This document shows positions 1-64,000 of a stretch of DNA of 64,000 nt, one piece after another. The position numbers were made by a program, and so were the translations under genes. The stretch's first letter is position 1, and the number at the start of each line of letters is the position of its first letter. The notes beneath the pieces were generated by a model. That model was not told the origin of the DNA and made no database searches. It saw only the letters and a list, made by a program, of their open reading frames with translations. The stretch is from Pestalotiopsis fici W106-1 (taxonomy: Eukaryota; Ascomycota; Sordariomycetes; Amphisphaeriales; Sporocadaceae), in contig NW_006917093.1 of the NCBI RefSeq assembly GCF_000516985.1, positions 4,154,001 to 4,218,000 on the forward strand, in the 5' to 3' direction.

Positions 1-333
1 TACTACGACATGTCCATGTCTGTCGTCTCTGCCCTTGAGGTTTTGCTCTGGATCCGCCTCTTGGTTGCTGCTATCCTGTTCCAAAGTCGTTCGTGGATTC
101 TGCTTGTCGTGTACACGGCCTTTGTTCGCGCTCGTTTCGCCCAGAGCTCTCACGTGCAATCCACTGTTGGTCAGCTCAATGCTCGCATCGACGCTGCTGT
201 TGGACAGCAGGGCACCCCCCCTGTCTTGCGCCAAGTCTGGGACGGCGTCAAGTCTGGTGGTCGTCAATTCCACGACGTCACCGACATTAGCAAGTACACC
301 AACGGCGGTGCTGTTCCCAAGAAGACGTCGTAA
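1..333 (+). CDS. POM33/TMEM33-family membrane nucleoporin, 3' end
   Basis: This is the last 110 codons of a gene whose start lies before the window; the frame is open from base 1 and ends at TAA 331-333. The visible part has a hydrophobic stretch (ALEVLLWIRLLVAAILF) followed by WILLVVYTAFVRARFAQSS. The tail contains VWDGVKSGGRQF and ends in Lys-Lys-Thr-Ser. This is the usual C-terminal layout of fungal POM33/PER33 (TMEM33) proteins. Family members are polytopic proteins of the ER and nuclear envelope that associate with nuclear pores and reticulons. The function is inferred from the family only, because the upstream membrane segments are not visible. Confidence 0.72.
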   Translation, partial: YYDMSMSVVSALEVLLWIRLLVAAILFQSRSWILLVVYTAFVRARFAQSSHVQSTVGQLNARIDAAVGQQGTPPVLRQVWDGVKSGGRQFHDVTDISKYTNGGAVPKKTS

Positions 334-1381
334 GTGCTCGAGTGATCGCCAGGGGTGGTCATTCCATCCAGAAGGTTTGATGATTTGCAGCTGCGCTGCT
401 GAGGGTGCACGTATCAGCAAGCCTTGGGGCATATGATACGATGACAACGAAAGTCCCTACAGCCTGTCACGAGCGATCGCAGGCGAATGTGAGCACAAAA
501 GCGTGGGAAACAAGAACATGGAGCAATGAAAACAGTGATACAGGATTGTACGAAAGGTCGAGGTTCTACATGAGGACTCGGTTTTAGGAATGTCCTTTGG
601 GAGTCGGTGAAGCAAGCATTGCAGACTGAAGTTTTGAGGGTGGCCCAAGGATTTCTGCGGGCGAGTATCGATTACGAATAGGGCGCTGTCGCCTGGAATA
701 CGGAATGACATTATCTTGATTATGCTATTACACCACCCAAATCGTGGTCATAACCAGCCTGCTGGGTTCCCATATTGACTGATTGCTTGCTTGTTAGCAT
801 CTTTATTTCTTGTGCTGGCACTCGATGATCATCTTGGCACGTGCATTCAGGAACACCGCGTACTCCCATACTATGTGCATGAATGACGTCGAAGTTGCGA
901 AAGTCACAGCGCCTGGTACGTCAGCACCAACTGTGCTGATCTTGGCCATAGAAATAACTGGGATAATATTCAAGACACAATCTGCCATTATTGATTTTTA
1001 TATCGGAGATTGATAACTAGAGTAATGAAACAGAGGACAAAAAAGACAAGTCATGGATTTACGCAGGTACGATATACATCAAGAAGCTTGAGCGCGGGCC
1101 ATATACATGGACATAATTAGGCTCCATGCTCAGACCTGTCAGAGGTGCTTGGCCCCCACCACCACGGGATGACGTAGCGAGGATCTGCAACCGATCACTG
1201 AGTTCCCAGCATAAACCTGTCTGGTCCAAACCAGAAGCTCGGGAGCACATATTACATACAATAGATGTGACCGCGTGCCGGTTTTCCTTTCATGGTCTTG
1301 GCACATACTTTTTGGTATCATATGTATTGATCTTTTTTGTCTCTGAAACATCTCCGCACACCTCTACAGAGTACTCGCACC
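334..1381. other. Intergenic, no gene seen
   Basis: This is the 3' flank of the POM33 gene and the leader of the phosphatase gene. Short open frames on both strands lack codon structure or family resemblance. A pyrimidine-rich stretch (around 1350-1380) just before the ATG at 1382 is typical of a fungal leader. Confidence 0.6.
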
Positions 1382-3360
1382 ATGGCCTCCCTACTACGCC
1401 AGATCGTGGCAGGACCGCGAGCACGACATCCCGAAGCTGGTCTGGATTTATGTTATGTGACGGACAACATCATAGCAACGTAAGTTACCGTTGCACTAGA
1501 ACTGTTGATAGAGAAAGATCAATGTGCTAACTCAAACAAATCTGCAGCTCTGGCCCTTCAGACACGTACCCTCAGCGTGCATATCGAAACCCCCTTGATC
1601 GACTCGTCGCATTCCTAGACTCCAAGCATGGCAAGAATTGGGCAATTTGGGAGTTCCGTGCCGAAGGCACCGGATACCCTGACGAGGCCGTTTATAACCG
1701 TATCAGGCATTACCCGTGGCCTGACCACCACCCACCACCCTTTCGACTGATCCCAATGATCATGGCGAGCATGCGAAACTGGCTCAATGGCAACGATCTG
1801 GACGACGACGGTGTGGGGCAAGAAGACAAGGACAAGAGCAACAGGCTGATTGGCAAGGTCCTGGAAGCCTGGAAGGACAAGAACAACCCGAGGGTTATTG
1901 TGGTACACTGCAAGGCTGGCAAAGGCAGAAGCGGCACTTCGGCCTGCAGTTTCCTAATATCCGAATGCGGTTGGACGCCGGAACAAGCACTGGCCAGGTT
2001 TACCGAGAGGAGGATGAGACCCAAGTTTGGCCCGGGCGTCAGTATACCAAGTCAGCTACGCTGGGTGGGCTACGTAGACCGGTGGACAAAAGGGGGTAAG
2101 AAATACGTCGACCGTGAGCTTGAGATTGTCGAGGTCCACGTCTGGGGACTTCGCAATGGCGTCAAATTCGCCGTCGAGGGCTTTATTGACGAGGGGAAGA
2201 AGATCAAGGTCTTCCATACATTCAAAAAGGAAGAGCGCCACGTTGTCGAGGGAGATGCCCCTGGCAGCGCGGGCATTATGGATACGTTCTACAGCATGGC
2301 AGGCTACGGTGTGAATCCTTCTGGAGATGGACCGGGGCTGAAGTCCGAACAACAACAAGATGTCCTCGATGACGCAAAGACTTCGAATGCACAAGATGAT
2401 CCGGTTTCTGCGGGGACAAAGTCGGACGTTGAGAGCCCCGTCAGCCCCAGCTCTGGCCCATCCAAGCTTCAGAAGCGCTACTCGAAGCTCATTTCACCCA
2501 TTTCTCGAAATTCATCCACGCGTAGCGTTCGACGCTCGAAATCGAAAAAGGAAAAGGCAGAGAAGATTAGATCATCTAGCTCATCTGCCTCATCCACTTC
2601 GTCGCTCGACAAGGCTGATGTGGATACGGAACCTGGTGGCAAGGCCGTCATCTTCAAGCCTACAGAGCCCATTCGTGTACCGACCAGTGATGTGAACATC
2701 ACAGCTGAGCGGCGCAACCGCGCTCCATCCTCCATGGGCCTGACCATGGTGACAGCAGTAGCTCACGTCTGGTTCAACGGCTTCTTTGAAGGCAACGGCC
2801 CCGAGCAGGACGGCAAGCCCGAAGAGACTGGCGTATTTGAAATTGAGTGGGACAAATTGGATGGGATCAAGGGATCCTCGCAAAAAGGAACTCGTGCCTT
2901 TGACCGCATGGCTGTCGTATGGCGCTTCGCTGGATCTCCCCAGGCCAATGATCAAGTTGTCATTACGGAACCCGCTGAGGGTGAGACGGTGCCGCAGATG
3001 CAGGCGGCTGATTGGAAGGGTCACAATGAAGCAGATCCTGGCCTGGAGAAGAAGTTGGGTCTTCGCGTTCAAAGCCCAGAGTCTGCGAGCGTTAGTCAGG
3101 CCAGCAGTATCCGAAGTGCAGAAATTGAGTCAAAGGACAAGGGAGCAGATGATGCTGACAGCGACTCGCTCAAGGGGGTGAAGAGTGATGTTGGAGAAAC
3201 GATACAAAATGGTGCTGATGACAAAGTAGAAGACGACGAGAAGTACCGGGGCAGAAAGGGCAAGGAAGTCGCCGAGCAGGACAAGCTGGCTGCATATGCC
3301 GAGAAGCTGCCCAGTCCGGAGGGGTCTGAAAGCTCGGGAAGTAAGGTTGAGAAGAAGTAG
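1382..3360 (+). CDS. TEP1: PTEN-like phosphatidylinositol 3-phosphatase TEP1
   Basis: Exons are 1382-1479 and 1548-3360, giving 636 aa. The intron (GTAAGT...CTGCAG) closes in frame. The protein carries YNRIRHYPWPDHHPPPF and the P-loop HCKAGKGRSG at residues 153-162. That loop has the catalytic Cys154 and Arg160 and the PTEN-specific Lys/Gly arrangement (HCxxGxxR with KAGK). Such enzymes remove the 3-phosphate of PIP3. In fungi the gene has been tied to development and virulence rather than growth. A C2-like region follows. The middle of the protein is a long Ser/Lys/Arg-rich, probably disordered insert (about residues 300-430), and the tail is acidic and Glu/Lys-rich. It is longer than yeast Tep1 or human PTEN because of these low-complexity parts. 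No key residue is missing. Confidence 0.93.
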
Positions 3361-5274
3361 AGGCTGTGTCAACTCGACATTCAACTGCCACTACTCTTAC
3401 TTGACGAGCATATCTGTCCTTTGCCACCATGGCATTCTCTTTGTTTGGCACGGATACACCCAGATTTGGCGCCACGATACACCTCGAAGGATACGTAGAG
3501 ATTGATTGATTTACCTACACTATACGGCGATTAGCAAGACTTGAACCACATTTTTTAATATAATGCATGATAATTCTAATTATGTCAGGACCTTTTTTCA
3601 CTGAGAAAGTCCTGTTACCAATATTCCGATGGCTTGTGTACGAAATCCCCAGATATTCAACAAAGAAAGAAAGAGAAGATGCCATTGACTACTAGGTACG
3701 GTGAGGGAAATACCCATGTGCTAGTCACCCCAAATCCACAACGTGTCACGTTATAGCGGCTTGCGTCAATAGTCGTCATGGCACCGAGAATCTCAAAAAG
3801 CTTTTCCAGAGTGCCGAACATGAATGATTATCTCTACACGCCCAAGAAGGTATCCAAGTCATCGGGCCGAGAAATGTTGAATGATTCATGTTCGAGTGAC
3901 AGAAAAACAAACAAATGCTCATATGCAAGGCGGGATCCACCATCTGGGTACGTACGGGGCAGATATTCCGAAATGAGACTTCTTGCAGGATTTTATTGCC
4001 ATGCATGCATTCAGATATCTAAGCGCCTTGCTTGCATGAGACCCCTGGATGACGGACAAGGCTTGGAACCGTCATAGCGGCCTGTGTTTGTTCGTGCAGG
4101 TCCATGTCTGGTCTCGTCGCCAGTTTTCTTTCTTTGTTTGCGGTATTCATTGAAGGCGGTCCGTTGATGTGATCATTCCATTTACGCTCAATTGCTGGCC
4201 TTGTCCGAAAAAATAAATGACGTGCAATAGAAGCTGGCGACCAATCTGACCCCTAGACAATCCGCCTGTTGCGATCAATTAAGTTCTGACTGTGTTTAAT
4301 TCAAGCTGGTGACAATGTGGCGAATCACTAGATTTTCAACTCCCTCATCACTTACATAGCCTAGCAGTCTGCATACGATTGCCGATATCCACGTAGATTG
4401 AGGTTCTTCTATCATTTAAGTGTAAGAAATCTATAAGAATGGAATTGCGCGTATTTGATTTTTGTTCGCTTTGAGGGAAGTATACTAAGAAGATATCGAT
4501 GAGTAGAACAAAAAGGTGATAAGTCAGAAGTCTTTTTTCAATTTTAATCTTTAATTCTTTTCACTCCCTTTGCTTTGATCATATTACAGATATGTTTGGA
4601 AGAAAGCATTCCTGATAAATTTAGGCATCACGTACCTCACCATTGGTAAAAATCTTGTCAAGCTTGAAGCTGTAACTGTAATAGTCATAATTGTCACATT
4701 AGGACATTTCTCATCTTTGCCAGAGTCAGGGAAGCAGAAGTAAGAGGCCAGGACAGATGTGGTAATATGGTTCGAGTTACTTTGTTTGTCGTGCATGTCT
4801 CAAAGGACAAATGATACCAATAGCGCAGTCGCTCAGATCTTGACTTCGTGCCATGGAGGGGGGGAGAACGACTTTGGTACTGACGTGCGTCTGGATATCC
4901 GACAGACGTGGCACGCTTTAGCACTTGCAACATACGGATTCAAACAAGAATTGAAGCGCCAGCTAACATCAATCACCGACAGCGTATTACTTGGGTTTGA
5001 CTTCAATAGGGCTTATGAGATCCCCCGCCCTAAGGTAAGTCCGGTGGCGTCTTTGGCCTTGCCCCAAGGTAATCTTGACGTTGAAGTATTGCCCAATTTG
5101 ACTTTTAGGGTAATCGTCTATCACCGCGCAACATGGCGGGGTGGTGCAAGTCATATTGGTGTACGAGAAACAACTCGCAGTTCATCAAATAAACCGGATG
5201 GCCGCAAGTCATTTTTACTTCGCATACTACTCTCATATCAATAACCAGTTTCCAAAATACGAAATCGTATCAGT
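3361..5274. other. Intergenic, AT-rich, no gene seen
   Basis: The stretch of about 1.9 kb has many short A/T runs, especially 4100-4700. An open frame at 4759-5244 (161 codons) is the longest here. It has no recognisable domain, no signal peptide and runs through the likely promoter of the next gene, so I do not call it. Confidence 0.6.
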
Positions 5275-6481
5275 ATGGCCATCGAAACACCCTTGTCCGA
5301 GAAACCAACGATCAATAGAGTTCCTCTATATGTGAATGATGGACTCTTGGCGCCTGATGAAGTCAAACTCCTGCGGCCATCGTATCCATCAGAGCCACTC
5401 GAGGTGCTCTGGAAACGCTACAGAGAAGATGGCTACATCTTTCTTAAGGGGCTGTTACCAAGGGAAGACGTTTGCTCGGCCCGAGGTTCCTACTTCCAAC
5501 GTCTACAGCCCTGCGGCGTGATCGATCCGGACTCGGACCCACGCGATGGCATCTTCAACGCCTCGGGCGGCGCCAAGGCAGACTATCCCGGCGTAGGCGT
5601 CGAAGCGGGGAGCGGCGCCCCGGCCACCAGCAACGAGGAGCTCTTTACGGAGCTCGCGCTCAAGGCTCATACCGACGAGTGGTACATTGGATCTCCAGAT
5701 GGTAAAACTCCCGGCCTTGTGAACCACCCGCTGCTACTCCAGTTTGTGGCCGACTTTACCGGCTGGGGTGACAAGACTTTGCCTATACGCCGGACTTTGT
5801 TGAGGAACAATACCCCTGGCAATAAAGCGATTGGTGTGCACTACGATCAAATCTTCCTGAGGTACGGCGAGCCGAGCGTCCTGACCGCTTGGGTGCCTGT
5901 TGGTGATATCGCGCTGGATGGAGGCGGGCTTATATATCTTGAAGACGGTGATTCTATCCCAATCACATGCGTCATTGACAGGTTGTGGGTACTGATGAGA
6001 CAAAAAAGGCGACCAGCTGGGCAAACAGATTGAGAGCGAATGCACGGCCAAGGCCAAGGCCGCCGGTCTTGATGACGCTGAAGTGCGAAATGCTTTTAAC
6101 AGTCAAATGATGAAGACAGGCTGGTTGAGTCCTGATCCGGCGAAGTTTGGGAGAAAGCACGGTAGAAAATGGCTCGTCACCGCCTACGAGGCAGGAGACG
6201 TTGTGTTACACTCGGCATATATGGTGAGACAGATGATCTTGCTTGTCCTGGTCATTGGTCTAACACGAGGCTGACTGTCAATTTATTCTAGATCCATGCA
6301 TCCACCGTCAATCATGACAAGGAGGGACGAATCAGGGTAGGGACTGACTTGCGATTTGTCAACTCGGCCAGGCCGTGGGATACGGTACGTGATCAAGTAT
6401 TTGTTTTTTTCTAGAATTTTTGATGCGCTAATTGCTTGTAAGCGTTGGTCAAACCACTTTACCTTTACAGATGGGTTATAA
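5275..6481 (+). CDS. Phytanoyl-CoA dioxygenase (PhyH) family Fe(II)/2-oxoglutarate enzyme
   Basis: Four exons (5275-5947, 6009-6223, 6292-6384, 6443-6481) give 339 aa, and all three introns close in frame. The iron-binding facial triad is visible: HYD at 189-191, and a distal His at 298 in MIHAST. Arg309 or Arg311 would bind 2-oxoglutarate. The C-terminal GTDLRFVN and RWSNHFTFTDGL are usual for the fungal PhyH group. These soluble enzymes hydroxylate small molecules, often in secondary metabolism or lipid turnover; the substrate cannot be told from sequence. The nearest neighbours are unrelated housekeeping or membrane genes, so context gives no pathway. The start is the first ATG in frame (MAIETPLSEKP). 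Confidence 0.85.
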
Positions 6482-6917
6482 GGGTTGAACGACCGGTCTG
6501 TGGAGTGGAAAATGGATCTCCGAAGCAACATCATCTTGATACAGTCGGAAGCAGTATGTATACTATTCATTTGCGTAGTGGCAAATCATAGCCGTTCAGA
6601 TTGTAAAAGAATTGGAGAAGATCTCTGCGGCATCCCATTTGGGAGTGGCAGCCAATGAGAAAGGCATGGTGGCTGCGCTGCAGCATTCCCTTGTCATGCT
6701 GTTCGCAGTGGGGAGCATGTGATAATATCAAAGGCATAAAAGAGTTTATCAATTCGTGGGGTTCTTTATTTCTTCTTTCTTCATCGTTACTTGAAATATT
6801 TAAAAACTATTTTAAACATTAATGACGCGTTGCGTCAATCATTTAGTTTGTCATGTGCCTCGTGTGTATATCGACCACTGATATCTAGCAAGCCTGAATG
6901 GTCGCATCAGTCCTTAC
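6482..6917. other. Convergent intergenic gap
   Basis: This is the space between the 3' ends of the dioxygenase gene and the minus-strand membrane protein gene. It is AT-rich (6760-6850) and presumably holds the two polyadenylation regions. No gene is seen. Confidence 0.6.
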
Positions 6918-8318
6918 TCAAAATTTTCCAGTCATTTTCATTCCCAACTTGAGTAGGTTCAACGCTCTTGGGCCAGTTAGGCCCCATGATAGGGACTTTT
7001 TCGTCTTCTGAGACGTGGTGGATTGGGTGGTGTTCCAATGTCCAATAGCCTGCTCAATGAGTGTGTTGTTGCCGATCACCTCGCCGAGAATATCTACAAC
7101 TGAAGCGTTGCCACCGCCAGTAAGACTGTTGATTACGTCGCTGGCAAGTTTGATCACCGACGTGTAAGAGGTCACACGCTTGTTGTTGAGAATGTGCTCG
7201 ACAAAGGGAATGTGCACGCCGTCTACCACGGTCGCATTGCCAGTCGCGTCGATCTGGATCTTGCCCTCGTTTAGGGCATCAGCTTGGGCATCTAGCACCT
7301 TGCCAAAGTTGGCCACGAGATCGTGCAGGTAGAGCTCGCCCGAGAAGTTGAGGGTATTGTTGCCGGGCGGCACGACCACGTTGAAGATGGTGATGAGCCC
7401 AAGTCTGACATCGCCAGAGTACAAGTTGAGCGAGACATCACCAAGACCGAGCGTCAGGGCTCCCCAGTTGGGTAGATTCAGCGTTCCCTTGATATTGGTG
7501 CCGTTCTCGAGCGCAGGATAAATCAGTGACAGCTCTAGAATTCCAAAGCCGTTGAGCTGGTTCAGAGAATAAACACTGATTGTTTTATCAATGTGCGCCT
7601 TGGAATGTAGCGCGCCGAGCCGAACTGTGGCATCACCTCGGACAGACATTGAGGTCTGAGCTTCATCAAAGACGTTATTGAACCAGTATTCTAGCTCCGT
7701 CTGATTTTGTATGGTGACTGTCTGGTTGGTTACAATAATGTTGGTATTTCCATCGATATGTACGGCAGGCAGATCAAGACTGATGAATGGTGAAAAGTCG
7801 GGCGTTTCGTGATTATATAACTGAAGCGTCAAAGGATCGAGATTTGCTGGTAATGGCGTGTCCAAGGATGTATTGAGGGAGACGGACATTTGCGTAGGCG
7901 ACAAGGCAAGGAACGAGCCGCCATTGACTGGCAAATCTTGATCGTTGACAATGCGCTGCACTATGGCTGGTAATATCACCAAAAAGCTTTTTGCGCTGTT
8001 AGACTTGGTATTGCATAGAACATTAATTGTGGTAAGAACTTACAGAATTGGCAAAAGAATAGCCGCCAGTATTAATGCAGCCGCCAGATACCACCACTTG
8101 AACTTTCCACAATGGCGCTTCACCTTTTGCCTCTTTGTAAGTGGAACAGCTGGAGGCGCTTTCTCTTGGACATGATCTACTGAAGAAGAGTCGTCGGCAC
8201 CAGTTGTTCCTGCAGTTGCTGCTGCTGCGGGTGCATTCTCGCCACGACCGCCGTGGACAGAAGTCCTCGGGGTATCTGGCTCAAAGTGCGATGTATTTTC
8301 GTGGAATACCGGTGCCAT
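6918..8318 (-). CDS. Single-pass membrane protein with DUF3712-like exterior domain
   Basis: Exons are 8318-8044 and 7995-6918 (intron 48 nt, GTAAGT...AACAG), giving 450 aa. The start is the ATG at 8318; an upstream in-frame GTG is ignored. The N-terminal 70 residues are polar and Ala/Asp-rich. A basic stretch (KRQKVKRHCGKFK) precedes one transmembrane segment at about 75-92 (WWYLAAALILAAILLPIL), which predicts a type II topology. The remaining 350 residues are rich in NxT/S sequons and beta-prone repeats such as GTLNLPNWGALTLGLGDVSL. This layout (short cytosolic tail, one helix, LEA-like beta domain) matches the ascomycete family usually labelled DUF3712. Members are of unknown function and probably face the vacuole lumen or cell wall. 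The family assignment is from memory, not from a search. Confidence 0.8.
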
Positions 8319-9969
8319 CTCGAACACTCACTTCGTAGTCGCTCTCCAGGCAGGGAAACACGAGCGAAGAAGAGGAGATGAGGAAGTGCTAGTCACTTTG
8401 ACAGCGAGCGCAAGCACATGCCAGCAAAGCATCGATGGCGACGGCGGTGCCAGTCTGAAGATCCTGCTATCCCATGCTTTCTACAATGCACATTTGAACC
8501 GCGGCTCGCTCGTGCAGACAACGTACATGGCGCAGATCATGTCACTTTCTCGACCATATCATCACGACTAGCTCCACGTCTAGTGCACAGCTCGATACGA
8601 TAGTTACAGTACCTCTGTGAAAGGTTTTTCTTCTCTTCCTTACTCCGCACGAACTCCTCTACATTTCGCGATCTGAACCTTGTCGATGGGCATTCACTAG
8701 AACAAGGGACCTGGTCATGCTTCTGTTTGCTTGAATCGCCATTGGTCGGAATACTATGCTACGCTCACCTCATCACTTATCAACTAATCGACGACCAATA
8801 GGGAGTTTGACGGGTTGCGGGGGTGCGGCACAGTGGGGTTACAATATTGAAGCTTTTCCGGATGCCGATCCTCACCTCCAATTGTCCCGACCGCGACATT
8901 CGGATATGGTGATGTGCTCCTCTGCCGGTCGCTGTGATATCATAGTGCGTTCAGCCTCTGGGGCTATACCCAACTCGCTCCTCTAGTGGACGTGCTTGTT
9001 TCCCTATTGGACGCGATACCCCAGACTTTGACCGGGTAGCCCAACGTTCTTCTTGGGGAGAAAGCGGGGTTTTCTTCTCCTTTGTTGGGTTGGCAAGGCG
9101 GCCTGTCGAGGCTAGAACAAGAGGCTGGGGCATCGCGAGCAAATGGTATGTTAGTCATGGCTCGATCTGGATAGCTTCAATAGGCGTATTCCCATTTGGT
9201 ATTCTTTTTCAGCAGTGGACACGTGCTGGTGGTGGCACACACACGCGAAGAGGATATACTAGTTTAAGGCCGCATGGAATTCCCTGATTAAGCTTAATTA
9301 ACAACTAGAGCAAGGGCTTTCGATTCATCTGTGTAAGTCGATTATTCCATCCCAGCTATAGTCTTCTCCGTCGCCTTATCGATATTGCTGTATATCAAGT
9401 GTGATATAGAACACCACAAAAGAGAGAGAGCACATAAAATGTTTCCCAGAGGAAAACGCGCGATTTTAGCGGTCAAGGCACAACCGGGATGCAAGGTCAC
9501 CTGCATTCCTGTCAGCCCACCAAACACACATACACGCTCGACAGGGGATATAGTCGAGTTGAGCTATTGCAGCTGGGGCACCCCGGTCGTAAGCACTTCC
9601 TTTTCGGGAAGAAGCCGAGGAATCTGGGGTAAGCTAGAGCTAACATACACTGCTCAGGACCTGAGCTCTTATCCACTGCATGTGATTACCCCATGTCGTG
9701 CCTACGGGTAAAGTTCCCAACCTGGATAGGATCGTCTGCATCTTGTTGCAATTGGCAAGGCTACATTGATCATCTTCGTGATGGCTTGGGTGGGCATCAT
9801 GACGAGCGACGTGTGGAAGAGGCGGCAGATATGTCTTTATTCTCGTCCTCCCTAGGTCGCGCGTTTTCCTCGATCTTTTCAGTCTGCTGCCAGGCTTGAA
9901 TGGTTCTTCTTCTTCGTCGGGTGGAAAGGCCAAAGTTTCCTCAGTTTCTTTCAAGTTCACTCAGTCAAC
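8319..9969. other. Divergent intergenic region, promoters of two genes
   Basis: This 1.65 kb lies between the divergent membrane protein and the repeat-protein gene and must hold both promoters. The open frames here are short and unlike any family I know. A pyrimidine-rich stretch (about 9900-9960) leads up to the ATG at 9970. Confidence 0.55.
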
Positions 9970-12900
9970 ATGAGGTTCTCTAGGTTTCTTCTGGCCGCTC
10001 TGGCCCCAGCAGGTCTGCTTGCAGACAGCGCTGCCAGGACAATCTCCATATCTGAGCTAGAGCTCGATGCCTACTTGGCAAAACACAATCTGGCATTGGT
10101 TCCTCGGTCAGATCTTACAGATGCTTTGACTGAGCTCAATGGGTTGCTCAGAAAGAACAACCAACTCCAACAAGCCCGGACCAAAAAGAGGACTGTTCCT
10201 CTCTATCCACGGCAAAATAGCACTGGTTCCGGCTCCAGCTCCAGCTCTGGCTCTGATACCTCAACCACTGATGATTTGGGAGACATCATTGGAGACCTTT
10301 CCGGGCTAGGGGATTTGGGAGATATCCTGAGTAGTCTCACGGAGCTCATCACGCAGTTTGGCGACATTGCCGGTTACCTGAAGGCACTCCAGGGGCTGCT
10401 AAGCGATGAGTTCCTGCAGGCTCTTCATGATGCCATGATCTACTTGTCGGCAACACTTCAGCCGCCAATCCCGGATATCACCAGAGACATCCTGACAAAG
10501 ACACAACCGCTCATCGACTTGCTGTCTTCGTTAGACTTGGAGGGCATTGTGGATGAGGTCAAGGACATAGACTTCCCCGGTCTCATCAAGGTGGTGCTGA
10601 GTCTCCTTACGACACAAAACCTAGCAGACATTCAAGCCCTCTTGACCAATGGCGCAGCACTGCTCACACCAAACTTTGTCAACGAGACGCAGGCCTTGAT
10701 CGACGGCGCAGCTCCATTGCTCGCATCTCTGTCAGGCATTGACCTCAAGGGAGTGATAGACGCCCTATCTCCTCTCTTGACAGCCGACTCCATTCAAGGC
10801 TTGGTCACTCTGCTAGGCAACGCAGAGGCACTCTTGACCTCGGATACAGTATCTGCACTGCAGACAATTCTCACAAGCGTCCAACCACTTATCGATAGTT
10901 TATCCAAGATCGACCTTCAGGGTATACTGGATGCCTTGTCACCACTCCTGACTCCTGACTCCATTCAAGGTCTGGTCGGATTGCTAAGTAATGCCGAGGC
11001 TCTCTTGACCTCCGACACTGTGTCATCACTGCAATCCATCTTGGCAAGCGTACAGCCGCTTATAGACAGCTTGTCCAAGATAGACTTGCAAGGCATTCTT
11101 GATGCAATTACTCCGCTACTAACACCTGAGTCGGTGGACGGCATCGTCGGACTGCTGGCCAACGCTGAGAACCTTCTCACTTCGGACACGGTTACCTCGT
11201 TGAAACAAATCCTTGCCAGTGTACAGCCGCTCATCAACAGCCTATCTCAGATTGACCTCCAGGGCATTCTCGACGCCTTGGCACCACTCCTAACGCCAGA
11301 TTCCGTCAACGGTATCGTTGGCTTGCTAGGTAACGCCGAAGATCTGCTTACTTCTGATACGGTCACGTCGCTCAAGACAATCCTGGCCAGTGCACAGCCC
11401 CTCATCGATAGTCTCGGCAAGATTGACTTGCAAGGCATCCTCGATGCGCTGGAGCCGCTATTGACCCCGGATTCTGTGAATGGCATTGTCGGTCTGTTGG
11501 GCAATGCTGAAGATTTGCTTACATCGGATACGGTGTCCTCGCTCAAGACCATTCTTGCGAGTGCCCAACCACTAATCAACAGTCTGGGACAAATAGACCT
11601 TCAGGGCATCTTGGATGCTGTGGCCCCACTATTGACCCCAGAGTCGGTCCAGGGCATTGTCGGGCTCCTGGAGAACGCAGAGTCATTGCTTACGCCAGAC
11701 CTGGTATCGCAAGTGCAGTCTCTGCTCTCCAGTGCCGCACCGCTCCTCCAGAGTCTAGGCAAATTGGATCTTCAGGGTCTGATTGACCAGGTTACGCCTA
11801 TACTCAATGAGCTCAGCCAGCTCGACCTCAAGAGCCTCTTTGATGCCATCAGCCCGTTGCTCACGTCAGACTCCATCAAGGGCATTGAGGGACTCTTAAC
11901 CAACGCCGAAAACCTGTTGACTTCTGATTTCGTTGATGAGACAAAGTCACTCATCTCTGGCGCGGCTCCGCTGTTGGCCACGCTTGGCTCCGTCGATCTT
12001 CAAGGCTTATTGGATCAGGTTGCACCTTTGCTGAATAGCCTGAGCAAGATTGATTTGCAGGGACTGTTTGATGCCATCTCGCCACTGCTCACGACTGACT
12101 CTGTCAATGGTATTGTCGGTCTCCTCGGTAATGCTGAGAATCTTCTGTCAAGCGACTTTGTTGATGAGACAAAGACTCTCATTGCCGGTGCTGTACCTCT
12201 CATCTCGGCCCTCAGCTCAATTGACCTGGGCAGTTTGATTGACCAGGTTTCCCCGCTTCTCAGCGCTCTGAGCAAGATTGATCTCGTTGGACTTGTGAAC
12301 CAACTCCAGCCCATCCTCAACGCACTGGGCAAGGTTGACTTGTCCCAACTCATTGACCAGATCGAGCCAATTCTGAACTCAGTCAGCCAGATCGACCTGG
12401 TCGGTTTGGTGAACCAGATTACTCCACTCCTGAACTCGCTTGGAAAAGTCGACCTATCTGCTCTAATCGACCAGGTTGAGCCGATATTGAACTCACTCAG
12501 CCAGATTGATCTTGCTAGCCTAGTCAAGCAGGTGACTCCAATCTTGAATTCGCTTGGCCAGATCGACTTGCAAGGCATCTTTGACTCGATTGCACCACTG
12601 CTGACCCCATCCTCGGTTGATGGCCTAGTCGGCCTCGTGGACAATGCCGAAGACCTCTTGAGCAGCAAGTTTGTCAACGAGACCCAGACCATTATTGGCG
12701 GCGCCGTCCCCTTGATCGCCTCCCTGAGCCAGATTGACCTGCCCGCCCTCATCAAGCAGGTCACGCCGCTCCTCAATGCCCTGAGCGAAGTCGACCTGAG
12801 CGGCCTCGTGAGCGCCGTGAAGCCGCTCCTCAGCGCCCTCAACCAGATTGATATCCAGGGCATCGTGGACGAGATCACACCGCTCATCACGCCCGCCACC

Positions 12901-13141
12901 GTCGAGCAAGTGGTGCTGTTGCTTACCAACGCGGGAGACCTATTGTCGACGACTTTTGTGTCGCAGACGCAAGAGCTGATTGGTGACGCTACACCTGTAA
13001 GTCTATTTTTCTTCTTCTATTTGGTCAAGTCTACAATTATTGTATCCGCGACTGCATTGCTAACTTTTTTCTTTTCACTAGCTCGTCGCGTCAGTGTCGG
13101 ACTTTGCCAACGCCATTTTGCAGGCGCTCATGTCGCAATGA
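9970..13141 (+). CDS. Secreted protein made of 19-residue amphipathic modules
   Basis: Exons are 9970-12996 and 13082-13141, giving 1028 aa. The unspliced reading would run on to 13209, but the GTAAGT/CACTAG intron restores a helix-like C-terminus ending ALMSQ. Residues 1-20 form a signal peptide (MRFSRFLLAALAPAGLLADS). A Ser/Gly/Thr linker lies at about 90-110. From about residue 190 to the end the protein is a string of modules with the spacing ..IDLxGLIDxLxPLLxxLxx.., each 19 residues. Many are grouped in threes as 57-residue (171 bp) units, six of them nearly identical in tandem between about 10740 and 11760. The leucine/isoleucine pattern predicts amphipathic helices and there is almost no cysteine. 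I do not recognise the family. A cell-wall or extracellular surface protein is the simplest inference. Confidence 0.85.
10741..12960 (+). repeat. Coding tandem repeats, 171-bp units of three 57-bp modules
   Basis: Consecutive 57-codon units begin at IDLQGILDA-type motifs and continue LLTPDSVNGIVGLLGNAE and LLTSDTVTSLKTILAS. Six units are in strict register. Further on the units shrink to runs of single 19-codon modules (about 12220-12560), then return to the long form. DNA identity is lower than protein similarity because synonymous sites differ, so the repeats are old or under selection. Confidence 0.85.
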
Positions 13142-13813
13142 TGATGAGATATCAAGAGGTATACGAGCTTGCGGGGACTGGGAAAAAGGGTAAACCCAAT
13201 CATCGTTGAAGCATTATACAATGGTATTAATGATTAATGTAATGAGAATCACGAGCATATTTATACAAAACGTGAAAGTTCAAAATAACAGTTGAAATTG
13301 ATAAAATATAAACAGTGAAAAAGTTAAAACGGTCCTTGGTGTTGATGTTTATGTATGCGTAGCCCGGCTTGACAAGTCCCACATACCAAGGACCCTTCCA
13401 AACATCAAGAATGGTTTGGGAAGAGAAGTGAAAAAAAGAAAGTCATGGGCCTGTTGCTCCGATATCTTGCAAAGTGTCCTGCCTCCACACAACTTCCCTC
13501 AAAAAAAGGCTCTCCGACCCTGTGCAGAGAGAGCATCCGGCTCCTGCGACCGACCTCCGAACTTTTATATCCGACTGCTACATGGTAGCAACAATTACTC
13601 AACGATTGTTGTAGAGGCATTTGTGGTAGTATTGAGTGTTGTTTACTCTTTCTTATGAAGTCTCTTTGGGTGGATTGAGACTTCACGTATAGTTGACCTT
13701 TTTTTCACTCATCCAAACCACGCAACCCTGTACGAGTCGTTGGCGCCGCCGTATTCATGGTAGTTTCTACCCTTGGGACTGAGACGGACGGCACATGATT
13801 TGTTGCCGACATT
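13142..13813. other. Intergenic, no gene seen
   Basis: These are the 3' flanks of the repeat-protein gene and the minus-strand small secreted protein gene. The first 200 bases are AT-rich. No supported open frame is present. Confidence 0.55.
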
Positions 13814-14056
13814 CTAGTCGCGTCCGGGGACGCGCAAAGCGATGGGGTGGCTCCTCATGGCTCTCTTGATGGCAGCGGAAGACGCGGTCTCGTTGGTGGC
13901 AGCCGTGGTGGCGTTGGTGGAGGTGACGTTGGCAGTCTCGCCCGTGATGTTGGCACGAGGGAAGTATAGACCCCGGAGGACGTTCTCATGCGGGATAGCC
14001 AGGGCGGCGTGGAGCATGGCAAAGAGCATGAAGACGATGGCAAAGAAACGGGCCAT
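13814..14056 (-). CDS. Small secreted protein, 80 aa
   Basis: This is a single exon with ATG at 14056. Residues 1-20 form a clear signal peptide (MARFFAIVFMLFAMLHAALA) with a probable cleavage before IPHENV. The mature part of about 60 residues has four NxT/S sequons in a Thr/Ala-rich run and a basic C-terminus, and lacks cysteine. It is not one of the disulfide-rich effector types. The sequence upstream on the minus strand is CT/T-rich, as in fungal promoters. No homologue is recognised; a secreted or wall-associated glycopeptide is a reasonable guess. An overlapping plus-strand frame of equal length is its shadow. Confidence 0.6.
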   Translation of the reverse strand: MARFFAIVFMLFAMLHAALAIPHENVLRGLYFPRANITGETANVTSTNATTAATNETASSAAIKRAMRSHPIALRVPGRD

Positions 14057-16660
14057 TTTGTCTGATGTGAGCTTGGGGAGGTAGGCTCTTTGTTTTTTTT
14101 GTTTTGTTTTTTCCGCTTGGGAGGGAAAAAATGGGTATATTCGGTCAACGAGTGATTTGGGAACGAAGCGAAAAAGAGAGTGAGCGTCTAAATCGTCAAC
14201 GACTGACTACTGTGCTGTTGTATAAAGAAGCTTCTGCTTGGGGAACAAGAGACAAAATAGACGAAATGGGAAAGGCCCAACCACCTCATCTTATACCCAC
14301 CGGACACTCATCGGAGCTCGGGGTTTGTATAGATGGAGGGCCAGTTCATATCGATGACACCATCTTTGGGATGTTTCTTCAACGACTCATCTGCAGGCTC
14401 TCGAGTCAATAGTTAAACTTGCTGCGTCTACGATAAGCTGCCTTCCCTATGCACTGCCTATGCTTGTGGCTTGCTGCCTTTGCATGGCGTCGATCGCACA
14501 TAATCCCCTTATACGGCCCCGGACCGAGTCAAGCCCCCGGGCTGCATTAGTCTGGCCATGTCAAAACGGCCGGCTCTGGCACCGTCGCCGCATAAGCAAG
14601 CTGTGGTCTTCGGCTCTTGAGTAGCTTTGAGTAGTAGCCCTCGACCTAGAAAAAGTTAGAGACCCTCCAATTGCAATGGGCAGTCGGAGCTTTCACGCCC
14701 ATTTCTAGAATCTCTAGTGGATACCATTGGCAATTCTTGGCCTCATATAGCAAGTCTTGGCCCCGTGTAGCCGCTGAAAGCTTCTTCACATTAGTCATGG
14801 ATGCACAACACCCACCAAACCATTTCCGGGGGCCGCCATCCCGTCGGCAGAACACACACACACAGACTACCCAAAAAAAGTCTGAACGTTTTGCCACGGT
14901 CCTTGGGTCCCTCGCATCGCACAGCCCTCTCTTGCTGATAACGACGTTGTAGTAGGCAGCTAGCGGTGGCACTTATGCGCGGATAGGGAGCCGAGTCCAG
15001 GTACAAGATTTCTTGGCTCGTTGCGGAACAAGTGATCAGCGCCTTGTCTGATGTAACCGCCTTGGTGCTTGATTCTCGCTTCCCTGGATTCAGCTCAGTC
15101 TGTGCAGCCAGCCCACCTAGCCGAGCACGAAAGGAACAAAAAAGCGCAATCGCAGCGATTTGATTAGGCTTGCTTGGCTGGCCTGATAGGCAAGTGGATG
15201 AAGAAAGCCCACGCTTATGCAGGAACATCTGTGTAACCCAGGATCCAGATGCCTTCTCGACCTTGCTTAGACTTGCGCACCAAACGCCATGAGACGAAAA
15301 TATTGGATGATTTTTTTTTTTTTTCGCTCCCTCTTCTCTTCGTTTGTCAAGGTTGTCGTCTGAAATAAGCAGAATGATACGAGCGGCTTGCGCTTATTAA
15401 CAGACCCATAAGCATGTTCGTTACCTATAACCCAAAAACAGCGCGTCCGTATCTGCCCGGACAAAGCCTAAGCTGGACTCCGCAGCGCAGTGCGGCGACG
15501 GATTGGGGCTGCATTTCGGGATCGGGAGGCGTTCGTTTGGTGCGGGTCCACTACGTTTTGGTGCAGGGTAACGAAAACGCCCACTATGTATAACCAACAA
15601 CTATAAACAAAGCTCCATTTCTTTCCCTTTTTTCTTTCTTTCTCGTTTGGCTCGACGTTGAGAAGAAAAGACGCTTCCAGCCTTAATGCAAAAGGCAGAA
15701 AAATAAGATAAAATGCATACACTAGCAATTGTGCATCTCGGTCAAATTTCTGAATTTGTGCCACGCTTTAGCAAGAGCTACACACAACTTATTCCCACCT
15801 GTTAGCACGTTCTTTTTTTTTTTTTTCCAGCCAGGGGGTGGGATCCCCCCCAGATAACCACACATACAGCCAAGCGCGCCTGGCAGCATTCGTGTTTTCA
15901 GCCGGCTTGGCGTGGGAATAGGCGTGGGAGGTTGCATTTTTTTAGAGCTGAGCCAAAGCAAAGGGACTCACTCATCCATGTCCACTGAGACGAACCATAC
16001 AAATAGAGATGCGAAGAACAAACACGTTTCCAATCCCAACAGATTCTGCAATCGTGGCGGCATCTACATGTCATTTCCTTCCTCTTGACTCCCAAAAATA
16101 CTACACATCACCTTCAGCCACATATGCAGTATGCAGGTGGTGCAGAAGACAATATCCATCTGGTTGGGGTGCCACAGATAGGTGATTGACGGATGATTTT
16201 CTCACCTAGGAGTTGTGCATGCATCCCACCCCTTCCCACTGTCCATGTATTGCTGCTGCTGCTCTACTGTGAGCATGTACCAACTTTTTCTAAGTTTGCA
16301 AGATAAAGGCAGATCCAATCGCATCCACAATCCTCCCGAGATAAGAAGACGGAGAAACTTTTTGTTGAGCTCCGACGTGCACCCAGAGGGAGGAGGGAAG
16401 GAGACAAGAAAGAAAGAAAAAATCGATATTATGTGAGTTCAAGGTAAAATAAAATAAAATAAAATAATTGAGTTGGGCAGGTCAAAGTATTGATATCTAT
16501 GATACAGGACGATCTAGACTCTGTAGATCAGTTACAGCTTCGCAGATCCGATCGGCAACTCGGCTGGCCCTCGCGACGCCATCGATCAAAACGCGTTGTG
16601 CACATCGTATCGCATTCTTTTGCACCTCTTTGCCAAGGAAATAGACAGAGGCATGCCGTC
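14057..16660. other. Gene-poor region with simple-sequence tracts
   Basis: In 2.6 kb I find no gene. It contains T14 runs (15311-15324, 15813-15826), a short CA run near 14856, CT-rich segments and an AAAAT repeat (16444-16467). Open frames of 60-145 codons on both strands overlap these tracts and lack family features. Confidence 0.6.
16444..16467. repeat. AAAAT simple repeat
   Basis: About five copies of the pentamer AAAAT lie in tandem. It is a plain microsatellite with no evident role. Confidence 0.8.
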
Positions 16661-18163
16661 TTACTGGAGGTGCTCTTGGTGCTCACTCAACACGATCGTC
16701 TCTAGTGGCAGTGGCACTGCAGGTGAGCCCCAGGCAAACATTTGTACTTTTCGCTCCCCGTCATATCTGTTGGCGTTTCTCGACTTTCTCACGGCCTCGG
16801 CACCGCGTTTGGTAACCTTTTCGTGATATTCCGCAATCATCTCGGGCAAGTCTAGTGAGGGTGCAGAGTGAGCGCTACTACTAAACACCTTGGCCAACAA
16901 GATGGCATCCGTCATGGCATGTATGCCCCCCTCTCCTCTGACTGCAGGAAAGATAATATCAGCGACGGACTTTCTTCCATGATACTGCTACTATAATGAG
17001 TTTTGCCTTACAGGGGGTCATGGGGTGAATGGCGTCGCCAAGAAGCGCGATGCTTCCCCGGGGCAAACTCGAGATCATCTCCGAGTCTCGGAAGACAAAC
17101 TCGTCGTCTCGTATACCGTCGGCCGTGGTCAGCTCGACGATCTCGCGGAGCTGCGGGTCAAACGGCGCGAGGGCCTTCTGGACGTATGCGAGCTTATCTT
17201 TGCGCGAGGCCGTTCGCAGCCAGTGACCAGGTGTACCCACGTCGGCATCGTCCTCCATGTGAAACCAATAAAAGTCGCCAGACTGTCCATCCGGGGCGAC
17301 TTGCTGCAGGCCGACAAAGGTCCTCGAGCTGACGCCAGGCGACGCGATGTAGCAGCTGTGACCCAAGCTGAGCTGGCGTTCCATGGCTGCTCCCGACAGT
17401 TTGACGTCGCCTATGATGGTGGCGGTGGGAACAATGTTGAGCACTTCGTGGTTGGAGCGTTGCATCAAATGCTCTCTCACTGCACCTCGTTATCAGTCAT
17501 GGTTCTTCTTCTCGTAAGTCTCAGAGCTTTGCAACAGACCGGTGCTGTTGACCCCGTCTGCGCCAACTACAACGTCTCCCGTGGCGCATGTGCCATCTGC
17601 AAACTCTACAGTCACCTGCCCTGCATCGGTATTATCGATATGCACTAGGTGCTTGCTCCATTGGATGGGAATATCTGTCGCGAGCCATTGCCTCAGTTTG
17701 GGCCGGTTTGCTCGCAGACAGGGCGTTTCGGGAGTATCCTGCACGCCTACCCGCTGGTTGACTGCGCCCGTGTAGAAGCATATTTGCGTACTCAGGTCCA
17801 GCGGCGTTAAGTGGTTGACAGCCTTGCGAAGATTGGGCAAATCCGATGGTACTGCATTCTCGAGTTCCTTGAGGATACTATGCGCAGACAAGGTAAAGAG
17901 CGCTTGATTAGCATGTTGCACCACAGGGATTCTCGCCAAGACACGCAATGCGACAGAGAATGTCGGCTCAACCGGAAAGTGATGTTACAGAGTACATACG
18001 TATGAAGTCCTATAGCCCACCCTTGCGATCGGGCTTGCTCACTGTTATCGCGTTCAAAGACGTCAAATGTAATACCTTGTTTGCGCAAGCACTGAGCCAG
18101 CGTCAAGCCGCCCAAACCGGCTCCAATGATAAGAACATGCGGTCGTTTATTGATTGATGCCAT
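16661..18163 (-). CDS. FAD-dependent aromatic monooxygenase
   Basis: Four exons (18163-18000, 17931-17540, 17479-17012, 16941-16661) give 434 aa; the three introns of 60-70 nt close in frame. The N-terminal dinucleotide-binding motif LIIGAGLGGL lies at 11-20, the middle motif GADGVNS ends exon 2, and GDAIHPMTPFRGEGG (G333-D334) binds the FAD ribityl chain. The length and motifs fit group A flavoprotein monooxygenases (salicylate-hydroxylase-like), which insert oxygen into aromatic or polyketide substrates using NAD(P)H. There is no membrane segment, so it is probably cytosolic. It lies downstream of DUR3 and the NRPS-like gene on the same strand, which permits a role in a small biosynthetic cluster. 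The substrate is unknown. Confidence 0.9.
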
Positions 18164-18796
18164 TATGCGTGTTGATTACTTGATTTCTAATCATCTGTAC
18201 TCACCAATATCAAAAATCTCACGATTGAATGGCATCATTTATACCATTCAAGAACAGTGGTGATAGATGGGTGAAAAATGCAGACGTCATGTCGGGCGTT
18301 GGACTAGTCGCGAGGCCGGCCGGTGACTATAATTGTGCGACGAAGTTTTAGGTGAACGTGGAGGACTTAGTATTAGTAGGAACAAGTTCATTTCGGCCCT
18401 TGGCCCCGGCCTTGTCTCCTACAGCAACGGCGCTGTGCTCGGTCGCCGCCCAACCTATCGGCAGTAAGAGGATTATCACCGGCGACCGGGGATTCGTAAC
18501 TCGGTGCTAGCATGGGATGCTTCGGATATTGATGAATTGCACTCCGGCCGAGAAATCTAACATCGTGGAACATCTCAAGACTTTCTTTGCAGTGAATTTT
18601 GCTTCCTTCACAATGTCCTGCGTGGAATATGTCGCGATTACCCTAGGCTTCGTCTTTGACACAAGTCGTCTAACTAAGGTTATATAGGTGCCTAAAAACG
18701 GGCCAATTAAGCCCGTCTTACAGGCAAGATTCGTGTAGCGTCATCCTTTGATAGCTATTCTATCTTGGAATAAAGTACGGGCAAATGAGTACTATT
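18164..18796. other. Intergenic gap, no gene seen
   Basis: This holds the promoter of the FAD monooxygenase gene (which starts at 18163 on the minus strand) and the 3' flank of DUR3. No open frame of note is present. Confidence 0.55.
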
Positions 18797-21257
18797 TTAG
18801 ACAGCCTGGCCCTCAGTCTCTGCTTCTTTCTGGTCCTTCGGCGACGGCGATTCGGGAGATGGTGTTTCCCGGGAGTTCGGCGTGATTGCGCCTTTGCCTC
18901 CTGTGCCGCGAACCACGGTCCAAATCTGTCGATAGCCACCATCAAGAATTGGGTAGACGTTGCTGACAATTAGAGTAAACCAAAGATATACGAAAGCAAC
19001 CACCATCCAAGCAGTAAAGAACTTTGTCGCGGTCAGCTACAAAATCTCTCGAAATATTGATCGGGAAGGCTCATACATTCTTGGAAAAGACCATTTTTGC
19101 GCCGTACATGGGCAGGGGCCACAAAAGCGCGTGTCCCGTGATGGTGAGTACCGACCAGAACGCAGCCCACCATCGCATTTTCTTCATGTATTGTACTCTT
19201 TCAGGACTCGACCACGAAACGTTGGTATCGCCATTCGTTTGCACCCTTTTGATCTTTTGGAAAATGTTCCAATCAAAAGACTCGGGCTGTGCAAGGGAGA
19301 TCGCAACAGACACTGGTAACGGGACCAAAAAACCAGTAACGCAGCCGAAAAGACACGGCATTGTACCCCCGGTGGAGGTGATGGACACCTCTCCATAATA
19401 TGCATAGGCCGTGCCGAACCAGACCGAGAAGCTGCAAATAATCCCAACAATCGGGGATGCAATGGCCGCCATTCTCGTCTGGCCCTTCCAAAAGAGTGTG
19501 AAGCAAGTGGGAAAGACGCCAGGATTGACCACATTCCCAATGGCGTACAAGAGCCAAGACATGTCCACTCCTCCATAGTGGAATGCTGTAGCCAGAGTAG
19601 ATATCACAATCGAGGTCAAGATCACTCCGAGATGCGACCATCGAATCAGCTGCTGGTTGGATGCATTCATGTTGATATAAGTACCGTAAATATCAAAAGA
19701 AATGATTGAGCTTGTAGCAATCATTTGTGCAGAAGCGATTGATGTCGATGCCTCATATCATTGTTAGCAATATGATTGTTAATCTATCCAAAACAGTGCG
19801 TACCATGAAGATTGTCAATAGAATGGCGACACAGCCAGCTTGGCCGGCGACAGCTTGGGTCACGTATGGTAGAACCAAACCACTGCTGATCTCTGTCTCG
19901 GTCATCATCTGTACAGAATTAGTACCAGTTCCGGTAATTTGACACAGGAATGGCACACTCTTGGGTAGATTGGAAAAGCTGGAGTCTGCTCCAAGACCAA
20001 CGCAGCGAGTCCCACTACGGTCCCGACTGTCCATGGCACCGAAAATGAAGCCACGCCACCCAGTACGTATCCCGGCACAGCAGCAGCAACGTCGGCGGAA
20101 AAGCCCTAGATGTTCATTTTCAGTTTCTGAATACGCTATCATCAAGGTCTCAAGAACCAACCTTTTGCCAAAATCCAGTGTCCATAATGACACTGCCAAA
20201 GTTGGAACTGGTATCAGTTAGCCATTTATTCTGGGCAAGACAGCTTTTCGAAGCTGTGCAAGTCTAGAGGACCACAGAAACGTACATCACATGGAGGATA
20301 CCAAAATACAGGCACCCATCACTCCGCATGGTGAGGTGGCTGCCTTGCCAATTGCCAGCCACCGAGCTCTCTCGATCTCTGGCCATTATACCATCGTATA
20401 GAGCACCAATAGAGCCAATCTCGGGGGCGGTGATGACTTTGATCGTGAACCAGCACAAAATGATCATAATGACAAATGTGTGCACAAAGTCGGTCAGAAA
20501 GGTCGCGCGGAGACCTCCAAAGTAGGTGTAAATAGCCACTCCAAGCTGAAATAAGTCAAAATCAGGATGCAAGTGACTTTTTCTTTGAGTACGGAAGTTT
20601 TCTCACCGGCATTAGATATATGCTTGCTAGGATATGCATTCCCGTCAACGATGTGACGGCAGTACCAGCACCCAGCAGCATGCTGGAGAAGACGAGCATA
20701 TTATTGACGAGGCAGAACACGATCCAGAGCACATGAGCCACGGCGCCATACCTCTTCTTGACCAGCTCCAGAAGGGTATGCGCGTGCGGCGCCCGACGTT
20801 TGGCCTCGATGGAAATGAGGGACAGGAAGCACACAGTGGTGCTGGCCGAGGCTCCCCACCATACCCCTAGGGCGACGCCGTATCGATACGTGAGCAACGA
20901 CGCGCCCAGCAGCGCGGTGCTGTATAGCCACGAGGAGATGACGGCGGCGGCTGTCAGGCCCGTCCCGACGCTGCGATTAGCCACCATAAAACTAGAGGAG
21001 TATGTTTTAGTGTTTAATTTGTAATACTTTACACTTGAGCTCACGTTTCTGTAGAGTGATTATCCTCATGGAGAGTTTTCTTCATTGCTCTGGTAACCCA
21101 GATCATACCTGGAGCGAATCAGCATATTCTTCTTTGGAATGAAAGCAGAGGGCAGTATCGGCTGAAATAGCTTACCGAGAGCAAATACTGCGCCAAGCCC
21201 GACGACAACGCCATATCCGGCGCTTTGAGGCAGCGGAGGAACTGCTTGGGTTGACAT
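18797..21257 (-). CDS. DUR3: Urea/polyamine active transporter, DUR3 type
   Basis: Nine exons (21257-21176, 21108-21045, 20991-20607, 20545-20286, 20207-20162, 20105-19959, 19908-19804, 19751-19077, 19021-18797) give 662 aa, and every intron (50-78 nt) closes in frame. Characteristic stretches include STETFMVANRSVGTGLTAA, YTYFGGLRATFLTDFVHTF, MDTGFWQKGFSADVAAAVPG and IATSSIISFDIYGTYIN, all in the order seen in fungal Dur3 sodium:solute symporters. The protein should span the plasma membrane about 15 times and import urea, and often polyamines, with protons. The tail is short, Pro/Ser/Glu-rich and cytosolic. DUR3 genes are usually nitrogen-repressed through GATA factors; I did not find a convincing site cluster. 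The start is the ATG at 21257. Confidence 0.92.
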
Positions 21258-21675
21258 GACCACTACTTTGTGCTGGCAGATTGTTTATTTCTTTGTGAGC
21301 AAGATAAAATGCAATCTGGATTTCTATTTCCTTCTATCTGATATATGGTTCCTCCATCGTGACCGTCATGTACTTGTATACTGGCCGGGCCGAGCTGGTC
21401 TTATTTCCGGGAATACGGCATATCTCAGGGAATATTACGTGCGATCACGACGTGCATGCTTGTGGGGCAATACGGCAGCAACAATCCGATATGAATGTTT
21501 GTCTCGGTCATCGATATAATACATCGTCGCCTTAATTTGGCCCAGGTGTCGTTGTACAAGGAGCATGAAAAGCGCAGCTTGGAGTGGTCACTGGGGCGAA
21601 GAAATCGCGTTCTTGAATGCAATTTGTATTGTATTGTTCTATGTATAGGGTCGTCCTCAAAGCATGAAAAACGCT
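21258..21675. other. Intergenic gap between DUR3 and the NRPS-like gene
   Basis: This 418 bp must contain the DUR3 promoter and the 3' end of the upstream NRPS-like gene. Nothing else is seen. Confidence 0.55.
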
Positions 21676-24600
21676 CTACCAATATCGTTGCAAACGCCCC
21701 AGCATCTTCTTGACATATTCAGTTTCTGTCACGTCTGGCAGCTTCTGCAAGGTAGGACTGTCCCTCTGTGTCTTTTCCGTCAAATACAAGAGGTCGCCAC
21801 CAGCCTTATCGCTCTTGCCGGTTCCATATTTGCTTTCGAACCACTGCAGCAGTTTGATCGGAGGGTTCTTGGACGGATCTTTTTCCGAATTCCTCAGACG
21901 CTCCATCCACTCTCCTGGCGGTAGTGCTTCAAACTCCAGACCCGCTTCACGGAGAGCAGGATGCAGCTCCTTGGCGTAGTGGAACCTCCTGGGATTGAGG
22001 ACATGGTAGACCAGGTCAGTATCTGCGACGGTCTTCTTTGTGACTTCTTCCAATGATCCACCTCCAATGACGCCAGCTAGCTCTAGAATAGTGGTCGCAG
22101 CCAGGTCGACGGGAAGCCATGATGTTTGCTGTCAAAGATGTTAGCATAAAGCTGCCCAATGACGACAGAACAAGGAGGGAACCAACCTCATCAAGCTGTG
22201 GCAGAGCACCTGTCGTTTTTGCCGTTTGTATCATGAGAGCCATCCCTTCTGTGGCATTCCACTCGCCAACACGTGTATCTGCGACCAACTGGCCGATGCG
22301 CAGTACTCGCGCAGGCGCTCCAAAGTTGCGCGCCGCATTGATGGTGATGTGCTCACCAACATATTTCGACCTTCCGTACCCAGTCTTTTGAGCATACTCG
22401 GGAATTGCCACGGGGGCTTCCCTGACGGTACCGGGACGCGGAGACCCGGCGCCGGCTGAAACAGACGAGCAGAAGAAGAAGCGAGCGGGGTTGGTCGTGT
22501 CTACAGAAAGACACAGCTGGATCAGATTGTGAACACCGCCTATGTGTTGACTTTCAAAGCTCTGCACGGGAATGTTAAAGTTGACAGCCCAAGCGCTGTG
22601 TATCACCAGGGTAAGAGTTGACTTCAAATCAGCCAGTCTCGTGGGGCCGAGCCCTAGGTCTGACTGGCCGAGGTCACCAGCAATTGGTATGACTTTTTGT
22701 TTCTCCTCGGGACTGAGGTCAAGACCTCGGACCGCAAGAGACTGCAGTATACGTTCGAGACCAGCCTCATCTGACTTTGCTCTCACCACAGTCCATACGG
22801 CGGAGACATTCGGTCTCGACACCAGTTGAGCAAGCATGTGGGCTCCAAGGCCACCGGTTGCCCCGGTAAGCAACTAATGCATTTTGTCAGAAACGAGACA
22901 CATGCAAAGGTATCTTCCCATTTCCATGGTACATGGTAGTTACTTACGACGACCTCCGTGTTTGGTAGGGGCTTTCCATTGCCCTTGTGTTGTTCAAATG
23001 TAGAGTACTTGTCAATTAGATCCTGCATTACCTGCAGCTCATCATGAGTTTGAACGGAGGTTCCTTCTCTCAGTGACTCGAGATGCTTCGCCAGCGCACG
23101 AACACTACCGGTTTCATAAATGATATTCTGACCCAAGTCGGAATGTCTCCCGCCAAGGTCAAGCTTGGTACGGATAATGTTTCTCAGCTGGATGCACATC
23201 AAGCTGTCAACACCAGCCGCAAAGAGGTCATCCTCGGCCGAGACGTCGGCGCCAATTTTAATCTTGAGATTGAGGAGCAAGAAGTTTTCAAGTTCCTCCC
23301 CGGAAAGCTTCAGACTTCCGCCTTGTTCGGGCTCAAAATTGGCATATGCCTGCTCAATCTCGCTTGCAAACTTCTTGTACGTGGCCAATCTGATGAATGT
23401 CGCCTTGTCCGTTTGGGGAAAGATTGTATCGGCCGGCATGATGACTACCAGCTCGCGGGAAATGTGAGAGTAGGTTTCGGCTCTGCTGTTCGCCTCTTCT
23501 ACCACGGGCCAGACCTTTTCAAAGAACTCCTCCTTGGATAGCCCTGCTGCATTGTCTGCGGGAATGATCAGAATACCTGGACACTCTTTGCCTTCACCAA
23601 ACACGATTGCGTCCCGAACATGACGATTTTGCCGAACATGCCCCTCAATTGGCAGAGGCAAGACCTTTTCTCCATTGATCAAAGTGAATCGATCATCCAA
23701 GCGGGAGGCATATTTCCACAAGCCAGGACGGCTCTTGTGTCTCGTAAACAGGTCTCGCGTTCGGAACGAATTCGGTGGGTCGTCTGAATTGATGGTACTC
23801 TTGGAGGGCAGACCATCGAGAGCTACACATTCATACAGACCCGGGGAGATTTCGTCCATGAGCACATAGGGCTCGGACGGCTTGATCAAGCGCAGATAAC
23901 TCCAATCCTTGTCGTCCGGATATCGAGCCGAGGTCATGAGTCTCCCTGTTTCGGTCCTTTCACAGAGTGAGTACAATGATCTATGTCATGGAGTCGCGAG
24001 TTGGGAAGACCTACGATCCGTAGTTGCCCACTAGATAGACGCCTTTTTCAGTAAGAAGGTCGCCTAGACTGTCAGGACATCCACTCCCGGCATACAGGAC
24101 CATCTTGACTGCCGCAAGAGCGCGAACGCCCTCTTCGCTTTCGGCCAGGAGCTTGATGACATATGGAACCGAATGCAAGAGCTCTGGCTGGATATGATTC
24201 AATACCTGCACGAGACCGGACCCTGTCAATGGGAGCTTAAAGTTTGTTATGTACAGCGGTTTTCTCGAGTGGATGGATCTGAAGAGTTCCAAAACGCCAT
24301 GCGCATGAAAGAGGGGTGAGGTGATGACGGCCTTCATGCCCATGTTGGTAGCGAATGTACTGAGACAATTGCCATTGCTCAGGAAAATCGGCTTGGGCAG
24401 CCCCGTTGACCCCGATGAATGGAGAATAATGGCAATCTTTTTGCGCTCTGCCTCGGGGTTATACACCCGCGAGACCTTGGGAGCCACGACGCCATAGTAG
24501 TCGGAATGCTGCAAAAGAGGCAGAACGGTGATTTCTCTCACTTTTGCAGTCTCTGCCAAAACCGCATCATAGGTCGGAGTCGATAAAACCGTGTTGCAAT

Positions 24601-25090
24601 CTGTCAATTTCAAGAGTTGGATGATGGCCGGACTTGGGAGCCGGGTTGAAATGAAGAAGACGGTATAACCCAAGCGGAACAGCGCCAAGGTAGTGGCAAT
24701 AACATGGAACCCAGACTGCGCTAGAATGCCCACGACAGGCGGTTTTGTGAGGGACGGATCCTGCATCGACCCGCAATGGTTAGTGCTAATAATGGCTGGC
24801 GACGGCGGCGGCCAGCAGAGCGCCAAAGCTTGCTAGGTACTTACCACTTCCGCCAGGCCGAGCTGCTTGAGTTTCTGGGCTGCTGCATCGGCATAGAGGT
24901 CGCAACTCTTTGCGCTGTGCTCTTCAAAGTCTAGGAGGCCTTCATTTGGATAACCCAGCATGGGGAGATCCCCCATCTCCTCGGCACGTGCCCGGATCAG
25001 CTCATCTATAGTGGCGAGCGGAGGCTTTGACGAGTCTACATGTTGAGATGCGCTGAAATCAATGCTGCCGATCGCTACGGGCGGAGACAT
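21676..25090 (-). CDS. NRPS-like adenylation-thiolation-reductase enzyme
   Basis: Five exons (25090-24845, 24760-24015, 23956-22948, 22873-22187, 22128-21676) give 1046 aa, all in frame. Domains in order: adenylation (residues 1 to about 540) with the A3 core LHSSGSTGLPKPI and NYGSTETGR; a carrier domain with DDLFAAGVDSL, in which Ser582 would take phosphopantetheine; and a reductase domain from 668 with LLTGATGGLGAHML and the Tyr833-x3-Lys837 catalytic pair in GYGRSKYVGE. There is no condensation domain. Such enzymes activate a carboxylic acid as its adenylate, hold it as a thioester and release it as an aldehyde or alcohol using NADPH. The length of about 1050 aa is normal for the class. 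The substrate is unknown. Aminoadipate reductase Lys2 is longer, so this is more likely a secondary-metabolism paralogue. Confidence 0.92.
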
Positions 25091-25513
25091 CTTGACTGAC
25101 AAAGAGCGACCCCGACAATCACAAAACAGGAAAAGCCAAACTTTGGATCGGCCCAAGTAGAGAATGTATGGATATCTAGTCCTGAATTGAGTTTCAAAGT
25201 CATCGAGCCAGTATTTAAATAGCCAGTATGCCAAAGAGGAGGTCGTTCGACTGATCGTGTACAGTATCCGAGCATCAAATGATACTGTATTCACTGCGCG
25301 CAATTGGAAACGGATATGTATTTCCACGGCAGAAGAATTGATAACGAACCAACCGAATACGGACTGTTTATTCTCATATAGGTTCTACATAAACCTGGAA
25401 AAGTTGATTGGCAGCCAGCGGGCGACATCTCCAATATTGGCCTTGTCATTCTTCTCAACCACAAACAGACATGAAGAGAGCAATGACCAGCAATTCCGTA
25501 GTGCCACTGCCAT
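25091..25513. other. Intergenic gap, promoter of the NRPS-like gene
   Basis: A TATTTAAATA-like stretch lies near 25209-25219, about 120 bp upstream of the minus-strand start, and could serve as its TATA element. No gene is seen. Confidence 0.45.
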
Positions 25514-26669
25514 TTACTGACAAAATCCTCTCACACCCACAGTGTAAAAATAGTAGTAAAAGGAAAATGTCGTGTCCGGCGAGAACGTATCATGTGTGTG
25601 GGAACAATGATGCAAGTCGATCTCTTCATAATAACTCTGGTATCCCGTGCAGCCCGGATCGAGAACACAAAGCTCGTGACAGGTATATTCGGAAACGGAG
25701 TTGAAAACGTCGTACCATGTGACGTTGGCACCAGAGACTTGATCGCTGCACTTGACCAAGAAATCGTCGGCACACAGCGTAGGCTCCTCGCCGCTGGGAC
25801 ATATAAATGTCCGTTCTGGAGCTCCGGTAGGGGTTGGCACCGTTGTAGTCGTAATTGTTGAAGGTGGTGGGAGAGTGACTGTCGTTGTGGGCGTCACGCA
25901 GCTGGTTGCTGCTGTGGCAGAGAAAGTTACGGGAGCACAATCGTCTCCAAATATTATGTCCGAGTCTCTGTTCGCGATAATGAGGGCTGGGTACGTGGCG
26001 CAATCTGATGAGTTCAATCATGTCAGCTTCTTGATTTCTCATGATGTTGGGATTTCCGCCATGTCAACAAGCTCCGGTGTAACGGACTGGCACTTCCTGA
26101 CACATGACACGGAATCGGAAAGGGACTGTCCAGAGTAGACTATTAGGGTTTCTCTGATGCATAGTGAGCAAAACCATAGGGTTCGATTGCTTACACTGAA
26201 TGTAATTATCGGGGTTCTGTGATTGAGCGCAGGTGAGTATGCCATTGTTGCTTAGCTCGCATGTGAGTGCAGCAGTCTCTGACAATGGAGACTGAAGCGT
26301 TGCATACGTGTCAAAGAATATGTAAGAGTAAAAACTTCCACCTTTTTCGGCTGATGCAATAATACCATTACGGTATGGGTCGCTCTCATAGTCGATTAAT
26401 CTGCCCGTGCCAGTGTCCAGACCTAGTTTTGTTGCCAGATCACTCGAATTCGTGAGAGCTACCCTAGTGTCAAAGAAGTCATCATAGACATTAAAGAATC
26501 CCGCATGTGTGCCGTCGGCATAGCGGGCGAAGAGAGTGAAGCAGTCTGATGTGACTGGCGTCGGTGTTGGCGTTGGCGTTGGCGACGGCGGTGGTGATAC
26601 GTGATACCCAGCTGACACCACTGATACTGCTACAGTCGCCACCAAGACTATACGCTTGAAGAAGGTCAT
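25514..26669 (-). CDS. Secreted Pro/Thr-rich protein of unknown function
   Basis: The best model is 26669-26195, 26139-26104 and 26004-25514, giving 333 aa; the first intron is firm, while the second (donor at 26103) is chosen because it closes in frame. Residues 1-20 are a signal peptide (MTFFKRIVLVATVAVSVVSA). A short Pro/Thr spacer (PPPSPTPTPTPTPVTSD) follows, then a domain with paired cysteines and STSYIFFD-like beta strands. A second Thr/Pro linker (TTTVTLPPPSTITTTTVPTP) leads to a C-terminal domain with eight or so cysteines. The layout is of two small extracellular modules on O-glycosylated linkers, as in wall-associated proteins. No family is recognised. If the second intron is wrong the junction shifts but both ends stand. 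Confidence 0.68.
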
Positions 26670-29483
26670 CTTTGAAGAAATCTTTCGTCAATTGAGTAAG
26701 GGGTTTTTATACTCCACCGAGGAAGCAGAATGGGATGGTTATGAATGGTTCCGTCATTCATATTTATATAGCGTCGATGGCGGATAGCGGCTACATAGAC
26801 TGACCAACGTTAACACCTCCTTATGAAGTAGCAGTCATTCGTAGTGATGAAGCATCTATCCAACACTTGTTCCTTATTCGCTTTTCCAGCAAGATCAAAA
26901 AGAAAGGCCTTTTTCTAAATGTCCGTGTTTCGTAGTTTCAGCCACACGGGCAATATGGTTTGTCTAATTAATGGCACTTATTGAAGAGACCTACGACTGA
27001 GACCAATTGCATTGGAAATATGGACTGTCTACAAAAGTAAGGATTGTGTTGTGAGCCGAGCCTGACTACTTGTAGGCTTGCACCAATAAGGCGCAACGAG
27101 AAGCGAGCCAAGTATATTCCGAAGACGCAATGGCGAAGAGGTTCACCCCTTGTTTATCAAATTGATTAAGATCGTCTTGGGGAAGCGGAAGCAACCAACT
27201 CTTCTTTTGTACTGCACACCACTTTTGCGTGGCTCGACTCAATATTCTTTTTCTGTTCGCCCAGTTGAATAAAGCGTTTTCCGAAAGAATGTCACTACTA
27301 TACTATAATGTCAACTCAGGATCCTCAGGATCAATGAACACGTTGAACCTCTTGGAGCGTTATTTGGCCATGCCATGAATACAAGTGTCATACATGTAAG
27401 GGTCCGGCAAATAAGCTTCGTGCCTGCCCCGGTCAGAAGCCAAGCGTGCCAAGAACTTGGGCCGGATTCAGAGGCACGGGAGTTTGAAGATCTTCCACGG
27501 CTTAATTTGGTATGACGGGATATTTTCTAGGTTGGCAAGGCACCGGAATAGATTCCTAAGCTACCAAAAGTTCCATATCAATTGAACCCCAATGGTTTAC
27601 AGGAGATACAGTTGCAGTTTGGTTGGACATGACCCATTGCCTTGACAGATGCTAACAACGCACTTGACGTTAAACAAGTTTGGGGCAGGTCAAACAGAGA
27701 AGTCGATTATAACGTCAAATCGTAATCTCAAATGCTTCCCCCAAGTTTGTTTGAGTATTAAAGAGCTCCTAGTGTCAGTGATGCGCTTCGTTTATGTTGC
27801 GGTATGACACAACCCAGCTTGGTGAGACGTCGCGATTGCAACCTGAGCTGTAAGTGGCGTCAAAGATTGCGCCTTGTCGGTAGCCGTGACTATATCTTGA
27901 CAGAATCTAATCATACCTCGGAGGGCGGTTTAAATTGCAGCAATGTTAGTCAATAACGCACGACTGTTTAGTGGCTCAGCGTTGTGCAAATAGCGGGCAG
28001 CACAGGAGAAAAGGTTTGTCGAGTCTTTCTGTTTGCTTTTTCGACCACCATCCTTGAATCCCGCCACATTCGACATAGCTTTCCACAAAGCACAGATTTC
28101 GATGTTACACTCAAATTCTTGAAATTGCCGGCCATGCCCATCGTTTTGAAGCATATCCCAGGCGTGTTCAGTCAATTGGCCGACTACCAAGGATGTAGTT
28201 GTGTTCATATCGAAGTCGAAGAACTAGAGGCTCTTACAGGCGTCACTTGGAGAATTGAACGATGATAACGGCTTTCTTTAAAAGCCTTGGGAATATCTGA
28301 AAGTAGTTTCCAAAGAGTCTCAGCCTTCCTTTCACCGGCGCTGAACATGTCGTACTTACTCCGCATTGACCGCTATCTTGATCAGGACTGAACAAATGAA
28401 AATCAAATCATTATGCTATGACAGCAGATTTGTTGAATAACCCGATGGGAGTCGGTGGTGCAAAGGAATGCTCGCAGCGTTGTGCTGGTATATGAGCACT
28501 AGGTATGTACATAGAGTGGCCCCTGAGAGAGAGATTGCCTGCATGAGCGATGACGCGAGAGCCCGAATTGGAGAAGGTAAGGAGATCGACATGATTGGAA
28601 TTCTATCAGACATCCTCTCAGCACATCGTCTCAATTCAATTTGCTGTCAATGCTTCAAGATAAGCGCTGCATAGACGCACGATGTTCATCGCGTCTCTTG
28701 ACATGATTGGCAGTTGAGGGCCAAGCCGTTTGACCTCTGACCAGAGAAAAGTATTGACCCTCTTATCAATGCACACAAGCGCGTGGCGGCTGCAGGAGGC
28801 CCACCATCTCGGTATATGCTGGACTGTTGCTTGGAGCGGGTCTTCTTTCTCGGGATTGCGCATCTCTGCAGAGTAACACAAATCAAGTTGCTTCATTCCA
28901 AGTCAACCACACTTCTTTGTCCGTCGTCGTAAAAATATAAATAGATCAGGAACATTGCAATCAAAACACCAGTCTTGTATCTTGCATAGGCCTTTTGAAC
29001 AGCTGTAGATACTGCGTGATTGAAAAGTATGAAATAGAAGAAAGTGTCATAATGACAAAGACTAGAACCACCGTGTCGATGTGCCATTTGGTAAGCACAA
29101 GGCAGAATCTGTTTCTTATCTTTTCATGTGCCTGAAATTTTTATTCATACGCTTGAACTTGCTTCTTGACATTTATTGGGAAATAAAAAGGAATACCAAG
29201 AGGCTTTGTTTGCTTCTCGCGCCTCTCTGTGGTGCAATTGAAGGACAGGAACCGAGATTTGAGGAGCTGCACTTCATGACGCAGGATGTAGAACGTTGAT
29301 GCTTGCGAGTACGTCAATGAAGTGAAGGCAATCTATCTTCTTGAAGCAGAAATAGCATAAAAGGTCCGCTACTCTCGCTCTGGTTCATCCTCTTCTCACT
29401 CCAAAGCTTACCCTCACTCACCTTGAACTTCCATTACTACCACTTACTTCAACAATAACTTCACTCAAACTTATACCAGCGAC
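26670..29483. other. Gene-poor region of 2.8 kb
   Basis: Apart from the promoters of the flanking genes I see no gene. Open frames up to 93 codons (for example 27984-28265) lack domains or introns that would extend them. The last 130 bp before 29484 are C/T-rich with a CATAAAAGG element near 29356, likely the dynamin promoter. Confidence 0.55.
26704..26711 (-). promoter_or_regulatory. TATA-like element
   Basis: On the minus strand the sequence reads TATAAAAA about 35-42 bp before the ATG of the secreted Pro/Thr-rich protein gene. A second AT-rich TATA-like stretch lies at 26761-26770. The assignment is by sequence only. Confidence 0.4.
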
Positions 29484-32009
29484 ATGGTTGTTACCACTCT
29501 CCATTCCAGGGTTCTGGATGAGCTCTGCTGCAACGAACGTACCGACTTGATGGACTCCATCGACACCCTCCGCTCTCAAGGCATCAATCATTTTGTCTCC
29601 CTTCCCCAAATCATTGTTTGCGGAGATCAATCTTCAGGCAAAAGTTCTGTTCTGGAAGCCATATCTGGTGTTTCATTTCCCATCAAAAGCAATCTCTGCA
29701 CTCGTTTTCCTACAGAGCTTGTCTTGCGCCGAACACCTCAGGCGAGTGCCAGTGTTTCCATCGTACCTCACCATTCCAGGCCTGATGTCGAAAAGACGGC
29801 GCTCGCAGGCTTTCACGAAGAACTCAAAAGCTTTGACGGCTTATCCAATCTGATTGAAGCTGCCAAGTCAGCAATGGGGATCACATCTCATGGAAAAGCA
29901 TTCTCAAGAGATCTTCTCCGCGTCGAAATTTCCGGACCAGATCGGCCACACCTCACCATTGTGGACTTGCCAGGGCTGATTCACTCTGAGACCAAGAGCC
30001 AGTCGGCATCCGACGTGGGCCTCATCCAAGAGGTCGTAGAGTCCTACATGAAGGAGCCACGAAGTATCATTCTGGCTGTTGTCTCAGCCAAGAACGACTT
30101 TGCGAACCAGGTGGTGCTCAAACTGGCCCGGTCTGCGGATTCTTCGGGTAATCGCACACTTGGTGTCATAACCAAGCCCGATACTTTGCATCCAGGCTCT
30201 GGAAGCGAGTCACAGTACCTTTCTCTGGCTCGAAATCAAGAGGTTGAGTTTCGTCTTGGCTGGCACATTCTCAAAAATCAGGATTCTGAGGCCACCTACG
30301 AACCACTAACGAAACGTGACGAGCGAGAGGCAGAGTTCTTCGCAAGGGGCATCTGGACAGATCTGCCAGAGTCACTCCTTGGGATTAGCCAACTGCGCAA
30401 CCGGTTGAGCAAAGTGCTCCTCAATCACATCACCGAAGAGCTACCCAGTTTGATTGAAGAGATTGAGACAAAGCGTGATGGTTCTCGCAAAAGGCTCGAG
30501 AAGCTCGGTGTACCCAGGGAAACCTTGCAGGAGCAGCAGCGACACTTGATTGGTATCAGCGAATCATTCCAGCGACTTGTTCGAAGCGCTGTCGATGGTA
30601 ATTGGGATGATCTCTTCTTCAGTGATGAGAAGTCGACCCACAGCTATGGACGACGCATTCGGGCCGTCATTCGGAACCTGAATGAAGATTTCGCGAAAGT
30701 CTTGGCTACTCAGGGCCAACGTCGTCATATTGTTGATTCCAATCACGAATGCGCACTAGGAACATGCCTTCATGTCAGTCGAGATGACTTTGTCGATTAC
30801 ATTCGAGAGAAGATACGCACCTCGCGTGGACGAGAACTTCCAGGCCTGTTCCATCCCATGGTTGTCGCCGATATATTTCGTGAACAAGCAGGGCCGTGGG
30901 AAGAGTTGACTCGAAGGCATGTGCGTGGATGCTGGCAGGCATGTCGCAAGTTCCTCAAACACGTCATCGCTCATGTTGCCGATGCCGGGACGTCGTCGGC
31001 AATCCTTCACAAGATATTGCAGCCTACCATGGATACAATTTTGAGGGAACTCGATGCCAAAACTGGAGAGATCTTGGCGCCTCATCAGAAGAGTCATCCT
31101 ATCACATACAATCACTACTTCACAGATACCATTCAGCGTGTCAGAAGAGAGAGAGGCCGAGCGCAAACGGCGACGGTATTGCGAGGATTCTTCAGTGTCT
31201 CGGATCTCAATGTCAATACATATCTATCGGACACATACAACCTTGATAATCTGCTCAAGTTGTTGACTGGGGATGATGCTGAGCCAGACATGCATCGATT
31301 TGCGGCATCAGAGGCGCTAGACCAGATGGACGCGTATTATAAGGTAGGAGCAAGTTTCTCCCCGTACAATGATTAACTCACAATTAAACCCTCAATAGGT
31401 TGCCATGAAGCGATTCCTGGATGATATTGCTGTCCAGGTAATCGAGGTTGTGCTTCTGGCTGCACTTCCGGCTATACTGTCCCCAGTCAAGATCTTCGAG
31501 ATGTCATCTGAACTGATTGCTCGAATCGCTGGTGAAAGCGAGGACACACGCGCTCAGAGACATCAACTCATGAAGCAAGTTGTGGTGTTGAGCAAAGGCA
31601 TAGAAGTCTGCAAGGAATTTGTCGTGTTCAAGGACAATGGTAAGAGGCAGTTTCAACACGAACTGGCGCAGAAACATCTTTTGTGCTAATTCTCGTCTTG
31701 GTAGATACAGTGCCGCTTTCTGTGAGAGAGGGACAAGAAGAAGAAGATGATGATGATTACCAGACTGGTGATCTCAACCCGCTTTCTGAGAAACCTGAAA
31801 CGCAACGGCCAGCGAGTGCACTTCCGGTGGTTGTCCAAACTTCGTCTCACGCATCACCAACGGCCAAAGGCATAGATCTGCATCAAACGACTGAAATTGC
31901 AGAGGACCTTGCACCCGACGTATGGGGCCTTACATATTCCAAAACAAAAAAGATAAAGAAGGCGGCGAAAAAGAAGGTACCAACAAAAGATGCTTTCTGC
32001 TGGGAGTAG
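29484..32009 (+). CDS. Accessory dynamin-family GTPase
   Basis: Three exons (29484-31343, 31399-31639, 31705-32009) give 801 aa. The GTPase domain shows G1 GDQSSGKSSV (47-56), G3 DLPG (160-163) and G4 TKPD (229-232). The middle/stalk region follows, and the effector-type end lies in exon 2 (KRFLDDIAVQVIEVVLL). The C-terminus is a charged tail with a Glu/Asp run and a Lys-rich stretch (KTKKIKKAAKKK). The sequence is not that of the conserved Vps1 or Dnm1 and resembles the Mx-like accessory dynamins that are numerous and variable in filamentous fungi. Those are large self-assembling GTPases acting on membranes; some have been discussed in fungal defence. The function here is not known. Confidence 0.9.
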
Positions 32010-32385
32010 GATATTCAACGATGTAAGCACACCCAGAAGATCGGCACACAATATATGAGTTACTTTCTGCTCTATTGGTCTTGCGAATGATTGGGTATGA
32101 CTTGGGCTGGCTGAAATACCCTGAAGTTCAGTTTCGTAGTTATGTAGGTACTCATCACTACCAGAAAATGGGTTTGTTGCGCTGAATAAAGACTGGAATC
32201 GATCCCTCGCGCTGCACGTCTTTATCCTTGGCGAGTCCTTGCATTTCAAGAGCTGAATGAATACTGCATCCCAAATTCCATGGGTTTTGCGCGTTGGTTG
32301 TCACTCTATGAAGTGACTGCCCACCTTCAAGCCCTGGGTGCAGGTGATTATAATCGGTTAGGACCAACACAAATCGAGAGAGCAC
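32010..32385. other. Intergenic gap with possible missed 5' exon
   Basis: This lies between the dynamin stop and the first supported ATG of the oxygenase gene. An N-terminal exon of the oxygenase may lie here, since the family normally has about 30 more residues before its first conserved block. I could not find a splice path that keeps frame. Confidence 0.4.
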
Positions 32386-33551
32386 ATGGATGATGTAGTG
32401 CTTCACGACTTTGGCTTTGTCAAAGTCACTGGGCACGGAGTGAGCAATGGCGAGATTCGCGAGGCCCTAGACTGGACGCAGAAATTATTCAGATTGTCAT
32501 ATGATGAAAAGATGAAAGCCCGGAACCCACCAGGTCCAATGCCACATCGGGGCTATTCTGGTACCGGCAAAGAAAAAGTGTACTCCAAGGAGGACGTTGA
32601 GTTGCTCAAGAATGACAGCGGTGATGTCGGCAAGGGTCTGCGCAAGATTTCAGACTACAAGGTTTGGAAATATGGACCCAGCTAGGTTATGTAGTACATT
32701 CCGATACTAACTCCATGGTTGTAGGAGAGCTATGAGATCGGCAGCGAACATGACCCGGTGCAAGAGAATATTTGGCTACCAGAAGAAGTGCTTCCCGGCT
32801 ACAGGTCCTATATGAGTGGATGGTACGAGCGTCTAGCTGGCGTTAGCAAGCTGCTGCTGCAAATCATTGGTCTTGGCCTGGAGATTGAACCCGACACTGA
32901 AGCCCATCGCCAATTGCTAAATCTTATTTCGGACCGGCACTGTCAATTGCGTCTGCTGCACTATCCTCCAATCAGCAAGGACAAATTGGAGAATGAGATG
33001 CTGGCCAGACTGCCGGCTCATCACGATTGGGGGTGAGCGTCCACTATCAAGAGCCTGTAGCTCCAATGCTGAGCCTCTCCAAGCCCGCTAATCGTAAGCT
33101 TTACTTTAGCACATTTACCTTGCTATTTCAGGATGAACGTGGGGGCTTGGAGCTTCAAGACCCTAAGACGAAGGCATACCTGTCGGCAGAGCCTGAAGAG
33201 GGATCTCTGGTACTGAATGTCGGAGATATGCTGCAGCGCTCTACGAATGGTATGTATTCATTCGTATACTCTCTCTTTACGATTTTTCTATTCAAATTAT
33301 TTTATTAATCAAACACCAAAGATTACTTCATCTCGGCTCTGCACCGTGTCACGGTTCCAACCCTCGACAAGGTGCCTGCTCCTGGGCTACCACCCCGCTA
33401 CTCAATACCATTCTTCACGTGTCCAGACTTTGCGAGTACTGTCGCCACTTTGCCCAAATTCATCACGGAGGAAACCCCTGGCAAGTATGAGCCAGTCAGA
33501 TTCGACGAGTATGGCTCGATAGTAAGCAAGTATCAATACCAGGGAGAGTAG
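32386..33551 (+). CDS. 2-oxoglutarate/Fe(II) oxygenase, isopenicillin-N-synthase-like
   Basis: Four exons (32386-32661, 32725-33032, 33110-33249, 33322-33551) give 317 aa in frame. The double-stranded beta-helix core shows HHDWGTFTLLFQDE with iron ligands His191 and Asp193. It also shows NVGDMLQRSTN, the distal ligand His249 in SALHRV, and the 2-oxoglutarate-binding RYS at 267-269. The N-terminal block HDFGFVKVTGHGV is present, but the preceding segment usual for the family is missing from this start, so the gene may begin further upstream. Such soluble enzymes hydroxylate, desaturate or cyclise small molecules. It follows the dynamin gene on the same strand with no obvious functional link. 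Confidence 0.87.
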
Positions 33552-33578
33552 GAGTCTCCAAGATTGAACCGAGTCCAT

Positions 33579-33624
<46 letters not shown>

Positions 33625-34378
33625 TACAGGCAATAAGACAGACAATATTCACAAGTGAAGTCCCTAGCGCCCAAGCCAGCAAACAACAGGGAGCTCAAAA
33701 GGCGAAAAAGCCCCGTCGACGCGAGCCCCTCGTTGCAAAGAATGTAACAGCCCACAAAGCCCAAATACCTGCCGTTGATGATCAAAAAGGTGTCGAGGAC
33801 ATCGTAGCGCCGTAAGGATGAACATGAGTATCCCGAGGCAAGCGGTGCGCGCGTTGCCAACGTGCCAAACGGTCTAGGTCTCGGGCACATTTGCAACACG
33901 CTCTGTTAGGCCGTAGCGTAGTGGACCATCACGCTGCGGGTGCTGCCACTGATTAGTGGGAAGATGGTGCCCGAGCACTGGGCCACGGCTCTAAAGAGCG
34001 CGGGCAGATGCCTGTATTGGAAATTTTCAGACATGAATTGGGTAAAGAAAGCAGGATGTTTGCCTTTCTTACTAGGCAAAACTTTCCGGAAATGATCTGA
34101 CAAATGGAGTTTACAAAGATACATCGGACGCTACGGGAAGCGCGGTATTGAACTGTTGGTGCTGCGCCGCATGACTGCTGTAGATGCCTTTATCGACGTA
34201 AGGGCTGGTTGTGGCGGCCAACAGCAAGGTAGCAAGCACCGGAGGACGAAAAGGGATACGAGACGTTCACGACATAGAAGAACACACGGTGCAAAATGGT
34301 TTAAAATTTACCATGTAAAAGTGCCTAGGAGCACAGACAAGGTAGTTGAATCAATCACTGATATGCTGAACCACCATG
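33552..34378. other. Intergenic, possible gene relic
   Basis: Besides the TAG repeat, two adjacent minus-strand frames (34124-33906 and 33899-33624) lack any clean domain. They could be the wreck of an older gene. I cannot assign a family, so no pseudogene is called. Confidence 0.35.
33579..33624. repeat. (TAG)n microsatellite
   Basis: About 15 perfect TAG triplets begin 28 bp after the oxygenase stop codon, so the tract probably lies in its 3' untranslated region. The array is uninterrupted, hence likely to vary in length between strains. Confidence 0.95.
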
Positions 34379-35257
34379 CTACGATAAATGATGATCAAAC
34401 CACGCCACCGCCTGCAACAGTGCCTGCTCCTTAGCAAACCGCTGGCCCTTTTGCTGCAAATCGCAACGGACAGCAAAACCATGGGCAACGCCAGAGAAGA
34501 GATTTATCTGATACGGGACTCTCACCCGAGTCAGAATGTCCTCGGATTTGTGACGCCGCTCAGTTGTAAATATCGAATCTGTCTCTGCCGCTGCTATAGA
34601 AAGTGGCTTGGTAATGGCAGCCAGTTCTTCCTCATCGACAAACGATGGATGCGCAACAAAACCTGCATCTATTTCAGAGACCAGGTGACGGATAAGATAC
34701 TGCAGAAAACATTTTGTTAGTGTCGTATATAGAAAAAGCGTGGAAAGATCTCCACTGCACCTTTGCACCGAAGCAATATCCCACCGCCGCGACCTTGTTG
34801 GCACCAAGTGACTCTCGAAGGTATGCCACAGCCGCCGATACAATGGGATCTATAGCATCCTTGGTGTGGGGTTTCTTTCCGTCAGTTCCCTCCGAGATCC
34901 ACGTCGGCAGATCAAAGCCCGGGATGCTGTCAAAGTTTGCCGGGGCCGGGTCTCCATTCATGACATCGACCACCAAGGTTTGGTAGCCCCTCGCCGCAAA
35001 CTGATCAGCTAGCAGCTTTGAGTTATTGTAGATGCCGAGAATGTCGGGGATATAGAGGACAGTTGCTTCCTTGTGCTCGGTTCCCATGGGCGGCGTTGCG
35101 AGGTACCCGTCCCATTTTGAAGCGACTGTGATCATTTTGCCCGCGGGCTCGCCTCTGTCGCGATAATCAGCAGCTGCTCAGGTCATTGTCAAACTTTTCA
35201 TACGCACTCGTGCTTGAAGCCTTGACCGCAACAGTCACCTGGAGGGTGAGATGCCAT
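34379..35257 (-). CDS. Dienelactone hydrolase family protein
   Basis: Three exons (35257-35208, 35154-34761, 34699-34379) give 254 aa in frame. The short first exon encodes MASHPPGDCCGQGFKHE, the usual fungal opening. The catalytic Cys144 sits in GYCFGAK, Asp189 in ETDSIF and His221 in GVAHGF, so the Cys-Asp-His triad of the family is complete. Members hydrolyse dienelactones in aromatic degradation, but many fungal copies are general carboxylesterases or detoxifying enzymes in the cytosol. A quinate-type permease and an alcohol dehydrogenase lie 3-7 kb away and would fit aromatic catabolism, though this is inference. The protein has normal family length and no signal peptide. Confidence 0.92.
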
Positions 35258-35984
35258 CTTGTTCAACTTTATCTGAGGCCGAAGTCTACGCCTGTATTGA
35301 TCAGGACATAGGATTAGATCCCAGAATCTATCTATCACAAGCATACGACTTCCAGAGACCTATAAAATCAGATACATTGTCTTCCGATGATGGCCAACTC
35401 AAAGACTAGCAGCGTATGCTTACAAATGCCAATGTTTGTAGCATTGAGTGTAGAAGTCATCGCACTATCTCCGACGGCGACTACCGCAAGCATGATAAAT
35501 CATCATTAGGATTGTGATATTCTTGGGTGCTAGGGTCAGTCAATGTGCCTCTCGACTCATCATGAAGTTGATCCGATGGTTCTTACTGTTGAGCATTTCC
35601 TTGCGTAGTCCCCACATTACCGAAATAGGCATTGCCTTGATAGGAATTACTAGATTTGGTAGGGTGGGGGTAAGTGTGCTTCAGCAGTCCGCCCAGGAAT
35701 ACGCGCATTTGTCTGATTATTCTCCGACAAGACCTTCAGTCAACCATGTCGCATTTGCGATCTGCATGCGTGACTTCTAGAGTCATGGTTCTCTGATTGC
35801 TAGTGCACAGTCAAGGATATGGGAAGGATTCCATCCACGGCAATTTTCCATATTTATACTCTGATAGTGAACGCTTCCACAAGCCCTTTGGGGTGAGTCT
35901 TTCAGATTTATCGCACTTTGATTTGAGTACTTGTTTGATTGTGTCCCATTTGCCCATGACTTGAACATTCTATGATGGAGACGA
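35258..35984. other. Intergenic, no gene seen
   Basis: This is the promoter side of the hydrolase gene and the 3' flank of the regulator gene. Short open frames show no family features. Confidence 0.55.
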
Positions 35985-37483
35985 TTACCGTGAGCTACGT
36001 TGAACTTCTTCGGCGATGTTGTTTGCTGCCATGCCCAATCTTGTCATGAGAGAAATATGTCTCGATTGCCGTGCGAGGTTAGTGACTGAGGAACCTAATG
36101 CTTCAACCTGGGCCAGAAAGCCCTTGAATGTATGAATCTGAAATTTGAGAAGACCTTCCATCATGTATAATTGCTCCTTTTTGGAAAACCCGCTTTGAGG
36201 TCCAGATTGAAACAATTCAAGACTGCAAGGTGCTTCATCAGCCATTTGCCCAGTGTTACTGCAGAAAAGTTGCTTCGAGGATTGGCCATTATTTTCACGA
36301 GTGCTCGAGGCGCTCGAATCTGATCCACTATCCGTGTTGTGCGCTATCAGGACAATTACACGCTTCAGTCGTTTGTGGATGCATTCAAACATCTCGGTAA
36401 GACGATCGCAAATGATTATGAGGACGCTATAAACTGAAGGAAGTTTGCTACAGGCGTCACACTGGAGGGGCTTATCGCATTGTGCGAGGATATTTTTCTG
36501 AAGCCAAAGAACCTGGTCGAGCGACAATGTTGTGATGCGAAAGTGGTCGTCATCTAGTTGTTGCACAATGCGTATAGCATCGTGGATGCAGGAGCATGGC
36601 GACTCGGTAATCTGTGTTTGAGCAAATTCCTGATCTACATGTGAAGATGAGTCACTCCGTGATGTTGAAGGCTCCTCTGGTGGCGATTCCAGCGTTTGCT
36701 GTTCTGAGAAGGCAGAATCAGACGAAATTGTCTGCACACTGAAAACTGTGATGACGGGGGCATCGGGTGCAGCGATTCCATGGTCGGCTACATCTGCTAC
36801 CATTGAGGCTGTATCTTGTTAGCCTGTATCTTGTGCCACATGTAGAAGGTAGGTAGTGCTTTGCATGTTCTCAAAGTCATTCTTGGGCAACTGTGCTTCC
36901 ATCATAAAACGATGGCCCACGGCAATAGACATAGGAATATGGTACATACATTGGCGCACTGGAACTGTATGATCAGTTTGATTCGTTTCATCTTCTACCG
37001 GTCCGGTCCGATCGAGTCTTTCTGATCCGAGGATTCGTGATGCCGGCATTGAAGACGACTGCATCACATTCATACTAGCTGACCGAGTATCTCTTGATAA
37101 AGTGTCGAATCTAAGATCCGCTCCTCGGACACTGGGGAAGATGCAGGCCTGTGATCTTGATATGCATCTATCGCAATCATGTAGGCGTCCGGTACAAGTG
37201 AGCTGTAAAGAGACCATGTTAGCGACGAAGCTTGAAATGAGTTTCCCCTGTTACATCTTGGAAAGTTTGTGATTCAAGTGGGCCAAATAAAAGTACGCAC
37301 TCTTTTGGACACGCAAGCAAGGCAAGGCTGACGAGTCATGGGAGCGGTGCGGGAGCGATTCGCAGTGCTCACACGGCGTGGGTCAGCACTCCTCGATGCG
37401 ACTTGTTCCATTCCTTGAGCTTTCCGCCGCCCCGTGCTTTTCAAGGTGATGAACATGGTTTCAATCGCAAGCGACTGAATCAT
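35985..37483 (-). CDS. Zn2Cys6 transcription factor, AflR-like
   Basis: Three exons (37483-37301, 37202-36950, 36808-35985) give 419 aa. The first intron interrupts the zinc cluster, and splicing yields the exact spacing C-x2-C-x6-C-x6-C-x2-C-x6-C (Cys54, 57, 64, 71, 74, 81). The second intron (141 nt, GTATGT donor, CTAAC branch) closes in frame. The C-terminal half contains CSCIHDAIRIVQQLDDD, QCDACSK and long Leu-rich helices. This is the arrangement of the aflatoxin regulatory protein family, nuclear activators of secondary-metabolite clusters. The start may be any of three in-frame ATGs (37483, 37456, 37411); I give the longest. It is transcribed away from the alcohol dehydrogenase gene, a frequent cluster layout, but no backbone synthase lies within 10 kb. 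Confidence 0.82.
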
Positions 37484-38434
37484 GCGATGATGCCTCCGTC
37501 AACTTCACGTCCCTTTCTGATCGCTTGCTTATGTTCTTGCTGTATCCGCACACCCCAATTGCATCCTTGGGGTTTTCTCGCGTGTCTACTCTGTATTTTG
37601 TTAGATAGCACAAATCCTCAGTATTAGGGAGAGTATGGGGTTGAGCGATAGTGGTAATGTGCTGCGCATTCGTGATAGGGAATGTCAAAATTGCTGCGAG
37701 CAGGTGCAAGCGATGAGATTTGTCAGCTTAACGCGTCGGATAATGTCATGGGGCAAGGAACCGCTTCTGGTGCTCTATATCCTAAAGCGGTATTCCCTAA
37801 AGCCCACCTCGTTTGGACGCTCACCATATTGGGCAATGCGAGTGTGCGAACGTAAGTAGGGCCTGAAATCTAATCGCTCCCAAGAATAAATTCATCATCC
37901 CAGGCATTAAATTCCTTTCCCTTGATGGTTATTGCAGTCCATTTGGGGGATTTTCTCTTTCATACCCGGTTTAAGTCATTCGTTTTAGTCATGAAAAAGA
38001 GCTTGTCAACTTTTCAGAGGCCATGCATTGCCATTGGAGAGAGACCTTACGTATTCTTCACTCGGTTTGTTGTTGTACAGGGGCCATGTGCAGCCATAAC
38101 ACGGGTCCCTATTTGGCTTGGTCTTGTATTCTTCGCCTATATGATTCATCTGAGTACTTCAACGCCGATCGGACTTAACATGATGAACCATCACAAGTGG
38201 TCACTATTAGAAAGCATCATAGTAGACAGTCCAGAAGCGAGAGCATCGCTGCATTAAAATCAGCCTTTCCGACAGTGATTTTGTACTACCTAGAGATGAA
38301 TATATAACCAGCTCACTAGACAAGCAAACCATCTATTCTCGACTAATTTGAGCTTTCAAACGCAATCAAACATCAAGAGGACCTCGCCATCATTATTATC
38401 AGCAGTTATATCGCCAGAGAAAGTCCAAGACAAA
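37484..38434. other. Divergent promoter region of regulator and dehydrogenase
   Basis: The 950 bp separate two divergent genes. The plus-strand frames here (for example 37922-38257) are not supported. A TATATAA element at 38301-38307 lies about 130 bp before the dehydrogenase ATG. Confidence 0.5.
38301..38307 (+). promoter_or_regulatory. TATA-like element
   Basis: TATATAA lies upstream of the zinc alcohol dehydrogenase gene and is followed by a leader of about 125 nt. The assignment is by sequence and position only. Confidence 0.45.
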
Positions 38435-39634
38435 ATGTATTTGCTTCCAAAGACGTACAAACATGCGGTCTTCAAGGCTCAGGGCGAGCGCCTGACCATG
38501 GAGCAGGTAGATCTTGTCCAGCCGTCGAAAGACGAAATCTTGGTCAAGGTTGAAGTTTGTGGAGTCTGCTACTCTGACATGTATGCACAGCACAATGGTA
38601 TGGGTGGTGGCTTGTAAGTTTCCTATAAAACGCTCATTTGATTCAGGAGGAGAAGCAGGAACTGACATACCATAGCCCGATTGTACCTGGGCACGAGATC
38701 ATTGGTAGAGTCGCAGCCCTTGGAGAAGGTACATCGTCGTGGAATGTTGGCGACCGCATCGGTGCTGGCTGGCATGGCGGCCATGATGGTATGTCATAAC
38801 TGAAGAAAGAAAAATATATATCGATTTGGTCTCTAATAGTTTGTGCCCAAGGTACGTGCGTGGCTTGCAAGAAGGGCTGGCTCCAGATGTGCTCCAACCC
38901 GATTATCCACGGCGAGAACAAGCATGGCGGGTACGCCGAATACGTCCTCATCCGTGCCGAAGCCGCCGTCCGCGTGCCGGACCACATCGATGCCGCCGCG
39001 TATGCCCCGATACTATGCGCCGGTATGACTGCTTTCAACGCACTCCGAAACATGGGCATTCCCGCCGGCGAGACCGTGGCGGTCCAAGGACTCGGCGGGG
39101 TCGGGCACATGGCCGTACAGTACGCGGCTGCTTTTGGCTATCGTGTGATTGCCGTATCTCGTGATGGTAGCAAGGAAGACTTTGCTCGCAAGCTTGGCGC
39201 TTCCGAGTACGTCGATGCTAGTAAAGGTGATGTCGGTGGACAAATTCAGAAACTTGGGGGTGCCAGCCTCATCGTCGCCACAGCTCCCACTGCCGATGGT
39301 CTGCAGGACTTGATGAACGGCTTGGGCATACTTGGCAAGCTCTTGCTTCTTTCAGTTCCAGGGGAGATCAATCTCAACACTTTTTCCATGGTGAGTCGAC
39401 ATGCTTCATCGTCGTCGTTTAGTACAGTTACTTACCAGCTGTCAGCTTGGCAAAGGCCTGTCCGTCCAGTCATGGCCAGGTGGCCACTGCGGCGATTCGG
39501 AGGATACTATTCAATTCTCTGAGCTCAAGGGTATTGAGAGTATTGTTACAAAGTATCCTCTAGATAAGGCTCAAGAAGCTTATGAGGCAATGCTGAAAGG
39601 TACCGTAGAAGGTCGCATTGTCCTGGTCCCATGA
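38435..39634 (+). CDS. Zinc-dependent alcohol dehydrogenase (MDR family)
   Basis: Four exons (38435-38613, 38676-38788, 38852-39390, 39446-39634) give 339 aa. The third exon could also begin at 38840, adding four residues in frame; the chosen acceptor gives the family motif HDGTCVACKKG. Catalytic zinc ligands are Cys45 in CGVCYSD and the GHE pair at 65-67. Structural-zinc cysteines follow at TCVAC and MC. The nucleotide-binding GLGGVGHMAVQYA fits NAD(P)H. The family reduces aldehydes or oxidises alcohols in the cytosol; substrate range varies widely. The gene is divergent from the AflR-like regulator and may be its target. Confidence 0.9.
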
Positions 39635-40365
39635 GCTACCAGCAGCACAATCTGATATCATATCACCGGTCAGGAACGATTATTAATTTCTTAAAAACTT
39701 GTAAAGGTCTATAGTTTGGACTGGAGTAGAGACTTTCCAAGATTTGAAGCAAATACCAGAACAATACTATCAAGTCTATCTTGTCTTCGTTCGGGCATTT
39801 GGAGGTGAACCTGGGCATGCTGAGACTTTGTCGGAGTGAGGACAAGCCAAGAGATCGCAATAGTGAGCCCTTTTTTTTTTCTCCCCCGATTTACTGCTTT
39901 TACGTGATAAGAAATTGGCAGGTTATATGAAATTTATTTGAATTTGAGTTGTCAGTGAATCGGATTCGATCATCAATTGTTGGTTGCTTGTAAGAGGAAG
40001 AAGTAGCGCCGAGCCCCACGCCGGCAATTCTTTAGCATACCTATTTTAGGCCTCTCCAATTCTCGACAGTGCGCCTTTACGGTAATCTAGCACCTAGGAC
40101 AGCGCCCGATACCTCTTGAAACATGACCTAGACGTCATTATGCAAAAACTAAAATATTGTCGGATTCTTCAAATCATATAAACAAGTCTCTGAAGGCTCT
40201 TTGCACACAACCAGACACTGTACAAAACCACTCAAGTTGCATGAGCTAAATTCTTGAAAAATTCCAAATTTGTCATATGCAGCGTCTAAATCTAATAATC
40301 TATCTCTAACTCGTAATCTATCGTCATGATGGGCTCTGTTTGGTGGGCCTCTTTCTATAAAAATC
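39635..40365. other. Convergent intergenic gap
   Basis: AT-rich sequence lies between the dehydrogenase and the minus-strand transporter, with a T run near 39874-39885. No gene is seen. Confidence 0.55.
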
Positions 40366-42222
40366 TCATGCGGTATCCGACTCGGAGCTCAAGACTTGGT
40401 CTCTGTGGACGGCCTCGCCCTTGACGCTGTCGGAGCGGAATTCCGCCTCCTCTTCCCGGAGCTCGGCAACCAGCTTGTCGTGCGCTCTCCAGACCGGCTT
40501 GATCTCAAACAGCCTATCAACCTTCTCAAGTGGCACACCGCTCGTCTCGGGAACGAGGAAGAAGGCAAAGAAGAAGGCGAGGAAGGACAGCGAGGCGAAG
40601 AAAAAGTAGACTCCGTAGCCCATGGCCTCAAACATCTGCTCGGTGAAGCGCGAGACAAGAAAGTTGAACAACCAGTTGCTGGCAGTCGTGGCACCGCTGG
40701 CCAGGGAACGGAAGTTGGGGTCGAAGAATTCAGAGTTGAGGACCCAGGGCGTGCCGTTCCAAGTGGGCGTGTAAATGGCCGTCCACAGGTAGAAGAAGAA
40801 GATGGCGGCGATGCCACTGCTGGTCAGGTGATCTTGAGGGTTCTTGGTCGGATCCACCACACAAATGTAGGCGCCAATGATCCACATGCAGATGGAACCG
40901 CCAATGGCACCACCGAGCAGGAGCTTTCTGCGTCCAAGCTGATCGACCAAGAACAGCAGCCAGAAGAAGGTTGCGACGGCCTTGATGACACCAAAGATAC
41001 CAGTCATCAAGTTGACAGTGTTGGAGTTGATACCAATGCTCTGCATAAAGTAAAATAATTAGCACTGTGTTATAAGTGGGGGCCAACCAACAATGTTGGG
41101 AACATACCGTGAAGATGGTAGGCGAGTAGTAGTTGATGGCATTGATACCGGAACCGTTCTGCCAGAAGAACAACATGCAACCAATGAAGAGACGCCACTG
41201 GAGCTTGGGGCGAGAACCCAGTGCCTTGAATGGCTGCCAGAATCCAAAGCCGACAGTGTTCTTTTGCATCTCGTAGATCTTGTCGATGCCGGCGATTTCC
41301 TCCTCAATGTAGGTGTCGGTGGGCTCGAGTTGACGGACCCAGCACAGATTCTTGATGGCCTCTTCGCGTCTGTTCTTGAGAAACAGCCAACGAGGAGATT
41401 CGGGCAACAGCATGGAGCCGATCATGAGCAGTCCCGAGGGGATCAGCTGAACAGCAAAGGGAATGATCCATTGCTCGTGGCTCGGTGGAAGACCTGATTC
41501 AATACCAAACTGGGAAACAGGCCAAGTTAGTCTTGTGAATGAGACAATATGCTAAAGGAGTGTGTAAACAACTCACGTTGATCCAGAAACCAACCAAACC
41601 ACCAATTTGCCAGCCGAGTTCGTACAGTCCAACCAGACGACCGCGGATCGCCGGCGGTGCCAACTCGGAAATGTAAATAGGGATGATATTCTATAAGATT
41701 GGCTCATTAGTATATACTCATTGATATTACGTCATCCAGTCTCGCTGAGAAAATGGAAAAACTGGGTCGTCAAAAAAGAGTCATGTCAGAATATCTTACC
41801 GATGCAACACCAGTGCCCAAGCCCGACAAGACACGTCCAGCATAAAGAATGCCCAATCCAATCGACGAACTCGCTCCGCAGGTCAAACCAGCTCCCACAG
41901 AGAAGATGGTGGCTCCAATGGCCAGACAGATCTTGCGGCCGATGAAGTGACTCAAACAGTAAGTGAGGAGGGCGCCGAAAAAGGCACCGGCGACGAAGAG
42001 AGACACAATGTTCTCACTAATGAGATTCCTCTCTGCCGACGTCAACTCATCCAGGCCAAACTCCTCTTTGAAAGAGTCGATTCCAATCGTGGTACCAATA
42101 AAGGCACTCGTGTAGCCAATCATGCAAGACCCACACGAGGCCGTGGCGGCGAGAACGTAGATGCGCCAGTTGTAGACCGACGGCGGCGTCGGCCGTTCTT
42201 CGACGACGGTGAGGATGCCCAT
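40366..42222 (-). CDS. MFS sugar/quinate transporter
   Basis: Four exons (42222-41800, 41690-41577, 41509-41108, 41040-40366) give 537 aa. The ATG at 42222 is used because the upstream codon in frame is GTG. Twelve membrane segments are expected. Sugar-porter signatures include GRK after TM2, GRVLSGLGTGVAS, PESPRWLFLKNRREEA, the loop motif DQLGRRKLLLGG and PETSGVPLEKVDRLFE. The opening (VEERPTPPSVYNWR) and the whole pattern resemble fungal quinate permeases (QutD/Qa-y) more than hexose carriers. It should import quinate or a related polyol acid across the plasma membrane with protons. The name rests on remembered similarity, so another MFS sugar-porter substrate remains possible. Confidence 0.88.
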
Positions 42223-44110
42223 GGCCACGCCCGAAGAAAATTTGCTAACACGACCGCTCAGAAGATGTAAGAGTCGTTTGTGTTGTCTAATTGTCGAGTC
42301 GTTTTTTTTAAAAAAGGGGGGGAGGTCGAAAATGTGTCATACAGCAAAAGGGAGGTTGAGCGAAAAAATTCGAGGCCCTAGTGATCCATAAGTACTCCCA
42401 GGCTCTGGCATCGGAGCGGAGCATCCCCATGACGGCCCCCATAACTCAACAGATGCTGCTCATACCCATACTCTGGGGGAAATAATCCGGGGCAAATTGA
42501 CTGGGGATCAGTGAACTGGGGGACGCGCCGAATAGACGCTGTTGAAATCCATAACTCCATCTATAATTTGATATCGTCGTTTGTTATTCGTGTTGCGCTT
42601 CTCCATGGGTAAGGCCGCGTCCCGAGCCCCCGACTGCACAGAGCGGAATCTCTGTCCGGGGTTGTGTTTTTCCCCGTGGAGACGGTCCATCAGCGATAGC
42701 GGACCAGCGTCATCTAGTAGTAGAGGGGGACCCGTTTTCACCTTATTCATGACTTGGGGATTTCATTATTTGATTCATTGACAACATAATTGGCAAACAT
42801 CATAAATTCCGCGATTTCTTATGAAGATGTTTTTGACAATATAAAATAAAGATCGTGAAAGCCGAGCCCAGCTAGTCTCCAATCATCCCTTGCAAGTCTT
42901 GTCTTGTTTCCATTGCGGCTCAATCAGCCGCAGTCCCTGGATTGGACAGACGGCCGAAGCCAAGGAAAATTCTGCTCGGCATTGGCAAGCCTCTCCCGTC
43001 TTGTCCGCCGCCTGCGCGTCTCGGCGTGCGCGGCCTTCTCTCGTCATAACGCCGGCTGTCCCTTGAGCTAGAGGGACTGGCTTCTTGAGATATGCACGGT
43101 TGGCCAAGGCGCCTCGGCGTCACATTTTAGGGGGGGCAATGTGCACTTCCGGCTGGTGCGCAAAACTAGTGCACATCAATTATAAATAATGCTTGCCCTA
43201 CCACTGGCTATACACTTATCCATCAGGTAGGTGCTTATTGCTCTCTGTGTCTCCACAACACATACTCCGGATTAGAGATTACGACATAAAGGACATGATT
43301 GGCTCCGAGCCCAGCGACTGTACGGAGTATGCTCTGGTTAAATTCAAGGCATTGCCGGATCCAGATGACGCAGGCTGAAGGACGTTTTTCCTTCTCCAAG
43401 CCTTAAATAGTGTATGATGCGCAATGTTTGAAATTCCCGAGCGCCAAAACACAGACACGCGCGTGTCTCCCCTCCCAAATGACCACATCAATTACCGAAT
43501 TGACCAACTTGGCGTACTAAGGTGTGGAAACTCATAAGCAGGGTCCTCCTCCTCACATGAGATCACCATGCTTCAGACCAAAACATGTGTGTGGTGTCCT
43601 GGGTGCGCCTTGGATTTTGTTGAGCTACTGTATCGTGGGCAGGTAGGTCCGAGATTGGGCATGCTTGTCACGCGGCTGACTGAAAGTGGGAAGTCCGGAT
43701 TGGCAATCTCTGGCAGACGGCTATCTTGCAGGGTTACGATAGTGCCCGCCACCGCTCCGGGCATCCGCTGATCATAGCAAATCCCGAACCAGTCTGGCTT
43801 GAGTGAATTAGTGAAATTCGTTTGAATATATATCCTAAAGACTCTAGCAGACCAGAGAACGACGAGAACGACGTCGGACGGACACGTTGCCCATTGCCAC
43901 ACTACCATTTGTCACCTTTTTGAAAAATAAGGAGAGCCGTGCCCGCAAATACCAAGACACGTTTTTGGTTTTTGTTATTCATAAACACCGCCCAACAGTG
44001 ATAAGATACCCAAAGAAAAATGGAATTCATGTTGAAATGTTATAGCCCGATTTGGCCACCGCTGTCGATTTGAAAGATAGGGGAACTCTTTCTTCTAGCC
44101 CGACTCATGC
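42223..44110. other. Gene-poor region
   Basis: The first part is the promoter of the transporter gene. The remainder contains only short frames on both strands without domain features. Base composition shifts from GC-rich (42900-43130) to AT-rich. Confidence 0.5.
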
Positions 44111-44569
44111 CTAGTATCCGGTAGGATCTGGAGAGACGCAGCTTGCACACCCGGGACACGGTTTGCCGACTATGGAGACTGTGCAGCCTGCGGTAGTCGT
44201 GACGCTCCTCGGCGGGCCCGTAGGCTCGCCTGGCTTGCAAGTGCTCAAAGGCTCGATGCAGGCGATTTCACAGATAAAGTGCGGTGGCACCTTGACTGTC
44301 GTGGTTGCAGCGCATGCGGTTGTCTTGGGCAGGCAGGTCGTGCAGGGACATTCATGCAATACAGTGGCCGTGCAGTCTTGAGTAATGGTAGGGAATGGCT
44401 GGAGACTCTGCTGGCCTCGTGAGCAAGTCGTTGTGGGCACAATGCATGCTGGGCAATTGATAAAGCCAGTTGGTGTCACTGTGACTGTCTTTGATGGGCT
44501 ACATGGTGTAAGCGCTCCCACAATGACACCATGGAAGATGGCCAAAGCGGTAATAAAAGAGGCTCTCAT
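44111..44569 (-). CDS. Cysteine-rich secreted protein, 152 aa
   Basis: This is a single exon; the ATG at 44569 starts a signal peptide (MRASFITALAIFHGVIVGAL) and is preferred to the in-frame upstream ATG near 44656, which would bury it. The mature protein has 18 cysteines spread in CPAC, CPCTTC and CPGCASC pairs, separated by Thr/Val/Pro stretches such as SKTVTVTPTGF. Repeated Thr-rich segments suggest O-glycosylation. No known effector fold is recognised; the paired-cysteine layout suggests an extracellular, disulfide-bonded surface or adhesive protein. Confidence 0.68.
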   Translation of the reverse strand: MRASFITALAIFHGVIVGALTPCSPSKTVTVTPTGFINCPACIVPTTTCSRGQQSLQPFPTITQDCTATVLHECPCTTCLPKTTACAATTTVKVPPHFICEIACIEPLSTCKPGEPTGPPRSVTTTAGCTVSIVGKPCPGCASCVSPDPTGY

Positions 44570-46943
44570 TTTGAAAATTTTGATATCTTGATCTTGTGAA
44601 TAATTTTGATGTGTCTCCTCGTGCTTGGCGGTCTTGGAGGACGACTTGGCACTCATTTATACTGGTTTTCTACAGTCGTGTCTCACAATCCAGCTGAATT
44701 GAGTTTGTATCATGGTATACTCGCGAAAGGATCGTCGCAATCATCGCCAACTCACAGCTGCGCCTGAATGGGCAGTTTGAGGTGATGCCGTGCGGAATCA
44801 AGGAAACCCGAAAAAGCCACTCAGAAAAGGGATGAGCAGCAGTGGTCACCCTGCCAAGCCCGTCATCAATGATTCTCCGAGTGCGGAAAAGGGATGACAA
44901 GAAGCAGCAAAATTCGTGACACATTTCTTTTGCTAGTCTCAAAGCCAGTCATGGTGGCTCATTGCTCAAAAGCGTGTCAATATTCGAGACAAATTTTGGC
45001 AGGTTACGTTACTGTCATTTCAATGGCAAGGCAATTGCCGAACATAACAAGGTTCAGTATGCGCAGGTGGCAGCGAGAATTCTTGCCGCAATCCGAGACA
45101 ATTCGTTTTGCAGTATTGCTTTTCGGAAATTTTGTAGCTCGAAAGCTTTGGATGGAAAGCATGCGAGCTGTTTTGATGCATTGGCGATGAGGGAGACAAA
45201 AGATCATCGTCTGAATCTCGCTAAACACAGGTAACCAACCGTAAGCGCGGGCAACTGGCTAACCGACGCGGGATCTTTGACAACAAGTTGTAAAATACCA
45301 CCTTGGCATGTTGCAATAGTTGTGCATCCCGGTATGGGTTGGCAGGTTGGCAATTTGACTGCCCTTTACGGCCCGATATGCCCTCTCAATGCCGTGAAAA
45401 GTAATGATTTGCTGGTTGCCCTTGAGATTTTCATAATTGACCAGAGCCATTACCTTGAGGTAAGCTATCATTCCACCAGGTACTGTTCCATCATGATGTA
45501 GATCAATCTTTCATCATTACCATTGGGGGCCATTCGTTGGAATTACTAGAAAAATGTCTTGACAGAATGATGATTTATATACCTTGTTCTTGGATCTGTC
45601 TGTCTCAGAATACATGTCCCTTGTTGGCGAATTCCTCAAAAGCTGCCTCTTCTCATATTGAACTACCCTTACAAATGTTCTGCATCCTGCGGTATGATGT
45701 ATTCAGTTGCATACTTGTCCGAATTTTACTCACTCCGACTTACTTCAAACTTTTGCAAGGCAACAGTGAAAGATCAGATACTCTAGTCCTATGAACCACT
45801 GTAGCCCAATTCTAGGTACGTCTGGTGGCGCTTCAAGGCCCGGGCGCTTGCTTATCTGCATGCCACGGGCCACCACGGCACCGGTGCTCTTTCGACTAGC
45901 ACTAACTGGTGGCTTGGCCTTCAGGGCATCTACAGCCAGTTGTCCTGCTGAATATCGGAATCCTCTCCGCCGTGCCACAAGAGGGCCTCAATCCTCGCAT
46001 TTTCGCAACAATCCACGCACACTGGGGACGAGGTCATATGACCATTCAATCGCGTGCCAATTCGTGTCTATTGTTCTTGGTCGCTGGGGCGCACCTACAG
46101 GCCTGAGCAACTTCTCCAAACCCCGCCCTCCCCCGCGGGCGCCATATTCCAGTGACAGTAGGAAAAGAAACAAGTCGGCTAAACTAGCAAACCACGGGGA
46201 CTTTTGACATCTCCATTTTCAGCTCCTGTGAGTCTCGTCCAACTGATTCAGGAGATTGTCAGCGACGACTTCCCCTGAGGCATGCCCGCGGCTACATTCC
46301 GCGCGCGGCTTGTATCTTCATGTTAATATACACGCTGTGCACTGCCTTGCTGCTGTGGTGAGGAAGAGAACCCAAGAGATGTACCTGCACCCTGAGGGAA
46401 GAGTGTTCGTTTTACAGACACGGCCTTTTACGCTGAAATCGATGTAAGCATACACGAACGACACCCTTGTGCCCGCCAACAATAGATAGCCTTGGCTACA
46501 AGATTGGATATCTGACTTGAGATTGGACCACGATGTTATTCGCGTATATCGGGTTGGGAAATGCTGATAGATTGCCCAAGAACGCATTCAGATCCTGTCC
46601 GTGCTACGACTAGACCTTCGTCAGTGTATTGCCAAGCTATACGTACCAGCATAGGCATTCATAATTTGACATTCTGGTAAAACTACTCCAAGTGCCGTGT
46701 ACAATACCCTTGTCCTGCACGCTGTAGATTCTAAGCAAAGGCATGTCCATCTACTGGTTCTATTGTCTTCATCCATAACTACGATTTCTATTACACTGGG
46801 TCGTCACCACTCCAGAACGCCCGCTAAGCAGCGACATGGCGATGGCTGACATGTACGCAAAAGAAAAAGAAAAGAAAAAGAGAAAGAGAAAGGACCGTTA
46901 AGTACTCGGAAGATCTGGGACTTGAGCCTTGGAACGTGTACCA
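44570..46943. other. Gene-poor region
   Basis: No supported gene in 2.4 kb. An open frame at 45791-46207 (138 codons, Arg/Pro-rich) has overlapping frames on both strands in GC-rich DNA and no domain. A purine run (AAGAAAAAGAAAAG type) lies at about 46856-46893. Confidence 0.5.
44655..44661 (-). promoter_or_regulatory. TATA-like element
   Basis: On the minus strand TATAAAT lies about 90 bp before the preferred ATG at 44569. This supports that start over the one near 44656, which would sit on top of the element. Confidence 0.4.
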
Positions 46944-49900
46944 TTATTCTGTCGGCACGATTTCGCCTTGTACATCACTCACGTCTGGACATATCAGATG
47001 GCCGCTTTGAATCTGATGTGCCCAAAACTCTGTCCAGTTGGGGTAACGCACTCGAGAATGCGAGCTGGTGTCATAACACTCATCAGCGAGACAGACAAAG
47101 TCTCTAGATGCGGCACCCGTTTCCTCATCATTCTTGTCAATTGGCATGTCGCATACCAAGCAGGTACCAGGCGTTGGAGATGCCGAAGGCGTTTCTGTGA
47201 GTATCTTGGAAACAGATGAATCCTTGACGGCCTCCAAGAAGTGCGCATGAGAAATTGCAGATGAGAGCATATCATAGAGAGGCTCCAGAGGCTCCTCTTG
47301 ATTCTCGTCGAGGCCGAGGGCAAGTAATACTGTACGCTCGGCTTTGCCAATGACAAGGTTCCAGTAGTCTTCCTGGTCAGCGAGGTGCGTCTTGAAGTAC
47401 TGAATCATCAACAATGTATCGATCAAAACTGGGTGCTCCTCTGATTTGACTGATTTCGTAGGCGGCAGATCTCGCAGACTTTCGTGCATCTTCCCTACAG
47501 TCTTGGGGCAAAAGTGCTTGTGAAGGCTTGCCTGAACCCCACCCGGCAGGACAAACAGCCCTTGTTCTTCGAATCTTGCAGCATGCTTCCACGTGATGGC
47601 ACCCACGGGTAATTGAGTGAATGGGTGAGTTTCATATGCAGTATCCGGACAACTATCTTTGCAGGGTTCGTCCGACTCGTTATCGTCGCTGCAACACGCC
47701 ATGCGACTCATGCTCGTTTCACCAACAACAAAATTAATATCCTCAGGGAAACTGTCGCCTTGCTGGAGCCGCTGCGGAATTCGACGCTCATGATCGAATC
47801 CCTGAGATTGAATCTCATAGGGTGCTTGCTGTCTCAAAACCACGGGTGGCGCGGGAGGCATTGAAAGCCTGGAAGACATTGAAGGGGGGGGACGCCCATC
47901 TTCGCCAGACAAAAGCATTGGTCTCTGTAGATGCATAAACGAAATGGGAGACTGGTCGTCATGACCTTTTGGTTCTAGCCCAATTTCGACCAAATCGTCA
48001 GCATGTTCTGGTCTTGCTAGATCTTTTTTTTGTTTTTTTGCCTCTGCTGGACTTGGATCTGGCGTTTTTGTATCGGCTTCTCTCCTTGAATCGAGTCTTC
48101 CATCCGAGCCCCTTCTCTCATTTTTGCGACTCTCTCGTTCCGAATCTCTATGTCTCGATTCGTAAGATTTGTGTGTAGTAGGGGAGTATCGAGAAAATTT
48201 CAGACCAGAAAATGCCCCAAGTCGGTGATACGGTTCGTAGTTTGCTGATGATGCTGACTTTAGAACCAACCTATTAACTCTCCGATGAACTTGAGACATT
48301 TCGAATCGAGGAGTTTCAATGTTTGCTTCCCTAAAGGCAGCTTTGTAAATGTCGACTTCATGTGGAAGTTCCTTGTCTTCATCTGCCACGGCGACGAAAC
48401 TCGTCCACTTGCTAGTGACAGCATATCTTGTCCCCAGAAACTCCGCATTGGTCTTTGCCTGCTCTTCATCGACGACCCCTCGCTTGCATTCGTTTTCGAG
48501 GCTCTGCAAGATACTCTTGACTGCCATTGGGTGGATGGTGTCGTGTTTTAGATACGTCGGCTCTACATTCAGGGCATAGACTTTTCTCTTTGCAGAGGCT
48601 GCTGTTGTGGTGATCGTCACTGTTTTCGGCATATTGGAGATCCCAACTTGTAAAAGGAAGAACAGTGATTTATATCTGTATGGGTGAAGTGTGGGAACTG
48701 GATGAGGGCCCTGTGCAAAGACAGCCATTTGTTTATCGGATTGATCATTGCCCCAGAATTGATGTGCAGCCAGACTTTGTCTTTCATATCCAGCACCAAG
48801 ATCCACATCGCAGGACCAGCTGTCTGGTTCCATAACTGACAGCAGCATACGATTCAGGCGGTCTTCCCAACGAGGCTTCTTAGCCGGATCGATCACGTCA
48901 CAGTAACCGCCCCCCAGCTCTGCGATACTTTCCACAACGCGATGCGAAACCCGGTCGCCTAGACCAAGAGTGAAGAACCGAACCTTATCCACAAGCTCCT
49001 TTCTCTTATCCAAGACAAATTTGAAAATAGGATTGTGCGGTTCATGCTCCACTTCTCCGTCAGTGATCAGGATTATTTGCGTCGAACTAGTCGAGTTGCT
49101 ATCACGCTTCTTAAGAGCTGCCGTCAAAGCCAATAAGATATCAGTGCCGCCCATATTGGACTCGATAGTTGACACATATGTTCTGGCATCCGTCATGCTC
49201 TCGGTATCACTAACTGAATGCGATTCAAGCCACAGGCCACGCACCTCACTGCCAAAGGAGATGATATTGAATTTGCAGGCGAGTGGTAGTCCAGAGAGCG
49301 CTAGCGACATGGCATCCTTCATCGCATCGATCTTGAGCGTATTGCTGCCTGATCCTGTCCAGCCCATGGATCCGGAGCGGTCAAGAACGAATAGGACCTC
49401 TCCTTTGAATTCATGCGGGAGGATAGCGCTGCCGAAAATGTCATTCGGGCGAAGGTTCACCATGAGTGCGGCATGGCCGAAATTGTCGATAGGGGTGATG
49501 AATGCGCGGGATCGAAGACGACTTTCTTCATGCATATGTATAACCATGATGAAATCACACCTTAGAGGAGGCTGAGACTCTGAATATTGCCACAAGTGCT
49601 CGACTTGATCCGTGCTCTCACTCGTGAGATCCAGGCTGGAAAGGTCGGCGGCATTTGTGACGACGGTATCTCGGACAGGCTGAGTGCCTTGGTAGGTGGC
49701 AGGGTGGAGCGATTCTACGTGGCATTTCTTTGGGTCAATAGTTCCATTATCGAGGACTTTGATGTTGATGTTCAGCTTGTCGCTTGATAGTTCTGGTAGG
49801 GCCGTTGCCCGTGAGGGCGCGCCGTAACGAGGAGCAATGGAAGTGGGAATAGTGATAGCAAGACCTTCGGCTTTTTCCGTTTGACTTGTTACGACCTGGA

Positions 49901-50537
49901 GCTCTTGTACGTAGGTCAAGCTGATTTGAACAGTCGTTTTGCCGGGAATATTGCCCAAAGATGTTTCAGAAATCTCTGGAGTAAGTTCTTCCAGTAGTGC
50001 GGCCGCCTCTCTTTTCTTGTAACTATGTTCTTCGAAGTCACGCCTTGCTTGCGCCTTTGCTTTCACCACACCTTGTAATCGTCGCTCGTTCCCAATGCTG
50101 CAATCGAACGATGTCACAGCAGCACCGTCATAGAGTGGAAAGGTGTGTCGGGCTTCTGTAATCACAAATTCGGATGGATTGTAAAAGCTTTGTGTGAGCT
50201 TTGTGAGTGCGACCATTCCATCAATGGTGACGTCGACAGAAATGCTCAGGATTGGTAGGCAAAATGTAGTAGGATTGGCTGGAGAGTGCGTCCTCGGAAG
50301 AGCACTCGTTGCATCGTCAAAGACTGAAAATAGGGAGTAAACGCCGACTTCATCACGAGTATGCCCTGCGATCTCGACATCTTGCCCGGCGCTGTCCGCA
50401 AGCTGGGTGGGGTTGTACGGTGATGCGTTTCTGACCTTCACTCTCGAAGGCGGAATGTCGAACTTGGCATTGAGAGGATTAGCTGCAGCAAACAGGATAC
50501 CAGAAGCCAATCGCCCAGCTCTGAGATGATATGCCAT
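46944..50537 (-). CDS. VIT and von Willebrand factor A domain protein
   Basis: One intronless frame of 1197 aa runs from the ATG at 50537. A VIT domain occupies about 90-212 (DVTIDGMVALTKLTQSFYNP, then HTFPLYDGAAVTSFDCSIGN). A von Willebrand A domain begins near 378 with the metal-ion site DRSGSM at 386-391 and continues through GGTDILLAL and ITDGEVEHEP to about 560. The part from about 800 to 960 is charged and low-complexity (Ser/Arg/Lys, then Pro/Gln). The last 250 residues form another ordered region with a Cys/His-bearing end (CLVCDMPIDKN, CLADECYD, HLICPD). This architecture resembles inter-alpha-trypsin-inhibitor heavy chains and vault-PARP flanks, but in ascomycetes the protein is cytosolic and of unknown role. 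A stretch of about 580 bp separates it from the divergent protease gene. Confidence 0.92.
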   Translation of the reverse strand: MAYHLRAGRLASGILFAAANPLNAKFDIPPSRVKVRNASPYNPTQLADSAGQDVEIAGHTRDEVGVYSLFSVFDDATSALPRTHSPANPTTFCLPILSISVDVTIDGMVALTKLTQSFYNPSEFVITEARHTFPLYDGAAVTSFDCSIGNERRLQGVVKAKAQARRDFEEHSYKKREAAALLEELTPEISETSLGNIPGKTTVQISLTYVQELQVVTSQTEKAEGLAITIPTSIAPRYGAPSRATALPELSSDKLNINIKVLDNGTIDPKKCHVESLHPATYQGTQPVRDTVVTNAADLSSLDLTSESTDQVEHLWQYSESQPPLRCDFIMVIHMHEESRLRSRAFITPIDNFGHAALMVNLRPNDIFGSAILPHEFKGEVLFVLDRSGSMGWTGSGSNTLKIDAMKDAMSLALSGLPLACKFNIISFGSEVRGLWLESHSVSDTESMTDARTYVSTIESNMGGTDILLALTAALKKRDSNSTSSTQIILITDGEVEHEPHNPIFKFVLDKRKELVDKVRFFTLGLGDRVSHRVVESIAELGGGYCDVIDPAKKPRWEDRLNRMLLSVMEPDSWSCDVDLGAGYERQSLAAHQFWGNDQSDKQMAVFAQGPHPVPTLHPYRYKSLFFLLQVGISNMPKTVTITTTAASAKRKVYALNVEPTYLKHDTIHPMAVKSILQSLENECKRGVVDEEQAKTNAEFLGTRYAVTSKWTSFVAVADEDKELPHEVDIYKAAFREANIETPRFEMSQVHRRVNRLVLKSASSANYEPYHRLGAFSGLKFSRYSPTTHKSYESRHRDSERESRKNERRGSDGRLDSRREADTKTPDPSPAEAKKQKKDLARPEHADDLVEIGLEPKGHDDQSPISFMHLQRPMLLSGEDGRPPPSMSSRLSMPPAPPVVLRQQAPYEIQSQGFDHERRIPQRLQQGDSFPEDINFVVGETSMSRMACCSDDNESDEPCKDSCPDTAYETHPFTQLPVGAITWKHAARFEEQGLFVLPGGVQASLHKHFCPKTVGKMHESLRDLPPTKSVKSEEHPVLIDTLLMIQYFKTHLADQEDYWNLVIGKAERTVLLALGLDENQEEPLEPLYDMLSSAISHAHFLEAVKDSSVSKILTETPSASPTPGTCLVCDMPIDKNDEETGAASRDFVCLADECYDTSSHSRVRYPNWTEFWAHQIQSGHLICPDVSDVQGEIVPTE

Positions 50538-51119
50538 TCTGCTTTGCTTTGAGCCGGCAAGAATAAGTGTGATTTCGATGCATGCAATGGAGTTGTTGTT
50601 TAAGAGCAGATTTTAGTGTCGCTTTCCGTAAAGTCAGCTGAGCGCAGTAAGAACGAGGAAAGCGAATGTCAGCAGAAGAATGCCAGAGAGAATTTGGGAG
50701 CAGACGCAGTCGATGCTTGGGAATTGTCGAATTAGTAGAGCCAGGGAGGCCGTAAGGCTGTGGTGCGCGCACGACATTATGGCGGAGCAAAAGGCATCGC
50801 TGAAACTGTCAGGGCGTTCTAAGCCTGACATTCAAGCTTCATCGCCTGGTTCCGATCAGCCAAGTCTGCAGGATTGGGCTGAAGTTGCCTTAATAGCGAT
50901 TGGTTCGCCTAAGTCGGCCCCGTATTCGCTGCGATTGGAGCTCTGCATGTTGTCTGAGAGCCCGAAGAGCGGTCTGCTGAGCCCAGTCGAGGACCGCGAA
51001 GATAAGCAGGGCGATGACGACCTTTCATCTCACCTTGACTCCGCCTTAAATCAAACAGCCAGTCGTCAGGCGCTGGATTAAAGAACCATTTTGACAAATG
51101 GTTTTGCTGCATCACCGCC
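50538..51119. other. Divergent intergenic region between VWA and protease genes
   Basis: It holds promoters of both flanking genes. A plus-strand frame at 50779-51081 (100 codons, Ser/Asp/Pro-rich, opening MAEQKASLKLSGRSKPD) reads like coding sequence. It could be a first exon of the protease gene or a small gene, but I found no splice that proves either. Confidence 0.4.
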
Positions 51120-54100
51120 ATGGCACAACAGAGGGATGGAGACATGCTAAGGGGAGATGTATTGGCGCAAACTTGCAATGATTTGCTGGCAAATATATCG
51201 CATCTCGAAGAGTCGCAGCTCAGCGAGATGCAGGACGTTCGCGCCCACCTCGAAGCTATGAGAGAACTTCTGCGTCGTCTCCAGCCTCTCGAAGGTCGCA
51301 CATGGACCCAGGTTATTCTTGACGAGTGTAGGAATGCATTCGGTCAGTTATCTATGGCGGCTGAAAATGGATCGTCTAATAGCGTTTCGGAGCCTGTAAG
51401 GAATGAAATGTCACAAAAAGCCCAAGCGGTTAAGGATTTGGTTCATGTTCGAAACAAGCTGTCTCTGGCTTCGAACCTCAGTCTATGGTAAGTCTTGTCG
51501 CGACGATGAAGGGGGGTCATTTAGCATGGCATTATAGCTGAGGTAATTCGCAGCAATGAAGACCTCAAAGATGGAGTCATGATCGAAACTGTTCACGAGG
51601 GACTTGATGCAATCTCGCAGGAGTTGATGGGTTCTGCGAATGTCATCATGCCATACACTTTTCTACGTGAAGGTCATAAGACGTTCGAGTTGCGTGAAGC
51701 CACACTAACTGACCACGGGACCGAGAGCACACACAAGATCATCTGCTCAAATTGCTCTTTCCACGAGATAGCATCTGTTGCTTCAACAAGAAGTATGAGG
51801 TTCGCTTGTCTTTGTCCATCAGATGAGGGCTCACATGATGGCGAACTCAGTTACCAAGGTAGGATCTGAAAAAGTATCCTAGTGCATTACAACTTAGATT
51901 ATCGACTTGAGGAGACGAATGTACCTAATCATCAGTAGTACTGCCTGCCACCTTCGTCGTTGAGCACCTACGTCCTATCCAAACGCGTGAGTGGCATATG
52001 GTCCTTTCGAGGCCACGAGATGACTCAATCGTTTCCATCATCATTTCCGAGACTCAAAAGACAGGTATGCCTCACAGAACGATTACTCTCCGATTTGAAA
52101 ACGCTCTGATTGTCTAGATGTCCGTGAGATTGAGGACTTTGCCCTGCGCATTGCGTCTATGTTCTCGCATGGTTTCGTGACAGGTACAAATTGTCACAAA
52201 ATACAATTGAAGGGTAATAATGTTTTCAGGCTGACCTCTGTGTGGTATGTATTGATACTATCAAAATAGTCAATTCACACACACAAGAAGCACATTAACG
52301 AAGAGTCAGCCCTCCTGGAGCTTTCGCAAGCAGTCTTCCGTGGCGATTTGAGTTCGCGTCGTCTGCGAGGACTGCTACTGTAGCTTGGCAGCCACAACAG
52401 ATACAGCTAAGGCATTACTCAGTTGCTCAATGGCCGAGGACAGCCAATAAAGATACTTTGGATCATTGCGACTTTTATCCGGAATCTAGCGCCGAGATAC
52501 GCATTCTCAGAGGTAACTCGGAGACAGAAGACTGTTTCTGTATACGATGTTCGTACTACACATCTGATGAATCGAAATCGCAAAGGGAAATGCTGACAAA
52601 TTCTTTCAGTCTTCAGGCACTCTGTAATTAAGCGCGGATTAGTTGAAAATCCCTTGTGTGTGACAATATCCAAGATCGAGGTTGACAACAGTCGCGGAAT
52701 TTCCGCAATGAATTTTCACTTCAATAATGCACAAGGTCTGGGTCAGCCACAAGCAATACTATCATGTTCTAACACCCATACCAGACGTGGAAAATTGGAC
52801 ATCATACCTTCTAGCTACCAGGCAAAAGCTAGCTCAGCTTTACGTTCAAGGGCCGTTTGCATTTGAAAAAGAGATCTATCGCCAGTGAGTACATACCCAT
52901 GCCCTCGTCACTACTTTCGTGCTGGGAAGTCGTAGTGATAAGTAATCTCATGGTCTTCTCCATAGGCAATCTGCCACACTTCAGCACATAACAGAGCAAA
53001 GACACTACGACGATCAGGATCTGGAAGTACGGGTTATCTCTTCCAAACCAGATTTCCCAGCCAAAACCCAGACGCGCTTGTTATTTAAGCGACTTAATCG
53101 TTCAGGATCTCTTTGCCTAGAATGTAAGCGTTGTAATCCTTTGCCGGTCCTCTCGAGAGGATGTTTGGGCCTCTATTAACCATGGAAAGTTGGATCTGTA
53201 ATTGAGAAGGTTGCGCAGCACGGGCTGCATGGATCCTTGGATTTGGTCACCTTTTGGACCTTTGATCTCCGTAGCTCAAATGGCCCCGTCCTTGAGCAGA
53301 CCAATTGGATGAAGTTGACGGCCAAGGGTCAGAATCGCAAGTTTGTTGCCTCATCGACACAAGATGGACCACAAATTTTAAGGTAGGTACCTAGCGACAT
53401 CAAAACCTGATATGTCCAATGAAATGCTAATGTTGACAAGCGAGAAAATTGTCTCTTCGGAAGAATGGCTGGACAACATTGACGTCTTGAAAAGCGTGAT
53501 GGAGGCCTCGGGCTTACAGAAACGTGGGCACAAGACTGTAAAGGTCTGCGTCATCGACACGGGATTCGACCCGAAAGACAAGAATCTACCCAAAATCAAA
53601 GGCTACAAAGATTTTGTGAATCCAGAAGCCACCAGCAAGAGTGACAATACTTGGCATGGCACAACTTCAGCGAGCATTATTCTGTCGATTTTTGACGGCT
53701 GTGAATTATATGTCGCCAGAGTGTTTCAATCCGATGACACTGACGACAGGACGGAACCGGAACTGATGGCCCAGGTATGTTTACACCAACTTAGTGCTTA
53801 ACGGAATACGTTAAGTTAACATAACACCCGCCAAGGCCATAGAATGGTCGATTACACCCGAAGTTGATGTCGATATCATCAGTATATCTGCAGGCTTCTT
53901 GTACCACTCACCCAAGCTGCAGGATGCTGTACAGAAGGCCAGCGCCGCTAACAAACTCATATTTGCCGCTGCATCTAACTGGGGCAACCTGGGTCCCGTG
54001 GCATTCCCGGCGCGCCACGACCTGTACACAATATGCGTCTTCTCTACCGACACATACAATCGAGCCTCTAAATTCAACCCAGAACGAAGACCGGATGCAC

Positions 54101-54441
54101 ACAATTTCGCCATACTTGGGGAAGACTTTGAGCACCCTCGCGATGGAAAGCAGCGGGTGTCTGGAACTAGCGCCTCCACGGCGGCAGCGGCAGGCCTCGC
54201 GGCTCTCATTATTGACTTTTCGCGACAACCTGACAATGTCGGGGCAATAGTGAGGGTGGGAGATGTCAGTAAAATGGTCGGAATGATTGCCATATTCAAT
54301 TTCATGTCAGTACGGGCCGGCGAATTCAAATGCATCATGCCACAGAAATTGCTTCCGGTCCATCATCGTGATGGGACTAGGCAAGAGAACAGAGCTTATG
54401 TGCGAGAGAGTCTGAAGAGGGCAATGGAACAGGCCAATTAA
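51120..54441 (+). CDS. Subtilisin-like (S8) serine protease with long N-terminal domain
   Basis: Intron-rich gene of about 870 aa. Firm exons: 51120-51487, 51554-51858, 51936-52064, 52118 to about 52244, 52610-52735, 52785-52884, 52966-53123, 53190-53382, 53441-53774, 53836-54441, each joined in phase. One or two small exons between 52288 and 52512 are uncertain, but frame-keeping splices exist, so I do not call it broken. The N-terminal 550 or so residues are alpha-helical in character and resemble the N-terminal domain that fungi put before death-associated proteases. The C-terminal S8 domain has all three catalytic residues: Asp in VIDTG (53556-53558), His in WHGTT (53655-53657) and Ser in SGTSAST (54179-54181). 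There is no signal peptide, so it is intracellular, unlike digestive subtilases. It is convergent with the gasdermin-like gene 122 bp away and is likely its activating protease. Confidence 0.8.
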
Positions 54442-54563
54442 TCTCACAATCACTGGGCCTGTACCCGACTGCTGGGACCACGTCATGGCTTTTAGGAGAT
54501 AGCATATATCCAGCAACTTGCAGATCGGGCTTGCGAGTAATTGACTGTGTGATTAAATCCTTC

Positions 54564-55529
54564 TCAAGCCTCAGCCCAGTCGCCAGCGTCCAACACAACA
54601 GCCTCTTGAAGCTCGTCATCTTCAATGACCTGGAAGGAGCTCAATCCTTCTCTCTTGAGAATAGCTGCGACATCTATCTGCTTCCCGCCGCCTACTTCGA
54701 AGGTAGCGCGGTGCGTATAGGGGTCAAGAGACCAGTCGGTCATGAGAATCCCTTTGTGCACCTTGGCAAGGCGGATTGCCCAGATAAAGTCCGAGACCTC
54801 GTCTTCTTTGGTATTCTCTGTCCTATCGACGCCATTTTCGGTTGTAGCTTGGCCTGTTGCCACGCCGGGTACATGTCTATATCGAGTTTCCGGCACATAA
54901 TTAGAACGATATGCGTTGATTTCTAGGAGGGAAGTCTGTTGAAACGTTGAAACTTACAATTCCGGGCCCCCACCAACTTCTACGAACTTGGTGATCTCTT
55001 CAGACCGCTGCCCCGCTCTTGCAACCTTGATCCCTGTAATCATAAAGAACGACCAGTTCGATTGATTGCCAATATGCTTCTTCAGCTCGTCTCTTTCGAG
55101 GCACTGTTCGACATAGAGGCGAGTAGGCTGTACGATGTACGTATCGAGGCGAGAATAGTGCTCGTGCTGGGTTATTGACCTTTGGAACGCGAGCTTGATG
55201 CTGGCCTTGGCAGTAAGCATGCCCAATGCTGCGGCAGCGGGTGCACCGGCGCCGAGCGCAGCAGAGGTTAGGAAACCGCGCTTGCGCTCCCAGTCAAAAT
55301 TCAAGATGTGTGAAGGAAAGACTCGCATGCGTGTGAGAAATGGTACGATGGCGCCGGAATTGATGGGGAAGTCTATGTGCTTAAGGTCTGCGACACAATG
55401 GCCTAGGCACAGCGGGGCTTGCGAGTCGTCTCCATTGCCAGCAAGGATGGCATCTTCAGGACCCGGCGGATAGTGTGTTTGTCGAAGTTTAAACCAGACC
55501 TTTTCCATAGCGTGTCGAGTCGAATACAT
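54564..55529 (-). CDS. Gasdermin-like pore-forming cell-death protein
   Basis: Exons are 55529-54958 and 54876-54564 (intron 81 nt, GTAAGT...ATATAG, CTAAT branch), giving 294 aa. A second in-frame ATG at 55508 is an alternative start. The length and pattern fit fungal gasdermin homologues (RCD-1, HET-Q1). They share an opening YPPGPEDAILAGN-like segment, strands at PLCLGHCVADLKHIDFP and a Gly/Ala-rich helix-hairpin stretch at about 87-105 (FLTSAALGAGAPAAAALG). A conserved WSFFMITGIKVARAG block and FIWAIRLAKVHKG follow. The family forms membrane pores after proteolysis removes a short inhibitory C-terminus. Here the last 40-50 residues (acidic, ending DWAEA) would be that segment. The call is from remembered family pattern and genomic context; no search was possible. 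Confidence 0.78.
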
Positions 55530-55848
55530 ATCTGATTATACATTTGCCCTTGTTTGTCGAGAAGAGTTGCGACGATCCATGAAGACTACATAGGTAGGTA
55601 ATATTTCATCCTCCTGCCCCGCCGCATTCTTCAGCGTATTCTGCTGGGGCAAGGCTCCCTCTCCAGTGACCCTATAAGCATGATTGTACGTGGTATGCAT
55701 GTGTAACGTGCCATCTCTCACCGAAAATCACCAGCAGTTTTCGATGATTGCGCTACATAGATGCCACTCTGGGGAAGCATTCTCGAGCATTATTTTATAG
55801 TCTTCCTCATTTGAACGCCATGGACTCTATGAACATACTCTATCTGAT

Positions 55849-56855
55849 TTAGGGGAGAGTATATCCGCCATCGATTATCAGATCGGCCCCTTATCACGTC
55901 ACGTTAGCGCATGATGTGTGGATGAATTGCTGCTTACACCTACCGGTCATATAACTGCTGGCATCACTTGCAAGGTATACATATGAGCCCTTGAGCTCAG
56001 CAGCCTTGCACAGTCTTCTGCCTGGAATCATCTGGAACCACTGCCGCCTCCACTCCTCTGGATGCACGGAAAGCACTATCAAAATGTCAGCTTGCTTACT
56101 CCTCAGCAACGTTGCAAAACAGGGACATACTGTCAGTATCAATGAATCCCTGCACAGACAGTTAGTCAGCTGGGTCAAGCCATTTCGAGATTTTAGGTGT
56201 AACGAACCGGAGAAACACTGTTGACTCTGGCAAAGTCAACCCATTCAACTGAGAGCGACTTGGAGAGGTGCACAAGCGCAGCTTTGCTGGCATTATAAGC
56301 CGCCTGCTTCTGGGGGACATTGACCAGCGTCGCTGAAACGGACGCCGTGAAAATAACGGAGCCTCGGTGCGGCGTGTCTTCGCCGCCCTGCTTCCACTGT
56401 CTCTCGAATACCCGAGCCGCCGCCTGAGCCGTCCAAAAGGCCCCATTGACATTGACATCGAACATCTCGCGGAACTTGTCCTCTGGGTACTCAGTGGCAG
56501 GGATATGGTCGGCAATTCCTGCATTGGCGACCACAATATCCAGGTGGCCGCCGCCCAGCTCCTTGGCAGTCTGTTCCACGGCAGCCTCAATCTCAGTCCT
56601 CGACCGCACGTTGACCTTGTAGGCTACCACGGAGCGGCTATTGTTTGCTGCCGAGATGTCGGCAGCGAGCTTCTCGGCTTCCGCTGGGGGTGTGCTGGAG
56701 TAAGTAAAGGCAACCTTTGCACCGGCCTCGACAAGGCCACGGACGACCTCGAGGCCAATACCTCTTGAACCACCGGTGACTAGAGCTGTCTTGCCATCAA
56801 GGTTAAAATGAGACAGCACTGGGCTGTCTGGGTTGGGGTGCGGTGCTAGAACCAT
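55849..56855 (-). CDS. Short-chain dehydrogenase/reductase, polyol type
   Basis: Four exons (56855-56208, 56149-56131, 56075-55944, 55889-55849) give 279 aa in frame, including a 19-nt micro-exon. The NAD(P) motif TGGSRGIG lies at 27-34, NNAG-type VANAGIADH at 109-117, the catalytic Ser172 in TASVSA, and Tyr187-x3-Lys191 in YNASK. The C-terminal YLASDASSYMTGADLIIDGG is typical of the fungal sorbose reductase/mannitol-2-dehydrogenase branch. Such tetrameric cytosolic enzymes interconvert ketoses and sugar alcohols using NADPH. It is the first of several sugar-alcohol genes and closely resembles the gene at 60.7 kb. Confidence 0.9.
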
Positions 56856-57635
56856 TGTGACGTCTAAGTATGTATGTATAGGTATGCTTGCTTGAAGGAC
56901 AATATTAGAAAATCGAAAGTGAAAGTGGAATGTCGTCTAAGTGAACAAGATATGCGTGAAAACAAAAAGCAACCTTGCTCTTGGAAATAGTTTAGGTAGG
57001 TGAGTGACTGGCCATGATCCTCTATGAGAGTCGACCCAAGTGTGTGGACCTCTTGGTCGTCATTGTCCGGTCCGCCTACCTAGGAGGTATGGAATAGTGT
57101 CTGCGCTGCCCTTCCGGGTCAGGCACACTGTACCCCTGTAAAGTTCACGATTTCGGCTCCATTAGCGCCTACCTAAGCCTACTGGTTTAGTCGACAGGGC
57201 TGCTTTCCGGGCATATAGTCCCGGCCCAAGTGCCCCGTCCACCCCGTTCACCCCGCCTTTCCTGGGGTCATATTTGCGGGGTTAGGGCGACTGTCACCCT
57301 CATAGAATTATACAACCGGCTGATGGTAGCGTGTTTTAGGTGAATTCCCGCATCGATGCATGGATGCAGACAGAGCCCGCGTGTCGCGTCACTACAAGGA
57401 GGCGACGAATAGAGCGTCTTGATCTGAAGAACTCCAAGCTGTAGGCGTGCAACTCGATGGAGTATGGACCAGGACATCACCAATGTGTATCATGGATTTG
57501 CGGACAGACGTCTCGATGATTTCATCAGGATAACGTCCAAACTACGAGAATTATGCTTGGCTGACAGGGTGTATCTCTATATTTGACGAATTGCATCATT
57601 GACAAGTTCTAGGTGAATTTGGCTGCATAAGGGAC
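56856..57635. other. Intergenic, promoter region
   Basis: This is the upstream region of the short-chain dehydrogenase and the 3' flank of the polyol dehydrogenase. It contains GC-rich stretches (57170-57280) with CCCCG motifs that might bind carbon-repressor factors, but no defined site cluster. No gene is seen. Confidence 0.5.
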
Positions 57636-58882
57636 CTATTGTACTCCAGCGATCATGACCTTCAATGTGTCTTCCGACGCCTTCTTCACTACTTCAAATG
57701 CCTCCAGTGACTGTTCAAATTTGAATCTATGCGTGATCAATGCCCGTGGCTTGACCTTACCCGATGCGACAAGCTCCACTGCCTGAGGATAGCAACCAGT
57801 GGTATACCGAATGGAGCCCTTGATGTTGAGTGCTCTGATGCAAGCAGTAGTGATCGGGAACACCACGTTCTATAGAAATATGAATTAGAATACTGGGTAT
57901 CTGGCAAAATCGAAGAAAAGCATCTTACCTCTTGGCCCATGCCGGCCTGGACATAGGTACCACCCTTCTTTGCTGCAAACACGCCTGCTTGTATGCATGG
58001 GGCAGCTCCAGTGCACTCGAGAACAACATCGGCGCCTTCACCAAGCCCAAAGTGATCAACTATGCGCTCGGCAGTTGCCCGTGACGCATCGACTGGATCA
58101 AGAGATGCATCCGGCTTCTCGGGGATGAAGACCCCGTCAGCTCCAAACCCCTCCGCGAATGCCGCCCGCGACTTTGAAATGTCGACGCCAATCACCTTGG
58201 ATGCGCCATAGCCCTTTGCGACCGCCTGGCACAACGCCCCAATCGGCCCACAGCCAAAGACGAGCACCGACTGTCCGGCGCGGAGATCAGCAACTTTGCA
58301 TATTTGGACAGCTACAGCCACGGGCTCAACCAAGGCTCCATCTTCGGCCGTCATGTGGTCGGGGATCTTGTAGCAATAATCACCAGCCACAATGTAGTAT
58401 TTTTGAAGAGTTCCATCCCATGGAGGGGTGGCAGCAAACACGGTATCGGCACAGAGGTTGTAAGCCCCGGACCGGCAGTAGTCGCAGCTAGGAGTTTGTG
58501 AGTTCTTGTGAGGACACAACATGGTCCAAAACACAACTTACTGCCTGCATGGGACACCAGGCTCAATAGCAACACGATCTCCAACCTTGAGATTTTTTAC
58601 TTTTGAGCCCACCTCCACCACGGTGCCCGCGCTTTCATGGCCCAGCACGATGGGGCTGTTTAGGATGAAGTCACCAATGCGACCGCGCTGCCAGTAGTGA
58701 ACATCACTGCCGCAAATTCCGGTTTGCTCAATGTGAACGCGAACGTCGTGCTCATCTCTCAATTTGGGCACGTCCCGGTCTTCAAAAGTGACCTCTTTGA
58801 CTTTTTGCAGCACGAAAGCGGGATTCTAACATGATTAGCATCTATCCGTGTCTGATTGTTGAGCACTCACTATCTCGGCCAT
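57636..58882 (-). CDS. Xylitol/L-arabinitol dehydrogenase, zinc MDR family
   Basis: Four exons (58882-58871, 58825-58542, 58487-57929, 57869-57636) give 362 aa in frame; the first exon is only four codons (MAEI). Catalytic zinc ligands are Cys42 in GICGSD and His67-Glu68 in LGHES. Structural-zinc cysteines sit in [16 protein letters not shown], and the NAD-binding motif is [12 protein letters not shown]. The family oxidises xylitol, sorbitol or L-arabinitol to the ketose with NAD in the cytosol. The sequence fits the xylitol-dehydrogenase type; D-arabinitol or sorbitol cannot be excluded. The divergent partner is a small-molecule kinase gene 490 bp away. Confidence 0.92.
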
Positions 58883-59371
58883 GATGGTATATCTTGTTGA
58901 GGAACTTGGTTTTGGAACAAGAACTGTTTGTCAATAGTGAATTTACTTTGAATGAGCTGATAGTGACAGTTATTATCGTTGCTCTCTCGGCTCGAACCAG
59001 GTGAGTTGCCAACCATGTGCTAGGGGACTATATTCACATCGGCCGGGGTCGTGCGCTAAAAGAACATCCCCACATATGACGCGGGTGGAATACCTACTCC
59101 GAGAGACGACGGATGCCCGTCGCCCACAGCAGCGATTGGTCGGTCGAAGGGAGATCGTCGGCATTTCAACGGGGAGCAATTTTTGGTTGACAGACGTCCG
59201 ATGTTGTCCACTTGTTAATTCTCGGAATCAATGAGTATTGAGGTGCTCAGTGGTTTGACCTTCTGTTATGGCTTCGCCTTCACAGATACATGAAAACGGC
59301 GGCAGCATCATGACGCTGTCCCGATTTTACCAACAAGACGTCCAATCTCTGGGGACCATCACTTGAAAGCA
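58883..59371. other. Divergent promoter of dehydrogenase and kinase genes
   Basis: This 490-bp stretch between two divergent starts probably co-regulates both genes. Nothing else is recognised. Confidence 0.5.
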
Positions 59372-60091
59372 ATGGATACAACCTACCAGGACCTTGCCAA
59401 CAACATCGTTGCACTCTGGAAAGCCAAATCAGAAGCATCCAGGTCGCATCCGAACATCACCAGAGGCAACGAGCGCATCATCATCGGACTGGCTGGCCCA
59501 CCAGGATCCGGCAAGAGTACACTCGCCTACAAAGTCGCGAAAATAGTCCAATCATTTCCGGCAGGACCGCGAGTGTCCATTGTGTCACTCGATGGGTTTC
59601 ACTTGACACGGGCGGAGCTCAGCGCATTACCAAACGCCAGTGAGGCCTTTGCTCGCCGTGGCGCCCCGTGGACCTTCAACGCAGCAGCCGCCACGAGACT
59701 GGTACAGCAATTAAAAAGCACATTTGGCAACCAAGATCTTCTTGTTCCGACATTTGACCACGCCGTCAAGGATCCTGTGCCAGGTGGATTGGTTGTGGAC
59801 AAGGATACAGAGGTATGCATTGTCGAGGGGAACTATGTTCTCAGCAACGAGGGTGCGTGGGCCTCGATTGCGGAGTTGCTGGATGAGAGATGGTTGCTAG
59901 ACGTCGATCCGGCTGTGGCAAGGTCCAGAGTTGCGGCGAGACATTTGTCGAGTGGAATTGAGCCGACGATGGAGTTGGCGCTGGCCAGGACGGATTACAA
60001 TGACATGCCGAATGGACGTTTGGTGATGGAAAGCAGCAAAAATCGTTATGATCGACTAATACCCAGTATCGAGGATGCTGCTCAGAGATAA
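59372..60091 (+). CDS. P-loop small-molecule kinase, uridine kinase/PRK-like
   Basis: This is a single exon of 239 aa; the ATG at 59372 is used, not the earlier in-frame TTG. The Walker A motif GPPGSGKST lies at 42-50. VSLDGFHLTR supplies the Asp that commonly binds substrate, and VPTFDHAVKDP and VCIVEGNYVLS are characteristic of the phosphoribulokinase/uridine kinase superfamily (Yfh7-like in fungi). C-terminally DVDPAVARSRVAARH forms the lid. Such proteins phosphorylate sugars or nucleosides with ATP. In this polyol neighbourhood a pentulose or related sugar kinase is plausible, but that substrate is inferred only from context. Confidence 0.87.
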   Translation: MDTTYQDLANNIVALWKAKSEASRSHPNITRGNERIIIGLAGPPGSGKSTLAYKVAKIVQSFPAGPRVSIVSLDGFHLTRAELSALPNASEAFARRGAPWTFNAAAATRLVQQLKSTFGNQDLLVPTFDHAVKDPVPGGLVVDKDTEVCIVEGNYVLSNEGAWASIAELLDERWLLDVDPAVARSRVAARHLSSGIEPTMELALARTDYNDMPNGRLVMESSKNRYDRLIPSIEDAAQR

Positions 60092-60691
60092 TATGCAAGC
60101 CAATCTAGCAAAAATCAAGAATTCATCACAACAAATGACTATGATGTGCACCGCTCCCCATAATTACTCCTCAAAGTCCTTGTTAAATATTTGTCCTTTT
60201 TTTTTTTTTTTTCTCGTAGAGGTATTGCGCAATACAGGCTCTTCTAGTCCTCAGGCAGATGCGCCGTTGACGTGTCCGACGCTCAAAATCTAAAAACGAG
60301 CGCTAGACATCATTGGAACTCATTCCGTAACATTAAAGGTTCATTGGATCTGGCGTCTTCAAGCCCGCCCGGCAGATCAACTTGCATGCCGGGTGGGATA
60401 TGGTCTCTCAACGACAAAGTCGGGTGGATCCGTTGCGGACGAAACTCAACCTATACCCACCAGGGTCACTGGCTCCCGAACCTCACGAGACCTTCAATAT
60501 TGCCTGCTTGTAAGTCTACATATATTTCACTTAGTTTGTATATCTACGAGTACGAGCACACGAAAGGGAACTAGAAATGTGGTAGCTTTACATAATCCAT
60601 ACCCCGACCAATTTTGGTTGTTCCGTGTTGTTTGCGTCAAAGAGGCTTTTCTTACACTTTTCTGTCCCACAATACTCCACAAACATAAACC
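60092..60691. other. Intergenic, no gene seen
   Basis: This is the 3' flank of the kinase gene and the promoter of the second dehydrogenase. A T16 run lies at 60197-60212. No supported open frame. Confidence 0.55.
60197..60212. repeat. Poly-T tract
   Basis: Sixteen consecutive T residues lie in the gap after the kinase gene. No role is implied. Confidence 0.85.
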
Positions 60692-61568
60692 ATGCCAGCA
60701 GCAAGGCAGTCGATCCGAGCTCGGAACCCTCCCATTGCAGACAGTATCTTCCAGTCCTTTCGTCTCGATGGGAGAACTGTGATCATCACTGGCGGCGCAG
60801 GCGGTATCGGATATGAAGTTGCTCGGGGCCTGGCTGAAGCAGGTGCCAACGTGGGTCATAGTTCGAAACTGATGTCACAAGTTCTATGACTGACTTTATG
60901 GTTCGCAGCTCGCGCTCTGGTACAATACATCCGCCAAAGCCGAGAAGCTCGCTGCAGTGATTGCACAGGAATTCAAAGTCCAAGTTCGGACTTACAAGGT
61001 CGACGTGCGCGACTATGCCGCCGTCGAAGCCGCGGTATCACAAGCCGTGCAAGACTTTGGCCGCCTGGACGTGCTGATTGCCAATGCCGGAGTGCCATCC
61101 AAGGCCGGCGCGCTGGACGACAAGGTTGAAGACTGGGATCGGGTGCGAGCCGTCGACTTTGACGGAGCTTACTACAGCGCCCGCGCCGCCGGACTCGTGT
61201 TCCGCCAGCAAGGTCACGGCGTTGCCATTCTCACTGCTTCCATGAGCGGTCATGCTGCCAATGTGCCGCAAGAGCAGAGCTGTTACAATGCCTGCAAGGC
61301 TGGCGTGATTCACCTGGCAAAGTCCATGTCTGTAGAGTGGGCGAAATGGGGAGGCCGCATCAACTCTGTCTCACCTGGTTATATTGACACGGAGATCTCG
61401 GGAGACTGCCCATTTGAGATGAAGGAGGAATGGTTCAGCCTCACTCCCATGAGACGAGATGCTGATCCTAGAGAGTTGAAGGGCATCTACCTATATCTTG
61501 CGAGCGATGCCAGCTCATACACGACTGGAGCCGACTTTGTAATTGATGGAGGATATACAGCTAGGTAG
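60692..61568 (+). CDS. Short-chain dehydrogenase/reductase, polyol type, second copy
   Basis: Exons are 60692-60850 and 60909-61568, giving 272 aa. The NAD(P) motif TGGAGGIG lies at 33-40, ANAG at 111-114, Ser164 in TASMSG and Tyr179-x3-Lys183 in YNACK. The C-terminus YLASDASSYTTGADFVIDGG nearly repeats that of the gene at 55.8-56.9 kb. The overall pattern shows that the two are paralogues of the sorbose/xylulose reductase branch. It should use NADPH to interconvert a ketose and a polyol in the cytosol. The two paralogues flank the MDR dehydrogenase and kinase genes. Confidence 0.9.
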
Positions 61569-62305
61569 ATGGATTTTATTGATGAAATCTGATTCAAGTC
61601 TATGACCTCCAAGCATGAGATATAACTCGAGCTTGACAAATGTCAAGTAATCGTTTTGATTCACCTCAATCTGCAGATGTGCATATTCATTCGTAACTCG
61701 TAACTATGAAGGTGAACCTAGAATCAAAGCAGAATGAAACCCCCCCCCCCTCCCTCCATTCTTGATATTATCTTATTGGCACCCGCCAAGAGGCATCGAA
61801 CTGTCCGTATAAGCTAATAAGATATGTACCCAGGCAAACAAGGATAATCAGTGCCTATCAATCGCGCTTTCAAGCAGAAAAGTCCGCTCAAGCCACCTCT
61901 GTGCTCTTCACTAGTATGACATCACCCCATGACCGTGCCATTACTCGCGATTTCGGTCTTGAGAGGGCGGCCTAGGAGGTATTAGACCGAGGGTGACTGA
62001 TGTCCGGCACTAACCCCCGCAAATCGAACCATGGCGAGGACTCCACTTCCATGGAACCCCCCCCCCTTACCCCAGATGACTACGACGACGACTAGGTAGA
62101 TCCGGGGCTGTGGATCTGTAAGCAGTGTGCTTGGGACGAGGCCATCGAGATGGTCTTGGAGTAATGAACAATGCATGAGTTGTTTTTATATATACTTGCA
62201 TTCCTGCATGTCATGCCTAAATACGCCTCACTTTCTTTGTGTCAACGCATTTACTTGATGTCACTTCTTCTGTCAGCCTAAGCCTCAAGTTGTTGGTCAT
62301 TCAAC
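61569..62305. other. Intergenic, promoter of sugar transporter
   Basis: Contains two C runs (about 61740-61750 and 62057-62066). No gene is seen. Confidence 0.55.
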
Positions 62306-64000
62306 ATGAAAGACTCGGAGATCGTCGGAACCGCTTTGGCGGAGGTATTGCCACAAACCGGGCGGTACTGGTTCCAAGAATCCCATCTGCTACGATTGAA
62401 TCTTCTTCTCCTCATACCTCTATTGTCTTCCTCTGTTTCTGGATACGATGGTATGAACAAGCTCCAAACGTTGATAATTGTGCCGCACCGTTGACAACGC
62501 TCCAGGATCGCTCATGAATGGCCTACAGTCACTTGACCAATGGAAAGATTATTTCGGCCAGCCTGCGGGCGTCTTGCTCGGTCTTGTGAACGCAGCTCAG
62601 TCCATTGGTTCTGTCCTGGCTATCCCTTTCGTCGGTGATTTGTCAGATAGGTATGTGAGACTGTCTCGATACTCTTGTAAATCATTGCAGTAGTCTAACA
62701 CACAGTCTGTCAATAGATTCGGACGAAAGCCCATCCTGCTTACCGGAATCCTCACGATAATCATCGCGACTATAATCCAGGCAACATCAATCAATTTACC
62801 AATGTTTATCGTGTCCCGACTTGTGGTCGGGTTTGGTGGCATGTTTGTCACACAACCGAGTCCCATGCTTATTGCAGAGCTGGCATATCCCACACACCGA
62901 GGCAAATACACATGTGCATTTTGGACTATGTACTATTTGGGTCAGTAGTCTCGAATGACGAGAAAATCTGAGTGGCTGACAATGTATCAGGCGCTATTCT
63001 TGCCTCGTGGTCGACGTATGGAACGCAAGTATATGAAGGTGAATGGGCATGGCGAATTCCATCCATCATTCAAGCCGCTCTACCACTTGTGCAATTGTGC
63101 TTCATTTGGTGGGTTCCTGAATCACCCAGATGGCTTGTTGCGCAAGGCCGCGCAGACGAGGCCGCAAATCTATTGTCACGTTATCATTCTGGCGAGATAC
63201 ATTCCGGCGAAGAACAGACACCTCTCGTCATGAGAGAAATATCCGAGATCGTTCAGACAATAAACATGGAAAAGGAGGCAGAGACAACAGGATGGAGCGC
63301 TCTGGTTTCCACATCCGGCAACGTAAAGAGGACTATCATTGTCATATGCGTTGGCACATTTGCCCAGTGGAACGGCATAGGCGTCGTGAGCTACTACTTG
63401 ACATTAGTCCTCAACACGGTCGGCATTACCTCGACTTACGATCAAACCTTGATCAACGGACTTCTTCAAATCTTCAACTTTGGCGCAGCACTGTCTGCAG
63501 CATTTCTTGTCGATCGTTTGGGCCGCCGCACTTTGTTTCTCTGGAGCAGCGTCGGCATGTTGGTTTCGTACATTGTGTGGACGGCGTGCTCTGCAGTAAA
63601 TGCTGAGACAGGATCCAAGTCGGCCGGTATAGTGGTGGTCGTTTGTCTGTTTGTCTACTACTTTCACTACGACATTGCCTTCACCCCGCTGTTGTTTGGT
63701 TACACGACTGAGATTCTCCCCTACTCGATTCGATCCAAGGGCATTGCGGTCGAACTGTTCTCGATTTACTCGTCCCTGGTCATTGCGGCGTTCTGCAACC
63801 CGATTGGCATTGAAAACATTGGCTGGAAGTATTACATTGTTTTCTGCTGTCTGCTCGCTGCATTCCTGCCGGTGGTGTACTTCTTCTTCCCAGAGACTAA
63901 AGGCCGATCTTTGGAGGAAATTGCCGTCATTTTTGATGGCGAGCAAGCGTTGGACATTGAGCAGGTCAAGGGTGTCGACACCAAAGGCACCGTGGCCCAA
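62306..64000 (+). CDS. MFS sugar transporter, 3' end cut by window
   Basis: Visible exons are 62306-62450, 62506-62650, 62717-62940 and 62991 to beyond 64000; 508 codons are present without a stop. Typical sugar-porter signatures include SGYDG, GDLSDRFGRKPIL, WVPESPRWLVAQGR, DRLGRRTLFLWS and PETKGRSLEEI, the last near the usual C-terminus. Only a short tail is missing. The pattern resembles lactose permease/hexose-type fungal carriers with 12 membrane segments, moving sugars or polyols with protons. Its location beside polyol enzymes suggests uptake of their substrate. Confidence 0.88.

Follow-up and report, generated by a model that had tools for sequence, protein, structure and literature searches.

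The window analyzed here, a stretch of 64,000 nucleotides from the plant-endophytic fungus Pestalotiopsis fici W106-1, contains a gasdermin gene and an S8 (subtilisin-like) protease gene whose 3' ends converge across a gap of 122 bp. The two genes are interpreted, with a probability of roughly 80%, as a two-gene regulated cell death module of the fungal gasdermin/HET-Q2-like protease kind. The pair is real and conserved, and its kind has already been catalogued in fungi. By analogy with characterized relatives, the protease most likely switches on the adjoining suicide-pore gene. What the analysis shows directly is that both genes are present, that the catalytic residues are intact, that the gasdermin has the homology and predicted fold of its family, that the tail and the linkage are conserved, and that the two partners diverge in a correlated way.

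The HET-Q2-like (Q2L) S8 protease gene occupies positions 51120..54441 of the plus strand, with 11 exons and 10 introns and an open frame of 881 amino acids (exons 51120-51487, 51554-51858, 51939-52064, 52118-52244, 52310-52512, 52610-52735, 52785-52884, 52966-53123, 53190-53382, 53441-53774 and 53836-54441). The annotated P. fici protease was absent from the matches listed in both protease searches, and the gene model therefore rests on homologues; one of these, P0086 from Trichoderma virens, is 54% identical to the window protease over 99%. The subtilisin-like domain (53457..54438, plus strand, approximately residues 575-881, with one intron inside) contains D608, H641, N728 and S792. Pfam Peptidase_S8 (PF00082) was matched at residues 600-807 with an E-value of 2e-20, the four residues were invariant in all eight aligned sequences (the window protease and seven homologues), and equivalent catalytic residues were invariant in 39 of 39 protease homologues, which upholds the original prediction of an intact S8 active site. 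The predicted structure of P0086 has a subtilisin fold. The best 50 whole-model matches listed were subtilisin-like with Foldseek and VIA-align alike, other parts of the model being barely tested by VIA-align, and a viral structure library returned several named subtilases or proteases followed by low-probability rows. The intracellular type first assigned to the protease was checked by hydropathy alone: the 19-residue mean reached at best 0.42 in the first 60 start positions and 1.52 overall, the latter inside the S8 domain.

The fungal gasdermin gene lies on the minus strand at 54564..55508 (to 55529 if read from the first Met), as two exons (55508-54958 and 54876-54564) separated by a single GT-AG intron of 81 bp (54957-54877). 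The gene models confirm the convergent arrangement described earlier, and at 122 bp the gasdermin gene falls inside the 10 kb by which a Q2L protease is recognized. The product is 294 amino acids long from the Met at 55529 and 287 from the Met at 55508. The deposited protein PFICI_05409 (P0001, 287 amino acids) is the same gasdermin started at this second Met, and 55508 is the better start, since 20 of 22 aligned family members begin there and the remaining two have long extensions. In a phmmer search of PDB sequences, residues 7-244 matched Neurospora RCD-1-1 (8jyz_A) with an E-value of 1.6e-38, which substantiates the gasdermin-like features initially ascribed to the 294-residue product; bacterial gasdermins in the PDB gave no sequence match to it at E up to 10. 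Structure prediction, proposed at the outset as a check on the gasdermin fold, gave a P0001 model of modest confidence, with a mean pLDDT of 65.4 and values below 50 in parts of the tail, that matched the RCD-1 fold in 8jyz_A with a Foldseek E-value of 1.7e-17, TM-scores of 0.56/0.67 and an rmsd of 5.4 over 241 columns. The best 12 Foldseek matches were all RCD-1 chains, followed by bacterial, Trichoplax and D-type gasdermins.

Beyond the pore-forming part is a putative inhibitory acidic C-terminal tail (54567..54698, minus strand; residues 251-294, 44 amino acids, net charge -8). The match to RCD-1-1 extends no further than residue 244, so that 50 residues lie beyond it and 44 beyond Phe250. 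Acidic tails of 38-59 residues with net charges of -7 to -18 followed this Phe position in all 32 aligned sequences, the window's included, and the acidic C-terminus noted at first is thus a conserved feature. Phe250 (54699..54701, minus strand), whose equivalent is Phe in 30 of the 32 sequences, is a candidate cleavage position by analogy with F238 of HET-Q1, the two being equated by distance from the C-terminus alone. Cleavage of HET-Q1 at F238 is described in PMC12881547 as a loss of about 5 kDa, to which the 4.67 kDa following Phe250 is close. Of two paralogues whose second exon was inspected by eye, the gasdermin of pair C6 seems to keep the Phe and that of pair C8 does not.

According to PMC12881547, RCD-1 becomes active when two of its alleles are expressed together and not by cleavage, and a comparable form of allorecognition might operate here, with a divergent allele activating the gasdermin after hyphal fusion and the protease being incidental. 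This reading gains something from RCD-1 being the sole solved relative reached by sequence, and from the strong divergence of the gasdermin within its genus, at 66% identity to Pestalotiopsis sp. 9143b versus 67% to Trichoderma virens. It is nevertheless improbable. An RCD-1-like protein would end soon after the pore-forming part and lack a long conserved tail (our own reading of tail length, from RCD-1-1 at 257 amino acids and from a match ending at 247 of a 261-residue chain), whereas the window gasdermin belongs to a set in which every member has one. The protease partner, moreover, recurs beside the gasdermin, and its divergence tracks that of the gasdermin.

This recurrence was seen among NCBI-named gasdermin homologues, 21 of 51 of which had a related protease, either at a consecutive locus tag (14 cases, an adjacency that carries no orientation) or on the same contig (7 cases). 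Talaromyces (Eurotiomycetes) and Stagonosporopsis (Dothideomycetes) are included. The other 30 had no partner among the 85 protease matches listed, which is not evidence of absence. Consistently unrelated neighbours had been named in advance as grounds for giving up the original prediction, and the linkage is instead kept. Gasdermin and protease distances were correlated with r 0.932 (n 20), a value reached in none of 9999 permutations. Species-tree tests were made on 17 rows, three deep rows having been dropped beforehand and the groups named after the first trees were seen. For gasdermin and protease alike the tests rejected a Hypocreales-only clade (p-AU 4.6e-37 and 1.5e-8), and they rejected a Pestalotiopsis plus Xylaria clade for the gasdermin (p 0.001), with 0.045 for the protease, in which Xylaria is a long branch. 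A clade of the two Pestalotiopsis alone was acceptable for the gasdermin (0.346), and in the protease tree the two already stood together, weakly (71/54). Classification was looked up for Trichoderma virens, Stagonosporopsis and Talaromyces as well as P. fici. The two genes may have a common history at odds with the species tree, as would be expected had they been transferred or duplicated together as a cassette; the species-tree result expected from transfer would also arise from old duplications.

A true het-Q-like locus is likewise unlikely. Natural strains would then carry the protease only or the gasdermin only, and fusion between the haplotypes would kill. In its favour, het-Q1/het-Q2 are proposed in PMC10197012 to stem from a rearrangement to a constitutively active sensor. 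In Podospora, however, one locus is occupied by different genes, the idiomorphs het-Q1 and het-Q2 (PMC12881547), whereas the P. fici genome has both partners intact and side by side, and their adjacency recurs in other fungi. The locus is an intact two-gene cluster and not a case of alternative alleles as at het-Q, and its earlier reading in terms of HET-Q-type incompatibility was unsupported or overstated.

Within the P. fici genome, seven gasdermin loci were found, each of them no more than 4 kb from an S8 gene; four of the pairs are convergent, with 68-125 bp between open frames, and three are tandem. At least 25 S8 loci were counted, and about 1.0% of the genome lies within 10 kb of them. 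The first gasdermin search of the genome (E up to 10) found five loci, all near an S8 match, for which the chance probability is about 1e-10, or about 1e-8 for the four loci apart from the window's own. The gasdermins of pairs C9 and C12 were first spotted beside S8 genes and were left out of this estimate. A genome-wide search with the C8 gasdermin also recovered that of C12 (E 1.6e-9), which matched RCD-1-2 at only E 0.0054. That of C9 was reached genome-wide from C12 (E 1.7e-27); it scored only E 0.42 with the first family profile, attained E 6.8e-17 solely with a profile containing its paralogues, and had no PDB gasdermin match. The C1 gasdermin, at E 0.005 in the first search, rose to 3.5e-11 with the family profile. 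S8 genes are common in P. fici, and two S8 loci examined for a gasdermin nearby (L043 and L044) had none detectable, but that the window genes are chance neighbours, with a protease serving protein turnover, is effectively ruled out by the linkage within the genome and by the 14 consecutive-locus-tag cases in other species.

The unusual part of the pair is the protease N-terminus. The long N-terminal part suspected at the outset of being the sensor amounts to about 570 extra residues, which are folded in the model of the homologue P0086. It begins with a helical region (51120..51647, plus strand, approximately residues 1-154, one intron inside; boundaries from the P0086 model), only about 20% of which is covered in six Fusarium homologues. 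A beta-rich middle region follows as the putative sensor (51648..53350, plus strand, approximately residues 155-558, introns inside). In it lies a conserved Cys3-His set, C187, C208, C210 and H217 (51744..51836, plus strand), with equivalents kept in 17, 16, 16 and 16 of 18 N-terminal sequences; the Cys exceptions are gaps (1, 2 and 2), and those for His are one Asn and one Gly. This possible metal site could bind metal or sense redox state. The strand and helix order of the beta-rich region suggests PH-like repeats in the predicted structure, and no search bore this out. In Pfam nothing exceeded the cut-off for the window N-terminus (INTS5_N, E 0.17) or for P0086 fragments (WH_RGF3 0.15, FTA4 0.009, CC142_N 0.01), and FYVE_2 was matched below cut-off in 2 of 39 protease homologues (best E 0.0038). 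Two sub-region profiles gave only weak matches to PDB sequences (at best Spt16, E 0.064, and uridine phosphorylase, 0.53). Literature joining gasdermin, subtilisin and PH domain yielded nothing related, as judged from listings.

PF24476 (DUF7580) was matched in 17 of the 39 protease homologues; at the window protease there was no match at E up to 1, nor any in a genome scan of the locus. HHalign comparison of 18 N-termini of the window's type with 14 DUF7580-type sequences gave a probability of 0.1%, versus 100% for the S8 domains. DUF7580 is thus rejected as the sensor of the window protease, whose N-terminus showed no relationship that could be detected with the corresponding DUF7580 regions in its six gasdermin-linked paralogues. 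A search for literature on DUF7580 found none. A joint reading is offered tentatively, as possible and somewhat doubtful: that the N-terminus is an undescribed receptor class (helical, beta-rich and Cys3-His), that sensors have been exchanged, and that gasdermin and protease share a history departing from the species tree. Closely related S8 domains carry either this N-terminal region or DUF7580, so under this reading sensors would have been exchanged on one protease.

For the preferred reading, a regulated cell death module, cleavage, pore formation, death and sensing would follow the characterized relatives. The protease would be a cytoplasmic receptor-protease, and because both genes share one genome it presumably must stay inactive until triggered. 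Its N-terminal 570 or so residues would keep the protease switched off and respond to some cue. Once activated, the S8 domain may cut the adjoining gasdermin near Phe250, removing the acidic inhibitory tail of about 44 residues, and the freed pore-forming part would insert in the plasma membrane and kill the hyphal compartment. Such a putative sequence, in which a sensor-protease removes the tail and a pore forms, is the best reading of the homology.

Several known systems resemble the pair. Neurospora crassa RCD-1 (8jyz, 8jyx, 8jyy) shares the pore-forming part with the window gasdermin by sequence and fold, but RCD-1 is not controlled by cleavage and its match ends before the acidic tail. 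In bacterial defence clusters a gasdermin likewise stands next to a protease gene (PMC10197012), and bacterial structures are among the Foldseek matches. Podospora HET-Q1/HET-Q2, likened here by description, combine a gasdermin with a short C-terminal extension and an S8 protease; those two meet only after fusion, whereas the window genes stand together. The fungal gasdermin-Q2L clusters have the same layout, a long S8 protease beside a gasdermin, and the window pair is a member. As reported in PMC10197012, gasdermin genes of fungi cluster with protease genes in about 80% of cases and with S8 genes in about 63%, the latter drawn from about 1900 fungal gasdermins (Clave et al. 2022, summarized there), and only about one third of about 1500 Q2L proteins have an assigned architecture. 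The window pair may well be in the Clave et al. 2022 catalogue; literature on Pestalotiopsis and gasdermin gave nothing related, as judged from listings. Gasdermin-protease pairing is therefore well documented in fungi, and the window protease differs from the described Q2L clusters in an N-terminus without a recognized domain. With one S8 type bearing two unrelated N-terminal regions, and with seven pairs in one genome, four of them convergent alike, this compact and intact pair offers a handle on what the sensor-protease of fungal gasdermins detects.

The gasdermin gene on the minus strand (54564..55508) consists of two exons separated by a single 81-bp intron and matched the deposited P. 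fici W106-1 (Sordariomycetes, Amphisphaeriales) protein PFICI_05409 (P0001, 287 aa) at 100% identity over 98% of the query. The 294-aa length in the original prediction is correct when counted from the first methionine; a start seven residues on, at 55508, is shared by the deposited protein and by 20 of the 22 relatives in the alignment. No Pfam family was matched at E-values up to 1, and phmmer against PDB sequences returned the Neurospora crassa gasdermins RCD-1-1 (E = 1.6e-38, residues 7-244) and RCD-1-2 (E = 6.3e-28). An AlphaFold2 model of P0001, built on 32 sequences, had a mean pLDDT of 65.4. RCD-1 chains made up its best 12 Foldseek matches; next came gasdermins of bacteria, of Trichoplax and of the D type, with complement, perforin-like and pleurotolysin pores ranking further down.

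The convergent S8 protease gene (plus strand, 51120..54441) requires ten introns of 49-97 bp each, and the joined frame is open over 881 codons. The splice donor is GTC in the intron at 52736-52784 and GTA or GTG in the other nine. Its product is 54% identical to the Trichoderma virens homologue P0086 across 99% and could also be aligned with six further homologues. Because P. fici's own protease entry was absent from the matches of both protease searches, single splice sites could be off. Adjoining the pair is a minus-strand open frame of 1222 aa (46947-50612) that encodes a VIT domain (PF08487) and a von Willebrand factor A domain (PF13768), and on the opposite side lies a minus-strand short-chain dehydrogenase (56196-56936, PF00106).

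The gasdermin query found five loci in the P. fici genome at E-values up to 10, and each of them had an S8 match close by. The S8 loci number at least 25 (24 plus one, from two genome searches); with 25, about 1.0% of the genome is no more than 10 kb from such a locus, and the chance of five out of five is therefore about 1e-10, or 1e-8 for the four without the window's own. The locus on contig C1 had an E-value of 0.005 with this query and 3.5e-11 by profile. Gasdermins on contigs C12 and C9 first came to light when selected S8 loci were scanned with a profile, and were later reached genome-wide with paralogue queries; genome-wide searches with the window's gasdermin or its paralogues gave no gasdermin match distant from S8 genes. 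Four of the pairs are convergent, their open frames separated by 122 (the window's pair), 68, 90 and 125 bp; the remaining three are tandem, with gaps of 364, 656 and 3807 bp, the last gap containing other open frames. In the tandem C6 pair (G000:C6:1316000-1325500; 3547-6270), the S8 gene is separated from the gasdermin gene by opposite-strand open frames of 321, 321 and 285 aa, in which there are some Cys/His-rich stretches. Profile runs detected no gasdermin at two S8 loci, L043 and L044. L043 (G000:C2:1026000-1034500) carries a protease gene combining DUF7580 (PF24476) with S8 (C2:1029893-1031822) and no detectable gasdermin neighbour in 8.5 kb; this protease may be an orphan sensor, or its gasdermin may be too divergent to detect.

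Across fungi, 85 gasdermin matches, 51 with NCBI names, were compared with 85 protease matches. A protease match had a neighbouring locus tag for 14 of the 51 and came from a contig of equal length for seven more; locus tags carry no orientation. The other 30, P. fici's included, had no partner among the 85 protease matches, which does not imply absence. The set spans Talaromyces (Eurotiomycetes), Stagonosporopsis (Dothideomycetes) and Sordariomycetes. Gasdermin and protease distance matrices, the latter computed from the last 330 residues, were correlated (r = 0.932, n = 20 pairs; 0 of 9999 permutations as high), with three pairs mixing strain or entry names (T. virens; T. asperelloides with T. 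asperellum; F. oxysporum P0056/P0126). Main clades, though not every branch, recur in both trees, and both group Pestalotiopsis with Trichoderma (Hypocreales). A Hypocreales-only clade was rejected by tree tests on 17 rows, with three deep rows dropped beforehand, groups named after the first trees were seen and a long branch for the Xylaria protease; a clade of the two Pestalotiopsis alone was not rejected for the gasdermin. Either transfer or an old duplication could account for the grouping. Compared with P0003 and P0005, the P. fici gasdermin is 67% identical to that of T. virens and 66% to that of Pestalotiopsis sp. 9143b, near-equal values that suggest fast evolution, transfer or old paralogues.

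Past the region matched by RCD-1, the gasdermin contains a family-conserved segment in which Phe250 is kept in 30 of 32 sequences. The 44 residues C-terminal to it amount to 4.67 kDa with a net charge of -8; across the 32 sequences, tails past this position measure 38-59 residues with net charges of -7 to -18. PMC12881547 describes a C-terminal loss of ~5 kDa, probably at F238, for the Podospora anserina gasdermin HET-Q1. By analogy, we propose that the Phe250 tail may correspond to that lost piece. By eye, the second exon of the C6 paralogue seems to retain the Phe, and the C8 paralogue is without it.

Two kinds of N-terminus (18 versus 14 sequences) are found among the protease homologues, with an HHalign probability of 0.1% and no alignment, whereas the S8 domains of the same two groups gave 100%. 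DUF7580 was matched in 17 of 39 homologues (E up to 0.01) and not in the window's protease. In the P. fici genome, the six further S8 loci linked to a gasdermin all match it directly upstream of the S8 exons, and the window's pair is therefore the odd one out. The putative, unassigned sensor region is the part of the pair worth pursuing; PMC12881547 treats what the sensors detect as a major question still to be answered.

The gasdermin-protease pair put forward in the original prediction is real, and its function is most likely protease-triggered gasdermin death; the incompatibility label is not supported for this locus. Literature searches found no papers on the P. fici pair, which the Clave et al. 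catalogue may nevertheless include. Of the ~1900 fungal gasdermin genes considered in PMC10197012, about 80% sit in clusters with protease genes and about 63% with S8 proteases; the cluster proteases are termed Q2L (HET-Q2-like), with an architecture assigned for just about a third of ~1500. The P. fici pair adds to this already known class of gasdermin-protease clusters.
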